DNA from: Clostridia bacterium
GTDB lineage: Bacteria; Bacillota; Clostridia; Oscillospirales; Acutalibacteraceae
Direction: 5' to 3'
DNA length: 64,000 bases
NCBI GenBank assembly: GCA_017415025.1
Contig: JAFQJH010000016.1
Location: forward strand, 91,438 to 155,437
Part shown: piece after piece, positions 1 through 64,000 of the stretch
Layout: each line of letters opens with the position of its first letter
Position numbering within the stretch: position 1 is the stretch's first letter
Notes under the pieces: generated by a model
What the model saw: only the letters and a program-made list of their open reading frames with translations
Database searches by the model: none
What the model was told of the DNA's origin: nothing
Translations under genes and position numbers: made by a program

Positions 1-1103
1 AGCTCGTTGACCTTGCAAAGGAAAATTATATGGAATTTGCCTTCTGCATCGCACCGGGACTTTCGATGAAATATTCCTCCGAAGAAGAGTTCGAGACTCT
101 TATGAAAAAAACTCAACAGCTCTATTCAATCGGTATCCGCTCATTCGGGCTTTTGCTTGATGATATTGACGAGGAGCTTTTCTACGATGAGGACAAGGCC
201 CTCTACGGCGAGACGGTCAACGCACATATTGCACTTGTCGGCAGATATTACGAAACGCTTCTTGCCCTCGACAAAGAGGTAAAGCTTACTGTCTGCCCGA
301 CACTTTACAACGGTATCGGAAACGAATATTACATATCCAAGCTCGGCAAGAGTATTTCACCGCAGATTTCACTTTTCTGGACAGGCAGAGACATCTGCTC
401 GCGCGAGCTGACAAGCCGCGAGGCACGCGACTTTATTGACGGAACAAGCCACAAGCCGCTTTATTGGGATAATTATCCCGTCAATGATATGGCGATGTTC
501 AACGAGATGCATATTTCTCCGATTATCAACCGTGACCCCGATTTGTGGAAGTATTCCGAGGGAATTATCGCAAACTGTATGGAATATGCCGAGTGCTCGA
601 AAATTCCTCTCATAACCTTTGCCGATTACCTCTGGGACAGCGAGAATTACAATCCCGATAAGTCGTGGGAGAATGCAATACGTCAGGTTGTGGGCGAGGA
701 TGCCGAAAAGTTCATTGTTTTTGCGGATAATCTCTATATTTCCTGCCTCAAGGACGTGCCGTCAAAAAGAATGAAGAAGCATTTTGCGTCAGTGCTTGAC
801 CTGCTTAAAAACGGTGAAAGCGAGAAAGCAATAACCCTTGCGGAGGAATATATTGCGAAAATGAATGAAGCGAGAGAATATCTCAAAAGAGACCTTCCAA
901 TCTGCAACGAGCTTGCAAGGTGGGCGGAGAAATTCTCCGTTGCCTGCGATATGTTTGAAAAGCTGATGGAAGTTCTGAAGAATAAAACGGAAGAAAACGT
1001 AAAAGAGCTTTACGCGATAATTGACAAATACGATTCAATGCCCGTAAAAATCGCAGAAGAAATGAATATAAAGCTCTTCCTCCCTACGATGTTCGGAATA
1101 TAA
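1..1103 (+). CDS. GH84 beta-N-acetylglucosaminidase (hyaluronidase/O-GlcNAcase type), 5' end cut by window
   Basis: The frame is open from base 3 to the stop, so the gene starts upstream and only its C-terminal 366 or so codons are present. The motif LLLDDID (bases about 150-170) matches the Asp-Asp catalytic pair used by family GH84 in substrate-assisted cleavage of terminal N-acetylglucosamine. LFWTGRDI and YWDNYPVND farther on are also typical of the family's (beta/alpha)8 domain. The last 120 residues are helical, like the domain after the GH84 barrel. Secretion cannot be judged because the N-terminus is missing. A GH3 hexosaminidase lies 4 kb downstream, consistent with use of amino-sugar glycans. 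Confidence 0.85.
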   Translation, partial: LVDLAKENYMEFAFCIAPGLSMKYSSEEEFETLMKKTQQLYSIGIRSFGLLLDDIDEELFYDEDKALYGETVNAHIALVGRYYETLLALDKEVKLTVCPTLYNGIGNEYYISKLGKSISPQISLFWTGRDICSRELTSREARDFIDGTSHKPLYWDNYPVNDMAMFNEMHISPIINRDPDLWKYSEGIIANCMEYAECSKIPLITFADYLWDSENYNPDKSWENAIRQVVGEDAEKFIVFADNLYISCLKDVPSKRMKKHFASVLDLLKNGESEKAITLAEEYIAKMNEAREYLKRDLPICNELARWAEKFSVACDMFEKLMEVLKNKTEENVKELYAIIDKYDSMPVKIAEEMNIKLFLPTMFGI

Positions 1104-1147
1104 AACGAAATGCGATAGAAATCCTTTAAGGTTTTCTACCGCATTTT

Positions 1148-2059
1148 TTATCTGAATTTTTCAACATCCTCAACCGTCGGCATGGATGCGTCTGCGCCCA
1201 TACGGCTGACGGCGATTGCTCCTGCTTTGTTGCCCATATCACAGGCGGCGAAAATATCACCGCTTCGCTTATATTCAAGTGCGAGTGCGGCGGTGAAGCT
1301 GTCGCCCGCGGCGGTCGTGTCAACAACGTTTGTTTTGTAAGTCGGCATTATTTTAAGGCTTTCTCCGTCATACACCGAACAGCCTCTTTCACCGAGCTTG
1401 AGAACAACAAACTGCGCCTTACTTCTTTTTTTGAGGATTTCCGAAGCCTTCAGTATGCTGTCCCCGTCATCAGGGGAGATGCCGGTCAGTGCCTTTGTTT
1501 CGCTTTCATTGGGGGAGATAATCGTTGCGCCCTGCATCTCTTCAAGCGCAAAGTTCTTCGCGGGACCGCAATCAATAACGGTTGTTATACCTTTTTCAAT
1601 TGCGCGGTTGACACATTTTATAACAACCTCTTCTCTTGTTTCAAACTGAACAAGAAGCAGGTCGAGATTTTCGTCAATACAGTCCGCGGCTTCATCGGGG
1701 TCAATTTCTGCATTGGCACCTTCGTATACAACAATTCTGTTTCTGCCCTCACCGTCGATTATGATTGCGGCAAGTCCTGTCTGTGTGCCGTTTGTTGCAA
1801 CGCCCGAAAAGTCAATCCCGTTTTTTTTAAGGTTTTCCAGGAGTCTTCTGCCGTTTGCATCATCGGCAACCTTGCCTATCATTTTCGTCTGTGCGCCGAG
1901 CCGGGCAAGTCCCGTTGCCTGATTCGCACCCTTGCCTCCGCAAGCATAACCGTAGTTTGTGCCGAGTACATTTTCACCTACATCGGGCACCTTTTCCATA
2001 TTCAGTACGATGTCCATATTGATACTGCCGACTACTGCGGCACGAATATTCTTATACAT
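1148..2059 (-). CDS. rbsK: PfkB-family sugar kinase, ribokinase-like
   Basis: ATP-dependent carbohydrate kinase of the ribokinase/PfkB fold, about 303 residues. The glycine-rich substrate motif GGKGANQATGLARLG is near the N-terminus and the C-terminal signature DTTAAGDSF contains the catalytic Asp and anion hole. I chose the ATG at 2059 (MYKNIRAAVVGS), one base after the stop of the upstream epimerase; an upstream start would overlap that gene and adds an atypical leader. The pair forms a two-gene operon on the minus strand. Ribose is the usual substrate, but the AlsE-like partner makes allose or allulose possible. Substrate is inference; fold and reaction are secure. Confidence 0.85.
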   Translation of the reverse strand: MYKNIRAAVVGSINMDIVLNMEKVPDVGENVLGTNYGYACGGKGANQATGLARLGAQTKMIGKVADDANGRRLLENLKKNGIDFSGVATNGTQTGLAAIIIDGEGRNRIVVYEGANAEIDPDEAADCIDENLDLLLVQFETREEVVIKCVNRAIEKGITTVIDCGPAKNFALEEMQGATIISPNESETKALTGISPDDGDSILKASEILKKRSKAQFVVLKLGERGCSVYDGESLKIMPTYKTNVVDTTAAGDSFTAALALEYKRSGDIFAACDMGNKAGAIAVSRMGADASMPTVEDVEKFR

Positions 2060-2060
2060 A

Positions 2061-2723
2061 TCACAGCACCGCACGGAAAGCATTTGCCGATTCCGTCATA
2101 TCCTTATCTTTAATAAACAGACTGCTTGTACCGAGGACGAAAATATCTGCTCCGCACTTGCTCATTTTTGCGCCGTTTTCGGGGCTGATGTTGCCGTCAA
2201 CCTCAATGGGGATATTGCGGAAGCCTTTTTCGTCAAGGAAGGCGCGCGTCTTTCTGACCTTGTCGCCTGCGCCTGCAAAAATCTTCTGACCTGCAAAGCC
2301 CGGGCTGACCGTCATAACAAGTGCCATATCCATATAGTCGAGCAGATGCTCAAAGCATTCAACGGGTGTCTGCGGATTTATCGCAAGACCCGATTTACAG
2401 CCCTTCTCACGGATTTTTGCGAGCGTGCGCTGTGCGTGGAGGTCACCTTCATAATGAATGCAAAGGTAATCGTCTTTTCCGAGATTCATAAGGTCAAGGA
2501 ACTGAGTGGGATTATTGACCATCATATGCACGTCGAGGGGGATATCGGTAATTTTTTTGACCGCATTTATGAAATCAAAGCCGAGTGTGATGTTCGGCAC
2601 GAAGCTGCCGTCCATAATATCAACGTGAAGGTAGTCAATGCCTGCTTTTTCAAGCTCACGAATGGAGTTTTCCATATTCATCAGGTCTGCACACATAACG
2701 GATGCAGAAAGAAGCTTACTCAT
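2061..2723 (-). CDS. Ribulose-phosphate 3-epimerase family (Rpe or AlsE-like)
   Basis: 220-residue TIM barrel that epimerises C3 of a ketose phosphate using a divalent metal. Motifs: YLHVDIMDGSFVPN (metal His/Asp), DVHMM, and EVDGN (second catalytic Asp). The phosphate-side segment reads VMTVSPGFAGQ and the C-terminal loop VLGTSSLF. Classical Rpe enzymes usually read MSVNPGFGGQ and GS(A/S)-F. The GFAGQ and GTS-LF forms resemble D-allulose-6-phosphate 3-epimerase (AlsE), so the substrate is uncertain. It is first gene of the operon with the sugar kinase. A promoter (TTGATT, 16 bases, TACAAT) lies just upstream. Confidence 0.85.
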   Translation of the reverse strand: MSKLLSASVMCADLMNMENSIRELEKAGIDYLHVDIMDGSFVPNITLGFDFINAVKKITDIPLDVHMMVNNPTQFLDLMNLGKDDYLCIHYEGDLHAQRTLAKIREKGCKSGLAINPQTPVECFEHLLDYMDMALVMTVSPGFAGQKIFAGAGDKVRKTRAFLDEKGFRNIPIEVDGNISPENGAKMSKCGADIFVLGTSSLFIKDKDMTESANAFRAVL

Positions 2724-2745
2724 ACTATCAGTCCTTTCTGCGTTT

Positions 2746-2773
2746 ATTGTACCATTTTTACAAACAAAATCAA
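2746..2773 (-). promoter_or_regulatory. SigA-type promoter for epimerase-kinase operon
   Basis: On the minus strand TTGATT (2773-2768) and TACAAT (2751-2746) are separated by 16 bases, about 25 bases before the epimerase ATG. Confidence 0.6.
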
Positions 2774-2856
2774 GACAATTTATAACATTGCCGTATCGAC
2801 AAAAACGAAAAAGTATGTTAAACTGAAAAAGTATAAATTTCCAAGGATGGTGTATT

Positions 2857-5034
2857 ATGAAAAAACCTACATTTTACCTCGGTGAATTCACCCAGCGCGA
2901 TAAAATTTTTATTACAGCAGATAACGGTATTGACGTTGAAAATGTGAATTCCGTTGCGTTCGACGGTGAAACACTCTATATCACACAGCCCGATTGCCTC
3001 GTTGAATATGCGGACGGCAATGTAAAGAGAATTTCTGCTTCTGTCTCAAAGCTCTTCACGAGACAGGGCAAGCTTTATGCGGCTGTCGGTAATGCCCTTG
3101 CTGAAATCAAGAAGGGTAAAATCAAAAAAATAAAGGAGTTTGATTCTCCTGTTGTTGATATCTCCGTTGCGCTCGACAAGTCGGTATGGCTTATTACCGA
3201 AACAGAGCTTTTCCTTATGCAGGGCGACGAATTTACAAAAATCGTTGACCTTCCCGAAGAGACAATCTGTCTTGCCGCACTTGATAATAAAGCAAGATTT
3301 GCGGAAACGGTTTACATCGGCTCGACGGCAGAGGGTCTTCTTTCAATGAAGGGAAAGCGCCGCCATTGGTCAGAGCTTCTTCCAGATATCACGGGCGTGC
3401 TTTCAAAGAAAATCAACTGTATTCAGATTGATGCTCTCGGTCACCTCTGGGTTGGCTCGGATGAGGGACTCAATATATATGACGGCAGAAGCTATTGGCT
3501 CAACGGCAACGACTTCTATTCAGTTCCCGACGGAGCTGTCAATGATATGTTCTTTGCCGCAGACGGTAAAAAGTATTTTGCAACAGATACAGGTATCATT
3601 ACTCTTATCGAAGGTAAGATTTCCTATTATTCATACGGCGCATGGCTTATGCATCCGACAGTAACCAAGATTACCGTTTCTGACAAGGGCACAATCGCCG
3701 CCGTAACTCCTAGAGGTATCAGCCTTATTACTGCCAAGGAAATGACTCTCGGCGAAAAGGCAGGTCTTATTGACAAGCTCAACGAAAAGTATTTCGTCAG
3801 AAACGAGGGTTATCACGTTGACAGAGTGCTTCGTAAGTACGGCGACCTCGATTCGGGTGTGCTTCTCAACTCCGACAATGACGGTCTTTTCACGGGACTT
3901 TACTGCGCCAGCCAGTGCTTCCGCTACAAGGTAACGGGCGATGCACAGGCAAAGGCTAACGCAAAGCAGGCTGTTGAAGCTATGATAAAGCTCACAGAGG
4001 TTACGGGCAGAGAGGGCTTTACCGCTCGTGCAACACGCTATTCACACGAAGAAAACTTCGGCACGGGCAACCGCGAGGAGTGGCATATCTGCGAGGATAA
4101 TCCCGACTGTGAATGGCTCGGCGAGACTTCGAGCGACGAGATGACAGGTCACTATTTTGCATACGGTATCTATTATGACCTTGTTGCAGATAAGAAGGAA
4201 AAGAAAAAGATTGCCGAGGTTGTCAAGAAAATTACTGACCATATCATCGACCACAACTTCCACCTCACCGATGTTGACGGCATCCCGACAACGTGGGCAA
4301 ATTGGGAGCCCGACCTTCTTAATAACGACGACAGATGGTATTACGAGCGCGGCACAAATTCGCTCGAAATTCTTTCCTTCCTTAAGACTACGTATCACGT
4401 AACGGGCGATGAAAAGTATGAGAAGGTTTATGAGATGCTTATCAGAAAGCATCATTATGCAATGAACTGTATTCAGTACAAGTGTGAGGACGGTCATATT
4501 GCACACATCGACGACCAGCTCGATTTTGTAAATATTTATCCGCTTCTTGTTTACACAGACAATGAGGCTCATAAGGCAATTTACGAAATGGGTCTGACTC
4601 ACCACTGGGCTTACGAGAGAGTTGAGCGTTCACCGTTCTTCAACATCGTTTACGGTGCACTCACGAATAACTATTGCGATATTGAAGAGGCTGCAAAGTC
4701 ACTCTCGGAAATGAATCTTGATTTTGTAAGATGGCCTGTATACAACAGCTACCGTAAGGATATCGTATGGGATACGGAGCAGGAGGCATCAGGCGTTCCC
4801 GCACAGCTCAAGTATCCCGTTGAGTATTGGTCAAGACTCCTCGTCAACTATGACGGCAATCAGTTCATCTGTGACTCGGGTGCCGAGGAGTTTGTTTCAA
4901 TCAATACAAAGCGCACAAACAAGACGAGCACTCTTCCCGGCTTCGCGGGCGCAAATGCAATGAGATGTTCAATGCCCTATGTCTTCCTTCTTCCGTATTG
5001 GATGGGAAGATACTACGGCTTGCTCGGTGATTAA
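2857..5034 (+). CDS. Beta-propeller plus alpha/alpha-barrel protein, unknown activity
   Basis: 725 residues with two parts. Residues about 1-310 are beta-rich with repeated blades; one, HLWVGSDEGLNIYDG near residue 195, matches the 'two-component regulator propeller' repeat. Residues about 318-725 are helical, with aromatic and acidic clusters (ERGTNSLEIL, AHIDDQLDFVNIYPLL, YWMGRYYG) that suggest an (alpha/alpha)6 toroid of the kind found in glycosidases, lyases and epimerases. No signal peptide or membrane segment is seen, so it is probably cytoplasmic. The ATG follows AAGGATGG. It is divergent from the epimerase-kinase operon and sits among amino-sugar glycosidases, so glycan metabolism is plausible. 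No specific family was recognised. Confidence 0.8.
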   Translation: MKKPTFYLGEFTQRDKIFITADNGIDVENVNSVAFDGETLYITQPDCLVEYADGNVKRISASVSKLFTRQGKLYAAVGNALAEIKKGKIKKIKEFDSPVVDISVALDKSVWLITETELFLMQGDEFTKIVDLPEETICLAALDNKARFAETVYIGSTAEGLLSMKGKRRHWSELLPDITGVLSKKINCIQIDALGHLWVGSDEGLNIYDGRSYWLNGNDFYSVPDGAVNDMFFAADGKKYFATDTGIITLIEGKISYYSYGAWLMHPTVTKITVSDKGTIAAVTPRGISLITAKEMTLGEKAGLIDKLNEKYFVRNEGYHVDRVLRKYGDLDSGVLLNSDNDGLFTGLYCASQCFRYKVTGDAQAKANAKQAVEAMIKLTEVTGREGFTARATRYSHEENFGTGNREEWHICEDNPDCEWLGETSSDEMTGHYFAYGIYYDLVADKKEKKKIAEVVKKITDHIIDHNFHLTDVDGIPTTWANWEPDLLNNDDRWYYERGTNSLEILSFLKTTYHVTGDEKYEKVYEMLIRKHHYAMNCIQYKCEDGHIAHIDDQLDFVNIYPLLVYTDNEAHKAIYEMGLTHHWAYERVERSPFFNIVYGALTNNYCDIEEAAKSLSEMNLDFVRWPVYNSYRKDIVWDTEQEASGVPAQLKYPVEYWSRLLVNYDGNQFICDSGAEEFVSINTKRTNKTSTLPGFAGANAMRCSMPYVFLLPYWMGRYYGLLGD

Positions 5035-5050
5035 TATTTAAAATTCAGTT

Positions 5051-5086
5051 AAAACCTTCGCTTGAATATGAGCGAAGGTTTTTTCT
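5051..5086 (+). terminator. Intrinsic terminator after the propeller gene
   Basis: Stem AAAACCTTCGCT / AGCGAAGGTTTT with an eight-base loop, followed by a T run. Confidence 0.85.
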
Positions 5087-5092
5087 GTATAC

Positions 5093-5121
5093 TTGATTAG
5101 TTTGGTTGTTTATTATATAAT
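5093..5121 (+). promoter_or_regulatory. SigA-type promoter for GH3 gene
   Basis: TTGATT (5093-5098), 17-base spacer, TATAAT (5116-5121), 36 bases before the ATG. Confidence 0.75.
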
Positions 5122-5157
5122 TTTAAAAAATGAAAATACAAAAAGAAGGAATAAAAA

Positions 5158-7074
5158 ATGCAAACGCTCATTCCGACTATATTATTAATAATATCCATAC
5201 TTTTGCAGTGGGTATCTATGTTCATTACGGATTCGGTTGAAAGCATTGTCAAAAGTATGTCCCTGCAGGATAAGGTAACTCAGATGCTTATGGTGGATTT
5301 CAGATATTGGGATGAGAATACATCCGACAATGTTGCACAAAAAGGTCTGACGATTATGAACAGCCAGGTGCGTGAGATAATCGAGGACTACAATTTTGGT
5401 GCGGTTATTTATTTTGCACAGAACCTTACGGGAACTGAACAGGCATATAATCTGACATATCAGATGCAGACTGCAGCACGAAAGAACGGCGGAATACCGA
5501 TGATTATCTGTACCGACCAGGAGGGCGGCTCGGTCTATCGTCTGGGAAGCGGTACGGCTTTGCCCGGTAATATGGCGCTCGGTGCGACGGGGAATACCGA
5601 ATATGCACGTATGGCAGGACAGATTATTGGCAGTGAGCTGAGTGTTCTCGGAATAAACACGAATCTTGCGCCCGTTGTTGATGTTAATAATAACGCAAAT
5701 AATCCTGTTATAGGATTGCGTTCCTACGGCGATGATCCCGTTGCAATAGGAAATATGGCCTCTGCCGCAATAGAGGGGATGAAGGAGTACGGTGTTATCG
5801 GCTGTGCAAAGCATTTTCCGGGTCACGGCGATACCGCAACGGATTCCCACTATGGCTTGCCGATTGTTGATAAATCCTTGTCGGCTCTTCAAAGCTGTGA
5901 GCTGAAGCCCTTTGAAATTTCAATCGAACACGGCGTTGATATGATAATGACCGCCCACATTCTTTATCCTCAGCTTGAAAAGGATAAAATAGTTTCCGAA
6001 AAGACGGGCAAGGCAGAATCCTTACCTGCAACAATGTCGGATGACATAATAACGGGATTGCTCAAGGAGCAGATGGGCTTTGACGGGATTGTTGTAACCG
6101 ATGCGATGAATATGGCAGGTGTTACGGATAAGTGGGGCCCTGTTGAAGCGGTCGTAAATTCAATCAAAGCGGGTGTTGATATGATTTGTATGCCCTGTGA
6201 ATTGAGCTGTCTCAAGGATGTTAAAACTCTTGATAAAATAATCAACGGTGTAGTTTCGGCGATCAACAGCGGAGAAATACCGATGTCACGGATTGACGAT
6301 GCGGTAAGAAGAATTATACGGGTTAAATTCAATAACGGTATACTTGCAAAAGATGTTGATTATTATTCCTTGGCAGAAGCAAAAAGTATAGTCGGCTGTG
6401 AGGAAAACCGAAATAAGGAACGCGAAATTGCTGCGGCGGCGGTAACGGTAGTTCAGAACAGCAACAATACTCTTCCGCTTAAAATGAGTAAAACGAGTAA
6501 GGTGCTGATGTTTGTTCCTTATAACAATGAAAAAGGCCAGATGATTATGGGCTGGAACCGTGCGAAAAATGCAGGTCTTATTCCCGACGGTGCACAGGTA
6601 GAGGTTGTTCGTTTTGACAGTTCCACAACGCTGAATACGTATAAAAGCAAAATTCAATGGGCGGATACGCTGATTTTCAATTCCGAAATAACAAAAGCAT
6701 CAAAGATGAACGGTGGAAGCTGGGAGTCAAAATACATACTTACCGTTATAGATTATGCCGAAAGTCTCGGAAAGACAACGGTGGTGCAATCAGTTGATAA
6801 GCCTTATGACGTCCAATCATACAAAAAAGCGGATGCAGTTATAGCGGTATATGGCTGCAAAGGTTCGACGGTTGACCCGACACAGGCACTTACAGGCGGG
6901 GTAACGGGCTCGGAAAGTGCATACGGACCGAATATTATTGCAGGTATAGAAGTGATGTTCGGTGTGTTCTCGGCGCAAGGTAAACTGCCTGTTAATATAC
7001 CGCAGTATAAAAACGGCACGTATACAAATTCGTCAGCTTACCCGCGCGGTTACGGATTAACCTACGGAGAGTAA
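5158..7074 (+). CDS. nagZ: GH3 beta-N-acetylhexosaminidase (NagZ-like), membrane-anchored or secreted
   Basis: 638-residue family 3 glycoside hydrolase. Residues 1-22 form a hydrophobic segment that would act as signal or membrane anchor. The NagZ-type hallmark KHFPGHGDTATDSHYGLP lies at about 218-235; its Asp/His pair on the mobile loop is the acid/base of bacterial N-acetylglucosaminidases in this family. The nucleophile Asp is in VVTDAMNMAG at about 311-320. Residues about 420-638 form the second alpha/beta sandwich domain common in Firmicutes enzymes. Likely substrate is terminal GlcNAc from peptidoglycan or host glycans. It has its own promoter and follows a terminator, so it is probably monocistronic. 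Confidence 0.9.
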   Translation: MQTLIPTILLIISILLQWVSMFITDSVESIVKSMSLQDKVTQMLMVDFRYWDENTSDNVAQKGLTIMNSQVREIIEDYNFGAVIYFAQNLTGTEQAYNLTYQMQTAARKNGGIPMIICTDQEGGSVYRLGSGTALPGNMALGATGNTEYARMAGQIIGSELSVLGINTNLAPVVDVNNNANNPVIGLRSYGDDPVAIGNMASAAIEGMKEYGVIGCAKHFPGHGDTATDSHYGLPIVDKSLSALQSCELKPFEISIEHGVDMIMTAHILYPQLEKDKIVSEKTGKAESLPATMSDDIITGLLKEQMGFDGIVVTDAMNMAGVTDKWGPVEAVVNSIKAGVDMICMPCELSCLKDVKTLDKIINGVVSAINSGEIPMSRIDDAVRRIIRVKFNNGILAKDVDYYSLAEAKSIVGCEENRNKEREIAAAAVTVVQNSNNTLPLKMSKTSKVLMFVPYNNEKGQMIMGWNRAKNAGLIPDGAQVEVVRFDSSTTLNTYKSKIQWADTLIFNSEITKASKMNGGSWESKYILTVIDYAESLGKTTVVQSVDKPYDVQSYKKADAVIAVYGCKGSTVDPTQALTGGVTGSESAYGPNIIAGIEVMFGVFSAQGKLPVNIPQYKNGTYTNSSAYPRGYGLTYGE

Positions 7075-7092
7075 TACACTGCAATAAAAAAG

Positions 7093-7128
7093 CCCCCTAT
7101 GGTAACATTAATGAACTACCATAGGGGG
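7093..7128 (-). terminator. Perfect 12-bp hairpin with T run on the minus strand
   Basis: CCCCCTATGGTA (7093-7104) and TACCATAGGGGG (7117-7128) form a perfect inverted repeat with a 12-base loop. Read on the minus strand it is followed by CTTTTTTATTG, so it can act as a terminator facing the GH3 gene. It may alternatively be the end of a decayed mobile element, because no minus-strand gene immediately precedes it. Confidence 0.55.
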
Positions 7129-7135
7129 AATTCTA

Positions 7136-7335
7136 ATGTTCAGAAGTTATCGACACATAGTGGATTATGAGAGAATTACTATGCACATCTTGATATTAAG
7201 AGAAAAAACAATATTGCAAACTCGTTGTCAAATTCATTTGTCTTCTAATCGGTTAGAAAAAGCGTTAGAAAAACTGAAAAAGACAAAAAGAAAAAACCTC
7301 AATACACAACGGAAACCGTTATATATCAAGGTTTT
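7136..7335 (+). pseudogene. Possible relic of a transposase-like HTH gene
   Basis: A short open stretch starts with FRSYRHIVDYERI and later has a Lys/Arg-rich helix (LEKALEKLKKTKRK). The opening resembles the N-terminus of small IS-type HTH proteins, but the similarity stops within about 15 residues. The frame then runs into the tRNA-tail-like repeat at 7339. Nothing here looks like an intact protein. I regard it as a possible decayed insertion-sequence fragment starting right after the hairpin at 7093-7128, with low confidence. Confidence 0.25.
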
Positions 7336-7338
7336 AAC

Positions 7339-7494
7339 TTGGCGTGCTACAAGGGATACACCTGCTTGCGCAGGTTGCGTCCTCGGCGACCGTCGCGATG
7401 CGACAGTACCCGCCTCAGACTTCGGAGCTGAAAACAGTTCAATGAACTGTTTTCTTGACGCTCCTCACCCCCTCGGGCTTCGAACCCCTTGCAA
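7339..7494. repeat. tRNA-tail-like repeat element with internal palindrome
   Basis: Bases 7339-7357 match 18 of 19 bases of the 3' end of the neighbouring tRNA-Arg gene as written on the plus strand (7543-7561). The right end (7479-7493) carries an inverted tRNA T-arm-like stretch. Between them lie short hairpins, including a perfect 23-base palindrome at 7431-7453 (AAAACAGTTC, A, and its complement). Together these suggest a small non-coding element or attachment-site scar rather than a gene. The stretch 7075-7546 contains no convincing intact gene. Confidence 0.5.
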
Positions 7495-7499
7495 AATAT

Positions 7500-7544
7500 A
7501 AAAAATAAAAGAACAGGCAACACAGAAGTGTTTCCTGTTCTTTT
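7500..7544 (-). terminator. Terminator of tRNA-Arg
   Basis: On the minus strand AAAGAACAGG-AACAC pairs with GTGTT-CCTGTTCTTT around an AGAA-type loop (one mismatch), followed by TTTATTTTTTATA. It directly follows the tRNA CCA end. Confidence 0.8.
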
Positions 7545-7620
7545 GGCGTGCTGCAAGGGATTCGAACCCCTGACCTTTTGGTTCGTAGCCAAACACTCTA
7601 TCCAGCTGAGCTAGCAGCAC
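7544..7620 (-). tRNA. tRNA-Arg (anticodon ACG), CCA encoded
   Basis: The reverse complement folds as a full cloverleaf. The acceptor GTGCTGC pairs with GCAGCAC and is followed by G and CCA. The D arm contains AGCTCAGCTGGATAGAGT. The anticodon stem is TTTGG/CCAAA around CTACGAA, giving anticodon ACG (decodes CGU and, after A34 to inosine editing, CGC/CGA). The T arm is AGGGG-TTCGAAT-CCCTT. Length is 77 with CCA. A SigA-type promoter and a terminator flank it. Confidence 0.95.
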
Positions 7621-7638
7621 ATTTCTTAATGCTAGAGC

Positions 7639-7667
7639 ATTATATCACCCTATTTATTAAAAATCAA
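7639..7667 (-). promoter_or_regulatory. Promoter of tRNA-Arg
   Basis: Minus strand TTGATT (7667-7662), 17 bases, TATAAT (7644-7639), 19 bases before the tRNA 5' end. Confidence 0.8.
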
Positions 7668-7714
7668 GTCTTTTTTGAAACTTTTTTAAAAAATATTATT
7701 TTAACTTTTCTGTA

Positions 7715-7743
7715 TTGAATTTTTCTTACACTTTCTATATAAT
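7715..7743 (+). promoter_or_regulatory. SigA-type promoter for the sugar-isomerase pair
   Basis: TTGAAT (7715-7720), 17 bases, TATAAT (7738-7743), then AAGGGAG as ribosome site before the ATG at 7772. Confidence 0.75.
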
Positions 7744-7771
7744 ATAAAAAAACGCAAAGGGAGCGATTCTT

Positions 7772-8620
7772 ATGTATAAATTTCCTATCGGTGTAATCGT
7801 TGACAGCTTCCGTCTTCCTATCAAGGAGGCAGTTGTCAAGGCGGCTTCGGTCGGTGCACAGGGTATTCAGGTTTATTCAACAAGCGGTGAAATGGCACCC
7901 GAAAATCTTTCTGCACAGCAGAGAAAGGATTTCCTTAACCTCGTTAAGGATAACGGCCTCGTAATTTCTGCGCTCTGCGGTGACCTTGGTGGCGGCGGAT
8001 TTGCTTTTGCTGACCGTAATCCTGCAAAGATTGAAAAGTCAAAGCGTATTCTTGACCTTGCAAAGGAGCTTGAAACTGACGTTGTTACAACTCATATCGG
8101 TGTTGTTCCGTCTGACCCCAATCACGACAGATACAAGGTGCTTCAGGAGGCTTGCTTTGAGCTCAGCCGTTATGCAGACAGCATTGATGCTCATTTTGCA
8201 ATCGAGACAGGCCCCGAAACATCAGCAACTCTCAAGACCTTCCTTGATTCACTCGGCTCAACAGGTGTCGGCGTTAATCTTGACCCCGCAAACCTCGTTA
8301 TGGTAACGGGTGACGACCCTGCAAAGGCTGTTCACAACCTCAAGGATTATATCGTACATACTCACGCGAAGGACGGCAAGCAGAATTTCTTTGTTGACCC
8401 CGAAATCGTTTACGGTATGGTTGAATCTCATATCGTTACCCACGATTCATTCATCGAGGTACCTCTCGGCGAGGGCAGTGTAAATTGGGACGAGTATCTC
8501 AAGGCTCTCGAGGATATCGGCTATAAGGGCTTCCTCACAATTGAGCGCGAGGTCGGCGACGATCCTGCACGCGATATCCGCAAGGCTGTTGAATTCCTTA
8601 ACGCAAAGATGGGTGTTTAA
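7772..8620 (+). CDS. Sugar phosphate isomerase/epimerase-like TIM-barrel protein (first of two)
   Basis: 282 residues of the xylose-isomerase-like TIM-barrel superfamily (AP-endonuclease 2 fold). Metal-site motifs typical of the fold are visible: TTHIGVVPSD, AIETGPETS (Glu ligand), VNLDPANL (Asp), HTHAKDGK (His) and the C-terminal TIEREVGDDP (Glu). No signal peptide, so cytosolic. It lies two bases before a second, divergent member of the same superfamily and shares its promoter. Such pairs usually act on inositols, keto-sugars or other polyols. The actual substrate cannot be told from sequence. Confidence 0.85.
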   Translation: MYKFPIGVIVDSFRLPIKEAVVKAASVGAQGIQVYSTSGEMAPENLSAQQRKDFLNLVKDNGLVISALCGDLGGGGFAFADRNPAKIEKSKRILDLAKELETDVVTTHIGVVPSDPNHDRYKVLQEACFELSRYADSIDAHFAIETGPETSATLKTFLDSLGSTGVGVNLDPANLVMVTGDDPAKAVHNLKDYIVHTHAKDGKQNFFVDPEIVYGMVESHIVTHDSFIEVPLGEGSVNWDEYLKALEDIGYKGFLTIEREVGDDPARDIRKAVEFLNAKMGV

Positions 8621-8622
8621 TT

Positions 8623-9462
8623 ATGAAGATTTCTGTCAGCAGTTACAGCTATTCGGCTCTCGGAACTGATGATTTCAGCCGTATGCGCCTTGCAAAGGAA
8701 ATGGGCTTTGACGGCATCGAGTTCGCGGAGATAAATCCTCCCGAAGGTGTCGATAAGGCCGAGCACGCGAAGGCTCTCAAGGCTCTGTCGGACGAGCTTT
8801 CACTTCCGATTACCAATTACGCAATCGGTGCGGACTTTGTCAACAAGGATTTCGACAGTGAAATCGAGCGTCTTAAGGGCGAGATTGATATCGCAGAAAT
8901 TCTCGGTGTTAAGGTAATGCGCCACGATGCGACGGGCGGTCCCGAGGAGGAGAGATTCTCCCTCGAAGGCTTCGAAAAGTATCTCCCGATTCTTGCGAAG
9001 GGCTGTCGCGCGGTAACCGAATATGCCGCGACGAAGGGAATTAAAACCTCTGTCGAAAACCACGGCTATTATTGCCAACAGAGCGACCGCGTTGAAGCGT
9101 TGATGAAGGCGGTTGATCACGAGAATTTCGGTTGGCTTGTTGATATCGGTAACTTTATGTGTGCGGACGAAAATCCGCTTGATGCGGTTAAGGTCGGTGC
9201 AAAGTATATCGCTTATGCTCACGTTAAGGATTTCTATTATAAGGATAAATCCGAGGAGCGTCCCGACGGATATTTCCGCACAAGAGCGGATAACCACCTC
9301 TGCGGCTCTGTTCTCGGCGACGGCGTTGTGCCCGTCAAGGAGTGCCTTGATTTAATCAAGGGTGTCGGCTATGACGGATGGGTGACTCTCGAATATGAGG
9401 GACAGGAGTCTCCGCTCACAGGTGTACTGAAGGGCTTTGAATTTTTGAAGAGTATAATATGA
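8623..9462 (+). CDS. Sugar phosphate isomerase/epimerase-like TIM-barrel protein (second of two)
   Basis: 279 residues, same superfamily as the upstream gene but divergent. Visible motifs: GFDGIEFAEI, VMRHDATGG, TSVENHGYYCQ (Glu/His), WLVDIGNF (Asp), AYAHVKDFYYK (His) and VTLEYEGQESPL (Glu). These are the usual metal and catalytic positions of the fold. The ATG is two bases after the previous stop, so the genes are translationally coupled. No transport or kinase gene accompanies them. A downstream repeat and terminator close the operon. Confidence 0.85.
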   Translation: MKISVSSYSYSALGTDDFSRMRLAKEMGFDGIEFAEINPPEGVDKAEHAKALKALSDELSLPITNYAIGADFVNKDFDSEIERLKGEIDIAEILGVKVMRHDATGGPEEERFSLEGFEKYLPILAKGCRAVTEYAATKGIKTSVENHGYYCQQSDRVEALMKAVDHENFGWLVDIGNFMCADENPLDAVKVGAKYIAYAHVKDFYYKDKSEERPDGYFRTRADNHLCGSVLGDGVVPVKECLDLIKGVGYDGWVTLEYEGQESPLTGVLKGFEFLKSII

Positions 9463-9478
9463 TTACGAAACAGTCGGT

Positions 9479-9650
9479 TGTGGCACACTCCGCAAGGAGA
9501 TGTGCCACAGCTAAATTCGCTAAAGCGAGCTAAATTGACCTGCGGCCAGCTAAATTACTTGCGTAGCTAATTTGCTTACAGCAGCTCAATATGCGAATTT
9601 AATTTAGCTTCACAAGGTGAAATTTAGCTATGCGAAGCATAATTTAGCTG
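9479..9650. repeat. Palindromic repeat array with 17-20-bp period
   Basis: It begins with a perfect nested hairpin: TGTGGCACA/TGTGCCACA enclosing CTCC-GCAA-GGAG (9479-9509). Then AGCTAAATT occurs at 9509, 9528 and 9548, with degenerate copies at 9565 and 9583. The reverse complement AATTTAGCT occurs at 9601, 9621 and 9641, exactly 20 bases apart. Each interval contains a mini-hairpin such as TTCAC-AA-GGTGAA or TATGC-GAA-GCATA. No open frame of interest overlaps it. It is a dispersed-repeat-type non-coding element, and the remainder of 9463-10050 holds a terminator and the rny promoter and leader. Confidence 0.8.
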
Positions 9651-9700
9651 TTGCCCAGGCAACCATTTCACTTAATATTTCAAATTATATAAACTCACAG

Positions 9701-9735
9701 AGACGCTTTCAATCCTCGAAAGTGTCTTTTTATTT
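9701..9735 (+). terminator. Intrinsic terminator of the isomerase operon
   Basis: AGACGCTTTC / GAAAGTGTCT with a 7-base loop, followed by TTTTATTTA. Confidence 0.75.
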
Positions 9736-9881
9736 ATAGAGAAAAAGAAATATAACTTCTTTACAAAGCGTCTTACTGTACGCCGACTGTTTTTTGTCCT
9801 ATTTTTGCAAAGTTTTCATATAATTTAGTATTATTATCACAAATTTTTTGTTCTGAAAAGCACTTTTACAGTTTAAATCGC

Positions 9882-9910
9882 TTGACATTGCGTATAACTT
9901 GTATTAAAAT
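9882..9910 (+). promoter_or_regulatory. SigA-type promoter of rny
   Basis: TTGACA (9882-9887), 17 bases, TAAAAT (9905-9910). It leaves a leader of about 135 bases before the start codon. Confidence 0.85.
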
Positions 9911-9919
9911 AAAACGGAT

Positions 9920-9991
9920 GATAGTTACTATGCCTAACTTTAACTATCTCCAACAGATTGTTCCGGATGAAAACTACTACACAATCTGTTG
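9920..9991 (+). promoter_or_regulatory. Structured rny leader with two inverted repeats
   Basis: GATAGTTA/TAACTATC (9920-9927 with 9941-9948) and CAACAGATTGT/ACAATCTGTTG (9951-9961 with 9981-9991) are both perfect. They lie between the transcription start and the ribosome site. Neither is followed by a T run, so they are more likely stability or regulatory stems than a terminator. Confidence 0.6.
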
Positions 9992-10050
9992 TATATGATA
10001 ATTTAATCAACTTGGAATTAAAAAAATTAAACAGGAGGTGCATTTGAACT

Positions 10051-11613
10051 TTGGTAACTTTAAAAACATCACTTTTTGTAGTGATCATAATTGCAGCTGT
10101 ATTTCTGGCTCTTGCCATCGGTGTTGCTGTCGGTGTCATCTATCGCAAGAAGGTTGCTGAAGCCGCAATCGGCTCTGCAGAGCAGGAAGCTACCCGTATC
10201 GTGAACGAAGCCGTTTCAAAGGCTGAGTCCAAGAAAAAGGAAGCAATCCTCGAAGCAAAGGATGAAATCCACAAGCAGCGTACCGAAGCTGAAAGAGAAA
10301 ACCGTGAACGTCGCAGTGAACTTCAGCGACAGGAACGCAGACTCGTTCAGAAGGAAGAAAGTCTTGATAAAAAGCTTGAGAATGTTGAAAAGAAGGAAGA
10401 AGCTCTTGCCAACAAAATCAAGGATGCCGAACAGAAGGCAGAAGAAATCGAGACAATCAAAAGAAGCCAGATTGAAATGCTTGAAAGAATTTCAGGCTAC
10501 ACCAAAGATCAGGCGAGAGATTATCTCCTCAAAACTCTTGAGGACAGCCTCATCCACGAAAAAGCAGTCAAGATTCTCGATTATGAGCAGAAGACTAAGG
10601 AAGAGGCAGACGAGAAGGCTCGTGAAATCATCGCAACAGCAATTCAGCGTTGTGCGGCAGACCACAGTGCGGACGCTACCGTTTCGGTTGTTGCCCTGCC
10701 CAACGATGAGATGAAGGGCCGTATCATCGGCCGTGAGGGACGTAACATCAGAGCCCTCGAAACAATTACGGGTGTTGACCTTATCATTGACGATACGCCC
10801 GAGGCTATCACGGTTTCCTGCTTTGAGCCGGTTCGCCGTGAGATTGCAAGACTTACGCTTGAAAAGCTCATCGCAGACGGACGTATTCATCCGACACGCA
10901 TCGAGGAGCTTTACGAAAAGTCAAAGCGTGAGGTTGAGCACACAATCAAGCAGACGGGTGAAAGAGCCGCAATTGACGCAGGTGTCAACGGCATACATCC
11001 CGAGCTTATCAAACAGCTTGGTAAGCTGAGATACCGTACCAGCTACGGTCAGAACGTACTTAACCACTCTCTTGAGGTTTCTTACATTGCAGGTCTTATG
11101 GCTGCGGAGTTAGGCGCAGACGTTAAGACGGCAAAGCGTGCAGGTCTCCTTCACGATATCGGTAAGGCGCTCGACCACGAGATGGAGGGTACACATATCG
11201 AACTCGGTGTTGAGTACGCTAAGAAGTACAGAGAAAACGAAGCAGTTACTCACGCAATCCACGCTCACCACGGTGATGTTGAAGCAAAGACAATCGTTGC
11301 CTGCCTTGTTCAGGCTGCCGATGCTGTTTCAGCCGCACGACCGGGTGCAAGACGTGAAAATCTTCAGAACTACATCAAGCGACTTGAAAAGCTTGAAGAA
11401 ATTACAAGTTCATTCCCGTGCGTTGATAAATCATTCGCAATTCAGGCAGGCCGTGAAGTCAGAATTATGGTCAAGCCCGAAGCTGTTTCAGATGACCAGA
11501 TGGTATTGGTTGCAAGGGATATCGTTAAGAAAATCGAGGAAGAGCTCGAGTATCCCGGTCAGATCAAGGTCAATGTTATCCGTGAAAACAGAGTTATTGA
11601 CGTTGCAAAGTAA
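10051..11613 (+). CDS. rny: Ribonuclease Y
   Basis: 520-residue membrane-bound endoribonuclease that starts mRNA decay in Firmicutes. Residues about 6-28 form one transmembrane helix, followed by a long Glu/Lys-rich coiled coil to about 150, a KH RNA-binding domain ([15 protein letters not shown] near 223), and an HD domain ([10 protein letters not shown] near 339, [12 protein letters not shown] near 366) that carries the metal-dependent nuclease centre. The start is TTG at 10051, ten bases after AGGAGGTG. Length equals that of characterised RNase Y. It is monocistronic, with a strong promoter and terminator. The structured leader could be a site of autoregulation, which is inference. Confidence 0.97.
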
Positions 11614-11653
11614 TTTGTTTATATATAATTATATAGAGTTACTACGAATGTCC

Positions 11654-11692
11654 AGGTGTTCCGTGTAATGCGGAACACCTTTTTGTATTTTC
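11654..11692 (+). terminator. rny terminator
   Basis: AGGTGTTCCG / CGGAACACCT with a seven-base loop and TTTTGTATTTT tail. Confidence 0.9.
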
Positions 11693-11695
11693 TTA

Positions 11696-11724
11696 TTGAA
11701 AATATTTGCACACGGTGATATTAT
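11696..11724 (+). promoter_or_regulatory. SigA-type promoter of metF-metH
   Basis: TTGAAA (11696-11701), 17 bases, TATTAT (11719-11724). The leader is only about 35 bases, so no room exists for a SAM or cobalamin riboswitch. Confidence 0.7.
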
Positions 11725-11766
11725 TAAATCAGTAATTTAAAGTGCTGAATTTCAGAGGTGTTGACA

Positions 11767-12633
11767 ATGAAAATCAAGGATATAATCAGCAATAATAAGG
11801 TCACGGTTTCGTTTGAGGTTTTTCCTCCGAAGCAGTGGGATAAGGTTGAAAGCACAAAGCAGACCATTGCCGAGCTTGCAAAATTTTCCCCGTCGTTTAT
11901 GTCTGTTACGTACGGTGCGGCGGGAACTACGAGCGGCTACACGACAGAGATTGCGAATGCCGTCAAGGATAACGGCATAACACCGCTTGCTCATCTTACC
12001 TGTATGACCTCAACGAGGGATAAAATCCATTCGGTTGTAAATGAGCTTAAAAGCAACGGTATTGAAAACATCCTTGCATTGCGCGGAGATATCCCGAAGG
12101 ATTTTGTTTTCCCCGACAAGCAGTATTATACCTATGCAAGTCAGCTTGTAGAGGAGATTCACTCTCTAGGTGATTTCTGTGTCGGCGGTGCGTGCTATCC
12201 CGAAATTCATCCCGAAAGTGAAAACAGAGTAACGGATATTGCTCATCTTAAGGAAAAGGTCGATTGCGGTCTTGATTTCCTTACAACGCAGATGTTTTTT
12301 GACAACAAGGTCTTTTATAATTTCCGCGAAATGTGCGCAATCAAGGGTATTGACGTACCTCTTGTTGCAGGAATTATGCCTATCACAAATGTCAATCTAA
12401 TCGAGCGTACGGTAGCACTTGCCGGATGCACGCTTCCCAAAAAATTCAACAAAATGGTTGAACGCTTCGGCTCTAACAGTGAGGCTATGAAGCAGGCGGG
12501 TATAATTTACGCAATGGAACAGATTGTTGATTTGCTTTCAAACGGAGTCAATAATATTCACATTTATACAATGAACAAGCCCGATATCGCAGGAAAAATC
12601 ACGCAGGGCTTGACGGAGATAATCAATGAGTAA
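11767..12633 (+). CDS. metF: Methylenetetrahydrofolate reductase
   Basis: About 288 residues. MetF reduces 5,10-methylene-THF to 5-methyl-THF using FAD, supplying the methyl group for methionine synthesis. Motifs: VSFEVFPPK (catalytic Glu), FMSVTYGAAG, HLTCMTSTRD, ILALRGDIPKD, TQMFFDN and VPLVAGIMPI, all standard for the family. I start at the ATG at 11767, preceded by AGAGGTG; an in-frame GTG lies nine bases upstream. It overlaps the methionine synthase gene by 8 bases, giving a tightly coupled metF-metH operon. Confidence 0.95.
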   Translation: MKIKDIISNNKVTVSFEVFPPKQWDKVESTKQTIAELAKFSPSFMSVTYGAAGTTSGYTTEIANAVKDNGITPLAHLTCMTSTRDKIHSVVNELKSNGIENILALRGDIPKDFVFPDKQYYTYASQLVEEIHSLGDFCVGGACYPEIHPESENRVTDIAHLKEKVDCGLDFLTTQMFFDNKVFYNFREMCAIKGIDVPLVAGIMPITNVNLIERTVALAGCTLPKKFNKMVERFGSNSEAMKQAGIIYAMEQIVDLLSNGVNNIHIYTMNKPDIAGKITQGLTEIINE

Positions 12634-14935
12634 GATAGAATTTTTTGACGGCGGACTGGGAACAATGCTTCAGGCGGGCGGACTCAGGGCAGGGGAATTG
12701 CCCGAAACGCTCAATCTGACAAATCCCGAACTAGTTTACAGCGTTCACAGCGCTTATGCACAGGCAGGTGCGGATATTATCAGCACAAACACATTCGGAC
12801 TGAATTCATTAAAGTTTGATAATGTACCCGAAATCGCGCGTGCGGCTGTTGCACTTGCTAAAAAAACAGGTAAAAAAGTAGCCCTCGATATGGGTCCTCT
12901 CGGCAAGCTTTTAAAGCCATCAGGCGAGCTTGAATTTGAGGAAGCTTACGAGCTTTACAAGGAGGTTATCCTTTGTGCAAAGGATGATGTTGATATCATC
13001 TTCTTTGAAACGATGACCGACCTTTATGAAATCAAAGCAGGTGTGCTTGCGGCAAAAGAAAACTGCAATCTGCCCGTTTTTGTTTCGATGATGTTTGACT
13101 CGAACGGCAGACTTCTCACGGGTGCGGATATTGAAACTGCGGTTACAACCTTTGAGGGCTTGCGCGTTGATGCAATCGGTATGAATTGCGGTCTCGGCCC
13201 TGCGGAGATGCTTCCTCTTCTTAAAAAGATGCGTTCGCTTACGTCTCTGCCGATGCTTGCAAACCCCAACGCCGGCTTACCAAGGAGCGAAAACGGAAAA
13301 ACCGTGTTCGATGTTGATGCAGAAACTTTTGCAAAGAATGCACAGGATATCGCCGATATCGGAATGTCATACCTCGGCGGTTGCTGCGGTACAACACCCG
13401 CGCATATTGAAGCACTCATAAAAACGTGTAAAAAGGATGCATTTATCCCCGAAAACAAGAAAACAACAAGAGTTTCCTCATATTCAAAGACCGTGAATTT
13501 CTGCGAAACACCGATAATCATCGGCGAGCGTATAAATCCCACGGGCAAAAAGCGCTTCAAAGAGGCTCTTCGCAACAACGATATTGCTTACATCGTCAAC
13601 GAAGCTGTTGCACAGGCGGAGAAGGGTGCACACGTGCTCGATGTCAATGTCGGTCTGCCCGAAATTGACGAAAACGCGATGATGAAGACTTGTATCGGCG
13701 CGTTGCAGAGTGTGACGGATTTGCCCTTGCAGATTGATACCTCCGATACAGTAGCAATGGAAACTGCACTCCGTATGTATAACGGAAAGCCGATGCTCAA
13801 CAGTGTCAACGGTAAAGCAGAATCTATGAAGGCGGTTTTTCCGCTTATCAGAAAATACGGTGCGGTTACCGTTTGCCTTTGCCTTGACGAAAACGGAATA
13901 CCCGAAACGGCAGAAGGCAGAATAAAAATTGCCGAAAAGATTATCAGCGTTGCCGAAAGCTACGGAATTGATAAAGCTGACCTTATCTTTGACCCGCTTG
14001 CGATGTCTGTCAGCACAAATTCGCAGAGCGCAAACGAAACACTTAAGGCGGTTAAATACCTTACGGAGACGCTCGGCGTTAAAACAATTCTCGGTGTCAG
14101 CAATATTTCCTTCGGTCTGCCCGAGCGCGAAATTGTCAATTCTGCGTTCTTTAATATGGCGATGACAAACGGACTTTCGGCAGGCATCATCAATCCCTTG
14201 AGCGATGCAATGATGAACACCTACCGCGCGTTTATGGCTCTGCGCGGACTTGACGAAAACTGCGAGTGCTATATTAACAACGTTACAAAATCCGAAGCCT
14301 TACAGCCGCAGACACAGGAAATCGACCTGAAAACGGCAATTATAAAGGGCTTGCAGAAAAAGGCGGCTGAATGTGCCGAAGAGCTTGCAAAGTCAACAGA
14401 CAGTCTTGAAATTATCAATAATCACATTATGCCTGCGCTCGATTTTGTCGGCGATGGCTTCGAAAAAAATAAAATCTTTCTGCCACAGCTTCTTATGAGT
14501 GCAGAAAGCGCAAAATCTGCCTTTGAAGTGATAAAATCCAAAATGAAGACGGATGAAAATCAGCCGAAGGGCGAAAAAATTATTCTTGCCACGGTGCACG
14601 GAGATATCCACGACATCGGTAAGAATATTGTCAGAGTACTTCTCGAAAATTACGGCTACGACGTTATCGACCTCGGCAAGGATGTGCCCGAGGAGGCGGT
14701 GCTTGAGGCTGTTATCGGGAACGATGTTAAGCTGGTCGGTCTGTCCGCTTTGATGACAACCACAGTTCCCGCAATGGAAAAAACGATTGAACTTCTGCAT
14801 AAAAATACCGATGCGAAGGTTATTGTCGGCGGTGCGGTGCTCACGGATACGTATGCAAAGATGATAAATGCAGACTTTTATGCAAAAGATGCAACACAAA
14901 CGGTCAAAATTGCCAAAAATTTTTTCACAAAATAA
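12626..14935 (+). CDS. metH: Cobalamin-dependent methionine synthase, short form without reactivation domain
   Basis: 769 residues. Domains in order: homocysteine-binding barrel (1-285) with the zinc cysteines in GMNCG near 188 and GGCCGTTP near 251; pterin/methyl-THF-binding barrel (about 290-560; IIGERINPTGKK, LQIDTSD); cobalamin cap (about 575-650); cobalamin-binding Rossmann domain (about 655-769) with DIHDIGKN, whose His is the lower axial ligand. The C-terminal S-adenosylmethionine activation domain of E. coli MetH (1,227 residues) is absent. Reductive reactivation must therefore come from another protein, as in many Clostridia. It transfers methyl from 5-methyl-THF to homocysteine. Confidence 0.95.
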   Translation: MSKIEFFDGGLGTMLQAGGLRAGELPETLNLTNPELVYSVHSAYAQAGADIISTNTFGLNSLKFDNVPEIARAAVALAKKTGKKVALDMGPLGKLLKPSGELEFEEAYELYKEVILCAKDDVDIIFFETMTDLYEIKAGVLAAKENCNLPVFVSMMFDSNGRLLTGADIETAVTTFEGLRVDAIGMNCGLGPAEMLPLLKKMRSLTSLPMLANPNAGLPRSENGKTVFDVDAETFAKNAQDIADIGMSYLGGCCGTTPAHIEALIKTCKKDAFIPENKKTTRVSSYSKTVNFCETPIIIGERINPTGKKRFKEALRNNDIAYIVNEAVAQAEKGAHVLDVNVGLPEIDENAMMKTCIGALQSVTDLPLQIDTSDTVAMETALRMYNGKPMLNSVNGKAESMKAVFPLIRKYGAVTVCLCLDENGIPETAEGRIKIAEKIISVAESYGIDKADLIFDPLAMSVSTNSQSANETLKAVKYLTETLGVKTILGVSNISFGLPEREIVNSAFFNMAMTNGLSAGIINPLSDAMMNTYRAFMALRGLDENCECYINNVTKSEALQPQTQEIDLKTAIIKGLQKKAAECAEELAKSTDSLEIINNHIMPALDFVGDGFEKNKIFLPQLLMSAESAKSAFEVIKSKMKTDENQPKGEKIILATVHGDIHDIGKNIVRVLLENYGYDVIDLGKDVPEEAVLEAVIGNDVKLVGLSALMTTTVPAMEKTIELLHKNTDAKVIVGGAVLTDTYAKMINADFYAKDATQTVKIAKNFFTK

Positions 14936-15015
14936 AAAATATTTTTCTGTTTTTGTAGATTTTTTTGTTTATTTGTGATAGAATTGTTGCAAATCAGATT
15001 TTGGAGATGATTATT

Positions 15016-16236
15016 TTGAATTTGCAAAGCATTATTGACAAAAAAGACAAAGCCGCAAAATATATGATTGATGAAATCACTCATATTTGCACAAAGTTTG
15101 AAAAGCGAGGCCCCGGTGATATCGGTGAAAAGCAGGCTTGCGAGTACTGCGCAGAAGAGATGAAAAAGCTCGGCTGTGACCGCGTTTATGTTGAGGGCTT
15201 CAAGGAAAATCCCAACGCATTCCTCGGCTGGATTTATATTACTATTTCCTGCTGCTTCCTTGCACTCGGAGCATATTTCCTCAATGCTCCCGTGATTTCA
15301 CTTGTTCTTATCGCAATCGGACTTGTACTCTGCGTGCTTCAGTTCGGTCTTTATAAAAAGGTTGTTGATAAATTATTCCCCGAGAAGACGGGTCACAACG
15401 CCGCAGGCTTCAAAAAGCCGACGGGCGAGGTGAAGCGCAGAATCATCTTCAACGGTCACCCCGACGCTTCATGGGAATGGCCCTTCAAGTATAAGTTCTC
15501 ATATCTCGGCTTTGACCTCCATATGATGTTCTGCTTCCTCGGCGCATTCTATATGATCGGCATTTCGATAGCAAAGCTTACGGGCGCTGTTGATGCAGAG
15601 CTTGCAAAAACACTCGGACTTATCGCACTTGTTTTCGTGCCCTTCTGGTTCGGTCTCTACTTTATGTGGAACGAAAAGAGAATTGTTGACGGCGCTAACG
15701 ATAACCTTTCGGGCTGTTACATCGGTATGGCTATTCTCAAGATGCTCCACGACGAGGGCATTGAGCTTGAAAATACAGAAATCGGTGTTGTTCTTACAGG
15801 TTCGGAGGAAGCAGGCTTGCGCGGTGCAAAGGCTTGGGCGGAAAAGCACAAGGACGAATTCAACGACGTTCCGACCTTCGTTTATTCCTATGATACAATC
15901 GCACAGAACGAACAGCTTATGGTAAACTACCGCGACCTCAACGGCACGGTTAAGGTTGATAAGGATGTTTCCGACCTGTTTATGGAAGCTTGTGAAGAGC
16001 TCAAAATTCCCTGCAAAAAGGGTATGGTTCCTCCTCTCGGCGGAGCAACGGATTCAGCAGGCTTTGCACAGGCCGGTATGCGTTCAACAGGTGTTACGGC
16101 ACTTAATCACGCACTTCCCGATTTCTACCATACAAGACTTGACACTCCCGATGCACTCAATGCATCCTGCCTTGCAGATTGCTTCGCAGCATCAGTTAAG
16201 GTGCTCGAAATGTTTGACAACGGCGCAAAACAGTAA
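15016..16236 (+). CDS. Membrane-associated M28-family metallopeptidase
   Basis: About 406 residues. Zinc-peptidase motifs of the M28 fold are present: FNGHPDASWE (His/Asp), VDGANDNLSG (bridging Asp), TGSEEAGLRG (Glu-Glu: base and ligand), YDTIA (Asp) and FYHTRLDT (last His). Hydrophobic segments interrupt the fold at about 57-100 and 160-220, so the catalytic domain is split by membrane helices. I favour the TTG at 15016, nine bases after GGAG; the ATG at 15007 is too close to that site. It probably trims N-terminal residues from peptides. Terminators close both sides. Confidence 0.75.
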   Translation: MNLQSIIDKKDKAAKYMIDEITHICTKFEKRGPGDIGEKQACEYCAEEMKKLGCDRVYVEGFKENPNAFLGWIYITISCCFLALGAYFLNAPVISLVLIAIGLVLCVLQFGLYKKVVDKLFPEKTGHNAAGFKKPTGEVKRRIIFNGHPDASWEWPFKYKFSYLGFDLHMMFCFLGAFYMIGISIAKLTGAVDAELAKTLGLIALVFVPFWFGLYFMWNEKRIVDGANDNLSGCYIGMAILKMLHDEGIELENTEIGVVLTGSEEAGLRGAKAWAEKHKDEFNDVPTFVYSYDTIAQNEQLMVNYRDLNGTVKVDKDVSDLFMEACEELKIPCKKGMVPPLGGATDSAGFAQAGMRSTGVTALNHALPDFYHTRLDTPDALNASCLADCFAASVKVLEMFDNGAKQ

Positions 16237-16244
16237 AGAATTAA

Positions 16245-16276
16245 CAGCTATGCAGCGATGCATAGCTGTTTTTTTG
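16245..16276 (+). terminator. Terminator of the M28 peptidase gene
   Basis: CAGCTATGCA / TGCATAGCTG, loop GCGA, followed by seven T. Confidence 0.9.
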
Positions 16277-16331
16277 TAGTATAGAACTATTTGCGGATTT
16301 ATCCGATTCGGACTGTCATACTGTGCAAAAA

Positions 16332-16943
16332 TCAGTTTTTACTTACAACCTTCTTATGCCACGAACGCTTGTGGCATTCGGGGCACTTCATATATCTTGT
16401 TCTGCCTATATGAGGTGCGATAAACACTGATTTATACCGAGGTACATATTGGTGGCGGCAGCTACGGCATTCGTAATACCCTGCAACCTGCTCAACGCGC
16501 AGAAGAAACGGAATTGCAACCAACAGCGGTATCATACCCGATAATACTATCACGACCTGCTTCCATTCTTCCATCGGTACGGTCAGGCCTATCACGGCAC
16601 CAACCAAAAAAGGTATACTTGCCATTATTCCTGCGAGTAATTCCATACGGAGCAGTCGCTTATCCGCTTCCTGCTTCTGCCTGACCATTTCAAGCAGATT
16701 GTTTTCTGATTCTCTGTTGTAATTATCCATTGTTACAACCTCCCCACTTAATAAATCATTAACGCTGATTTTAAGAATTTCACAAAGCTCGAGCATAATC
16801 GAAGAGTCAGGCATAGATTTTCCGTTTTCCCATTTCGAAACAGCTCGGTCCGTGATGTTCAGCATTTCTGCCAACTGCATTTGCGTCAGATTGTTGGCTT
16901 TTCTTCGCTCGGCAATGAATCTGCCGATTTTAATCTGATCCAT
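16332..16943 (-). CDS. XRE-family HTH regulator with two membrane helices and a zinc ribbon
   Basis: 203 residues. An XRE/HTH_3 domain covers about 6-62 (NLTQMQLAEMLNITDRAVSKWE). Two hydrophobic helices lie at about 100-123 and 128-150. The tail has two Cys pairs, YYECRSC and MKCPEC, about 30 residues apart, forming a rubredoxin-like zinc ribbon on the cytoplasmic side. ATG follows GAAAGGAGG. It is a single gene on the minus strand. Membrane-tethered XRE regulators of this layout are common in Clostridia but have no defined ligand. Function beyond DNA binding is unknown. Confidence 0.8.
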   Translation of the reverse strand: MDQIKIGRFIAERRKANNLTQMQLAEMLNITDRAVSKWENGKSMPDSSIMLELCEILKISVNDLLSGEVVTMDNYNRESENNLLEMVRQKQEADKRLLRMELLAGIMASIPFLVGAVIGLTVPMEEWKQVVIVLSGMIPLLVAIPFLLRVEQVAGYYECRSCRHQYVPRYKSVFIAPHIGRTRYMKCPECHKRSWHKKVVSKN

Positions 16944-16995
16944 CCTATGCCTCCTTTCAATTGTATTTTAATCAGTTTATGCCATTAAATCTACA

Positions 16996-17032
16996 AACCA
17001 ACGGTTGAGTGGGGATAAATCAACCGTTGGTT
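16996..17032. repeat. Perfect 13-bp inverted repeat between FAD and XRE genes
   Basis: AACCAACGGTTGA (16996-17008) and TCAACCGTTGGTT (17020-17032) with an 11-base loop. It lies just downstream of the FAD gene stop and upstream of the XRE gene, both on the minus strand. The following T run is weak (TTGTAGATTT), so it may be a terminator of the FAD gene or an operator for the XRE gene. Confidence 0.6.
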
Positions 17033-17041
17033 CTGAAAATT

Positions 17042-18433
17042 TTAATATATTTTTCTGCCCATCAGAACACCCATAACGGATGCCATCATCAGGCCTCTTG
17101 TCCAGCCGCTCGAGTCGCCGAGACAATGCAGATTTTCGACGTTGGTGTTGAAGTCGCTGTCCATCTTGACTCTGTTGCTGTAAAATTTCAGCTCGGGGGA
17201 GTAGAGCAGAGTTTCATACGATGCAAAGCCGGGTGCAACGTGGTCAACCGCCTGAATAAAGCCGATGATATTCGTCATCGCTCTGTAAGGCATTGCCGCC
17301 GTGATGTCGCCTGCGACTGCGTCCGGGAGTGTCGGCTTAAGATTGGAGAAATAGAGCTCCTTTTCCCAGGTGCGCTTACCGTCGAGAATATCGCCGAAGC
17401 GCTGGACGAGAATGTGTCCCGTACCGAGCATATTTGTCAGCTCGCCGACCTTTTGTGCATAAGAAATAGGCTGATTGAACGGATGTGAGAAGTTGTGAGA
17501 GCAGAGAATTGCAAGGTTAGTGTTGTCGGATTTAAGCTCCTTATACGAGTGTCCGTTGACGACGGCGAGGTTATTGTCATAGTTTTCCTGACTTACGAAG
17601 CCGCCGGGATTCTGGCAGAAGGTGCGCACCTTGTTTTTGAACGGGCGGGGATAGCCGATGAGCTTTGACTCGTAAAGCACTTCGTTAACCTCCTCCATAA
17701 CCTCGTTGCGTACCTCAACGCGCACACCGATGTCAACCGTGCCCGGAAGGTGGGCAATATCGTGCTCGCCGCAGATTTTCTCGAGCCATTCGGCACCTCT
17801 TCTGCCTGTTGCAACGATAGTCTTTTCTGCAAGAATTTCAAATTCTTTACCGTGATTGTCACGGATGATTGCACCGTTGCATTTTGTACCCTCAAGGATG
17901 ATGTCCGAGCATTCGCATCCGAAAAGAATTTCAACGCCGTTTGCAATAAGATATTTTTCAATCGCAAGATAAATGTCCTGTGCCTTTTCCGTGCCGAGGT
18001 GACGGATAGGACAATCGACAAGCTTGAGACCTGCCTGAATCGCACGGGCGCGGATTCGCTTGACCGCCTCGGGATTGCTTATGCCCTCAATCTTCGTATC
18101 AGCGCCGAATTCAAGATAAATTGAGTCTGTATAATCAATGGTTTCCTGCGCTTTTATTTCACCGATGAGTGACGGAAGGTCACCGCCGACCTCGTAGCTT
18201 AACGAAAGCTTGCCGTCGGAGAATGCGCCTGCGCCCGAAAAGCCCGTTGTGATGTGGCAATAAGGCTTGCAACTGACGCATTTTTTTGTTTGTGATTTCG
18301 GGCAATGTCTGTTTTCGACGGACTGACCCTTTTCAACGATAGTGATATGCTTTTTTGTTCCCTTGCGTATCATTTCAAGTGCCGTGAAAATACCCGCAGG
18401 ACCTGCACCTATAATAACAACGTCTGTTTTCAT
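17042..18433 (-). CDS. FAD-dependent oxidoreductase (COG2509-type dehydrogenase)
   Basis: 463 residues. The N-terminal dinucleotide-binding motif VIIGAGPAGIFTALEM binds FAD. A Cys-rich segment follows (CPKSQTKKCVSCKPYCH) and then TTGFSGAGAFSDGKLSL, both diagnostic for the uncharacterised FAD-dependent dehydrogenase family COG2509. A second glycine-rich stretch VATGRRGAEWL and the C-terminal LHCLGDSSGWTRGLMMASVMG complete the flavoprotein fold. The start is ATG at 18433, seven bases after GGAGG; longer forms read into the leader. A promoter and a terminator-like hairpin lie upstream. Substrate is unknown. Confidence 0.85.
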   Translation of the reverse strand: MKTDVVIIGAGPAGIFTALEMIRKGTKKHITIVEKGQSVENRHCPKSQTKKCVSCKPYCHITTGFSGAGAFSDGKLSLSYEVGGDLPSLIGEIKAQETIDYTDSIYLEFGADTKIEGISNPEAVKRIRARAIQAGLKLVDCPIRHLGTEKAQDIYLAIEKYLIANGVEILFGCECSDIILEGTKCNGAIIRDNHGKEFEILAEKTIVATGRRGAEWLEKICGEHDIAHLPGTVDIGVRVEVRNEVMEEVNEVLYESKLIGYPRPFKNKVRTFCQNPGGFVSQENYDNNLAVVNGHSYKELKSDNTNLAILCSHNFSHPFNQPISYAQKVGELTNMLGTGHILVQRFGDILDGKRTWEKELYFSNLKPTLPDAVAGDITAAMPYRAMTNIIGFIQAVDHVAPGFASYETLLYSPELKFYSNRVKMDSDFNTNVENLHCLGDSSGWTRGLMMASVMGVLMGRKIY

Positions 18434-18456
18434 AATACTGCCTCCAAAAAAATAAA

Positions 18457-18494
18457 CCGCTGAACAGTCCACCGTAATGGACTGACTTCAGCGG
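18457..18494 (-). terminator. Terminator-like hairpin inside the FAD gene leader (possible attenuator)
   Basis: On the minus strand CCGCTGAA + CAGTCCA-type arms (8 and 7 bp, two-base bulge) fold around a six-base loop and are followed at once by TTTATTTTTTT and then GGAGG of the FAD gene. It lies between the -10 box and the start codon. Confidence 0.7.
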
Positions 18495-18515
18495 AAATCA
18501 ATCTCGTTACAATCT

Positions 18516-18544
18516 ATTTTATCATTTCTCTTTATTTTTGTCAA
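18516..18544 (-). promoter_or_regulatory. SigA-type promoter of the FAD gene
   Basis: Minus strand TTGACA (18544-18539), 17 bases, TAAAAT (18521-18516). Confidence 0.85.
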
Positions 18545-18557
18545 CGATTCAGCTGTC

Positions 18558-18586
18558 TTGCAATTCAAGCCGAAAAATGTTATAAT
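18558..18586 (+). promoter_or_regulatory. SigA-type promoter of the GH5 endoglycoceramidase-like gene
   Basis: TTGCAA (18558-18563), 17 bases, TATAAT (18581-18586); divergent from the FAD promoter, with the -35 boxes 13 bases apart. Confidence 0.75.
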
Positions 18587-18617
18587 CATTTCATTATAGA
18601 AAAAGTGAGGTTTAAGT

Positions 18618-20081
18618 ATGGATAAAATCAAAGCGTTTAAACAGGTTCTTGTTGACGACAAGGGCAGAGAACGAATTTTCCACGGCGTAAACTTTGTTAA
18701 TAAATGCGACTATATCGCAGGCGAGCAGCGAGTGCCCGACCTCGACGAAGAAATGGTAAAAAAGATTGCCGCTAACGGTGTCAATCTCATTCGATTCGGC
18801 TTCACTTGGGCAAATATCGAGCCGAACCCGGGTGAATATAATGATGCCTACATTGATGCAATGGGCGAGGTGCTCGACCTTCTTGAAAAATACAATATCT
18901 ATGCTTTCCTTGATATGCATCAGGATTTGTATTCTTCAGTTACCAATTCAGACGGCGCACCTGCGTGGGCAGTGCTCCTTGACGGTGTTGAGGTTAAACC
19001 GACTAAATTCGTTTGGGCAGAGGGCTATTTCTGGGGCAAGGCGTGCCATACTGCTTTTGATAACTTCTGGGCAAACAGAAAGGTCAAGGGTAAGGGTCTT
19101 CAGGATTATTATGCCGATTGCTGGGCACACGTTATTGAAAAAATCGGTGATAAGCCTGCGGTTATCGGCTATGATATTATGAACGAGCCGTTCCCCGGTT
19201 CGCCCGGCGGAAAGGTGTTCAAGAGAATTGTTGCAGGCGCAGTCAAGACTATTCTTTTTGATAAAGAGGTAAAGAGACTTGACCTTATCAAGGCCCTTTT
19301 TGACAAGGAAGATCCTATCGGCAGAGTGCTGACTCATATTGATTATGCACCGTTCCACAGAGTTACGAAATCCTCCGAGGAAATTATCCGAGAGTTTGAT
19401 ACAAAGGTTTATGCTCCGTTTATTTCAAGAGTTGCGGCAAGAATGCGTCAGGTCAGCGACAAGATTGTTATTATGAATAACTGCTACTATTCAAATCTCG
19501 GCATTCCGTTCTGCGCTCCTCCTGTTACGGTTGACGGAAAGCGCGACGAAAATCAGGTTTTTGCGCCGCACGCTTATGACCTTATGGTTGACACTCCTGC
19601 GTACAAATTTGCACATAACGGCAGAGTAGCGGGTATCTTCGGTGAGCACAGAAACAGCCAGAACAGACTTGATGTTCCCGTAATTGTCGGTGAATGGGGA
19701 AGCTTCGGCGATGATACGGACGATTGGCTTCCGCATATCAATCATCTGTTCGGTGTTTTTGAAAAATATAAGTGGAGCCATACATACTGGTGCTACATTG
19801 AGGGCTTCTTTGAAAACCGTCTTATGAAGGTTTTCCGCCGTCCGTTCCCGAAGGCAGTTTCGGGTACGATTGACAGCTATCATTACGATATTGACACCAA
19901 AATTTTCACACTTGATTTCACACAGGATGAAAACGCCTGCGGTGAGACAATCATCGGCACTCCGTTTGAGGTTGAAAGTGTGACAGTTGACGGAGAGTCT
20001 TATCCTGTCGATTGCAGAAATTACGAGCTGTTTATCAACACAACAGCAGGTAAGCACAGCATAAAGGTCAAGGTTAAATAA
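18618..20081 (+). CDS. GH5 family glycosidase, endoglycoceramidase-like, no signal peptide
   Basis: 487 residues. A GH5 (beta/alpha)8 barrel: GVNFVNKCDY, NLIRFGFTWANIEP, FLDMHQDLYS, the acid/base Glu in YDIMNEPFPGSP (near 190), a His/Tyr pair in APHAYDLMVD, and the nucleophile Glu in VGEWGSFGDD (near 358). The DMHQD and NEPFPG forms and the C-terminal beta domain (about 410-487) match the endoglycoceramidase/glucosylceramidase branch. No signal peptide or anchor is visible, unusual for enzymes acting on glycolipids, so the substrate may be an imported glycoside. ATG follows GTGAGG. Confidence 0.85.
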   Translation: MDKIKAFKQVLVDDKGRERIFHGVNFVNKCDYIAGEQRVPDLDEEMVKKIAANGVNLIRFGFTWANIEPNPGEYNDAYIDAMGEVLDLLEKYNIYAFLDMHQDLYSSVTNSDGAPAWAVLLDGVEVKPTKFVWAEGYFWGKACHTAFDNFWANRKVKGKGLQDYYADCWAHVIEKIGDKPAVIGYDIMNEPFPGSPGGKVFKRIVAGAVKTILFDKEVKRLDLIKALFDKEDPIGRVLTHIDYAPFHRVTKSSEEIIREFDTKVYAPFISRVAARMRQVSDKIVIMNNCYYSNLGIPFCAPPVTVDGKRDENQVFAPHAYDLMVDTPAYKFAHNGRVAGIFGEHRNSQNRLDVPVIVGEWGSFGDDTDDWLPHINHLFGVFEKYKWSHTYWCYIEGFFENRLMKVFRRPFPKAVSGTIDSYHYDIDTKIFTLDFTQDENACGETIIGTPFEVESVTVDGESYPVDCRNYELFINTTAGKHSIKVKVK

Positions 20082-20089
20082 TAAAAGTT

Positions 20090-20122
20090 AAATCCGCAAT
20101 ACTTCGGTGTTGCGGATTTTTT
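20090..20122 (+). terminator. Terminator of the GH5 gene
   Basis: AATCCGCAATAC / GTGTTGCGGATT, TTCG tetraloop, six T. Confidence 0.9.
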
Positions 20123-20133
20123 ATACCAAACCC

Positions 20134-20204
20134 GAGCAAATACGAGCAAAATCTTAAAAATCGAAGAAAAACGGAGCAAATGACATCATAATTTTAAAAA
20201 TCGA
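20134..20204. repeat. Two 31-bp imperfect direct repeats, 40-bp period
   Basis: 20134-20164 and 20174-20204 share GAGCAAAT at the left and TTAAAAATCGA at the right with a diverged middle. They lie between the GH5 terminator and the ctsR promoter. No function is apparent. Confidence 0.5.
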
Positions 20205-20218
20205 GCTGTCAAAAACAA

Positions 20219-20295
20219 ATTTGACCTTTTCTGACCTTTGACGAAAGGTCAAAGAAGGTCTATAATTTATCACAGAAAGGTCAAAGAAAGTCAAA
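20219..20295 (+). promoter_or_regulatory. ctsR promoter with three CtsR-box-like sites
   Basis: Promoter TTGACG (20238-20243), 17 bases, TATAAT (20261-20266). The CtsR consensus is a tandem (A/G)GTCAAA heptad. A perfect box GGTCAAAGAAAGTCAAA lies at 20279-20295, just after the transcription start. A second, GGTCAAAGAAGGTC, fills the spacer (20248-20261). A third sits upstream in reverse orientation (20219-20235). CtsR binding would block polymerase, giving autoregulated heat induction. Confidence 0.92.
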
Positions 20296-20320
20296 GTCAA
20301 AAACGAAAGAAGATGATGAT

Positions 20321-20770
20321 ATGAGTATGAGTAACATCATAGCGCAGATGATACTTGAGATGATGCAGGATGCGGGCGAGACCGAAATCCAGCGTAACGA
20401 GCTTGCGCAGACTCTCGGCTGTGTTCCCAGCCAGATTAATTACGTTATATCGTCACGCTTTACCCCCGAGCAGGGCTATACGGTTGAAAGCCGACGGGGA
20501 GGCGGAGGTTATATTCGGATTGCACGCATAAAATATGATAAGGGTGCGATGCTTATGCACGTTGTCAACACCGTCGGAACAGCTATCGATGAGGCAACCT
20601 GCAGAGCGCATATTCAGAACCTTAATTATCAGAACATTGTTTCACAGGATGAGGCAAGGCTTATTCTCACGGCAACGAGCGATAAATGCTACCGTGAGCT
20701 GCCGCCGCAGCTTCGTGACAGAGTTCGGGCAACTATCTTTAAACAAATGCTATTAAACGTGAAAGGATGA
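20321..20770 (+). CDS. ctsR: CtsR, repressor of class III heat-shock genes
   Basis: 149 residues, normal length. The N-terminal winged HTH contains ETEIQRNELAQTLGCVPSQ and VESRRGGGGYIRI, the glycine-rich wing with the Arg (RGGGGYI) that inserts in the minor groove and acts as heat sensor in Bacillus/Geobacillus CtsR. The C-terminal helical domain mediates dimerisation. First gene of ctsR-mcsA-mcsB-clpC, repressing its own promoter through the boxes at 20219-20295. Confidence 0.96.
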   Translation: MSMSNIIAQMILEMMQDAGETEIQRNELAQTLGCVPSQINYVISSRFTPEQGYTVESRRGGGGYIRIARIKYDKGAMLMHVVNTVGTAIDEATCRAHIQNLNYQNIVSQDEARLILTATSDKCYRELPPQLRDRVRATIFKQMLLNVKG

Positions 20771-20776
20771 TTATAT

Positions 20777-21286
20777 ATGTTGTGTCAGAATTGCGGAAAA
20801 AATGAAGCCACGACTCATATCAAAAGAGTTGTGAACGGCGAAACAGCGGAAACTCATCTTTGTGTTTCCTGTGCGGAGCATCTCGGCTACGGCGATATGT
20901 TTTCGGGCTTCGGCTTTAATCTTGACGGATTTTTCGGCGGACTTTTAGGTGAAACAATGCCTCTTCTCGGCGCCGAGCGTGAAGAGAAATGTCCGAAATG
21001 CGGCTACACCTTCTCGGATATTGCAAAGAGCGGAAAGCTTGGCTGTGCGGATTGCTACCGCAAGTTTTATGATAAGCTTCTTCCGTCCTTACAGCGTATC
21101 CACGGTAAAATCAAGCATACGGGCAAGCAGGCAATGATACCCGTGCAGGCAAGCTCGGAACCGAAAATCAATCCCGTAGCAAAGCTTAAGGAAGATTTGC
21201 AGAAGGCTATCGAAGAGCAGAATTTTGAAGAAGCGGCAGTGCTTCGCGACAGAATAAAAGAAATGGAGGCGGACAAGAATGAATAA
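20777..21286 (+). CDS. mcsA: McsA, zinc-binding activator of the arginine kinase McsB
   Basis: 169 residues with four CxxC-type pairs in two zinc modules: CQNCGK...CVSCAEH near the start and CPKCGY...CADCYRKF at about 75-95. A C-terminal UVR motif (FEEAAVLRDRIKEME) binds Clp ATPases and McsB. It lies 6 bases after ctsR and overlaps mcsB by 8 bases. McsA stimulates McsB, which phosphorylates arginines on CtsR and on proteins destined for ClpCP. Confidence 0.95.
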   Translation: MLCQNCGKNEATTHIKRVVNGETAETHLCVSCAEHLGYGDMFSGFGFNLDGFFGGLLGETMPLLGAEREEKCPKCGYTFSDIAKSGKLGCADCYRKFYDKLLPSLQRIHGKIKHTGKQAMIPVQASSEPKINPVAKLKEDLQKAIEEQNFEEAAVLRDRIKEMEADKNE

Positions 21287-22286
21287 GTGGTATGTTGAAA
21301 ACGGCACCGAGGGCGATATCGTCATCAGCACCCGTGTCCGTCTTGCAAGAAATCTGGAGGATTATCCCTTCCCGTGCCGTCTTACCGTAAAGGGTAAGGA
21401 AAAGGTTTGTGAAGAAATCAAAAATGCTATCCTTGCGGACGACAACTGGGGCTTCGGCTATACGCAGATGAAGGATTTTACCCGTGCGCAGGCGGTTTCT
21501 CTGGCGGAAAGACATCTCATCAGCCCTGAATTTGCATCTGACCGTGCGGGCAGAGCACTTCTTCTTACCGATGATGAAGCGGTGAGCATTATGCTGTGCG
21601 AGGAGGATCATATCCGCTTACAGGTTATGATGTCGGGTCTTGCACTCAAAGAGGCTTACAGCGTTGCCGATAAAATCGACAACATAATTTCATCAAAGCT
21701 CAACTATGCTTATGATGACAGAATCGGTTATCTCACCCAGTGTCCGACCAATCTCGGCACGGCTATGAGGGCATCGGTTATGCTTCATCTGCCTGCACTC
21801 ACACGTTGCGGACAGATCGGCAAGCTCGCTTCAACCGTATCAAAGCTCGGTCTTGTTATCCGCGGTGCATACGGTGAGGGAAGCAGTCCGAGAGGCGACA
21901 TCTATCAGTTGAGTAATCAGATTACTCTCGGAATCTCCGAGGAGTCTGCGCTCAACAATCTTCAGTCAATCACACTTCAGCTCGTCGCACAGGAAAGGGC
22001 GGCGGCAGAAAAGCTTATTGAAAATCCCATTGAGGAGGATAGAATCTTCCGCGCATGGGGCATACTCAAAAATGCAAGGGTGCTCAGCGGTGACGAATTT
22101 ATGGAGCTTTCGTCACTCGTCAGAATGGGTATCTCTAATAAGGCTATCGATTACGATATTGCAAAGCTCAACGAACTCACAATCCGCGTTCAGCCGGCAA
22201 CGATAAATGCCGCCGAGGGCAAGGAGCTTTCTTCACAGCAGAGAGATATTCTCCGTGCAATATGGGTAAGAGAGGCATTGGAATAG
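21279..22286 (+). CDS. mcsB: McsB, protein arginine kinase
   Basis: 335 residues of the ATP:guanidino phosphotransferase fold. Visible: STRVRLARNLEDYPFP (nucleotide-binding Arg), LTQCPTNLGTAMRAS (the conserved catalytic-domain Cys loop) and RGAYGEGSSPRGDIYQLSN, characteristic for McsB. It marks misfolded proteins with phosphoarginine for ClpC-ClpP degradation and inactivates CtsR. Overlaps mcsA. A terminator-like hairpin follows 7 bases after its stop. Confidence 0.96.
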   Translation: MNKWYVENGTEGDIVISTRVRLARNLEDYPFPCRLTVKGKEKVCEEIKNAILADDNWGFGYTQMKDFTRAQAVSLAERHLISPEFASDRAGRALLLTDDEAVSIMLCEEDHIRLQVMMSGLALKEAYSVADKIDNIISSKLNYAYDDRIGYLTQCPTNLGTAMRASVMLHLPALTRCGQIGKLASTVSKLGLVIRGAYGEGSSPRGDIYQLSNQITLGISEESALNNLQSITLQLVAQERAAAEKLIENPIEEDRIFRAWGILKNARVLSGDEFMELSSLVRMGISNKAIDYDIAKLNELTIRVQPATINAAEGKELSSQQRDILRAIWVREALE

Positions 22287-22292
22287 TATTTA

Positions 22293-22322
22293 AAGCTCCG
22301 TTTCGTACGGAGCTTTTTTATG
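22293..22322 (+). terminator. Terminator-like hairpin between mcsB and clpC
   Basis: AAGCTCCGT / ACGGAGCTT with loop TTCGT, followed by six T. No promoter is seen in the 30 bases before clpC, so it probably causes partial termination or sets mRNA processing within the operon. Confidence 0.75.
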
Positions 22323-22353
22323 TTGGAGAAACTAATCAAGGGAGGAAAATGAA

Positions 22354-24792
22354 ATGTATAAGTTTACAGGTTTTACACAGAAAGCGAATGTTGCACTCAA
22401 TTCTGCAATCAGCTTTGCTGAAAATCTCGGTCACACATATATCGGCAGTGAGCATCTGCTCTACGGTCTTATTTCGTCGGATTCGAGTATTGCCGCTACT
22501 GCGCTGTCATCAAAAGGTGTGACCGCGGACGGCATTGAAAATGCAATCCGAACAAGTGTCGGCATCGGTACACCGACCGTTCTTTCGCCTAACGATTTTA
22601 CGCCGAGAAGCAAGAATATAATCGAAACCGCCGTTACTGCGGCAAGGGGAATGGGTCAGAACTTTGTCGGCACAGAGCATATTCTGCTCTCGCTTGTGCG
22701 CGATACAAGCTGCTTTGCCGTAAGTCTGCTTGAAGAGCTTGGCGTGAATACAAATGATATTTCCGGCGAGATTTCGCGCACTTTTACGAGCAACCAAAGC
22801 TCAGCGCGGCAGAAATCGGCGCAGAAATCCGCAAAGAGTGAAGAAACACCCACTCTCAACCAATTTGGCAGAGATTTGACCGAAATAGCAAAGCAGGGCA
22901 AGATTGACCCTGTAATCGGCAGACAAAAGGAAATTGACCGCGTTATTCAGATTTTAAGCCGCCGCACAAAGAATAATCCCTGTCTTATCGGTGAACCCGG
23001 TGTCGGTAAAACTGCGATTGCAGAGGGTCTTGCGCTGAAAATTTCAGCGGGTGAGGTACCCGAGCTTTTGCGTGATAAAAGAATAATTGCGCTTGACCTC
23101 ACGGGAATGGTTGCAGGAACAAAATACCGCGGTGACTTCGAGGAACGCATCAAATCCGCGATTGATGAGGTATCGAAGGCGACGAATATAATTCTCTTCA
23201 TTGACGAGGTGCACACGCTTATCGGTGCGGGCTCTGCGGAGGGTGCGGTTGATGCCGCCAATATCTTAAAGCCTGCTCTGGCACGCGGAGAAATGCAGGT
23301 TATCGGTGCAACGACTCTTGAGGAATACCGCAAAAATATAGAAAAGGATTCAGCACTCGAAAGACGTTTCCAGCCTGTTGTCGTAGGTGAGCCGAGTCAG
23401 GAGGAGGCAATTGAAATACTCAAAGGTCTTCGCGATAAATATGAGGCGCATCATAAAGTAAAAATCACGGATGAGGCAATTGTTGCCGCTGTCAAAATGT
23501 CGGCACGGTATATCGGCGACCGTTTCCTGCCCGACAAGGCTATTGACCTTGTGGATGAGGCGGCTTCAAAAGTACGTTTGCGTGCTTATACCCCGCCCGA
23601 TGATGTGCGTGAGCTTGAAGAAAAGCTTAAGCATATTTCCGAGGAAAAGCAATCTGCCGTCAACGGTCAGGACTTTGAGCGTGCCGCCGCCTTGCGTGAC
23701 GAGGAAAGGGAGGCACAAAAACAGCTTGCCGACCTTAAGGAAAGCTGGAAAAAGCAGAACACGGAAACCAACGGTGAGGTAACACCTGATGAAATTGCGG
23801 CAATTGTTTCCGAGTGGACGCATATTCCCGTTGTGCAGTTGACTCAGGAGGAAAGCCAGCGTCTTCTGAATATGGAAGAGGAGCTTCATCGCAGAATTGT
23901 CGGTCAGGATACGGCAGTTTCTGCTGTTGCAAAGGCAATCCGCCGCGGCAGGGTAGGACTTAAGGACCCCAACCGACCCACGGGCTCATTTATCTTCCTC
24001 GGCCCGACGGGTGTGGGTAAAACCGAGCTTTGCAAAACTCTTGCCGCAACGCTTTTCGGTGACGAGAATGCAATGATTCGCCTTGATATGTCCGAATATA
24101 TGGAAAAGCACAATACTTCGAGACTTGTCGGCTCGCCTCCGGGTTACGTCGGCTATGACGAAGGCGGTCAGCTGACGGAGAAAATCCGCCGCAAGCCGTA
24201 CAGTGTTGTCCTTTTTGACGAAATCGAAAAAGCGCATCCCGATGTTTTCAATATGCTACTGCAGATACTTGATGACGGCGTGCTGACAGATTCACAGGGC
24301 AGAAAAGTAGATTTTAAGAACAGCATAGTGATTATGACCTCGAACGTCGGCGCAAAGCTCATAAGTAATACGGGAGCGAAAACTCTCGGCTTCAGCGCGG
24401 ATGAAAACGGCGGTGTGATGAGCCAGACGGCGATACGCGAGGCGGTAATGGGTGAGCTCAAAAAGTGCTTCCGTCCCGAATTTCTTAACCGTGTTGATGA
24501 TATTATCGTCTTTGAACAGCTTAAAAAGGACGATATAAAAGAGATTGCAAAGAGACTTCTCACAACTCTTTCAAAGCGTGTCGGTGAAATGGATATCGAG
24601 CTGGAATTTGATGAAACTGCAGTTGAAAAAATTGCCGACGAGGGCTTTGATCCCGTTTACGGTGCACGCCCGCTTAAGCGAGCAATCCAATCACAGATTG
24701 AGGATAAGCTGAGCGAAGAAATGCTCGAGGGCAAAATTAAAGCAGGTGAAAAATATACCTGCAGATATGACGGAGAGAAGTTCACGTTTTAA
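22354..24792 (+). CDS. clpC: ClpC, AAA+ unfoldase of the ClpCP protease
   Basis: 812 residues. Order: double Clp N-terminal domain (1-145) that binds phosphoarginine and adaptors; first AAA+ module with Walker A GEPGVGKT near 213 and Walker B FIDEVHTL; middle UVR motif ([15 protein letters not shown] near 430), which is the M-domain typical of ClpC and absent from ClpA; second AAA+ module with [10 protein letters not shown] near 550, and the arginine-finger region. Length is normal. Last gene of the ctsR operon, ATG after GGGAGG. Confidence 0.96.
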
Positions 24793-24800
24793 ATTAATCA

Positions 24801-24832
24801 CAAGGCAGATGTGACAGTCTGCCTTGTTTTTT
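24801..24832 (+). terminator. Terminator of the ctsR-clpC operon
   Basis: CAAGGCAGA / TCTGCCTTG, eight-base loop, six T. Confidence 0.9.
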
Positions 24833-24852
24833 CTCCTTTCTTGTGTTAAGAT
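24824..24852 (+). promoter_or_regulatory. Candidate promoter of the NERD gene overlapping the clpC terminator
   Basis: TTGTTT (24824-24829), 17 bases, TAAGAT (24847-24852). The -35 overlaps the terminator's right arm and T run. Confidence 0.45.
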
Positions 24853-24873
24853 AATTTCAAGAGGGGATGTAAT

Positions 24874-25854
24874 ATGGCATTTGAAGTTTTAATAAACACA
24901 ATTAAAGATTTAATATCAATTTTTTTGCACCCGTTAATTTTGATTCCTATTGTTATTGCGATTGCTGTAACACTTAAACGCAATAAAGAATACAAAGAAG
25001 GTGCATATTATAAAATTACAAATTTGCCATTTGGTCAAGTCAAAAAAGATGTCGGCAGGTTTGGCGAATATCTTATTTATAATAATCTAAAAAAGTTTGA
25101 AAAAGTCGGTGCAAAATTTCTTTTTAACGTTTATATTCCGAAAAATGAAAGCGAAACAACAGAAATTGATGTTTTGATGATTTGTTCAAAAGGTATTTTT
25201 GTTTTCGAAAGCAAGAATTACAGCGGTTGGATTTTCGGAAGTGAAAACCAGAAAAATTGGTATCAGACTTTGCCGAAGGGCAGAGGTAAGAGTCAGAAAG
25301 AAAGCTTCTATAACCCTGTTATGCAAAACCGTACACACATCAAGCATTTAAAAACACTTGTCGGTGAAGATGTTACAATGCATTCAATTATTGCCTTTTC
25401 GCAAAGATGTACCTTAAAGAATGTTGAGGTTAGCAGTCAGGATGTTAAGGTAATAAAAAGAGATGAAATATTTTCTCTTGTTACTGAAATTTGTAAAAAA
25501 GAATCAACAGAAATTCTGTCAGAAGAAAAAATTAATGAGCTTTATAATATGTTATATCCGTTTACCCAAGCGGATGAAACTTTAAAAGCAAAACATATTG
25601 ATGATATCAAAAACAAGCTCGAACCTAAGGTTGTGGAGACCGTGACTGAGGTTACACAGGAAAATAAAACGGAAGAAGTTGTCACAAAGGAAGTAGATGA
25701 AAAAGAAATCGAAGAAAAAATATGTCCCAAATGCGGTGGTAAGCTTGTCTTAAAAACCGCTTCAAGAGGAGCAAATGCAGGCAATCAGTTTTATGGTTGT
25801 TCGAATTTTCCGAAATGCAGATACATACTTTCAGATAACAGCAAAGAGCTGTGA
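24874..25854 (+). CDS. NERD-domain protein with topoisomerase-type C4 zinc finger
   Basis: 326 residues. One N-terminal membrane helix (about 12-36), then a NERD nuclease-related domain (about 60-175) with TEIDVLMICSKGIFVFESKNYSG, the Asp...Glu-x-Lys pattern of restriction-like nucleases. A Glu/Lys/Val-rich linker (about 235-285) leads to a C-terminal Cys4 finger (CPKCGGKLVLKTA...YGCSNFPKCRY) of the kind found at the end of topoisomerase I. Base composition is clearly more AT-rich than neighbouring genes, suggesting separate acquisition. A role in DNA processing or defence is possible, not shown. Confidence 0.85.
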   Translation: MAFEVLINTIKDLISIFLHPLILIPIVIAIAVTLKRNKEYKEGAYYKITNLPFGQVKKDVGRFGEYLIYNNLKKFEKVGAKFLFNVYIPKNESETTEIDVLMICSKGIFVFESKNYSGWIFGSENQKNWYQTLPKGRGKSQKESFYNPVMQNRTHIKHLKTLVGEDVTMHSIIAFSQRCTLKNVEVSSQDVKVIKRDEIFSLVTEICKKESTEILSEEKINELYNMLYPFTQADETLKAKHIDDIKNKLEPKVVETVTEVTQENKTEEVVTKEVDEKEIEEKICPKCGGKLVLKTASRGANAGNQFYGCSNFPKCRYILSDNSKEL

Positions 25855-25877
25855 GTTTCCTCACAGCTCTTTTTCTT
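25843..25877. terminator. Convergent terminator between NERD and membrane-protein genes
   Basis: AAAGAGCTGTGAG / CTCACAGCTCTTT with a four-base loop overlaps the NERD stop and has a T-rich tail on the plus strand; it abuts the end of the minus-strand operon. Confidence 0.85.
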
Positions 25878-26811
25878 ATTGTTCTCTGAAGATTATAAAG
25901 GTTGACCTTGAAAACAGCTCCGAATCATACGGCAACGTTCCGAGTATCATCGGTGCAACGGCAACCAAAGCTACGGCAAGTGAAAATAAGAAGACGTGAT
26001 TTGCAAAAAAATGACTGATTTGTTCGCGCGCCTTATCGTTAAGTGTAACGACAGCGGCGAAAAGCGGAACGATAATCATAATTACAGTTTGAACGTTTTT
26101 GCTCAGCATAAAGCCGAAGATGGCAAGTGCAACGGCAAGAATCAGAGCGATGCCAACAGCCTTTTCACCGTTCATAAACAGCTTTATAAGATAAAATGCT
26201 CCGATGAGTAAAAGCGGAATACTGCACAGCAAGAATTGAATAAGGATTTCCTTGTGAGTTGTTGAGAGGTGGAAGATGTGCAGCGAAAGGTAGTATGAGC
26301 TGAACTGGTCAGCGTAAAATTCGATATTTTCAAGAAATTTTGTTAAGACGAAAGCCGCAACTCCGATTACTGCGCTGAAAACGGCTAAAAGCTTTTGCTT
26401 TTTTGCAAGCTGAATAATAACGATTGTCGGCACAAGCATCAATAGTGTCAGCGGTTGCGAAAGTACGCAAAGTCCTGCGAAAATCGGTGATAAAAACCTG
26501 CATTTTTCGTTGAAGAATAACGCAAGGAAGAAGGCTGACAGCGAAAGAAGAATGTGCACGTCCGTTGTCAGAAAAATTACATTACAGGATATGAGACTTA
26601 ATATAAAAAACGCAGGCGTAACCGCGTCGGGAATAGTCATTTCTTTTTTTAAAGAAGACGATAAAAACAATGCGGCAACGGCGCACAGCAAAAGTCTGCA
26701 CGCGAATAGCGGCGCACTTATAAAGCCGTCGTAAATCAGCGTTAAACTCGCGAGCAGTACGAAGGCGCAAAGTGCATATTTGTTTTTGTCGAATAAGGCT
26801 TTGATGTTCAT
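25876..26811 (-). CDS. Polytopic membrane protein, last gene of heptose cassette
   Basis: About 311 residues and nine or ten hydrophobic segments from residue 12 on. I start at the ATG at 26811 (MNIKALFDKNKYALCAF), one base after the upstream stop; a longer frame exists but overlaps that gene. No catalytic motif is recognised. The topology and position suggest a GT-C-type glycosyltransferase, polymerase or glycan exporter working with the sugar genes upstream. That role is inference from context. Confidence 0.7.
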   Translation of the reverse strand: MNIKALFDKNKYALCAFVLLASLTLIYDGFISAPLFACRLLLCAVAALFLSSSLKKEMTIPDAVTPAFFILSLISCNVIFLTTDVHILLSLSAFFLALFFNEKCRFLSPIFAGLCVLSQPLTLLMLVPTIVIIQLAKKQKLLAVFSAVIGVAAFVLTKFLENIEFYADQFSSYYLSLHIFHLSTTHKEILIQFLLCSIPLLLIGAFYLIKLFMNGEKAVGIALILAVALAIFGFMLSKNVQTVIMIIVPLFAAVVTLNDKAREQISHFFANHVFLFSLAVALVAVAPMILGTLPYDSELFSRSTFIIFREQ

Positions 26812-26812
26812 T

Positions 26813-27961
26813 TTAAATTCCCAGAAGCTTCGCAAAGGAAGCGCAGTAAATAAGATAGAAAACGACGATAATAAAATGCTTTTTGTATTTTTCAACAATA
26901 CCGTTGACCGCACGGGAAACGGCACAGTTTTTTCTGTAAAGCATAAAAAGATAAAGTATGCATTGGCTAGTGATTATTGCAGAAGTCCAGCGGTTCCAGT
27001 TAAGACCGAAAACATAGGCAGGAACAGCGGACAGCGGATGAATGAGACAAAGAAAAAGGACAAATTTTTCTTCTTTTTTGTCGCTGTGTTTTATCGCCTT
27101 TATCCAGCCGTAAGCGAAGGTGACGAAAACGGGTGCGAAAATCACAACTATTCCCAGCAGATTTGCGGGCGACATCATCTGTGTAATCGTGTTTGCAACA
27201 TAGTCGGTGCCCGTGAAATATTCGTTAGGAACGAGTGTGGAGAGCCATTCCTTATTAAGAGGGAAATCTGCCTTGTTTATCATAAAATCAATCATTTCGT
27301 CCAATGAGCCGAAGCCCGATGCGCTTCTGTTTGTCACCGTGAACAGTGCAAAAGCGATCAACGAAATGTATGTGATACCACAGAAAATGCCGTCGCGGAT
27401 ATATTTTTTATTTTTGATACAATCATACAGCAAAGCGATTGCGAGCGGTACCATATAAAGGAACATATACGCGTGGTGAATCGCAACGCAGACAAGCATA
27501 ATTACGGGTATAAAATAGCGCAGAAATCTGTTCTCGTTGAGGATGAAGGCAAAAAGCGTCAGCGCAACAAGATAAATGTCAACGATGCCCAGCCAGCTTG
27601 AAAAAAGAGGCATGAAAATCGGGGAAAGAAGCATTACGGCAACAACGGAAAGGACAGCAGACTTGTTTTCTGCTTTTTTTATAATCTGACCGCAGATTAA
27701 TGATATCGTTATACTCAGAATTACGATAACCGCAACGGATACGCACCATAAAAGCTCAAGGGATATCGTCGGCGTAAACCACGAAAAGACCTCACCGAGG
27801 AAGGCGCGCGGCATATAGCCGTGGCTGTAATCACCGAGGTATGTCAGCATCTGCCATACTGTCATACCGTCCGCCGCGGAAACGAATGCAACCAGCTCAA
27901 CGAGCAGAAAAAGCAGTATGCAGACTTCATATTTAGTTTTTTCAAAAAGCTTTTTAAGCAT
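26813..27961 (-). CDS. Polytopic membrane protein, GT-C-like candidate
   Basis: About 382 residues with about ten transmembrane segments. The first loop has TYLGDYSHGYMPRAFLGE, an acidic/Tyr/Arg loop between helices 1 and 2 like those carrying catalytic acids in membrane-embedded GT-C glycosyltransferases. Later loops contain GLNWNRWTSA. Start is ATG at 27961, overlapping the cupin gene by 8 bases with a GAGGAG site upstream. It probably transfers or polymerises the sugar made by the operon. Assignment to a named family is not possible by eye. Confidence 0.7.
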   Translation of the reverse strand: MLKKLFEKTKYEVCILLFLLVELVAFVSAADGMTVWQMLTYLGDYSHGYMPRAFLGEVFSWFTPTISLELLWCVSVAVIVILSITISLICGQIIKKAENKSAVLSVVAVMLLSPIFMPLFSSWLGIVDIYLVALTLFAFILNENRFLRYFIPVIMLVCVAIHHAYMFLYMVPLAIALLYDCIKNKKYIRDGIFCGITYISLIAFALFTVTNRSASGFGSLDEMIDFMINKADFPLNKEWLSTLVPNEYFTGTDYVANTITQMMSPANLLGIVVIFAPVFVTFAYGWIKAIKHSDKKEEKFVLFLCLIHPLSAVPAYVFGLNWNRWTSAIITSQCILYLFMLYRKNCAVSRAVNGIVEKYKKHFIIVVFYLIYCASFAKLLGI

Positions 27962-28325
27962 CTGCTGTCTCCTCGGGATAAATGTCCTTTGTGCCGTTGG
28001 ACAGTTCAACGCCCTTGTCATAAACGACAATCAGCGAGGACTCCTTTTTATAGTCAAAATAGTGAATAACGTTTTTATCTATTGCGAACATATCTCCGCC
28101 GGAGAAGAGATATGTTTCTTTTTTGCCGTCTTTTTTTACCGTAACCTCAACCTCGCCGTCAATTATGAAAAACGTCTCACGGTTGAGCTTATGGTAATGT
28201 CCGCCGCGCAGACTTGACGGCTTCGATTCAACAAAATTAACCTGTGCGCAGTCTCCGTGCATAAGCTGCATCAAACGTCCGCGCTCATCGTTGAATTCAA
28301 AATCGGGTTTTAATATTTCAAGCAT
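27954..28325 (-). CDS. Cupin-fold sugar-nucleotide epimerase/ketoisomerase-like protein
   Basis: 123 residues, single cupin barrel: RGGHYHKLNRETFFIIDGEVEV gives His-x-His and Glu of the first cupin motif, and GDMFAIDKNVIHYF the second His. The opening FNDERGRLMQL and the overall length resemble small WxcM/FdtA-like ketoisomerases and 3,5-epimerases that act on nucleotide 4-keto sugars. Located after an NAD-dependent epimerase/dehydratase, which could supply the keto intermediate. Overlaps the next membrane-protein gene. Confidence 0.75.
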   Translation of the reverse strand: MLEILKPDFEFNDERGRLMQLMHGDCAQVNFVESKPSSLRGGHYHKLNRETFFIIDGEVEVTVKKDGKKETYLFSGGDMFAIDKNVIHYFDYKKESSLIVVYDKGVELSNGTKDIYPEETADA

Positions 28326-28333
28326 AATCTCAC

Positions 28334-29266
28334 CTAAATATTAGCGTAGGAATTGTTTTTGATAATCGAATAAGTTTTGATAAGCTCCTCAATTCCGTCG
28401 TCAAGGCTGTATTGCGGTCTCCAACCCGTGCTCTCAAGTCTTTCGTTGGAAACGATGTAATTTCTCTTATCGGGGTCGGAATTGATTTCGGATTCGAAGA
28501 AGGTAAACTGCGGAAGGTGCTCCTTGATTTTCTCGCAAAGCTCAATTTTGGAAAGATTTGCATCGGAAAGTCCGCAGTTATAAGCCTTGCCCTTCATCGT
28601 TTCAAAATTATTGATAGCGTGGATATATGCCCCCACAACGTCGCGGATGTGAATGAAGTTGCGCTTGAAATGACCTTCAAAAATAATCATCGTTCTGTCG
28701 TTGACGGCGCGGTAAACAAAGTCGTTGACAAGAAGGTCAAGCCTCATTCTCGGCGATGCGCCGAAAACGGTTGCAAAGCGGAAGGTCAGAGAGTTGCCGG
28801 CTTCAAGAATTGCCTTTTCTGCCTCAGCCTTTGTTGTACCGTAAAGTGAAATCGGGTTAAGAGGTGTATCCTCCGTGCAGTAAATACTGCCGTCAGACGT
28901 GCCGTAACCGCTGTTTGTGCAGGGGAAAATAATCTTCTGCTCGGGCTTTCTTAATTCAAGAAGAAGCAGGATTGCGTCAAGGTTTGTCGTCTTAGCCGCG
29001 ACTTTATCGTAGTCGCAAAGCGGAAATCCGACAAGCGCCGCAAGGGGAATAATGAAGTCTGCACCGTCGATGAACTTTGCGAGCGTGTCTCTGTCGCGCG
29101 CATCACCGCGGATTATAGAAAAGCTTTTATCGGCACAGCAGTCGAGAAGGGCTGTCTGACCGAAGTAAAAGTTATCAAGAACTCTGACCTCGTGGCCGAG
29201 GTGTAAAAGCTCGGGAACAAGCACACTTCCGATGTAGCCTGCACCGCCTGTAATTGCAATTTTCAT
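28334..29266 (-). CDS. NAD-dependent nucleotide-sugar epimerase/dehydratase (extended SDR)
   Basis: 310 residues. GGAGYIGSVLVPEL is the NAD-binding glycine motif, PCTNSGYG supplies the catalytic Ser/Thr, and YGTTKAEAEK holds Tyr-x-x-x-Lys. These identify an extended short-chain dehydrogenase of the GalE/Gmd/RmlB group. C-terminal RNFIHIRDVVGAY is the usual substrate-binding segment. Two bases separate it from the heptose kinase gene upstream and eight from the cupin gene. Its substrate is probably the nucleotide heptose made by the upstream enzymes, which is inference. Confidence 0.85.
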   Translation of the reverse strand: MKIAITGGAGYIGSVLVPELLHLGHEVRVLDNFYFGQTALLDCCADKSFSIIRGDARDRDTLAKFIDGADFIIPLAALVGFPLCDYDKVAAKTTNLDAILLLLELRKPEQKIIFPCTNSGYGTSDGSIYCTEDTPLNPISLYGTTKAEAEKAILEAGNSLTFRFATVFGASPRMRLDLLVNDFVYRAVNDRTMIIFEGHFKRNFIHIRDVVGAYIHAINNFETMKGKAYNCGLSDANLSKIELCEKIKEHLPQFTFFESEINSDPDKRNYIVSNERLESTGWRPQYSLDDGIEELIKTYSIIKNNSYANI

Positions 29267-29268
29267 CT

Positions 29269-30249
29269 TTATTTACCTCCGCCGTAAATCAGTTTCGTGC
29301 CGTCTTCCTCAAATTCAAAGGGAATGATTTTTGACGGCTCAAAGAGACTTAATACATTTTTTTGCCTTTCCTCCGGCACGTATAAAAGCATAAATCCGCC
29401 GCTTCCCGCGCCGAGGATTTTTCCTCCGACAGCACCTGCTTTTTTGGCGGAATCGTAAATCTCGTCAATTTCTCTTGTGCTTATCCTGTCGGAAAGTGTG
29501 CGCTTTAACTGCCAGGTATAGTCGAGCAGCTTGCCGAATTCGTCAAGGTCAGTGCTTGACGAAAGAATTTTCTCACCCTCCGCAACAAGTCCCTTCATTT
29601 CGTGAAGCTCGGCAATTTTCTGCGGAATATTGTTCTGCTGTGTTACGGCAACCTCGCCCGAGAAATGTGAAAATCCCGTAAAAACAAGCAGGAGATTTTT
29701 ATTGAATTCAGCTTTTCTGTCGGATGAGATTTCAATCGGGTTGACCGTATAGCCGTCAGCGGTAAAATCAATTCTGTTAAGTCCGCCGAAGGCTACTGCA
29801 AGCTGGTCCTGAACTCCGCCCGCTTCCTTGCAAAGCTCACGTTCAAGGTGAATTGCCTCTTTTGCAAGCTCCATTTTGCTTAACTGTTCACCCTTTAAAA
29901 TATGAAGCTCGTTAAGAAGTCCTACCGCGAAGGATGAGCTTGAACCGATACCCGAGCGTGCGGGAAGGTCGGCGTCGTAGGCAATCTGAATGCGGTCGAT
30001 GTTCATATATTTCAGAGCTTCTCTCACGAGCGGATGCTCGAGCTCGTCAGGGGAGTTGAAACGTTCGATTTTGGAATATGTAAACTGATTTTTATAATCA
30101 AAAAGTGCGGGCAGATTTCTTACGGTAACGTAGGAGTACTTGTTGAAGGTTGCAGAAAGAACACACCCGCCGTATTCATTGAAATACGCAGGAAAATCTG
30201 TTCCTCCGCCGAGGAACGACATTCTGAAGGGTGTTCTTGTCGTAAACAT
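29269..30249 (-). CDS. hddA: D-glycero-D-manno-heptose 7-phosphate kinase (GHMP family)
   Basis: 326 residues. TRTPFRMSFLGGGTDFPAYF is the N-terminal signature of the HddA/fucokinase-like GHMP kinases; GIGSSSSFAVGLLNEL is the ATP-binding GHMP motif; GKILGAGSGGFMLLY is the C-terminal motif. HddA phosphorylates heptose 7-phosphate at O1. It directly follows the nucleotidyltransferase-phosphatase fusion, with no gap, which matches the three steps kinase, phosphatase and nucleotidyltransferase of nucleotide-activated heptose synthesis. Confidence 0.88.
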   Translation of the reverse strand: MFTTRTPFRMSFLGGGTDFPAYFNEYGGCVLSATFNKYSYVTVRNLPALFDYKNQFTYSKIERFNSPDELEHPLVREALKYMNIDRIQIAYDADLPARSGIGSSSSFAVGLLNELHILKGEQLSKMELAKEAIHLERELCKEAGGVQDQLAVAFGGLNRIDFTADGYTVNPIEISSDRKAEFNKNLLLVFTGFSHFSGEVAVTQQNNIPQKIAELHEMKGLVAEGEKILSSSTDLDEFGKLLDYTWQLKRTLSDRISTREIDEIYDSAKKAGAVGGKILGAGSGGFMLLYVPEERQKNVLSLFEPSKIIPFEFEEDGTKLIYGGGK

Positions 30250-31521
30250 TCAGTTAATCTCTTCCTTTACAAAATCTGCAAGTGTTTTATATTTTTTTAC
30301 GTTTTGGACGTTCAGCGTGTTGTCGCTGCCCGTAAGAAAAATCGGGGTACAGCCTGCATCAATGCCTGCAAGCACATCTCTTTCGGAATCACCGACCATA
30401 AACGAGCGTGAAAGGTCAATGTTGTAATCCGCCGCCGCCTGCCTTATCATACCGCCCGAGGGCTTACGGCAGTCGCATTTTTTCTTAAGCTCACTCACTT
30501 CGCCCTCAAAACCGCTGTCGGGGTGGTGCGGGCAGAAATAAAGCGCATCAACAAAAGCTCCTTCTTCGCCGAGCAGAGTGTCGAGCTTCGCGTGAATTTC
30601 GTCAAGCACGGCATAAGTCATACGTCCCATTGCGATTGACGGTTGATTTGTAACCACAATCGCGAGATATCCGCTCTTGTTGATTCTTTTAACGGCTTCC
30701 GCCGCACCTTTAATCAGCTCAAGCTGATTCGGTGAGGTGACGTAGCCCTTGTATTTGTTGATTGTGCCGTCGCGGTCAAGGAAAATTGCCTTCTGCTTTT
30801 TGTCGGCACGCTTACCGTGTACGATTCCTTTCTCTACGTCGGCTGTCACGTGACGAAGCCTGTCCGAGGTGCCCATATCTTTAACGTATTCAGCCGAACG
30901 GTAGGCGAAAATTCTGCCTGTCGGGATAATCGGCTCGAGCACGTCGGCGCGAAGATTGAGCTTTTCTTGCGTGGGTACGTTATCGAGAACCTTTTTTGAA
31001 AGAATATGAATACCTGCATTGACGCAGTTTGCGTGGTTGCCGTGTCCGTCGCTCTTAAACCAATCCGTAACAATGTTTTCTTTGTTGCACACCACCAATT
31101 CACTGTCGTAGGGATGTGAATTGGGATGAACAAAAAGGGTTGCGAGCGCATTGTTTTTACGGTGAAAATCAATCATACGGCTGAAATCCACGCTGAATAT
31201 AAGGTCGCCGTTAATGAGAAGGAAATCATCAGTCAATCGGTCCTTGATTCTGAAAAGAGCACCTGCCGTTCCGAGAGGCTTGTCCTCCTCGTAATAGCTG
31301 ATGTTCACGTTGAGCAAAGAGCCGTCACCGAAATAACGCATAATTTTATCTTTAAGATGATGCACAACGATGATGATATCGGTAATGCCGAAACGGCGGA
31401 GGTTTTCTATCTGATATTCGAGCACGGGACGGCCGCAGATTTCCACCATAGGCTTTGGTTTGTCGCCGGAAAGCTTCTGCAATCTTTTGCCGAAGCCGCC
31501 CGCCATAATTACTGCTTTCAT
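30250..31521 (-). CDS. hddC-gmhB: Fusion of sugar-1-phosphate nucleotidyltransferase and heptose-bisphosphate phosphatase
   Basis: About 423 residues. N-terminal domain (1-230): nucleotidyltransferase with KAVIMAGGFGKRLQKL, KPKPMVEICGRPVLEY and LINGDLIF, matching HddC-type enzymes. C-terminal domain (about 240-423): HAD phosphatase with FLDRDGTIN (nucleophile Asp), VVTNQPSIAMG, the zinc-loop CPHHPDSG...CDCRKPSGGMI typical of GmhB, and MVGDSERDVLAG. It would dephosphorylate heptose 1,7-bisphosphate and then activate heptose 1-phosphate. I prefer the ATG at 31521 after GGCGGTG; a GTG lies nine bases upstream. Nucleotide (GDP or ADP) is not decided. Confidence 0.88.
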   Translation of the reverse strand: MKAVIMAGGFGKRLQKLSGDKPKPMVEICGRPVLEYQIENLRRFGITDIIIVVHHLKDKIMRYFGDGSLLNVNISYYEEDKPLGTAGALFRIKDRLTDDFLLINGDLIFSVDFSRMIDFHRKNNALATLFVHPNSHPYDSELVVCNKENIVTDWFKSDGHGNHANCVNAGIHILSKKVLDNVPTQEKLNLRADVLEPIIPTGRIFAYRSAEYVKDMGTSDRLRHVTADVEKGIVHGKRADKKQKAIFLDRDGTINKYKGYVTSPNQLELIKGAAEAVKRINKSGYLAIVVTNQPSIAMGRMTYAVLDEIHAKLDTLLGEEGAFVDALYFCPHHPDSGFEGEVSELKKKCDCRKPSGGMIRQAAADYNIDLSRSFMVGDSERDVLAGIDAGCTPIFLTGSDNTLNVQNVKKYKTLADFVKEEIN

Positions 31522-31535
31522 TTGCTTCACCGCCG

Positions 31536-32417
31536 TCAGATTCTGATTTTAATTTCGCTCACACCGAGCACGGATTTCAGAAGTGAATTATCCATCGCGG
31601 TCGAGGATGTCCGCCTCTCGTCAAAAAGCTTCATAATTTCCTCTTCGGGAACCTTTATAATGTGATTCATCGGCAGATTGTGCTTTTTGGCAATCAGTTC
31701 GCCGACATCGTATTTTGTTAACGCATCGTCACCGCAAAGGTTGAGCGTTTGCGGTGCGTTTTTAATCATACTTAATTTGACGAGAATATCCGCTACACTT
31801 TCATAGTCAAGTGCAGAACGCCAAAGACCGTCTGCAAGGGTAAAATCCTGCCCCTGTATCGTTTTTTCGACGATATTATCATAGAAATGCTTTTTATTTT
31901 CAAGAAGCGAGGCGCCGAGCATAAAAGGGAGTCTTGCAACGTTAAAGCCGTAGCTTGTTACGACTTTTTCCGCTTCCAGCTTCTGCCGTCCGTATTCGCT
32001 GACGGGACAGGTGGGGTCAGTTTCTTTAAAAGCTTTAATTTCATTTGTGTTTTCGCCGTAAACACAGTCTGTTGACGAGAACCATAAGCTCTCGGCATCG
32101 CTGAAAATCTCCAGAAAGCTTTCGAGTGCGGTTATGTTTATGTTTTTTGCAAAATCGGGCTCACGCTTTACAAGGTCAAGGTTATGGCAGGCGGCAAAAT
32201 AGAAGATTCGGCATTCAGCCGTGTTTTCAACGAGTTTTTCAAGCCTTGATATGCTGTTTTTATCCGTCACGTCAAGCTGCACCCAATTAACTCTCGGGTA
32301 ATATAATTTCTCGCTTTTGCCGTGGTATGTTGCTATTATTTCCTCGTCAGTATTGCTGACAAGGCTTTTTACAACATAAGAGCCTAAAAATCCGTTTGCG
32401 CCGACAACAATGTACAT
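31536..32417 (-). CDS. RmlD-like NAD(P)-dependent sugar reductase
   Basis: 293 residues of the extended SDR fold. VVGANGFLGSYVVKSL is the cofactor motif, FSSTDCVYGEN provides catalytic Ser/Thr, and EYGRQKLEAEK the Tyr-x-x-x-Lys. The form resembles RmlD-type 4-keto reductases that finish deoxy-sugar synthesis. It is the first gene of the seven-gene minus-strand operon and is preceded by a good promoter. Which ketosugar it reduces is unknown; with the dehydratase and cupin it could make a modified heptose. Confidence 0.8.
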   Translation of the reverse strand: MYIVVGANGFLGSYVVKSLVSNTDEEIIATYHGKSEKLYYPRVNWVQLDVTDKNSISRLEKLVENTAECRIFYFAACHNLDLVKREPDFAKNINITALESFLEIFSDAESLWFSSTDCVYGENTNEIKAFKETDPTCPVSEYGRQKLEAEKVVTSYGFNVARLPFMLGASLLENKKHFYDNIVEKTIQGQDFTLADGLWRSALDYESVADILVKLSMIKNAPQTLNLCGDDALTKYDVGELIAKKHNLPMNHIIKVPEEEIMKLFDERRTSSTAMDNSLLKSVLGVSEIKIRI

Positions 32418-32444
32418 ACTGCCACCCCTGAATATATATATTGT

Positions 32445-32473
32445 ATTTTATCATATTTGCACGTTTTATTCAA
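32445..32473 (-). promoter_or_regulatory. SigA-type promoter of the heptose operon
   Basis: Minus strand TTGAAT (32473-32468), 17 bases, TAAAAT (32450-32445), then AGGGGTGG before the first ATG. Confidence 0.8.
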
Positions 32474-32563
32474 CACTAAAATGTTTAATACGGAATAATA
32501 ATGAAAGAATAAGAAAAAAGGGAAAATAATTTCAAAGTTAACAAAGAATTCATAAATAAACTG

Positions 32564-32592
32564 TTGACAAAATCTGCCGTCGGTTGTATATT
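32564..32592 (+). promoter_or_regulatory. SigA-type promoter of hrcA operon
   Basis: TTGACA (32564-32569), 17 bases, TATATT (32587-32592), with CIRCE starting 12 bases downstream. Confidence 0.85.
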
Positions 32593-32603
32593 ATAGATAC
32601 AGG

Positions 32604-32630
32604 TTAGCACTCACGCTAAAAGAGTGCTAA
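32604..32630 (+). promoter_or_regulatory. CIRCE element (HrcA operator)
   Basis: Perfect TTAGCACTC, 9 bases, GAGTGCTAA. HrcA binds it as a dimer to repress the hrcA-grpE-dnaK-dnaJ operon. Confidence 0.98.
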
Positions 32631-32654
32631 CGGTGCTAAAAAGGCGGTGAGAGA

Positions 32655-33686
32655 TTGGAACTCAGTCAGAGAAAAGAAAAAATACTCGCTGCTGTTGTAG
32701 AGCATTACATCAAAACAGGTGAGCCTGTCGGTTCCAAAACTCTTCTGTCCGCGCTCGATATTACGGTTTCCAGCGCAACGATAAGAAATGAGATGGCGGA
32801 GCTTGCGGCTCTCGGCTACCTTGAACAGCCCCATACCTCGGCGGGAAGAATCCCGACCAACGAAGGCTACCGTTATTACGTCGATAACCTTATGGGTGTC
32901 CGACCGCTTGACGAGTCTGTAAAAAGACGAATTGAAGCAGGCATTTCGCTCAAGAACGCGAGCCCCGAGGCAATCCTTGCAAAGGCAAGCGAATTTCTTG
33001 CGGATATGACGGACTGCGCGGCGGTGTCAACAACTCCGTCGGGCGAGAATGCGACAATCAAGCGCATCGAATTTGTCCCCGTCGGTACAAGAACGGGAAT
33101 GATAGTTCTCCTTACCTCAACGGGAGTTATCAAAAGCAAGGTTTGCAGAAGTGACGTTGACCTTAACTCTTCAATGATTGAAAAGTTTTATAATATCGTC
33201 AAATCTTCGTTCCTCGGCTTACCTCTTGATGATATCGACACGGCAACGCTTCAGACACTCGTTGCATCAATGGGAGCAGATGCCCTGACGATGATACCCT
33301 TCGTTTCTGCGGTTTCCGAGCTTGCACAGGAGGCTATGCGGACAATGGTTATGCTCGGCGGTCAGTCGAATATCCTGCGTTACCGTGAGGATTACGGAAC
33401 AACCGCTTACGAGCTTATGGATTTCTTAAGACGGGGTGAGCCTATCAGTCAGCTTCTTGCAAACAGCAAGGAGGATTTTGATGTTAAAATCGGCGGCGAA
33501 AACAAGTTCAAGCAGCTTGAAAATTCCAGCGTGATAATGGCACACTACAACATAGACGGCGACAATCGCGGTTCGATCGGTATAATCGGCCCGACAAGAA
33601 TTGACTATGCAAGTCTTATACCGAGTGTAAGGTATCTGACCGACCTCGTCGGGGAATTGCTTACACAGACGCTTAATGAAGACTGA
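32655..33686 (+). CDS. hrcA: HrcA heat-shock repressor
   Basis: 343 residues. N-terminal winged helix (about 1-75): RKEKILAAVVEHYIKTGEPVGSKTL and ISSATIRNEMAELAALGYLEQPHTSAGRIPT-type segment (here VSSATIRNEM, PHTSAGRIPTNEGYRYYVD). A GAF-like middle domain and the final IGPTRIDYASLIPSVRYL block, all diagnostic. TTG start with GGCGGTGAGAG upstream. HrcA needs GroEL for DNA binding in other Firmicutes and represses its own operon through CIRCE. Confidence 0.97.
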   Translation: MELSQRKEKILAAVVEHYIKTGEPVGSKTLLSALDITVSSATIRNEMAELAALGYLEQPHTSAGRIPTNEGYRYYVDNLMGVRPLDESVKRRIEAGISLKNASPEAILAKASEFLADMTDCAAVSTTPSGENATIKRIEFVPVGTRTGMIVLLTSTGVIKSKVCRSDVDLNSSMIEKFYNIVKSSFLGLPLDDIDTATLQTLVASMGADALTMIPFVSAVSELAQEAMRTMVMLGGQSNILRYREDYGTTAYELMDFLRRGEPISQLLANSKEDFDVKIGGENKFKQLENSSVIMAHYNIDGDNRGSIGIIGPTRIDYASLIPSVRYLTDLVGELLTQTLNED

Positions 33687-33700
33687 AAGGAATGAGATTT

Positions 33701-34210
33701 TTGGCAAAGGATAAGAAAAAGAATGCCGAAGAGGAAGTAATTGAAGAAAAAGAGGTCGTAGCAGAGCCTTCAAAGGAAGAGGAGCTTCAAAAGCAGCTCG
33801 ACGAAAAAAACGACCAGCTTCTGAGAACACTTGCAGAGTACGATAATTTCCGCAAGCGTTCACAGCGCGAAAAAGAAGCACTTTATGCAGAATGCAAAGC
33901 ATCGGTAATCAACGCGCTTCTGCCCGTGGCAGATAATTTTGACAGAATTTTTGCTAATCCCGACGGCACACTCGAGGATTACAAAAAGGGTGTTGAAATG
34001 ACGTTCAAGCAGTTCAGCGACGTTTTCAAAAACCTCGGCATCGAGGCCTTCGGTGAGGTCGGTGAAGAATTTGACCCGAACTTCCACAACGCAGTAATGC
34101 ACACCGAAGATGACTCGGTCGGCGAGAATACAATCACAAACGTACTTGTCAAGGGCTATAAGCTCGGCGACAAGATTATCCGTCCCGCTATGGTAGCGGT
34201 TGCAAACTAA
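33701..34210 (+). CDS. grpE: GrpE, nucleotide exchange factor of DnaK
   Basis: About 169 residues. Long N-terminal acidic coiled coil, then [20 protein letters not shown] and the beta-wing ending [13 protein letters not shown], the conserved GrpE signature. I favour TTG at 33701 ([12 protein letters not shown]), ten bases from AAAGG; an ATG at 33692 lies only one base after that site. Fourteen bases after hrcA. It releases ADP from DnaK. Confidence 0.95.
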
Positions 34211-34245
34211 AATCAACAAACAAAATATATTGGAGGAATTTTATT

Positions 34246-36093
34246 ATGGCAAAGATTATCGGTATCGACTTAGGTACAACAAACTCATGTGTATCAGTTA
34301 TTGAAGGCGGCGAGCCTGTTGTTATCGCAAACGCAGAGGGCGCAAGAACAACTCCGTCAGTTGTCGGCTTCGGCAAGAACGGCGAGAGAATGGTTGGCCA
34401 GGTTGCAAAGAGACAGGCTATCACAAACCCTGACAGAACAGTTTCTTCAATCAAGCGTCAGATGGGTACAGATTACAAGGTAACAATCGACGACAAGAAG
34501 TACACTCCGCAGGAAATTTCTGCAATGATTCTTCAGAAGCTTAAGACTGATGCAGAAGCATATCTCGGCGACACGGTAACAGAGGCTGTTATCACAGTTC
34601 CCGCATATTTCACAGACGCACAGCGTCAGGCTACAAAGGACGCAGGTAAGATTGCAGGTCTCGAGGTTAAGAGAATCATCAACGAGCCCACAGCAGCAGC
34701 TCTTGCTTACGGTATCGACAAGGAAGACGACCAGAAGGTTATGGTTTATGACCTCGGCGGCGGTACCTTCGACGTTTCAATCATCGAAATGGGCGACGGT
34801 GTTCAGGAGGTTCTTGCAACAGCAGGTAACAACCGTCTCGGCGGTGACGACTTCGACCAGAGAGTTATGGACTGGATCGTAAACGAATACAAGATGTCAA
34901 GCGGCATTGACCTTCGTGCAGACAAGATGGCTATGCAGAGACTTAAGGAAGCTGCAGAAAAGGCAAAGATTGAGCTTTCAGGTGTTACATCATCAGACAT
35001 CAACCTTCCCTACATCACAGTTGACGCAACAGGTCCGAAGCACCTTGAAATGACTCTTACAAGAGCAAAGTTCAACGAGCTTACAGCAGACCTTGTTGAG
35101 GCTACAATGGGCCCCGTTCGTCAGGCTATGAAGGATTCAGGTCTTTCAAATTCAGAAATTGACAAGGTTCTTATGGTCGGCGGTTCTTCAAGAATTCCCG
35201 CTGTTCAGGAAGCTATTAAGAAGTTTATCGGCAAGGAGCCGTTCAAGGGCATCAACCCCGACGAGTGCGTTGCAATCGGCGCATCACTTCAGGCAGGTGT
35301 TCTCGGCGGTGAGGTTAAGGGTCTCCTTCTCCTCGACGTTACTCCGCTTTCACTCGGTATCGAGACAATGGGCGGTATCAACACAAAGATTATCGAAAGA
35401 AATACAACAATCCCCGTAAAGAAGAGCCAGATTTTCTCAACTGCAGTTGACAATCAGCCGTCTGTTGAGGTTCACGTTCTTCAGGGTGAAAGAGAGTTTG
35501 CGAAGGATAACAAGACTCTCGGCGTATTCCACCTTGACGGCATTATGCCGGCACGCCGCGGTGTTCCGCAGATCGAAGTAACCTTCGATATCGACGCTAA
35601 CGGTATCGTTCACGTTTCCGCAAAGGACCTCGGCACAAATAAGGAACAGTCAATCTCAATCACATCTTCAACAAATATGTCCAAGGAAGATATCGAAAAG
35701 GCTGTTCACGAGGCAGAGCAGTTCGCACAGGAAGATAAGCAGCGCCGTGAAGAGGTTGATACAAGAAACAACGCTGACCAGATGGTTTACCAGTGCGAGA
35801 AGATGATTTCCGAAGAGGGCGATAAGTTCCCCGAGGAGGATAAGGCAGCACTCACAGCAGATATCGAAGCACTCAAGGAAGCTCTCAAGGGTGATGACAT
35901 CAACCTCATCAAGAATAAGCAGGAGGCTCTCCAGGCTAAGTTCTACGAGGTATCAGAGAAGATTTATAAGGCAGCTCAGGCTGCAGCAGGCGCACAGGGC
36001 GCACCCGATATGGGTGATATGGGCGGTGCTCCGAACGGCGGTAACGACGGCTTCTACGAGGCTGATTACACAGACGTAACAGACGACGAATAA
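34246..36093 (+). CDS. dnaK: DnaK, Hsp70 chaperone
   Basis: 615 residues. [13 protein letters not shown] (phosphate-1), [15 protein letters not shown] (phosphate-2), [11 protein letters not shown] (adenosine), linker [19 protein letters not shown], then substrate-binding beta domain and helical lid. It lacks the roughly 24-residue ATPase insertion of Gram-negative DnaK, as expected for Firmicutes. The C-terminus is acidic/Gly-rich. Strong GGAGG site. A hairpin follows before dnaJ. Confidence 0.98.
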
Positions 36094-36102
36094 TTTTAAG
36101 GT

Positions 36103-36142
36103 AAACAAAGGGCTTGCGGTATTTTTGCCGCAACCCTTGTTT
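36103..36142 (+). other. Intergenic hairpin between dnaK and dnaJ
   Basis: AAACAA-GGG-TTGCGG (36103-36119, two bulged bases) pairs with CCGCAACCCTTGTTT (36128-36142). Only TTCC follows, so it is not a standard terminator; an mRNA-processing or stabilising role is possible. Confidence 0.6.
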
Positions 36143-36162
36143 CCGAGTCAGGGGCTTGAATT

Positions 36163-37323
36163 ATGGCTGATAAAAGAGACTACTATGAGGTGCTCGGCGT
36201 TGAAAAAAGCGCGAGTGCCGACGAAATAAAAAAAGCATACAGAAAAAAAGCGAAGCAGTACCACCCCGACCTTAACCCCGGCGATAAGGAAGCTGAGGCA
36301 AAGTTCAAGGAGGCTAACGAGGCTTACGAGGTTTTGAGCGACGACCAGAAAAAGGCTCGCTATGACCAGTTCGGCCACGCAGGCGTTGACCCGAATTACG
36401 GCGCAGGAGGCGGCGGCTTTGGCGGCGGCTTCGGCGGTTTCGGTGATGATATCGACCTTGGCGATATTTTCTCGAGCTTCTTCGGCGGAGGCGGCGGCTT
36501 CGGTGGTGGCGGCGGAAGACGTGCCAATCCGAATGCACCGCGCAGAGGTGAGGACTTACAGTCAACTGTTACAATCTCCTTTGAGGAGGCGGCAAAGGGC
36601 TGTAAGCGTAAGGTTGACGTCAACCGCATTGACGTCTGCTCCGAATGTAACGGCTCGGGTGCGCAGAAGGGCACTTCACCCACAACCTGTCCCGAATGTC
36701 ACGGAACAGGTCAGGTTACTGCACAGCAGAGAACGCCCTTCGGTGTTATTCAGACTCAGCGTGCCTGCTCACGTTGCGGCGGTAAGGGCAAGATTGTCGA
36801 AAATCCGTGCCAGAAGTGCCGCGGCAGAGGCAGAGTTTCAAAGCACAGCACGCTTGAGGTCAATATTCCCGCAGGTATTGATGACCGTCAGATTCTCAAC
36901 GTAAGAGGCGAGGGTAACAAGGGCATCAACGGAGGTCCGTCGGGCGATCTTCATGTCAATGTCAATGTCCGTCCTCATCCGTTCTTTGAGCGTGACGGCT
37001 TCAACGTATGGTGCGATGTTCACGTAACCTTCGTTCAGGCTACTCTCGGCGATACGCTTATGGTTCCCACGCTTGACGGTAAGGTAAAATACGATATTCC
37101 TGCAGGTACACAGCCGGGTGCGGTTTATGTCCTCAAGGGTAAGGGTATCCAGAACATACACACAAAGGTTCGCGGCAATCAGCTTGTGCGCATTATAGTT
37201 GATGTACCCACCAAGCTCAACTCGGAGCAGAAGGACGCGTTGCTTAAGTTCAACGAGGCTATGGGCGGCGATAAGCCCGATGCGGACGATAAAAAAGGCT
37301 TTTTTGGAAAGAAGCGCAGATAA
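36163..37323 (+). CDS. dnaJ: DnaJ, Hsp40 co-chaperone
   Basis: 386 residues. J domain (5-70) with the essential HPD in YHPDLNPGD; Gly/Phe-rich region (about 75-125); four zinc CxxCxGxG repeats ([32 protein letters not shown], about 155-225); C-terminal client-binding domains. It stimulates DnaK ATP hydrolysis and delivers clients. The next gene starts on the base after its stop codon. Confidence 0.98.
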
Positions 37324-37965
37324 ATGAAGTATAAGGCATATATTTTCGACCTTGACGGCACGCTTCTTGATACACTTCTTGACCTTGCAAATGCGGTGAA
37401 TTTTGCAATGCGTGCCAAGGGGTATCCCGAGAGAACGGTTGAAGAGGTCAGAAACTTTATCGGCAACGGAATTAAGATGCTGATTAAGCGTTCCGTTCCC
37501 GAAAACACAAGCGGAAAAGACTACGCCGAAGCACTCGAGATTTTCACAAAATACTATCTCGAGCATATCGCAGATTACACAAAACCGTATGACGGTATGA
37601 TTGATGTCGTAAAGACTCTCCGCGAAAACGGTTGTAAGGTTGCGGTGCTTTCAAATAAGGCACATTTCGCCGCGCAGGCGGTTGTGAAGGACTTTTTCGG
37701 GGATATCTTCGATATCGTTGTCGGCAAAATGGACGAATTTCCGTCAAAGCCCGAGCCCGAGTCACTTTTTTATACGATGAAAACACTCGGTGTAACTGCT
37801 GAAGAAAGTGTTTATATCGGCGATTCGGACGTTGATGTGTTCACGGCGCACAACGCAGGGCTTCCCTGCATCGGTGTAACGTGGGGTAACCGCGACGAAG
37901 ACGTTTTAATTGCAAGCGGTGCGGAATATATTGCACGTACCCCGAATGAAATATTGGATATATAA
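37324..37965 (+). CDS. HAD-family phosphatase, phosphoglycolate phosphatase-like
   Basis: 213 residues. Motif I FDLDGTLLDT with both Asp, motif II VLSNKA, motif III Lys in FPSKPEPES, motif IV YIGDSDVDV. The helical cap between motifs I and II and the length match Gph/PgmB-type phosphatases. It abuts dnaJ with no gap, so it is cotranscribed in the heat-shock operon. Substrate unknown; phosphoglycolate or a sugar phosphate is likely. Confidence 0.85.
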   Translation: MKYKAYIFDLDGTLLDTLLDLANAVNFAMRAKGYPERTVEEVRNFIGNGIKMLIKRSVPENTSGKDYAEALEIFTKYYLEHIADYTKPYDGMIDVVKTLRENGCKVAVLSNKAHFAAQAVVKDFFGDIFDIVVGKMDEFPSKPEPESLFYTMKTLGVTAEESVYIGDSDVDVFTAHNAGLPCIGVTWGNRDEDVLIASGAEYIARTPNEILDI

Positions 37966-37968
37966 ACA

Positions 37969-38010
37969 AAACCTCCCTGCTTCATCGAAGCAAGGAGGTT
38001 TATTGCTTTT
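37969..38010 (+). terminator. Terminator of the hrcA operon
   Basis: AAACCTCC-TGCTTC / GAAGCA-GGAGGTTT, loop ATC, tail TATTGCTTTT. Confidence 0.85.
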
Positions 38011-38023
38011 AATTGGTTAGGAA

Positions 38024-38824
38024 TTACTGAATCTGGTCAAGAGCTATTTCTTTGTAGCCTTTAAGGCTGAAGCAAGTCTCGTCAACGCCCTGTTTAAAAT
38101 CAACAATCTTCTGAATTCCGGCTTCTCCGTCAGCGGCAGAGCCGATCATCTTCCATTTGCCGTCCTTGAAGTAATAATCGGTAACAGAGCCGTCAGCGTG
38201 GCTGTAGCTTTCACGGATGTATTCTACGCCGTCAACCGTTACTTTTTCCGAGCCGACGTAAGTTGCCTTTTCGGGAGAACCGATTACAGTGTTGATTTCC
38301 TGATCGTTTTCAGCATAGAAGCCCTTAATCAAGCCCATTTCCATCGGAAAAACAAGATAAGTTTTGCCTTCAAGGCAGAGCACGCGGAGTGTTATCCCTT
38401 TAGCACCCGTTTCAACACAGATATCGTTGTTTCTGATCATAGCCGTTGCCGTTCTTACCTCGCCGTCAGCCTCGACCTCGGTTATAAAGGTGAATTTGCC
38501 CGTTTTTATAACAGGGTCAATGATCTGCGCCTTGTAGCTTGTAACAAGCTCGTCCTCGACCTCCAGGTCACCGTTATAGATACCGACAGCAATCATAAGC
38601 ACGGATAGAGCATCAACAGAGTTAATTCTGCCGTCACCGTTGATGTCCATATACTCTGTGTTTGCACCGTCGTTGAAGCCGACAGAGTGGCGGAGAATCA
38701 ATAGCGCGTCCGTTGAATTTGCTTTATTGTCAGAATTGACGTCACCTACAAGTCGTGCGTAAGCACCGACCGAGCAGGTAAGTGCAAATAAAATTACAAG
38801 AAAAAGTGAAATAAATCTTTTCAT
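38024..38824 (-). CDS. Secreted protein with N-terminal type I dockerin
   Basis: 266 residues. Signal peptide 1-23 (MKRFISLFLVILFALTCSVG). Directly after it lie two calcium-binding dockerin repeats: GDVNSDNKANSTDALLILRH (about 27-46) and DINGDGRINSVDALSVLMI (about 61-79), each with the Asp/Asn EF-loop and following helix. Residues about 95-266 form a beta-rich domain of unknown type, resembling lipoprotein-type folds. Dockerins normally sit at the C-terminus of cellulosomal enzymes; here it is N-terminal. No scaffoldin or cohesin is in this window. Confidence 0.85.
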   Translation of the reverse strand: MKRFISLFLVILFALTCSVGAYARLVGDVNSDNKANSTDALLILRHSVGFNDGANTEYMDINGDGRINSVDALSVLMIAVGIYNGDLEVEDELVTSYKAQIIDPVIKTGKFTFITEVEADGEVRTATAMIRNNDICVETGAKGITLRVLCLEGKTYLVFPMEMGLIKGFYAENDQEINTVIGSPEKATYVGSEKVTVDGVEYIRESYSHADGSVTDYYFKDGKWKMIGSAADGEAGIQKIVDFKQGVDETCFSLKGYKEIALDQIQ

Positions 38825-38910
38825 TTTCAGTTATCCTTTCGTTAGTGTTTGTTGATTATAACACATTTTTTATAAAAATACCATACAAAAAAGAACAAAA
38901 CGGAAATTTA

Positions 38911-38939
38911 TTGACTGTCAGATAATGGAATGGTATAAT
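38911..38939 (+). promoter_or_regulatory. SigA-type promoter of small-gene pair
   Basis: TTGACT (38911-38916), 17 bases, TATAAT (38934-38939). Confidence 0.8.
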
Positions 38940-38958
38940 AAATCAAGGAGGCGATTTT

Positions 38959-39198
38959 ATGGATAAAAAAGCAAGGAAAAAGCTCGCACCGATTATCATA
39001 ACAATCGCGGTGGTAATTTTCTCACTCGCTTATGTCAGCTTTTTCGTTTTTCTTGCCGTCTCCGCGCCCGAAACGCTCATTGTTTCGGTAATAGCCATTG
39101 TTATTTATCTGGGCGTGTGCATCGGCGTTGTTGCCGCACTCAGAGAAAGAATAAAAGAAATAAACGGAGGAGAAGAAGATGAAGCTCTTAAGTATTAA
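38959..39198 (+). CDS. Small membrane protein, two helices
   Basis: 79 residues. Hydrophobic helices at about 11-34 and 38-60 are flanked by a basic N-terminus (MDKKARKKL) and a charged C-terminus (RERIKEINGGEEDEALKY). No known motif. ATG follows AAGGAGG. It overlaps the YbjQ-family gene by 20 bases, so the two are cotranscribed and probably functionally linked. A membrane partner for the YbjQ oligomer is possible. Confidence 0.75.
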   Translation: MDKKARKKLAPIIITIAVVIFSLAYVSFFVFLAVSAPETLIVSVIAIVIYLGVCIGVVAALRERIKEINGGEEDEALKY

Positions 39199-39490
39199 CC
39201 ACGTTCCCGGCGCAGAAATTGAAGCCCTCGGTATGGTCAAGGGCTCAGTTGTGCAGACAAAAAATTTCGGCAGAGATTTTATGGCAGGGATGAAAACCCT
39301 TGTCGGCGGTGAGATCAAAAGCTACACCGATATGCTCAATGAGGCACGTGCAATCGCAACAAAGCGTATGGTTGACGAGGCGGAGGCACTCGGCGCAGAT
39401 GCCGTTATCGGTGTAACGTACGGCAGTGCAGCAGTTATGCAGGGCGCCGCAGAGGTTATCGCCTACGGTACAGCGGTTAAAATCAAATAA
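39179..39490 (+). CDS. YbjQ/UPF0145 family protein
   Basis: 103 residues, full family length. The core reads VVQTKNFGRDF, ARAIATKRMVDEAEALGADAVIGVTYG and AEVIAYGTAVKI, the usual heavy-metal-binding-domain-like UPF0145 signature of small pentameric proteins. ATG is preceded by GGAGGAGAAG inside the upstream gene. Biological role of the family is not established. Confidence 0.88.
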   Translation: MKLLSINHVPGAEIEALGMVKGSVVQTKNFGRDFMAGMKTLVGGEIKSYTDMLNEARAIATKRMVDEAEALGADAVIGVTYGSAAVMQGAAEVIAYGTAVKIK

Positions 39491-39502
39491 GGATATCATA
39501 TC

Positions 39503-39538
39503 AAAAAAACCGACGGCCGACCGTCGGTTTTTTGTTTA
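39503..39538 (+). terminator. Terminator after the YbjQ-family gene
   Basis: AAAACCGACGG / CCGTCGGTTTT, loop CCGA, T run. Confidence 0.9.
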
Positions 39539-39655
39539 AGAAGCAATGTACAATTTTAACACTCGTCTGGAATAATGGTTGCCATTCAACCAATATCTCG
39601 TCAGTTACTCTGCAGTAAATACTATTATATAAAATGTATACAAGATGAATAAAAC

Positions 39656-41071
39656 TTAAAAATGTCCGCCTCTGATTTTAACGATAATCGCATCAATCTT
39701 CATATAAACAAGACCGAGGAATTCAACAACCTTGTAAAGGAATCGCTGGAATTTCTTGAGGAACATATCGTCGTTCTGTTCTTCTGTTTTCTCGATAGTA
39801 ATGCTGTCAAGTAGGACGCTGTTGTCGCCGCGGCGCGTTTCAATCTTCATTGTGTCGCCTTCAAACTCGAGCGTTGTGTAGGTTGTAACGTCGTTCTCGC
39901 TGAACTCGTAAGCGATGAACGGGAAGCTTCCGCTGAAGCTGCCGTGGTCGCAAACTGCGTTTGTGTTAAGATAGATTATACCGTTCGGATTTTTGTACGT
40001 TTTTCCGCTTTCAGCCTTACCTACAATCATACTCTCCGTCATAAAGTGTGAACGGCCCTGAAGATGGCTATGTCCTGTAAGAACAAGGTCAAGGTCAAAT
40101 GTGTCATAAATCGGCGTGAACACAGCGTTAAGAAGAATCTGTGTTTCAGGGTCAAGACCGCTGTAACCGGGGCCGAAAAGTGCCTGGTGCATAACTCCGA
40201 TACGCCATTTTGCATCCTTGTTGAGCTCAACAGCTTCTTTTGCCATTGCCATATGGTCGGCGGCACTTGATGACGTAGCATCAAAGAAGAGGTAAAGAAC
40301 GTCGCCGTAGCGGAACCAGAAGTCACGGTCAAGTCCCTCAAAGTATTTGCCGAAATACTCATTGGGCATATTTGTATAATAATTGTATGTCATACCCTTT
40401 TTGTCGTGGTTGCCGATAGCGAGAGCCATAGGAAGACTGCGGAGTGCTTCGGGCATAAGAAGTGTCTGCCACTCGTCAGCGGTTTTGCCCGTTGAAGTGT
40501 TGTCGCCGGGGGATACGAGATAGCTGATATCGGGATTCTTTGTCAAAGCCTCTGAAAGCACGTTGTTCCAGTTGTAGCCGACGTCGGACTGAATCTGTGA
40601 ATCTTCACTCTGTCCGCCTATCTGAATGTCACCGATAACCATTGCCTTGTGTGAGCCGAAGGACTTTGTCTCATACTTGCAGGGCTCACTCCAGCCGTTG
40701 CCTGTATTCCACTGATAATAATAAGTTGTGTTTTCGGTGAGTCCCGTGATTGTAACACGGCATACAAGCTGATAATCGTTTTCAGCCTCCGTTGTTTTGC
40801 CCTCAAAAACTACTGCGTTAGCCATTGCAGCGCTTTTAGCAAGGCGTACCTTCGGTGTTGCCGTTTCCTTTGCGGAATGCCATACGAGGCTTACCTCGCT
40901 CTCGTTTGCACCTACGCAAAGCATCGGCAGCTCGTTGCCGTCGCAAAGTGAGCCGTAAAGCTCATCCCATTCCTCGCGCTCAAGACGGGGTGCATCAAAT
41001 GCCGCAACGGATGACGTTCCGAGCTGTAATGCAAAAATCAGCGCAAGAAAAACAGCTAAAAACTTTTTCAT
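39656..41071 (-). CDS. Secreted purple-acid-phosphatase-like metallophosphoesterase
   Basis: About 471 residues. Signal peptide at MKKFLAVFLALIFALQLG; start chosen at the ATG 41071, which has GGAGG upstream, while a longer frame adds an implausible leader. An N-terminal fibronectin-III-like domain (about 45-135; CVGANESEVSLVWHSA) precedes a calcineurin-like fold with metal motifs VIGDIQ, SPGDNTS, IGNHDKKG, GVMHQALFG and LVLTGHSHLQGRSH. This matches bacterial purple acid phosphatases acting on phosphomonoesters. The last 40 residues form an amphipathic hydrophobic segment after a charged linker, possibly for membrane retention. Confidence 0.88.
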   Translation of the reverse strand: MKKFLAVFLALIFALQLGTSSVAAFDAPRLEREEWDELYGSLCDGNELPMLCVGANESEVSLVWHSAKETATPKVRLAKSAAMANAVVFEGKTTEAENDYQLVCRVTITGLTENTTYYYQWNTGNGWSEPCKYETKSFGSHKAMVIGDIQIGGQSEDSQIQSDVGYNWNNVLSEALTKNPDISYLVSPGDNTSTGKTADEWQTLLMPEALRSLPMALAIGNHDKKGMTYNYYTNMPNEYFGKYFEGLDRDFWFRYGDVLYLFFDATSSSAADHMAMAKEAVELNKDAKWRIGVMHQALFGPGYSGLDPETQILLNAVFTPIYDTFDLDLVLTGHSHLQGRSHFMTESMIVGKAESGKTYKNPNGIIYLNTNAVCDHGSFSGSFPFIAYEFSENDVTTYTTLEFEGDTMKIETRRGDNSVLLDSITIEKTEEQNDDMFLKKFQRFLYKVVEFLGLVYMKIDAIIVKIRGGHF

Positions 41072-41241
41072 AAATAAAACCTCCGTAAATAAAATTAACA
41101 AATTTGGTAATAAATAAATTTTAACGGATATATTTATAATATTCAATATACGAAATAAACATAAATGCGGCTGATTTTTTGGAAATAGGGGTCTTTAAAG
41201 GTCAAAAAATCCCTTTTAGTAGAATATTTTTACAAAAAAGC

Positions 41242-41271
41242 TTGACAAAATCTATGCAATAGTGATAGAAT
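41242..41271 (+). promoter_or_regulatory. SigA-type promoter of the str operon
   Basis: TTGACA (41242-41247), 18 bases, TAGAAT (41266-41271). Confidence 0.8.
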
Positions 41272-41290
41272 ACTCAAGCATGATATAAAA

Positions 41291-41338
41291 TGCTTTATTA
41301 TGGGTTCGAGCGGATTTCTGCCGAAAACAAATAAAGCA
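41291..41338 (+). promoter_or_regulatory. Stem-loop in the rpsL leader
   Basis: TGCTTTATT (41291-41299) pairs perfectly with AATAAAGCA (41330-41338). The 30-base interior can fold further (CGGATTTCTGCCG). Candidate ribosomal-protein autoregulatory leader. Confidence 0.5.
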
Positions 41339-41371
41339 ATCATCAAAAATCTATGAAAGGAGATGTAGTAT

Positions 41372-41794
41372 TTGCCTACCTTTAATCAGTTAGTCAGAAA
41401 CGGCAGACAGACTATCGAAAAGAAGTCAACAGCTCCCGCTCTTCTCAAGGGCTTGAATTCTAAGAAGAACATTGTTACAGATCAGAATTCTCCTCAGAAG
41501 CGTGGCGTTTGCACAGCAGTTAAGACAGCTACACCTAAGAAGCCTAACTCAGCTCTTCGTAAGATTGCCAGAGTTCGTCTTACAAACGGTATCGAAGTTA
41601 CTTCATACATTCCCGGTGTTGGTCATAACCTGCAGGAGCACAGCGTTGTTCTTATTCGTGGCGGTCGTGTTAAGGACCTTCCCGGTGTTCGTTACCACAT
41701 CATCCGTGGTACACTCGATACTCAGGGTGTTAACGGAAGAATGCAGTCCCGTTCAAAGTACGGTGCAAAGCGTCCGAAGGCTGCTAAAAAGTAA
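41372..41794 (+). CDS. rpsL: 30S ribosomal protein S12
   Basis: 140 residues. [12 protein letters not shown] at the start, [18 protein letters not shown] (the streptomycin-relevant Lys is present) and [17 protein letters not shown] near the end are all classical. The segment around residues 22-42 (STAPALLKG...NSPQ) is longer than in E. coli, as in many Clostridia. TTG start with AAGGAGATG. First gene of rpsL-rpsG-fusA-tuf. A 180-base gap separates it from rpsG. Confidence 0.98.
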
Positions 41795-41893
41795 TTCCTG
41801 CTTCAAAGGAAAAGTTTTATTAAGACAGAATCTTCTTGCAGGCTGCGCAGGGTAAGGTACGCTGCGTAACAATGTGAGAGTGTATATATATAA

Positions 41894-42445
<552 letters not shown>

Positions 42446-42496
42446 TCTTCCTGTTTATCAGGTGTTTATTAAGTGTTTTAATTTACGGAGGTTAAT

Positions 42497-44572
<2,076 letters not shown>

Positions 44573-44591
44573 GTTCTTTTTTAAAAAGTAC

Positions 44592-44620
44592 TTGAATTTT
44601 GTTTCTGGATTTGGTACAAT
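44592..44620 (+). promoter_or_regulatory. Internal promoter for tuf
   Basis: TTGAAT (44592-44597), 17 bases, TACAAT (44615-44620). Lets tuf be expressed above the rest of the str operon. Confidence 0.7.
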
Positions 44621-44684
44621 GGACTTATGCAGTATGCATTGAATATTAAATTAAAAATTAATTACCAAAGGGAGGAAATTCCAA

Positions 44685-45887
44685 ATGGCAAAGGAAAAAT
44701 TTGAAAGAAGTAAGCCGCACGTTAACATTGGTACTATCGGCCACGTTGACCACGGTAAAACAACATTGACAGCTGCTATCACAAAGACACTCGCTATGAA
44801 GGGTGGCGCAGCATTCATCGACTACGCTAACATCGATAAGGCTCCTGAAGAGAGAGAGCGTGGTATCACAATCAACACAGCTCACGTTGAGTACGAGACA
44901 GATACTCGTCACTATGCTCACGTTGACTGCCCGGGCCATGCTGACTACATCAAGAACATGATCACTGGTGCTGCTCAGATGGACGGTGCTATCCTCGTTA
45001 TCGCTGCAACAGACGGCCCCATGGCTCAGACTAAGGAGCATCTCCTTCTTGCTCGTCAGGTTGGCGTTCCCTACATCATCGTATTCATGAACAAGTGCGA
45101 TCAGGTTGACGACGAAGAGCTTCTTGAGCTCGTTGAAATGGAAATCCGTGAGACACTCGACGAGTACGAGTTCCCCGGCGACGACACACCGATCATCAAG
45201 GGTTCTGCTCTTAAGGCTCTTGAGTATGCTGGTGGCGACACATCTGCTCCTGAGCTTGCACCCATCTGGGAGCTCATGGATGCTGTTGACTCTTACATCC
45301 CCACACCGGATCGTAAGGCAGACCTTCCCTTCATCATGCCTGTTGAGGACGTTTTCACAATCACAGGTCGTGGTACTGTTGCTACAGGTAGAGTTGAGCG
45401 TGGTCAGCTCAAGCTTTCTGAGGAAGTAGAAATCGTTGGTCTTACAGAAGAGAAGAGAAAGACTGTTGTTACAGGTATCGAAATGTTCCGTAAGCTCCTC
45501 GACTATGCTGAGGCAGGCGACAACATCGGTGCTCTCCTTCGTGGTATCCAGAGAACAGACATCGAGCGTGGTCAGGTTCTTGCAAAGCCGGGTTCAATCC
45601 ACCCGCACACAAAGTTTGCAGGCCAGGTTTACGTTCTTAATAAGGATGAAGGCGGCCGTCACACACCGTTCTTCAACAACTATCGTCCTCAGTTCTATTT
45701 CAGAACAACAGACGTTACAGGCGTTATCTCTCTTCCCGAAGGCGTAGAGATGTGTATGCCTGGTGACAACGTTACAATGAACGTTGAGCTCATCACTCCG
45801 ATCGCTATCGAAGAGGGTCTTCGTTTCGCTATCCGTGAGGGTGGCCGTACAGTTGGTTCAGGCGTTGTTACAGCTATCAACGAATAA
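44685..45887 (+). CDS. tuf: Elongation factor Tu
   Basis: 400 residues. [19 protein letters not shown] (G1), [21 protein letters not shown] (effector), [22 protein letters not shown] and NKCDQVDD (G4). Domains 2 and 3 are complete through [19 protein letters not shown]. It delivers aminoacyl-tRNA to the ribosome. Only one tuf copy is visible here. Confidence 0.99.
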
Positions 45888-45902
45888 TTAACTTATTCAT
45901 TC

Positions 45903-45937
45903 AAGAGGTAAGTCGAAAGGCTTACCTCTTTTTTCGT
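45903..45937 (+). terminator. Terminator after tuf
   Basis: AAGAGGTAAG / CTTACCTCTT around TCGAAAGG, with T run. Confidence 0.9.
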
Positions 45938-45958
45938 GCAACAAAATTTAATATATTG

Positions 45959-45987
45959 TTGATTTCTTTTGGCATCCGTGCTATTAT
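45959..45987 (+). promoter_or_regulatory. SigA-type promoter of the GH-A glycosidase gene
   Basis: TTGATT (45959-45964), 17 bases, TATTAT (45982-45987). Confidence 0.65.
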
Positions 45988-46019
45988 ATTACAAAATAGC
46001 AATTTGAAGAGGTGTGCTT

Positions 46020-47246
46020 ATGTTAATGAAAATTATTGCATTGTTATTGTCTATCCTCACTCCGTTCCTTACCTTAATCACTTCCAGCCCCTTGGCTTTT
46101 CTTGACAAGGAGATTCCGGCTGTTGAGGAAAAGCTCGGCGGATTTATGAAGGGTGTCTGCCACGCCAAAACTGACTATGAGCTTCTCAACGAAGGCAATA
46201 TCGAATGGTTCAGAGATGATATCCCGTTCCCGTATGACGCAAACGGCGAGCTTTCGCAGAGCTATATCAATTGGAAAAAGGAATCTCTTGAGTTTGTCGA
46301 AAACGGTGTACGTATTTTTGGTATCACACCTTATCCCGATGATTTTATAAAGTACGGTCTTGACCCGCGTGACCCTGCTAACCGTGAGGCAATTCAGGAT
46401 ATCGCGCGCTTCTACGTTGAAGACCTTAAGGGCATCGTCGGTGCTTTCCAGGTAACTAACGAAATGGGTATCGACCGTTTCACACTTCCTCTTACTCTTG
46501 ATGAGGCTGCCGAATTCATCGGTATGCAGCTTGAAGCGATGTATCCTATCCGCGGTGATATCATCATCGGCTATAATCTCGGTGGTCTTTCAATCGCAAC
46601 ACTTCCGTTCAAGATGATGAAATATCATAAGTATTGTGACTATGTCGGCGTTGATATGTATCTTGGTTGCTTCGAGCCCGTTCTCAAGAAGCCTGAACAG
46701 ATTATCACAATTCTTAACTTTGTAAGAAAAGTGACAGGCAAGCCGATTATTCTTTGCGAGTTTGGCTATATCGGTCTTGGTGAGCCTAAGTCGGAGGAGG
46801 AAAAAATTGCAATTCTTCAGAGCTACGGTTATAACAGCGAAGCAGAAGCAAGAGCAGATATCAACGGCTTTATAAATAATCTTCCCGCGGCCCTCAAGGA
46901 AGAGATTATTGAAAATTACAGCGACAGAAGCGACGAGGAAAAAGCAAGCCTCATCTTTGACGGTGAGTACAGCAACCATATCTTCTGCGAGCTGCAGGAG
47001 GGCTTCGGCTTGTATGATTATGAGCACACTCCCGAAGGTCAGGCGGCTTTCTTCAGCTACATCATCCCGAAGCTCCGTGACCTTGATTATCTCGTAGGTA
47101 TGTGCGTTTACTGCTGGAAGGACAGCGGTGATTGCTACGTCTGCGGTCAGGTTGAATGTCCTGTTGAAACAAAATGGGGACTTGTAGATTATGAGGGCAA
47201 CCCCAAGCCGTCATATTATGCGGTTAAGGAAGCTTATGCTGACTAA
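46020..47246 (+). CDS. Clan GH-A glycoside hydrolase-like TIM-barrel protein, exported or anchored
   Basis: About 408 residues. Residues 1-25 are hydrophobic (signal or anchor). The barrel shows QVTNEMGID, whose Asn-Glu matches the acid/base of clan GH-A enzymes, and GKPIILCEFGYIGL, whose Glu matches the nucleophile at the end of strand 7. VCVYCWKDSGDCY and WGLVDYEGNPKPSYYAV near the end are also typical of clan GH-A enzymes. I could not decide the GH family. Start is ATG 46020 after GAGGTG. It is a single gene between two terminators. Confidence 0.75.
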   Translation: MLMKIIALLLSILTPFLTLITSSPLAFLDKEIPAVEEKLGGFMKGVCHAKTDYELLNEGNIEWFRDDIPFPYDANGELSQSYINWKKESLEFVENGVRIFGITPYPDDFIKYGLDPRDPANREAIQDIARFYVEDLKGIVGAFQVTNEMGIDRFTLPLTLDEAAEFIGMQLEAMYPIRGDIIIGYNLGGLSIATLPFKMMKYHKYCDYVGVDMYLGCFEPVLKKPEQIITILNFVRKVTGKPIILCEFGYIGLGEPKSEEEKIAILQSYGYNSEAEARADINGFINNLPAALKEEIIENYSDRSDEEKASLIFDGEYSNHIFCELQEGFGLYDYEHTPEGQAAFFSYIIPKLRDLDYLVGMCVYCWKDSGDCYVCGQVECPVETKWGLVDYEGNPKPSYYAVKEAYAD

Positions 47247-47259
47247 AAATTAATATCTG

Positions 47260-47294
47260 ATCCTGCAGGGAAATTTCCTTGCAGGATTTTTTTA
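47260..47294 (+). terminator. Terminator of the GH-A gene
   Basis: ATCCTGCA / TGCAGGAT with a GGAAATTTCC inner palindrome, and seven T. Confidence 0.9.
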
Positions 47295-47307
47295 TTTCGA
47301 AAATCTA

Positions 47308-47336
47308 TTGACAAACCGAACAAATGTTCGTACAAT
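47308..47336 (+). promoter_or_regulatory. SOS promoter: LexA box inside the spacer
   Basis: TTGACA (47308-47313), exactly 17 bases, TACAAT (47331-47336). The spacer's last 14 bases, CGAACAAATGTTCG (47317-47330), are a perfect match to the Gram-positive LexA/DinR (Cheo) box CGAAC-N4-GTTCG. LexA bound there would block polymerase; RecA-stimulated cleavage after DNA damage would release it. Confidence 0.9.
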
Positions 47337-47341
47337 AATAA

Positions 47342-47419
47342 GTGGTCGGAATGACCGGGGTGACGATACTTAAGCTGTGCAGGGTTAGGGTTACTATCGT
47401 TACCCTAAGGACTCGCCAC
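47342..47419 (+). promoter_or_regulatory. Strongly folding leader RNA of the lysis operon
   Basis: GGGGTGACGATA (47357-47368) pairs over 12 bp (two G-U) with TATCGTTACCCT (47395-47406); GTGG (47342-47345) and CCAC (47416-47419) can close the outside. It begins right at the expected transcription start. The ribosome site AAGGAGG follows 20 bases downstream. Confidence 0.65.
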
Positions 47420-47448
47420 AAGGGAAAATAAATGAAAAGGAGGTAAAA

Positions 47449-48093
47449 ATGAAAAACATTTCCGACGAAGTAATTTCTGTCGAAGAGGCGAAAGCGGCTT
47501 TACGCTGTATGCGACTGGGCGGTTTTGACGAAAACGAAGCGCTCGAAAGCATTGACAGCCTCGTTGAGCGGATCAGAAAAATCGGAACTGCAAAGCTCGT
47601 CGATGACATTATCGAAACCCGATTGAGCGAAAACCAAAGAATATTCGTGCAGGAGTATTGGTTTTCGGGCAAGAGCACGGCGCAGATTGCGCGTGAAAGG
47701 GGAGTGTCACAGGCGAACGTCTATCGCACAGTGACCCGTGCGAACGAGACGATTGCAGAATTATTAAGACCGCTAGTAATGTATCACCGCGACCTGCCCG
47801 ATGTGCAGGTCGCACCGCTCTTTTTAGAGCAAATTATGGGCATTTGTTCCGCCCGAAGGAACAAGGGGGAAAATATCGGTACTCAGCTTAAGAATATTCG
47901 GATGAGCAATGCGGTAACGCCCGAGCAGGCAGCGAAGGCGATGTGCATTACCGTGAAAAAGCTTGAAAGCATCGAAAACTCAAAGGCTGAGCCTACACTT
48001 GAACTGCTGGAAAGATATTCGGCAGTTTTCGGCGTTCGCTTTAATTTCGAAATTGTGAACGGAAGGAGAAAATATGAATGGAAAAAACTTTAA
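47449..48093 (+). CDS. Dual-HTH regulator: sigma-70 region-4-like plus XRE
   Basis: 214 residues. Residues about 58-104 contain LSENQRIFVQEYWFSGKSTAQIARERGVSQANVYRTVTRA-like helices (SENQRIFVQEYW, TAQIARERGVSQANVYR), the region-4 HTH pattern seen in sigma factors and phage late regulators such as ArpU. Residues about 143-200 form an XRE-type HTH (TPEQAAKAMCITVKKLESIE). No core sigma regions 2-3. It is first in the LexA-controlled operon, ATG after AAGGAGG, and overlaps the next gene by 16 bases. It may regulate the lysis genes; this is inference. Confidence 0.7.
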   Translation: MKNISDEVISVEEAKAALRCMRLGGFDENEALESIDSLVERIRKIGTAKLVDDIIETRLSENQRIFVQEYWFSGKSTAQIARERGVSQANVYRTVTRANETIAELLRPLVMYHRDLPDVQVAPLFLEQIMGICSARRNKGENIGTQLKNIRMSNAVTPEQAAKAMCITVKKLESIENSKAEPTLELLERYSAVFGVRFNFEIVNGRRKYEWKKL

Positions 48094-48317
48094 CTCAACT
48101 CAGCGAAGATTATTTCAAGGCGGCTGAAGATATTAACAGCCTTATAATTAAGTACAGACGTCTCCTCAACGAAGCGTATGACTCGAATGATTATCTCAAA
48201 ACATACGAGCTTAAAAGAAAGCTCACTGTTTTTTATGACCAGAAAAGAGATATCCTCGACACGGCTTATGCGCTCAAAAACTATTATAAAAGATCCGAGG
48301 AGGTGATGTCTGCGTGA
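48078..48317 (+). CDS. Small coiled-coil protein of the lysis operon
   Basis: 79 residues, almost entirely helical and charged (LSEDYFKAAEDINSLIIKYR, YELKRKLTVFYDQKRDILD), predicted coiled coil. No membrane segment, no recognised motif. It starts inside the end of the regulator gene and its stop overlaps the GTG of the next gene. Possibly a chaperone or tail-assembly-type accessory protein, but I cannot assign a function. Confidence 0.7.
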   Translation: MEKTLTQLSEDYFKAAEDINSLIIKYRRLLNEAYDSNDYLKTYELKRKLTVFYDQKRDILDTAYALKNYYKRSEEVMSA

Positions 48318-50275
48318 ATAACCTCAGCTTGAAGGTTGTCGGCAACCGTCTTGAGGTTGTCAAGGACACATATTCGACGCAAAGCTGTGTGAACTACGAT
48401 TCGTGCAGCTTCAGCTTTGACGGTGAATGGGATTCCTTTGATAAAACAGCCGTTTTTGGCTTCGGAAATAATGACGTTATAAGAGTAAGCATTGAAAACG
48501 ACAACTGCAAAATTCCTGCGGATTGTATGAAAAAGGAGGGCTACATCCGTATCGGGGTTTACGGTATCAGCGAGGACGGAACTGTGATTGCAACCAACTG
48601 CATTGCTCACCGGATTGAAGAGGGCATTGAAGGACTCGGAGATTGGTTTGAAGGGGATAGCTGCTTTGTTTTTAATGCTCTTGAAGAAATCGAAGCTTCT
48701 CTGGAAAAATATAAGGAAAGCCTGGACAATCGCTTTGATACTCTTGCAAGTACGTTAGGCGGTGAGAATAGCGCAGCGTGTGAGCCGTCAGATTGGTATA
48801 TTCCCGAGCAGTTTGAGGATGCGGAGAATATACCGTCTTTCAGCAAAAAATCCTCTTACAGCGATTATCTCGATTACATCCTGAATCGCTTGGTACGCGA
48901 ATATCCCGATTATGTATCGCAGGAGCGTATCGGAACGGATGAAAGCGGAGAATACCCGATTTACGCCTATGTATTTGAGCCTGAAAACTATGAAAAAACG
49001 TTGTTTGTTGCGGCTTGTGTTGACGGTACGGAAAGCTCACCTTTGATAGCGCTCTCCTGTTTTCTTAACGATTTGTGCAGAAGAAGTTATGAAAACAGAA
49101 CGCTAGGGTGGCTTCGTTCAAGGGTGAAAATCGCAGTGGTACCTGCAGTTAATCCCTACGGTTTGCTGCTCAACAGTCCGCACAACATCAACGGTGTGCG
49201 TATTGACAGAAACTTTGATTTTATATGGTCAGAATGTACCGAGAGATATAAGGGCGATTCGGCGGCTGACCAAAAGGAAACTAAGGTTATTCAGAATTAT
49301 TTGCAAGCCTTGAGTGCGGATAAGCTGTGCGCGGCTGTTACTTTTAAGGACAACTCGAACCTCTATTCGAGCAAGATGCTCTTTTATCCGCGTTTCAGGA
49401 ATAATTGTCTTGAGGCGCTTACAAAAATGCTTTGCCGCTATAACTTTGAGGAAATGAGCGCGGATGACCTTCTTTCAAAAACAGTTCTCGCACCGTCACT
49501 CAATCCGACTCTTGCAAATTATGCCGCAGATAAATTCGGTGTCAATGCCTGTACGGTCAACTGGCCGTCGCTGTCCTACGGCGGTGTGCAGAATAATTCG
49601 GGCATAACAAAATTTACGGAGCTTATCGGTAACGTGATTTTTACTCTTGCAAAAAACAGCACCTTCACACGCCGCGGCGCGAAATTGCCTTTCACGAAGC
49701 ATTTTTCGTGGCGCAGTACGGATGACAACGATGTGTTTACTGTTCCGCAGGCGCAGTCTTTTAAGAAAGCTCCGATTACGTCATATCAGCTCGATCTGGA
49801 AGCGCCTTGTAACGTGACGGCAAACGGATACGCGATTATAAGGGCAGAAAATCCCTGTACCGTCCGTATAAATCCTCTGCTCTGGCAGAACAGCTCACCT
49901 GAACAGACGTATTCAGACCGCCTGAATATGACGGATTTTATTGTTGAAATCCCTCTTTTAGCAGGTACTACCGTAATTCCCTTTGATTCTGTTTTGCAGG
50001 GTTATTACAGCGAAAATAACGGACTTATCACCTCGGGATATCCCGAAAAGCTTAACTTCAGCCTCGGCGTATGTGCAGATACGGCATCCGCGGCAAAGCT
50101 TATAGGCTTTTCTGTCACTCTTAACGCTTTCCCGAGCGATATCGGCAGGTCGGTTGAAATAAGCCGTCCGATGGGTACGGCGGGCGATTATACCTCGGCT
50201 GATGATATACCGACTCAAGTACTGTCCTACCCGAAGGAAACGCTGATATCAGGCGAAAACAGCTATTTTGATTGA
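48314..50275 (+). CDS. Baseplate-like N-terminus fused to degenerate M14-carboxypeptidase-like domain
   Basis: 653 residues. Residues 1-100 (SFSFDGEWDSF, KIPADCMKKEGYIRIGVYG) resemble the N-terminal beta domain of phage baseplate upper/tail-attachment proteins. A short coiled coil (about 118-145) follows. Residues about 178-455 resemble zinc carboxypeptidases: the HxxE motif position reads DGTE (237-240), NPYGLLLN and RNFD (299-302) match substrate-binding motifs, but the first zinc His is Asp and no other zinc ligands are clear, so it may be inactive or use another metal. Residues about 455-653 are beta-rich. GTG start, AGGAGGTG upstream. No signal peptide. Confidence 0.65.
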   Translation: MNNLSLKVVGNRLEVVKDTYSTQSCVNYDSCSFSFDGEWDSFDKTAVFGFGNNDVIRVSIENDNCKIPADCMKKEGYIRIGVYGISEDGTVIATNCIAHRIEEGIEGLGDWFEGDSCFVFNALEEIEASLEKYKESLDNRFDTLASTLGGENSAACEPSDWYIPEQFEDAENIPSFSKKSSYSDYLDYILNRLVREYPDYVSQERIGTDESGEYPIYAYVFEPENYEKTLFVAACVDGTESSPLIALSCFLNDLCRRSYENRTLGWLRSRVKIAVVPAVNPYGLLLNSPHNINGVRIDRNFDFIWSECTERYKGDSAADQKETKVIQNYLQALSADKLCAAVTFKDNSNLYSSKMLFYPRFRNNCLEALTKMLCRYNFEEMSADDLLSKTVLAPSLNPTLANYAADKFGVNACTVNWPSLSYGGVQNNSGITKFTELIGNVIFTLAKNSTFTRRGAKLPFTKHFSWRSTDDNDVFTVPQAQSFKKAPITSYQLDLEAPCNVTANGYAIIRAENPCTVRINPLLWQNSSPEQTYSDRLNMTDFIVEIPLLAGTTVIPFDSVLQGYYSENNGLITSGYPEKLNFSLGVCADTASAAKLIGFSVTLNAFPSDIGRSVEISRPMGTAGDYTSADDIPTQVLSYPKETLISGENSYFD

Positions 50276-50293
50276 TAGGGGAAAAGAAAACAA

Positions 50294-50986
50294 ATGAGCA
50301 AAATTACTAATATTATTTTTAACGGCAAGAGCCACTACATAACGTCCAAATACGGCAAGCGTACCGTGCTTAAAACTGCGGCAGGAGCTACAAGCTCATT
50401 TCACAACGGAACCGATTACGGCACAAACGGCAAAAAGCTCGCACAATATGCAATCGAGGACGGCAGTGTTTTAAGCTGCGGAAAGGCATCCGACGGCGCG
50501 TTGTACGTCTGGGTGAAATATCCGAGAATCAACAAAAAGATGCTTCACTATCACCTTGACAGTGTCAAGGTCAAGTCAGGGCAGAGTGTTAAAAAGGGTA
50601 CGCTTCTCGGCTATACGGGTAAAACGGGCAAGGCGACGGGTGTGCATCTTCATCTTGGTGTCAAAGACCTCACGACAGACAAATATGAAGACCCCGAGGC
50701 TTTTGCAAAAGGCTATACAGAGCCGAAGGTATACAAAACAGGCAACTATAAGGTGACAGCTACGCTTTTAAGGGTCAGGCGCGGGCCCTCCACAGATTAT
50801 GACTATAAAAAGTTCTCGTTTCTTACTCCGAATGCACAGTCACAGATAAAAAAGCTGAACTCGGGCAGCAGGGCAGACGGACTTGTCAAGGACTGTGTAT
50901 GTACGGTTTCGGAGGTTAAAAACAATTGGGGCAAAATTCCCTCGGGCTGGGTTTGCCTTGATTACTGTAAGGCGGTGACAAGATGA
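50294..50986 (+). CDS. M23 endolysin with SH3-type cell-wall-binding domain
   Basis: 230 residues, no signal peptide. M23/LytM zinc motifs: HNGTDYG (His37, Asp41), HYHL (His85, His87) and HLHLG (His118, His120). A C-terminal SH3-like domain (about 150-228; LLRVRRGPSTDYD) should bind peptidoglycan. It would cut peptide cross-bridges. Lack of a signal peptide and the two adjacent holin-type genes indicate release through membrane lesions, as in phage lysis systems. Confidence 0.9.
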   Translation: MSKITNIIFNGKSHYITSKYGKRTVLKTAAGATSSFHNGTDYGTNGKKLAQYAIEDGSVLSCGKASDGALYVWVKYPRINKKMLHYHLDSVKVKSGQSVKKGTLLGYTGKTGKATGVHLHLGVKDLTTDKYEDPEAFAKGYTEPKVYKTGNYKVTATLLRVRRGPSTDYDYKKFSFLTPNAQSQIKKLNSGSRADGLVKDCVCTVSEVKNNWGKIPSGWVCLDYCKAVTR

Positions 50987-51204
50987 CAGATATCTTAACG
51001 GCAATCATTGCTTTTGCAGGCACTCTCGTCGGCTCACTGGGCGGAATACTTGCCGCCAACCGACTTACGGTTTACCGAATTGAACAACTTGAAAATAAGG
51101 TTTCAAAGCACAACAATCTTGTTGAAAGAATGTTTCTTGTTGAAAGCTCGGCAAAATCCGCGCATCACAGAATTGACGAATTAAGAGAGGAGATAACAAA
51201 ATGA
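50983..51204 (+). CDS. XhlA-like small phage lysis protein
   Basis: 73 residues: one N-terminal transmembrane helix (about 4-27, Gly-rich), then a helical coiled coil with LTVYRIEQLENKVSKHNNLVERM and HRIDELREEI. This order and sequence type match XhlA/haemolysin-like proteins found next to holins in Firmicutes phages. It overlaps both neighbours by 4 bases (ATGA), indicating coupled translation with the endolysin and holin. Confidence 0.8.
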   Translation: MTDILTAIIAFAGTLVGSLGGILAANRLTVYRIEQLENKVSKHNNLVERMFLVESSAKSAHHRIDELREEITK

Positions 51205-51449
51205 AAAAACTGAATCTTAAGGGTGTATCAATGCAGACGTGGGTGAGGACAGGTGTGCTTATTCTTGCACTCATCAATCAGGCTCTTGTAATGTTCGGAA
51301 TTTCAAAAGCTGAAATTGAGCTTGAGCAGTGGGCTGAATATGCATCCTACATTTTTACGGCAGTTACCGCAATCTGGTCGTGGTGGAAGAATAACAGCTT
51401 CACCGCTAAAGCACAGAAAGCGGATGCTATGATAAATTCGCAGAGATAA
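51201..51449 (+). CDS. Phage holin, SPP1 family
   Basis: 82 residues. Two membrane helices (about 14-32 and 45-62) and the C-terminal WSWWKNNSFTAKAQKADAMI, whose W-x-N-N-S-F-T pattern is characteristic of SPP1/LL-H-type holins. It would form lesions letting the endolysin reach the wall. Last gene of the operon; strong terminator two bases after its stop. Confidence 0.88.
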   Translation: MKKLNLKGVSMQTWVRTGVLILALINQALVMFGISKAEIELEQWAEYASYIFTAVTAIWSWWKNNSFTAKAQKADAMINSQR

Positions 51450-51450
51450 T

Positions 51451-51488
51451 AAAACGGTGCAGTCCCAAACAGGACTGCACCGTTTTTT
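51451..51488. terminator. Bidirectional terminator between lysis operon and XRE-TPR gene
   Basis: AAAACGGTGCAGTCC / GGACTGCACCGTTTT with loop CAAACA, T runs on both strands. Confidence 0.92.
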
Positions 51489-51497
51489 CAATAAAGC

Positions 51498-52277
51498 TTA
51501 ATTCTGTTTCTTTTTCAGCCGGACTATTTGTTTGTTTAAAAAGTCAGTATAGATGCCAAAGTTTGGGTGATCCAGAATCCTTAAAAGCTCAAGAGCTTTT
51601 TGGACTTCAATGATAGCTTTTGAATAGTCTTCATCTGCTTCATAACATTCTGCAAGCTTCCACATCATCTGAATCAGATTTTCAAAGGAAATCCATTTTT
51701 GCTTTTCCGCGGCATTATACTTAGGCTCACCTTCAAGAAGATATGCAATTTCCGTAAGCTTTGTAAAATAGATTTCGGGGATTTGTTCAATCGCATTTTC
51801 TGCGCTTTTTAAATCGCCCTTCTTTTTGTAGGCGTAAGCCAGAAAGCGGAACGCATCATATTTAATTTCATTATCCACGGTTCTTTCAACAAGATTTGAT
51901 GCGATTTTGATTGCTTCATCCGGGTCGGTAATGACATAGAGAAGATTGTTTAAAAGAATATCGTTTTCAGGGTATTTTTTTAATCCCTCTTCAAGAATTT
52001 GCCGACTTTTCTGCGGGTCGCTTTCTCTGAACTCGTAAGCCTCATCAACAAATTTTTTGACTTCCTCCTCCTTTTCGGCAAGGCTGAAATCAAAAAGCTC
52101 ATCCATTGAAACACCGAAAAAGTTTGCAAGCACGGGCGCCAGAGTGATGTCGGGATATGCAATGTTATTTTCCCACTTACTTACAGCCTGAAAAGAAATG
52201 CCGATTGCATTTGCCAGCTGTTCCTGAGTCAGACCTTTGGATTTTCTTAAAGCTTTGATTTTATATCCTATGTTCAT
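51498..52277 (-). CDS. XRE-family regulator with TPR-like C-terminal domain
   Basis: 259 residues. XRE HTH at about 6-60 (GLTQEQLANAIGISFQAVSKWENN). Residues about 75-259 are repeated helix pairs (KSRQILEEGLKKYPENDILL, AYKKKGDLKSAENAIEQIP, DEDYSKAIIEVQKALELL) resembling TPR units, as in peptide-sensing RRNPP-like or stress regulators. It is convergent with the lysis operon. A palindrome in its promoter spacer suggests autoregulation. Ligand unknown. Confidence 0.85.
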   Translation of the reverse strand: MNIGYKIKALRKSKGLTQEQLANAIGISFQAVSKWENNIAYPDITLAPVLANFFGVSMDELFDFSLAEKEEEVKKFVDEAYEFRESDPQKSRQILEEGLKKYPENDILLNNLLYVITDPDEAIKIASNLVERTVDNEIKYDAFRFLAYAYKKKGDLKSAENAIEQIPEIYFTKLTEIAYLLEGEPKYNAAEKQKWISFENLIQMMWKLAECYEADEDYSKAIIEVQKALELLRILDHPNFGIYTDFLNKQIVRLKKKQN

Positions 52278-52307
52278 TGTTTTTACCGCCTTATTTAAGT
52301 TACCAAA

Positions 52308-52336
52308 AATATAGCATAAGTTTTATGCAAAAACAA
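52308..52336 (-). promoter_or_regulatory. Promoter of XRE-TPR gene with palindromic operator
   Basis: Minus strand TTGTTT (52336-52331), 17 bases, TATATT (52313-52308). The spacer contains GCATAA-GTT-TTATGC (52314-52328). Confidence 0.65.
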
Positions 52337-52382
52337 TAACATATAAAGCGATGCTTTTCAACCGTGAGTTGAATTTTGCAGA

Positions 52383-52421
52383 TAAAAAATCCGCTGAAAC
52401 ACGGTTGTGAATCAGCGGATT
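52383..52421 (-). terminator. Terminator of pgk-tpiA-gpmI
   Basis: Minus strand AATCCGCTGA...TCAGCGGATT, with T run TTTTTTATC. Confidence 0.85.
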
Positions 52422-52432
52422 GAAAGTTAAAC

Positions 52433-53947
52433 TTATTTAATCATTGTCTCGCCTGTCATTTCCTTGGGCTGTTCGAGTCCGAGGATTGTGAGCATTGTCG
52501 GGGCAATATCAGCAAGTCTGCCTGTTTCCTTGAGCTCGCAGTCATAGCCGACTACACAGAAGGGAACGGGATTTGTTGAGTGCGGTGTGAAGGGCTTACC
52601 GTCGTCGCCGATCATTCTGTCAGCATTACCGTGGTCAGCAGTGATAAGCACTGCACCGCCCATTTCGAGAGTAGCGTCGCAAACCTTGCCTACGCATTCG
52701 TCAACAGCCTCAACAGCCTTGACAGCGGCATCCCAGATACCTGTGTGACCGACCATATCGCAGTTTGCAAAGTTAAGGATAACTGCATCGTACTTACCTG
52801 ACTTGATCTGCTCAACAACAGCGTCGCATACAGGGTATGCGCTCATTTCGGGCTGAAGGTCGAAGGTCGGAACGTCGGGGGACTGGATAAGAATTCTGTC
52901 CTCACCCTCAAAGGTCTTTTCTTCACCGCCGTTGAAGAAGAAGGTAACGTGAGCATACTTCTGTGTCTCTGCGATACGAAGCTGTGTCATACCCTTTGAT
53001 GCAAGGTATTCGCCCATTGTCATTGTAAGCTCTTCGGGCGGGAATGCAACTGTAACATTCGGCATAGTCTCGTCATACTGTGTCATACAGACAAAGTGAA
53101 GCGGGAAGAAGCCGTTCTTTCTCTCAAAGCCGTCGAAAGCCTCGTCAACAAAGGTTCTTGTAATCTGTCTTGCACGGTCGGGGCGGAAGTTAAAGAATAC
53201 AACGCTGTCGTTAGCCTTGATTGTACCTTCCTTATTAAGAACCGTGGGAACGATGAATTCGTCTGTCACGCCGTTAGCGTAGGACTCTTCCATAGAAACC
53301 TTACCGCAGTCAGCCTGGATGCCCTCGCCGTAAACCATTGCGGCATAAGCCTTCTCAACTCTGTCCCAAGCGAAGTCACGGTCCATAGCGTAGTAACGGC
53401 CGCTGATTGTAGCGATTTCGCCAACGCCGAGCTCCTTTGTCTTGTTGTAAACATCCTGAACGAAGCCTACGCCCGAAGTAACGGAAACGTCACGGCCGTC
53501 CATAATGCAGTGGATGTAAACCTTTTCAAGACCTTCTCTTTTAGCCATTTCAAGAAGACCGAAGAGATGCTCGATGTGGCTGTGAACGCCGCCGTCGGAA
53601 AGAAGTCCCATAAGGTGAAGTGCACTGCCGTTCTTCTTGCAGTTTTCACAAGCGTCCTTGAGTGCCTTGATGTTGAAGAAATCACCGTCTGTGATTGACT
53701 TTGAAATCTTAACAAGCATCTGATAAACAACACGGCCTGCGCCGATGTTTGTGTGACCAACCTCGCTGTTACCCATCTGACCGTCGGGAAGACCTACGTC
53801 AAGACCTGAAGCACCGATTGTTGTGAACGGATTTTCATTGAAAAGCTTTGTAAGGTTGGGTGTGTTTGCGGCTTCAATAGCGTTGCCCTTATCACCGGGG
53901 TTGATGCCGAAGCCGTCCATAATACATAAAACTACAGGTTTTTTCAT
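52433..53947 (-). CDS. gpmI: 2,3-bisphosphoglycerate-independent phosphoglycerate mutase
   Basis: About 504 residues of the alkaline-phosphatase superfamily. CIMDGFGI (metal Asp), GNSEVGHTNIGAGRVVYQ with the catalytic Ser, HCIMDGRDV, NFRPDRARQ (two Arg binding phosphate), FANCDMVGHTG and TADHGNADRM. It interconverts 3- and 2-phosphoglycerate with manganese. I prefer ATG 53947 behind GGTGATT; a TTG lies six bases upstream. Third gene of the glycolytic operon pgk-tpiA-gpmI. Confidence 0.97.
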   Translation of the reverse strand: MKKPVVLCIMDGFGINPGDKGNAIEAANTPNLTKLFNENPFTTIGASGLDVGLPDGQMGNSEVGHTNIGAGRVVYQMLVKISKSITDGDFFNIKALKDACENCKKNGSALHLMGLLSDGGVHSHIEHLFGLLEMAKREGLEKVYIHCIMDGRDVSVTSGVGFVQDVYNKTKELGVGEIATISGRYYAMDRDFAWDRVEKAYAAMVYGEGIQADCGKVSMEESYANGVTDEFIVPTVLNKEGTIKANDSVVFFNFRPDRARQITRTFVDEAFDGFERKNGFFPLHFVCMTQYDETMPNVTVAFPPEELTMTMGEYLASKGMTQLRIAETQKYAHVTFFFNGGEEKTFEGEDRILIQSPDVPTFDLQPEMSAYPVCDAVVEQIKSGKYDAVILNFANCDMVGHTGIWDAAVKAVEAVDECVGKVCDATLEMGGAVLITADHGNADRMIGDDGKPFTPHSTNPVPFCVVGYDCELKETGRLADIAPTMLTILGLEQPKEMTGETMIK

Positions 53948-54010
53948 ATTCAATCACCATTCAAAATTATGGGACGCATCACAGCGTCCCATAGAGTTGT
54001 TGTTTATTGC

Positions 54011-54778
54011 TTATTTGCTTGCTGCCTTAACGATAGCTGCAAAGTCGGGAGCTTTGAGTGATGCGCCGCCGATAAGACCGCCGTCAACATCCTCCTTGCC
54101 GAGAAGCTCGTCAGCGTTAGCAGCGTTCATTGAACCGCCGTACTGAACAACAAACTTGTCAGCAGCTTCCTTGTCGTAGAGCTCTTCGATAAGCTCACGG
54201 ATAGCCTTACAAACTTCCTCAGCCTGGTCAGCAGTAGCTGTCTTGCCTGTACCGATAGCCCAGACAGGCTCGTAAGCGATGATAATTCTGTCAAGCTCTT
54301 CCTTGGAAACGCCTGCAAGAGCAATCTTAACCTGAGAGGCAACAACCTCCATTGTGATGTTCTGCTCTCTCTGCTCGAGGTACTCACCAACGCAGAGGAT
54401 AACTGTCATACCGTTGTTAAGAGCAGCTCTTGTTCTGTCACGTACTGTAACGTCTGTATCACCGAAGTAAGTTCTTCTTTCAGAGTGACCTGTGATAACG
54501 TAGTCAACGCCGCAAGCCTTGAGCATTTCAGCAGAAACCTCGCCTGTGAAAGCACCGCTTGCTGCCCAGTGGCAGTTTTCAGCGCCAACCTTGATGTTTG
54601 AACCCTTTGTAGCCTCAAGAGCTGCGAAAAGGTCGATATAAGGAACGCATACAACAACGTCACAATCAGCATCTGCTACGAGAGGCTTGATTTCGTTGAT
54701 GAGTTCTGTTGTTTCAGCAGGAGTTTTGTTCATTTTCCAGTTACCTGCGATAACTGCTTTACGAAGTGATTTGTTCAT
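54011..54778 (-). CDS. tpiA: Triosephosphate isomerase
   Basis: 255 residues. GNWKMNKT with the active Lys, TGHSERRTYFGD with the catalytic His, YEPVWAIGTGKTATADQAEE with the catalytic Glu and loop 6, and YGGSMNAANADELL for phosphate binding. Interconverts dihydroxyacetone phosphate and glyceraldehyde 3-phosphate. Lies 18 bases after pgk. Confidence 0.98.
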   Translation of the reverse strand: MNKSLRKAVIAGNWKMNKTPAETTELINEIKPLVADADCDVVVCVPYIDLFAALEATKGSNIKVGAENCHWAASGAFTGEVSAEMLKACGVDYVITGHSERRTYFGDTDVTVRDRTRAALNNGMTVILCVGEYLEQREQNITMEVVASQVKIALAGVSKEELDRIIIAYEPVWAIGTGKTATADQAEEVCKAIRELIEELYDKEAADKFVVQYGGSMNAANADELLGKEDVDGGLIGGASLKAPDFAAIVKAASK

Positions 54779-54796
54779 CTTTATGCGTCCTTTCGA

Positions 54797-55987
54797 TTAT
54801 TTGTTGTTAAGAGCAACAATGCCGGGAAGCTCCTTACCCTCGAGGAACTCAAGAGAAGCGCCGCCGCCTGTTGAAATGTGAGACATCTTGTCTGCGAAGC
54901 CGAGCTTCTGAACAGCTGCAGCAGAGTCGCCGCCGCCGATGATTGAGATAGCACCTGACTCAGCAACTGCAGTAGCAACTGCGATTGTACCCTGAGCGAA
55001 GTTCTCCCACTCTGAAACACCCATAGGTCCGTTCCAGATAACTGTGCCGCTGCCCTTGATAGCGTCTGCGAAAAGCTCCTGTGTCTTCGGGCCGATGTCA
55101 AGACCCATCCAGCCGTCGGGAATGTCGTCGCTGTTAACGATCATAGCCTCTGTGTCGGGAGCATATTCCTTACCGGCCTTGTTGTCAACGGGGATAAGGA
55201 AGTTAACGCCCTTAGCCTTAGCTGTTTCCATCATCTGCTTTGCATCTTCAACGCGGTCTTCCTCAAGAAGAGAAGTACCGATGTTGTGACCGAGTGCCTT
55301 CATAAATGTGTAAGCCATACCGCCGCCTACGATGATAGTGTCGCACTTGTCAAGAAGGTTTGTGATAACACCGATCTTGTCAGAAACCTTTGCACCGCCG
55401 AGGATAGCAACGAGGGGACGCTTCGGGTTAGCGAGAGCACCGCCGATGAAGTTGATTTCCTTCTGGATAAGGTAACCGCAAGCTGCGGGGATATAATCTG
55501 CAACACCTGTTGTTGAGCTGTGAGCTCTGTGAGCTGAACCGAATGCATCGTTTACGTAAAGGTCTGCAAGGTCAGCAAGCTTCTTTGAAAATTCGGGATC
55601 GTTCTTTGTCTCTTCCTTGTGGAAACGAACGTTTTCGATAATCATAACATCGCCGTCGTTAAGTTCTGCAGCGAGAGCCTGTGCGCTTTCGCCGACAACG
55701 TCTGTTGCCATCTTAACTTCTTTGCCGAGGAGCTCGGAAAGACGAACTGCAACGGGAGCGAGTGAAAACTCGGGCTTGAACTCACCCTTCGGTCTGCCGA
55801 GGTGAGAGCAAAGGATAACCTTTGCGTTGTTGTCGATAAGATACTTGATTGTGGGGAGAGAAGCAACAATTCTCTTGTCGCTTGTGATAACGCCGTCCTT
55901 GAGAGGTACGTTGAAGTCGCAACGAACGAGAACTCGCTTACCGCTAACCTCAAGATCCTCAACGGTCATCTTGTTAAGTGCTTCCAT
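54797..55987 (-). CDS. pgk: Phosphoglycerate kinase
   Basis: About 396 residues. [51 protein letters not shown] and the C-terminal [13 protein letters not shown] and [13 protein letters not shown]. Makes ATP from 1,3-bisphosphoglycerate. ATG 55987 is preferred, nine bases after GAAAGG; an ATG at 55996 is almost adjacent to that site. First gene of the operon; a promoter lies about 50 bases upstream. No gap gene is visible beside it. Confidence 0.97.
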
Positions 55988-56034
55988 TGTTTTCATCCTT
56001 TCAATTAAGCCGTAGCCATAATTTTACGCTTAAT

Positions 56035-56063
56035 ATTCTATAACAAAAATCCATATTTTGCAA
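56035..56063 (-). promoter_or_regulatory. SigA-type promoter of pgk operon
   Basis: Minus strand TTGCAA (56063-56058), 17 bases, TAGAAT (56040-56035). Confidence 0.65.
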
Positions 56064-56188
56064 GTAAAAAAATGTCAAAAAATTAACATTTATCAGTATA
56101 CACATAATTTAACTTAAAATCACCGAATTATGCACTATTATGTGCAAATTCCCATATAAAATAGTATTAAAAAATTGAGATTTTTATA

Positions 56189-56217
56189 TTGACAATAAAG
56201 TAACAAAGTACTATAAT
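56189..56217 (+). promoter_or_regulatory. SigA-type promoter of serC-serA
   Basis: TTGACA (56189-56194), 17 bases, TATAAT (56212-56217): full consensus. Confidence 0.92.
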
Positions 56218-56247
56218 CTTTACCATACTTATTTGGAGGTAATACTA

Positions 56248-57330
56248 ATGGCAAGAGTCTATAATTTCTCAGCAGGTCCTTCAATGCTTCCTGAATCGGT
56301 TCTCAAAAAGGCAGCGGCAGAAATGCTCGATTACGAAGGCTGCGGACATTCCGTTATGGAAATGTCTCATCGATCAAAGGTTTTCCAGTCAATTATCGAC
56401 GGTGCACGTGAGCTTGTAAAAGAGCTTTACAACGTTCCCGATAACTACAAAATTCTTTTCGTTCACGGCGGTGCATCAACACAGTTTGCGGCAATCCCTC
56501 TCAACTTCCTCAATAAGTCGGGCAAGGCAGACTACATCATTTCCGGCCGTTGGGCAAAGATGGCTTATAACGAGGCTAAAAAGTACGGTGACGTACAGAT
56601 TGCGGCTTCTTCAGAGGATAAGATGTTCTCATATATTCCCGAAACAACGCGCGAGAGCTTCCGTCCTGATGCAGACTACGTTTACTACTGTATGAACAAT
56701 ACAATCTACGGCACAAGCTTCAAGTATATCCCCGATACAGGCGATATCCCCCTTGTTTGTGACGTTTCATCCTGCTTCTTCTCAGAGCCTCTCGATATTT
56801 CAAAGTTCGGTGTTGTTTACGGCGGTGTGCAGAAGAACGTTGCACCCGCAGGTCTCGCTATCGTAATTGTACGCGAGGATCTTCTCGGCAACGCACGCGA
56901 TTATACTCCGACAATGCTCAACTATCAGGTGCATGCGGATGCAGATTCTCTCTATAACACACCTCCGTGCTTTGTTATTTATATCTGCAAGCTCGTTCTC
57001 GAGTGGATCAAGGGCTTCGGCGGTCTTGAGGAGATGAAGGCCCATAACGTTAAGAAGGCACAGATTCTCTACGATTATCTTGAAGAAAGCAAGATCTTCA
57101 AGGGTACTGTTGTTAAAGAGGACCGTTCACTTATGAACATTCCTTTTGTTACAGGCGATGCTGACCTTGACGCGAAATTCATCAAGGAAGCAACCGACGC
57201 AGGCTTTATCAACATCAAGGGTCACAAGACGGTCGGCGGTATGAGAGCTTCTGTCTACAACGCAATGCCTATTGAGGGTGTTGAAGCACTTGTAGAGTTT
57301 ATGAAGAAGTTCGAAGAAGCAAATTCATAA
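56248..57330 (+). CDS. serC: Phosphoserine aminotransferase
   Basis: About 360 residues, PLP-dependent class V fold. NFSAGPSMLPESVLKKAA at the start, HGGASTQFAAIPLNFL (phosphate of PLP), GVVYGGVQKNVAPAGLAIVIV with the PLP Lys in VQKN, and the C-terminal KGHKTVGGMRASVYNAM binding substrate. Converts phosphohydroxypyruvate and glutamate to phosphoserine. ATG 56248 after TTGGAGG; the frame is open slightly farther upstream but that would include the ribosome site. Operon with serA. Confidence 0.97.
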   Translation: MARVYNFSAGPSMLPESVLKKAAAEMLDYEGCGHSVMEMSHRSKVFQSIIDGARELVKELYNVPDNYKILFVHGGASTQFAAIPLNFLNKSGKADYIISGRWAKMAYNEAKKYGDVQIAASSEDKMFSYIPETTRESFRPDADYVYYCMNNTIYGTSFKYIPDTGDIPLVCDVSSCFFSEPLDISKFGVVYGGVQKNVAPAGLAIVIVREDLLGNARDYTPTMLNYQVHADADSLYNTPPCFVIYICKLVLEWIKGFGGLEEMKAHNVKKAQILYDYLEESKIFKGTVVKEDRSLMNIPFVTGDADLDAKFIKEATDAGFINIKGHKTVGGMRASVYNAMPIEGVEALVEFMKKFEEANS

Positions 57331-57348
57331 TTAAACAAAAATCCACGG

Positions 57349-57374
57349 TGTCATTAACTCAACGGTTAATGACA
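57349..57374 (+). other. Intercistronic hairpin between serC and serA
   Basis: TGTCATTAAC (57349-57358) pairs with GTTAATGACA (57365-57374), followed by TCAGTTTTAAGGAG. Weak T run, so partial terminator or processing site. Confidence 0.55.
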
Positions 57375-57396
57375 TCAGTTTTAAGGAGATATTTTT

Positions 57397-58521
57397 ATGT
57401 ATAACATTCTTACACTCAACAAAATTGCCGCTTGCGGTACAGATAAGTTTGACAAAAACCTCTACGCTTACGGTGAGGAAATGGCAAATCCGACAGCGAT
57501 TATGGTTCGTTCCGCTTCGATGCACGAAATGGAGCTTTCACCCGAGACAATCGCAATCGCACGCGCAGGCGCAGGTACAAACAACATCCCTGTTGAGGCT
57601 TGTGCTGAAAACGGTGTTGTAGTATTCAATACACCCGGTGCTAACGCAAACGCTGTTAAGGAGCTTGTAATCTGCGGTATGCTTATGGCTTCGCGCCGTG
57701 TTACAGCCGCACTTGATTGGTGCAAGACTCTCAAGGGTGAGGGCGATGCAGTCGGCAAGCTTGTTGAAAAAGGCAAGTCACAGTTTGCAGGCCCCGAAAT
57801 TATGGGCAAAACACTCGGTGTTATCGGTATGGGTGCAATCGGCTTCAAGGTTGCACAGGCTGCGGAAGCACTCGGAATGAAGATTGTCGGCTACGATCCC
57901 TACATTTCAGAGGGTATCAAGTCAGCAATGTCTGCTGATATGGTTCTTGTTGATGATATCAACGAAATCTTCAAGCTCAGCGACTACATCACAATCCACG
58001 TTCCTCTCACAGATTCAACAAAGAATACCGTTAATAAGGACACACTCGCTCTCTGCAAGGACGGTGTAAGAATCCTCAACTTTGCACGCGGCGGTCTTGT
58101 TAATAACGACGACCTCAAGGCAGGACTTGAAAGCGGTAAGGTTGCCGCTTACGTAACAGACTTCCCGTCAGATGACGTTATCGGCGTTGACGGCGTTATC
58201 GCAATCCCTCACCTCGGCGCATCAACTCCCGAGAGCGAAGATAACTGCGCGATGATGGCGGCTGACGAGCTTATCGCTTACATCGAAAAGGGTGAAATCG
58301 TAAATTCAGTCAATATGCCCGCAATGAAGCTTGAGGCTGTCAACGGTGCACGCACCTGCGTTATCCACAAGGCTGATGCAACGGATGCAGTTGCTGCCGT
58401 ACTCGGCGCAGATGCAAAGACAGCAACAAGAGGAGCTTACGCTTACACAGTTGCAGACGTTGATGCTCTCGCAGCAGTTGAGGCAATCGACGGCGTCATC
58501 AGAGTAAGAGTAATTAAATAA
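57397..58521 (+). CDS. serA: D-3-phosphoglycerate dehydrogenase
   Basis: 374 residues. NAD-binding GVIGMGAIGFKVAQAAEALGM, catalytic Arg in LNFARGGLVNN, Glu, and His in AIPHLGASTPESEDN. A short C-terminal beta-alpha domain (about 310-374) resembles a reduced ACT domain; it is shorter than in E. coli SerA, so serine feedback control is uncertain. First step of serine synthesis from 3-phosphoglycerate. The opposite-strand glycolytic operon makes that precursor. serB is not in the window. Confidence 0.95.
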   Translation: MYNILTLNKIAACGTDKFDKNLYAYGEEMANPTAIMVRSASMHEMELSPETIAIARAGAGTNNIPVEACAENGVVVFNTPGANANAVKELVICGMLMASRRVTAALDWCKTLKGEGDAVGKLVEKGKSQFAGPEIMGKTLGVIGMGAIGFKVAQAAEALGMKIVGYDPYISEGIKSAMSADMVLVDDINEIFKLSDYITIHVPLTDSTKNTVNKDTLALCKDGVRILNFARGGLVNNDDLKAGLESGKVAAYVTDFPSDDVIGVDGVIAIPHLGASTPESEDNCAMMAADELIAYIEKGEIVNSVNMPAMKLEAVNGARTCVIHKADATDAVAAVLGADAKTATRGAYAYTVADVDALAAVEAIDGVIRVRVIK

Positions 58522-58531
58522 GCATAAACTT

Positions 58532-58566
58532 TAAAAGGTGGGAGCGATCCCACCTTTTATTTTTAT
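58532..58566 (+). terminator. Terminator of serC-serA
   Basis: AAAAGGTGGGA / TCCCACCTTTT, loop GCGA, tail ATTTTT. Confidence 0.92.
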
Positions 58567-58574
58567 CTCCGCAC

Positions 58575-58602
58575 TTGTCAAATTTTCTCAAAATGATATA
58601 AT
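58575..58602 (+). promoter_or_regulatory. SigA-type promoter of the serine hydrolase gene
   Basis: TTGTCA (58575-58580), 16 bases, TATAAT (58597-58602). Confidence 0.7.
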
Positions 58603-58631
58603 AAAAGTAAGATTATTGAAGGGGTGGCATT

Positions 58632-60158
58632 ATGGATACGAAAACAAGGCTTTCATCGGAATGGATTTATAAATTCTATAAAGAGCTCGATAAGCACAAT
58701 ATCGAAAACCACGCACTTATTATTATGCGCGGTCACGAGACAGTGTTCGAGAATTACGTCTACCCTTATTCTGCTGATATGCCCCACACGATGTTTTCCG
58801 TCACAAAGTCGATTGCATCCACTGCAGCAGGCTTTGCCATTGATGAGGGACTTGTTAGCCTTGATACAAAAATCAAGGATGTTTTCCCGACACACAAGGC
58901 TTGTGCGAGTGATGAATGGGATCGTTTAACGCTGAAAAGTGTCCTGACGATGACGAGCAATAAACAATTCTCTTTTACCCAGGATATGACGGGCGATTAC
59001 GTCAGTATGTTTATGGAGGCGCCTTTCAGGAAAAAAGAGAGAGGCTTTTTATACAGCAACAACGACGCGCATATTGTTGCGGCGGTTGTGCAGAAGCGCG
59101 CAGGAATGAATCTTGTCGATTACCTCACACCGCGCCTTTTTGAGCCGCTCGGAATAGATGCTCCATTCTGGGAAACAAATTCTGCAGGCGAAAATGTCGG
59201 CGGTACGGGCTGTCATCTCAAGCTGCGCGACCTTGCAAAAATCTGCCGTTGCTACGCTGACGGCGGCAAGTGGGAGGGTAAGCAGATTATCCCCGAATGG
59301 TGGACAAAGGAAGCCACAAAAACGCAGATTGTTATCGACAACGGTGAGGATGACGGCTACGGCTATCTTTTCTGGACGTCCAAGGGCGACCGATTCAGTA
59401 TGGACGGTATGTTCGGTCAGCGTATTACATATATACCCAAGTATGATGCGGTTATTGCAAGCTTCAATGCCTGTGTCAATGACGACGATTTCAGAACTCC
59501 TCTTGAGAACATTCTGCCAAAAGCATTTGAGGCTGAACCAAACGAGGAATACGACAAAAAGCTTGCGGAATACCTTGAAGCAAAAGGGGAGAAGCCCGTT
59601 GCCTGCAAGCCCGTTCCGTCAATTCCTGTCGGCAAGACCTTTTATCTTACTGCGGCTTCGGACAAGCTTGCAAAGGTTATGTTCCCGGCAGGACTTATTC
59701 CGCGTTCAATTACGTCAAGCCTTGCCAAAAGACCCGAAAAAAATCTTAATGAGCTTAGTTTTGAATTGAGTGCAGACGTGCTGACAATCCGTTGGAAAGA
59801 GGATGCCGACGTTGTTACAATCAACTGCGGTCTTGACGGCACACCGAGGATGTCCGAAAGCACAATCAAGGGCTATCCGTATAAGATATGGGCTTATGCA
59901 TACAACAAAAACGGGAAGCTCAACGCGGTTGTAAAACCTCTTAACACCCTCGCAACTCAATATATTGAATTTGATTTCGGCACAGATGAGGTTACGTTGC
60001 AGTTGAAGGGTACACCGTCATTTCCGTGGTTTATCAGCAGAAATGCAGACCAGAGTGCATTTGTCAAAAACAGCGGTGTGTTCAAGCCTGTAATTATGAA
60101 GGCTATTGACAAGGTGCTTGCAACTACCGAATTACCAATGAAATTTAAGACTAAATAA
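58632..60158 (+). CDS. Class C beta-lactamase-related serine hydrolase
   Basis: 508 residues. Penicillin-binding/beta-lactamase fold: nucleophile in FSVTKSIAST (Ser-x-x-Lys), the Tyr-x-Asn in YSNNDAHI, and DGMFGQ at the position of the third motif. Residues about 330-508 form an additional beta-rich domain. No signal peptide, so it is probably an intracellular esterase, amidase or D-aminopeptidase rather than a drug-resistance lactamase. ATG after GGGGTGG. Monocistronic. Confidence 0.85.
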   Translation: MDTKTRLSSEWIYKFYKELDKHNIENHALIIMRGHETVFENYVYPYSADMPHTMFSVTKSIASTAAGFAIDEGLVSLDTKIKDVFPTHKACASDEWDRLTLKSVLTMTSNKQFSFTQDMTGDYVSMFMEAPFRKKERGFLYSNNDAHIVAAVVQKRAGMNLVDYLTPRLFEPLGIDAPFWETNSAGENVGGTGCHLKLRDLAKICRCYADGGKWEGKQIIPEWWTKEATKTQIVIDNGEDDGYGYLFWTSKGDRFSMDGMFGQRITYIPKYDAVIASFNACVNDDDFRTPLENILPKAFEAEPNEEYDKKLAEYLEAKGEKPVACKPVPSIPVGKTFYLTAASDKLAKVMFPAGLIPRSITSSLAKRPEKNLNELSFELSADVLTIRWKEDADVVTINCGLDGTPRMSESTIKGYPYKIWAYAYNKNGKLNAVVKPLNTLATQYIEFDFGTDEVTLQLKGTPSFPWFISRNADQSAFVKNSGVFKPVIMKAIDKVLATTELPMKFKTK

Positions 60159-60160
60159 AA

Positions 60161-60201
60161 TCAGTCGGATAAGACCTGAATCTTATCCGACTTCTTTTTA
60201 T
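60161..60201. terminator. Convergent bidirectional terminator
   Basis: AGTCGGATAAGA / TCTTATCCGACT, loop CCTGAA, T-rich on both strands. Confidence 0.88.
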
Positions 60202-61682
60202 ACATTTTCGAGTTCTTTAAGCTTCTCGTCAACCTCTGCTCTCCTCTTCATAAGCTCAGCCTGGATAGGCTCAAGTCTCTTCTTTGAGAGGGGATAGATG
60301 ATTGTGAGGATAAGGATGAGAGTGTAAACGATAGCGGGTACGATTGTGCACATCTTGTAGATGTTATGACCGAAGCCGCCTGCAACCGTAGAAATAGTGT
60401 TTCTGACCTTATCGGTATAGCCTGTTCTCTTAAGAAGCTGCATTCCGCCCGAGTCTGCGATTGTCTGACCGAGCTTTCTTGAGAAGGTGTAAACGGCATA
60501 GATTGCGCTTTCACTGTGCTCGCCTGTCGTGTATTCGTTGTAGTCGATAACGTCCATAACGATTGCCCAGTTAGTGATACTCATAAATGAGTAACCGAAG
60601 CCTGTAATTGCCTGCATTATGAAATACGTTGTAACGTTCGGAAGGAACACTGCATTGAAAATACTTGCAAGTGAAGAAAGGCAGAGACCGAATACGCAGA
60701 TTTCTTTCTTGCCGAACTTTTCAACGAGCTTGGGCATAATCGGAATCATAATTGCCATCGGTGCGTATGTGCACAGAGTGTTTATGATTGAAAGGTTGGA
60801 ATCGCCGAAATAGTTTTTGAAAAGGTACTGATTGAAAGAACCGTACTGAAGAAGTCCGCTGATGAGCACACCCGACAGCGTAACCGTGATGAACGGAAGG
60901 CTCTTGAAAAGCGGACCGTAGGTACGCTTGAGGTTGATTTTCTTCTTTTCGACGGGAACCTTAACGCGTTCTTTTGTTGTCTTGTAGCAAGCAAGATAGG
61001 AAATGATAGCAAGTGTTGCAAGGATAACTGCAAAAACGAATGCCTTTTCACCGCTGAAAACGGAAACCTCTTCGTTGGTTTTCGGGTCAACGAATTTGTT
61101 GTAAACAACCATCTGACCGAGGAGTGTAACAACAGCACCGCCGACACCGCCGCCGATTGAACGGAAGGTTGAAAGAAGTGTTCTGCCCTTCGGGTCATCC
61201 GTGATAACAGATGCAAGCGAGCCGTAAGGGATGTTGACACCCGTATAAAGCATACCGAAGCAGGTGTATGTAACGTAAGCGAAAATAAGAATAACAATGT
61301 AGCTGTTTACAAACTTGTTAATACCGAGGAAGCAGACCGCCATTGAAACACAAAGCGGAATCGAAAGCCATTTGAGGTAGGGTCTGAATTTGCCTTCGGG
61401 AGTTGATTTGCGTGCGTCAACGATAAGTCCCCACATCGGGTCGTTGATTGCGTCCCAAAGTCTGGTTACAAGGAAAAGAACGGTTATGTCGTTATAAACC
61501 TTTGCGGAATCGAAACCGACCATAAGGCTGTCTGTGTAGAAAACCTTGAGGAAGGTTGAAATAAACGTAAGTACAAGCAGATTGCCGATATCGCCGAGCG
61601 TGTAGCCGAAGCCTTCCTTGATGCCTATGGCGTTAGGGTGCTTCAAAGCGTTCGCGGGTGCGGCATTTTTCTTTTTGCCCAT
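60198..61682 (-). CDS. GPH-family (melibiose-type) sugar:cation symporter
   Basis: 494 residues, about twelve transmembrane helices. KEGFGYTLGDIGNLL at the start, WDAINDPMWGLIVDARKSTPEGKFRPYL (the conserved DP-x-x-G and RPY loop of GPH transporters), and GSLASVITDDPKGRT in the middle loop. Such proteins import glycosides with Na+ or H+. The ATG follows GAGGTG, and the promoter is embedded in the terminator of the upstream GH5 gene. Likely imports products of that secreted GH5 enzyme; substrate is inference. Confidence 0.9.
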   Translation of the reverse strand: MGKKKNAAPANALKHPNAIGIKEGFGYTLGDIGNLLVLTFISTFLKVFYTDSLMVGFDSAKVYNDITVLFLVTRLWDAINDPMWGLIVDARKSTPEGKFRPYLKWLSIPLCVSMAVCFLGINKFVNSYIVILIFAYVTYTCFGMLYTGVNIPYGSLASVITDDPKGRTLLSTFRSIGGGVGGAVVTLLGQMVVYNKFVDPKTNEEVSVFSGEKAFVFAVILATLAIISYLACYKTTKERVKVPVEKKKINLKRTYGPLFKSLPFITVTLSGVLISGLLQYGSFNQYLFKNYFGDSNLSIINTLCTYAPMAIMIPIMPKLVEKFGKKEICVFGLCLSSLASIFNAVFLPNVTTYFIMQAITGFGYSFMSITNWAIVMDVIDYNEYTTGEHSESAIYAVYTFSRKLGQTIADSGGMQLLKRTGYTDKVRNTISTVAGGFGHNIYKMCTIVPAIVYTLILILTIIYPLSKKRLEPIQAELMKRRAEVDEKLKELENV

Positions 61683-61713
61683 AGTAATTCACCTCGAAAA
61701 ATCAATTGCTTTG

Positions 61714-61742
61714 ATTGTAACCAAAAATCCCCCGAATGTCAA
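61714..61742 (-). promoter_or_regulatory. Promoter of transporter gene inside the GH5 terminator
   Basis: Minus strand TTGACA (61742-61737), 17 bases, TACAAT (61719-61714). The -35 covers the loop and the start of the hairpin's second arm. Confidence 0.85.
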
Positions 61743-61753
61743 TCATTCGGGGG
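61729..61753 (-). terminator. Terminator of the GH5 gene
   Basis: Minus strand CCCCCGAATG / CATTCGGGGG with a five-base loop, followed by ATTTTTGG. Confidence 0.8.
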
Positions 61754-61763
61754 AAATATATTT

Positions 61764-63023
61764 TTATCCGAGATTTCCTTTAACGTTGGTGTCAAAGTGA
61801 CCTGTATCCTGGAATCCGTTTTCAGTGCGGATACATTCGCCCCACTTGCGCGCGATTTCCTCGTAGGAATCGGTCTGTACCTTTGCGCGGTGGAAGCCGT
61901 CCTTACTGCCTCTTATGCACCAATCGGAGCTCCACATACCGTGTCCCGTTGCCTTATAAGTCCATAACGTCCAGCTGTAATCGAGCTTATCAAGGGTTTT
62001 AAAGCAGTTTTCCCACGTTGTTTTCTGGTGGGGATAGAACTCGCCCATATACATCGGCACGTCAAAATAAATCCACTTTGTGAAGAATGCAAAAAGATTA
62101 AAGATAAAGTTTGAGTTGTTGTAGAAATGAACCTGATAAACAACGTTGTCCCAACCTTTTGTCCAAGCCTGCGGAAGCGCGAATGCCGTCCAGATACATT
62201 CCATAGTGATGATATGACCCTCGTCAACAGCTCTGACCGCATTATAGAGGCGGGAGTAAGCCATCGTGTTGTTCTTTCTTCTCTCAAGCTCACCCGACGG
62301 AACGTCGCACATCGGCTCGTTAAGAAGGTCGTACATTGCAACGGCGGGATTGCCGACGAATTTTTCAGCAATCGCTGCCCATAATTCGTCCGTCAGTCTG
62401 CGGTATTCTTCACCCTGCTCGGTGTCCTCATAGTAGCCGCAGGAATGACCCTTACCGCTGTGCGGAGCATCGCTGTGATAGCCGACAGCGCCGTGCATAT
62501 CAAGAATAACGTAAAGCTCACGCTCCGAGCATTCCTCAACCACCCATTCAAGGCGAGAGAAATCCCATTCTCCGTTTTCGTCAAGGATTTTTGTGCCCTT
62601 GTCGTCGTAGTAGAAGTTTCTGAACCAGAACGGAACACGGACACAGTTTAAGCCCATTTCTTTAATCTCGTCAAGGTCATATTCGGTAATCCAGTTGTCC
62701 ATATAAGTATCGAAAAGCTCGTAAGCCTTTTCTCTGCCGAAACGCTCTTCAAGCGTTGTAAGAACCGAATAGTGGTCGGTTGCTTCCTCGTAGGGTGAAA
62801 GCCAATCCTCCCAAATCATCCACGAGCCGAGGTTGACACCCTTAAGCTGAATTTCCTCGCCCTTGGCATTCACGATTTTTCTGCCCTTTGCGGTAAGGAA
62901 ATCTTCGGCGGTGAAGCCTGTGATTTCGTCAGAAGCTTCGGCCGCAAAGCCGACCGCACAAACCGAAAAAGCGGTGATAACGGCGAGCATCAATGATAAA
63001 AGCATTTTAAAAGTCTTTTTCAC
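61764..63023 (-). CDS. Secreted GH5-family glycosidase (glucanase-like)
   Basis: About 419 residues. GTG at 63023 is chosen: AAGGAG lies eight bases upstream and it gives a normal signal peptide (KKTFKMLLSLMLAVITAFSV, cut near FAAEA); the frame open farther upstream runs through a dispersed repeat. Barrel motifs: GVNLGSWMIWEDW, NCVRVPFWFRN, YVILDMHGAVG, acid/base in YDLLNEPMCD, VYQVHFYNN, nucleophile in MYMGEFYPH, and WTLWTYKATG. The GVNLGSW start resembles exo-beta-1,3-glucanase-like GH5 members. No dockerin or binding module. Its neighbour imports sugars. Confidence 0.9.
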   Translation of the reverse strand: MKKTFKMLLSLMLAVITAFSVCAVGFAAEASDEITGFTAEDFLTAKGRKIVNAKGEEIQLKGVNLGSWMIWEDWLSPYEEATDHYSVLTTLEERFGREKAYELFDTYMDNWITEYDLDEIKEMGLNCVRVPFWFRNFYYDDKGTKILDENGEWDFSRLEWVVEECSERELYVILDMHGAVGYHSDAPHSGKGHSCGYYEDTEQGEEYRRLTDELWAAIAEKFVGNPAVAMYDLLNEPMCDVPSGELERRKNNTMAYSRLYNAVRAVDEGHIITMECIWTAFALPQAWTKGWDNVVYQVHFYNNSNFIFNLFAFFTKWIYFDVPMYMGEFYPHQKTTWENCFKTLDKLDYSWTLWTYKATGHGMWSSDWCIRGSKDGFHRAKVQTDSYEEIARKWGECIRTENGFQDTGHFDTNVKGNLG

Positions 63024-63051
63024 AAAACCACTCCTTAAAAAGTATATAAAA

Positions 63052-63080
63052 ATTATATTACAATTTCCAAACTCTGTCAA
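63052..63080 (-). promoter_or_regulatory. SigA-type promoter of the GH5 gene
   Basis: Minus strand TTGACA (63080-63075), 17 bases, TATAAT (63057-63052): full consensus. Confidence 0.9.
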
Positions 63081-63167
63081 ATAAATGAAAAAGACTTCCG
63101 AAAAAACGGAAACCTTTAGTTGGCGTTTAACTCGAAAAATTGGAGTTTGTTGAACAAATTTACCGTC

Positions 63168-63233
63168 TGTCATTCTGAGACATCGCCGAAGAAACTTCAT
63201 TCTTCGAGACACTTCGATTTGCTCAGGATGACA
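63168..63233. repeat. Dispersed repeat with TGTCATTCTGAG ends
   Basis: TGTCATTCTGAG (63168-63179) and CTCAGGATGACA (63222-63233) form terminal inverted repeats with one mismatch; a GAAGAA...TTCTTC inner hairpin lies between. This is the widely scattered 'TGTCATTCTGAGC' non-coding repeat type of many gut bacteria. Confidence 0.7.
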
Positions 63234-63303
63234 ATGTTGATTAGAATAAACGTAAAACTTTTTAGGGCTTGGTGCTCGACATACCATTGATTTTTAGATT
63301 AAT

Positions 63304-63765
63304 TTAAATGAATTTTACACCAATTTTTGTAAGCTCCTCTTCATCTTTTTCATTATCTGCGTAATATGCATATATTTCTTCATGCGATGAGCTTTCAAAA
63401 ATACATTCGTTGCTGTTAAAAAAGCATATATCCTCAACACAATCAGGATAATTCCACTTTGATATATCTTTCTTATTCTTAATATAAGATTTCAGAAATT
63501 CATTGTTTAATTTAAGAGCAAAAATCTGTTTTTCCGTACCCATTGAACAGCCGTAACAATTTGAATTAAATTTTCCTTTTAACAAAAAATTTGTCAATGA
63601 CTCAAACTGTTTGATTTTTGAAGCATATTTTTTATCATTATCGTCAACGGGATTTTGTGTTTCTATTTTCATATAAGTGAATGTATCACTTTTTGAAAAT
63701 AAAAACTCCATAAATTTTTCATAGGTTTTTCCGTTCAAGGAGCTTCCGTCTATGTAAAATGTCAT
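63304..63765 (-). CDS. Small AT-rich protein of unknown function
   Basis: 153 residues starting at ATG 63765 (MTFYIDGSSLNGKTYEKF), with GAAAGG upstream. Very rich in Asn, Lys, Asp and Glu, no signal peptide, no membrane helix. A few Cys (NCYGCSMG, CVEDICFF) occur but no clear metal site. It resembles small cytoplasmic immunity-type proteins only in size and composition. Codon use is more AT-rich than neighbours and repeats flank it on both sides, so recent acquisition is likely. Function unknown. Confidence 0.65.
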   Translation of the reverse strand: MTFYIDGSSLNGKTYEKFMEFLFSKSDTFTYMKIETQNPVDDNDKKYASKIKQFESLTNFLLKGKFNSNCYGCSMGTEKQIFALKLNNEFLKSYIKNKKDISKWNYPDCVEDICFFNSNECIFESSSHEEIYAYYADNEKDEEELTKIGVKFI

Positions 63766-63855
63766 ATCGTTTTTCCTTTCGTATTTATTTTTGAATAATG
63801 TGACAAATTGGGAGTTTGTCGATGTCTCTTCAATTTTGAAACAAGCTAAAGACAA

Positions 63856-64000
63856 GTAGCCTTCTCTGAAAGGGAAGGTGCCCGACAGGGCGGATGGGTG
63901 GAGCGTAAGCGACCACAAAGTTCTTTGATTTATCTTGTTTTTCTCGTTGCTTCGCAACGAACCCCTCAGTCACGACTTCGTCGTGCCAGCTCCCCTTTCA
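63856..64000. repeat. Dispersed hairpin-rich repeat, continues past window end
   Basis: Begins near GCCTTCTCTGAAAGGGAAGG and includes GGGCGGATGGGTGG, CGTTGC-TTC-GCAACG and CACGA-CTTCG-TCGTG hairpins, ending in CTCCCCTTTCA. This layout matches a non-coding repeat common in Clostridia. Open frames through it are artefacts. Confidence 0.65.

Follow-up and report, generated by a model that had tools for sequence, protein, structure and literature searches.

A conserved LexA-box lysis operon in a genus of Clostridia, probable release arm of a scattered element resembling a gene transfer agent

A six-gene lysis operon with a LexA box in its promoter was analyzed in a 64,000-nucleotide stretch of DNA (the window) from a Clostridia bacterium of the family Acutalibacteraceae. 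The operon is real, conserved and probably governed by the SOS response. We put at roughly three in four the probability that a domesticated phage element, scattered over three or more loci and of the same kind as the gene transfer agent (GTA) of Faecalibacterium prausnitzii (FpGTA), has in this operon its arm for regulation, surface protein and release. The three loci are the operon with its LexA box, an eight-gene capsid block, and a LexA-box promoter before a tail-like gene. What is new here is the promoter logic, that is, a LexA box placed between the −35 and −10 elements and found also upstream of g1 in other genera.

Organization of the operon and its products

The features of the operon are collected in Table 1. 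As the original prediction had read from the letters of the window, a perfect Cheo-type LexA box lies in the 17-base promoter spacer, the six genes are packed with overlaps of 16, 4, 4, and 4 bases and a single 18-base gap, and a terminator-like stem closes the unit. By number alone, perfect boxes are no commoner in the genome than the control (3 versus 3 for the reversed pattern), and the case for the LexA box therefore rests on its position and conservation. The combined pattern of box and −35 was found 68 times over the 18 genomes of the genus versus 35 times in the control, and several of these 68 matches are likely due to chance. Rfam searches of the operon returned two matches below the gathering threshold, which were taken as chance.

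Table 1. Features of the lysis operon (positions within the window)
Feature	Position	Strand	Basis or remark
Promoter, sigma-70 type, TTGACA-17-TACAAT	47308..47336	+	11/12 consensus positions; −35 TTGACA at 47308-47313, −10 TACAAT at 47331-47336, 17-nt spacer
LexA (Cheo-type) box, CGAACAAATGTTCG	47317..47330	+	Entirely within the promoter spacer
g1, two-domain regulator	47449..48093	+	Sigma-70 region-4-like domain, then XRE HTH
g2, 79 aa, no assigned function, directly after g1	48078..48317	+	ORF
g3, tail-like N-domain (phrog_19695) and M14-fold domain, HxxE broken	48314..50275	+	Family matches
g4, M23 endolysin	50294..50986	+	Peptidase_M23; HxxxD and HxH in sequence
g5, 73 aa, phrog_1863; putative holin accessory by position only	50983..51204	+	phrog_1863 match
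g6, SPP1-type holin	51201..51449	+	PF04688 Holin_SPP1, 1.6e-25
Terminator-like hairpin at operon end, 16-pair stem	51451..51486		Predicted stem

Family matches bear out the labels first given to g1 (regulator), g3 (M14-like protein), g4 (M23 endolysin; Peptidase_M23, 4e-14), and g6 (SPP1 holin), but neither the SH3 domain proposed for g4 nor the XhlA identity proposed for g5 found a match in the family searches; g5 belongs only to phrog_1863, a family without assigned function. No signal peptide was evident by eye in g4. The regulator g1 matches HTH_31/HTH_3 and, below threshold, sigma-70 region 4. Its AlphaFold model (mean pLDDT of 78.5) retrieved no fold match at E 0.001 or better, the best ones being weak (E 0.03) and to XRE HTH and sigma −35-binding domains. 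Orthologues with 35 to 85% identity are present in 16 other genomes of the genus. Its gene position, its domains, and a hairpin/T-run/CTATARGTGA element before TerS make g1 a candidate activator of the capsid operon.

The 653-residue g3 product gave matches to Peptidase_M14 (1e-9) and phrog_4722 (1e-57). The M14 zinc motif HxxE is intact in 3 of 13 aligned full-length proteins (L035, L038, and L039) and broken in the rest, including that of the window, so that this domain probably binds rather than cuts. Judged from these domains, g3 is a probable particle-surface or receptor-binding protein. The original prediction had offered this protein, or a tail-like particle encoded elsewhere, as the cargo to be released. 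Given the broken motif in the window's version, a surface protein is the better reading of g3, and a capsid is the most likely cargo. The idea of a cargo encoded elsewhere survives, since a capsid block is indeed found on another contig.

Conservation of the locus within the genus

Searches with g3 found a match in all 18 genomes of the genus, and all six genes stand in the same order in 16 of the 18 loci fetched. A contig end falls inside g3 in G017. In G002 the locus is split over two contigs that carry g1, g2, g3, and g5, and no match to g4 or g6 was obtained in this genome; there, the g5 match (L047:8-428) comes right after g3 ends, leaving no space for g4. The variable part of the operon is g3, of which some 120 to 130 N-terminal residues remain in G009 and G015 and which is interrupted in G013.

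The flanks of the operon are varied within the genus and not phage-like. In the subclade of the window, one flank carries fusA, tuf, and a GH-like gene and the opposite flank gpmI, accompanied or not by an HTH-TPR gene; elsewhere in the genus, a biotin-ligase-like gene (three genomes) or a glmU-like gene (one genome) was seen, all of these names being given by eye. The original expectation of a LexA-box lysis operon conserved in relatives at ordinary chromosomal sites is thus confirmed. Its description as an operon "without a phage" holds for the immediate surroundings, where no phage block was found, but not for the genome, which carries a capsid and packaging block at another locus. The contiguous head, tail, lysis, and integrase genes of an intact prophage were not found together, the head block being on another contig, and in the stretches read next to the two loci no integrase or replication gene was recognized by eye.

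LexA boxes and a self-cleaving repressor at the promoter

Of the 17 promoters of the genus that could be read, 16 have a LexA-type box between −35 and −10, 14 of them with GAACN4GTTC and 2 with one mismatch. The promoter of G002 is without a box, and that of G017, at a contig end, was left out of the count. All 18 genomes have a LexA gene, and a related box precedes lexA in each of the 13 upstream regions that could be read (the other five of the 18 loci did not fit the start pattern), in 12 cases as GCAAACAAATGTTTG.

A divergent gene for an XRE-S24 repressor of about 200 residues accompanies the operon at 12 loci of the genus (PF00717, 1e-29 for the one protein tested). The patterns required for self-cleavage (Ala-Gly bond, Ser, and Lys) were matched in all 12 repressors examined, and AATAG-N5-CTATT-like repeats, a candidate operator, were seen by eye at the transcription start of the same loci. 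In G000, which is the genome of the window, and in G003, G008, and G009 both the repressor gene and the repeat are missing and CGAACAAATGTTCG is present. Searches of these four genomes, which are 68 to 84% complete, gave no repressor match at E 1e-25; the same result was obtained for G017, of comparable completeness, but there the locus is cut by the contig end. In a tree of operon proteins from 16 genomes, the four LexA-only genomes form one group (support of 0.96), which fits a single loss of the repressor; the tree of the LexA protein is too weakly resolved to show single versus multiple losses. From these promoters we infer, as originally proposed, that DNA damage induces the operon.

The promoter and box pattern has three matches in G000, namely, this operon, a DinB-like polymerase (by eye), and a gene for a 460-residue protein with an N-domain of the phrog_19695 type, like that of g3. 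A gene similar to the 460-residue one (453 to 473 residues, by eye) follows a box in ten genomes of the genus (G000, G001, G003, G004, G005, G008, G010, G012, G013, and G014).

Outside the genus, the 330 nt preceding g1 contain a LexA box with no more than one mismatch in 12 of 18 g1 loci; nine of these have at least one strict box and three a box with one mismatch. Ten strict boxes were observed in these upstream regions versus 0.08 expected. The six loci without a box are L257 and L261, both of which have a divergent S24-like repressor, and L260, L262, L273, and L274, the last with a g1 match that contains an internal stop and is perhaps not a genuine g1.

A capsid and packaging block at a separate locus

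On a separate contig of G000 (C24), beside rpsI, eight genes encode TerS, TerL, portal, protease, capsid, and three small connector proteins. TerS, TerL, portal, capsid, and adaptor were recognized by Pfam/PHROGs. The block is found in 16 of the 18 genomes; in 15 of them it is complete, its eight genes keeping one order, and in G005 it is cut by a contig end. Portal searches, in which most matches fell under the family cutoff, gave one portal of this type per genome in the same proportion (16/18), and no match in G002 and G003 (61% and 84% complete), though operon genes are present in both. A second, strong portal in G008 (C38:106745-107725) may belong to a separate ordinary prophage.

The third small gene of the G000 block is poorly defined, with an uncertain frame. 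The last gene of the block joins an N-part and a C-part that stand about 5 kb apart in some relatives (e.g., L128), and for this reason its product has the appearance of a tail-terminator-like protein fused to a fibre-like one. The window contains no match to any of the eight proteins of the block. A secreted-looking protein of 774 residues follows the block in G000 (L063:9618-11942, minus strand) and in several relatives of the subclade, and has a weak match in the window at 38549-38752.

TerS is often preceded by a hairpin and T-run and then by an element similar to CTATARGTGARRG, as seen on the minus strand of L063 (above 18576) and among 71 loci of L105-L184. With up to two mismatches, CTATARGTGARRG occurs in 26 of 71 TerS upstream regions versus 11 of 710 random windows, a comparison that is not independent because the motif was derived from the same data. 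The hairpin before it has a mean MFE of −14.8 versus −6.7 for shuffled sequences (50 of the 71 loci examined). This element could be a late promoter, an operator, an insulator, or an attenuator. The 34 kb read around the G000 block contain no GAACN4GTTC, and hence control of the capsid block by g1 is something we only infer.

Relatives of the block offer a view of its origin. In the distant relative L154, LysM and Baseplate_J genes come after the block, and in L306 genes for a sheath C-terminal domain (PF17482), a gp44-like hub, LysM, and Baseplate_J do so, which suggests a myovirus-like ancestor whose tail may have been reduced stepwise. Behind its head and baseplate genes, L154 also has a relative of g1, a sigma-region-4 gene of 96 residues (L154:13878-14168). 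Within the genus, Baseplate_J (PF04865) was found in 0 of 18 genomes, which leaves DNA entry into a recipient unexplained under the GTA reading. The sheath family PF04984 was likewise found in 0 of 18 above the cutoff, with one match below it in G009; the sheath of L306 belongs to a different family, PF17482, and a sheath of that kind may yet be present in the genus. The tape-measure family PF10145 is present in 3 of 18 genomes (G009, G014, and G017) and absent from that of the window; these matches (G009:C16, G014:C14 and C72, and G017:C129) may come from separate prophages.

The tail genes bear directly on the alternative of a killing particle akin to PBSX or the tailocins, in which particles of capsid and fibre would adsorb to and kill relatives, being released by the operon and delivering no DNA. 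The myovirus-like tail genes behind the head block of L306, the one relative seen in detail, which we take to be PBSX-like, are in its favor. Within the genus itself, however, Baseplate_J and above-cutoff PF04984 sheath are missing, and a capsid with conserved terminases and no recognized tail is better suited to packaging DNA. We regard the killing particle as unlikely, although the strongest of the alternatives; the paper on FpGTA leaves such a role open for that element also (PMC12946183).

Inheritance, selection, and distribution of the two loci

The GTA reading is further informed by how the two loci evolve. Protein distances between genomes correlate for portal and g1 (r = 0.93; 15 genomes) and for portal and LexA (r = 0.87; 16 genomes), each with a Mantel p of 0.001 over 999 permutations, and r ranged from 0.74 to 0.93 across the comparisons. 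Such correlations speak against mobility more than for an interaction, since any vertically inherited pair would show the same. dN/dS values were 0.054 to 0.123 for the six largest of the eight genes in the capsid block (G000/G009) and 0.042 to 0.159 for g1 to g6 (G000/G003), with synonymous sites near saturation in several genes. Both loci diverge as the host does, under purifying selection. As is characteristic of GTAs, phage-type packaging and capsid genes are part of the chromosome (16 of 18 genomes), vertically inherited and kept by selection.

The original prediction favored a DNA-damage-triggered lysis switch, perhaps altruistic. In this scenario, the operon would be a stand-alone suicide device and the capsid block an unrelated relic. 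The operon is by itself complete for lysis, and G003 has all six genes with no portal detected, but the two loci co-occur, diverge similarly, and are both under purifying selection, and a tail-like gene stands behind another LexA box. With a conserved capsid block and this second tail-like gene in the genome, altruistic lysis is not supported as the main function, and we consider a free-standing switch improbable. An ordinary prophage was rejected on account of the conserved gene order, low dN/dS, and host-like divergence. Decaying remnants of one are the least probable source, for while the parts are of phage origin and g3 is interrupted in G013 and shortened in G009 and G015, the order is the same in 15 to 16 species, dN/dS is 0.04 to 0.16, divergence is host-like, and no integrase or replication gene was recognized by eye in the stretches read.

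The portal type is widespread. At 1e-20 it was found in 112 of 200 sampled genomes of the family (79 of 135 genera) and in 70 of 394 sampled genomes of the order, with one match in each. A collection of named genomes yielded 460 loci with portal relatives; the 80 that were kept have protease in 80, TerL in 77, capsid in 76, and TerS in 74, and their titles name uncultured Clostridia, Clostridiales, Oscillospiraceae, Ruminococcaceae, and similar taxa. The regulator g1 is rarer: it is found in 21 of the 200 family genomes, 20 of which have the portal (the one without it being G156, a genome 56% complete), compared with 92 of 179 genomes without g1 (Fisher p = 9e-5). Conversely, 92 of the 112 portal-bearing genomes have no g1 at the threshold used. 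Among the 18 g1 loci listed from other genera, many have g1-g2 and then differing endolysins and small proteins; NlpC/P60 in L257 and amidase in L264 were confirmed by family, the other endolysins being named by eye.

Comparison with known gene transfer agents

FpGTA is described as a GTA in two operons (Borodovich et al., Nat Commun 2026, January; PMC12946183). The first carries TerS, TerL, portal, scaffold, and capsid genes, and the second, of 5.5 kb, structural and receptor-binding genes, holin, and endolysin; the particles have 40-nm capsids and contain ~9 kb of DNA, and DNA transfer to recipients is unproven for them also. The likeness to the present element, also of gut Clostridia, is in the head block (G000:C24) and the fibre-plus-lysis block (C17) at separate loci, and is a likeness of described layout. 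In contrast to FpGTA as described, the operon analyzed here starts with a two-domain regulator, has a LexA box, and lacks a Baseplate_J gene, although the "baseplate" gene of FpGTA operon II may be of a family other than PF04865 (0/18 here). The text of the paper makes no mention of "LexA," "repressor," or "promoter," while its discussion holds GTAs in general to be likely SOS inducible. FpGTA is there reported with neither regulator nor promoter, and the present work proposes a specific switch, made of the LexA box, the S24 repressor, and g1.

The GTAs of Rhodobacter capsulatus and CcGTA (RcGTA/CcGTA; PMC6363796 and PMC9632790) also have GTA genes at several loci and a lysis cassette, in Alphaproteobacteria. 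Their activator GafA, with an HTH and a sigma-like part, resembles g1 when the two are set side by side by description. Their RogA is an S24-type repressor that is without key cleavage residues, whereas the genus repressor keeps them. In R. capsulatus LexA acts via CckA, whereas here the box sits in the promoter. In silico LexA sites have been described at a GTA cluster in Dinoroseobacter shibae, so that a link between LexA and GTAs is as such not new; no report of LexA control of the present element was found in the open literature searched.

PBSX of Bacillus subtilis is a mitomycin-inducible, GTA-like element. PBSX occupies one contiguous locus and has a contractile tail. The element described here differs in its scattered loci and in the lack of Baseplate_J in the genus.

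Proposed mode of action

Under the GTA reading, DNA damage would activate RecA, upon which LexA, and in most of the genus the divergent self-cleaving S24 repressor as well, would leave the promoter. The g1 product would then activate the capsid operon at the conserved element before TerS, and the capsids would take up host DNA. Holin and endolysin would burst the cell, and g3 and the protein of the third locus might serve as adhesins of the particles.

We also entertain, tentatively and with slightly less than even confidence, a broader proposal. An SOS-wired, tail-reduced GTA would be widespread in a major gut order, with an ancestral promoter under both LexA and a self-cleaving phage-type repressor. 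The clade of the window would have lost repressor and operator once, leaving host LexA alone in charge. Packaging, lysis, and the release of pieces of the chromosome would then be under the direct command of DNA damage, and g1 would represent a GTA activator of a new class, with the conserved hairpin and CTATARGTGA before TerS as its site of action. If true, DNA damage would be tied to gene exchange among gut bacteria, over a range indicated by the 79 genera with the portal among 135 sampled in the family, and a domesticated phage would have moved from its own repressor to the LexA of its host.

Related elements filed as viruses

Among IMG/VR contigs, 80 "viral" entries with the portal were kept (L275-L354), with protease in 80, capsid in 77, and TerL in 76; some of these entries may in fact represent chromosomal elements that have been domesticated. 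MT835508.1 (46.7 kb, human faecal, "Bacteriophage sp.") is bacterial chromosome, judging by eye from ribosomal protein genes and others, and carries the capsid block (L103:18969-25072), the five main genes with 39 to 60% identity. This hints at packaging of host DNA if the sequence came from purified particles; mis-sorting on account of its phage-like genes would explain it equally well.
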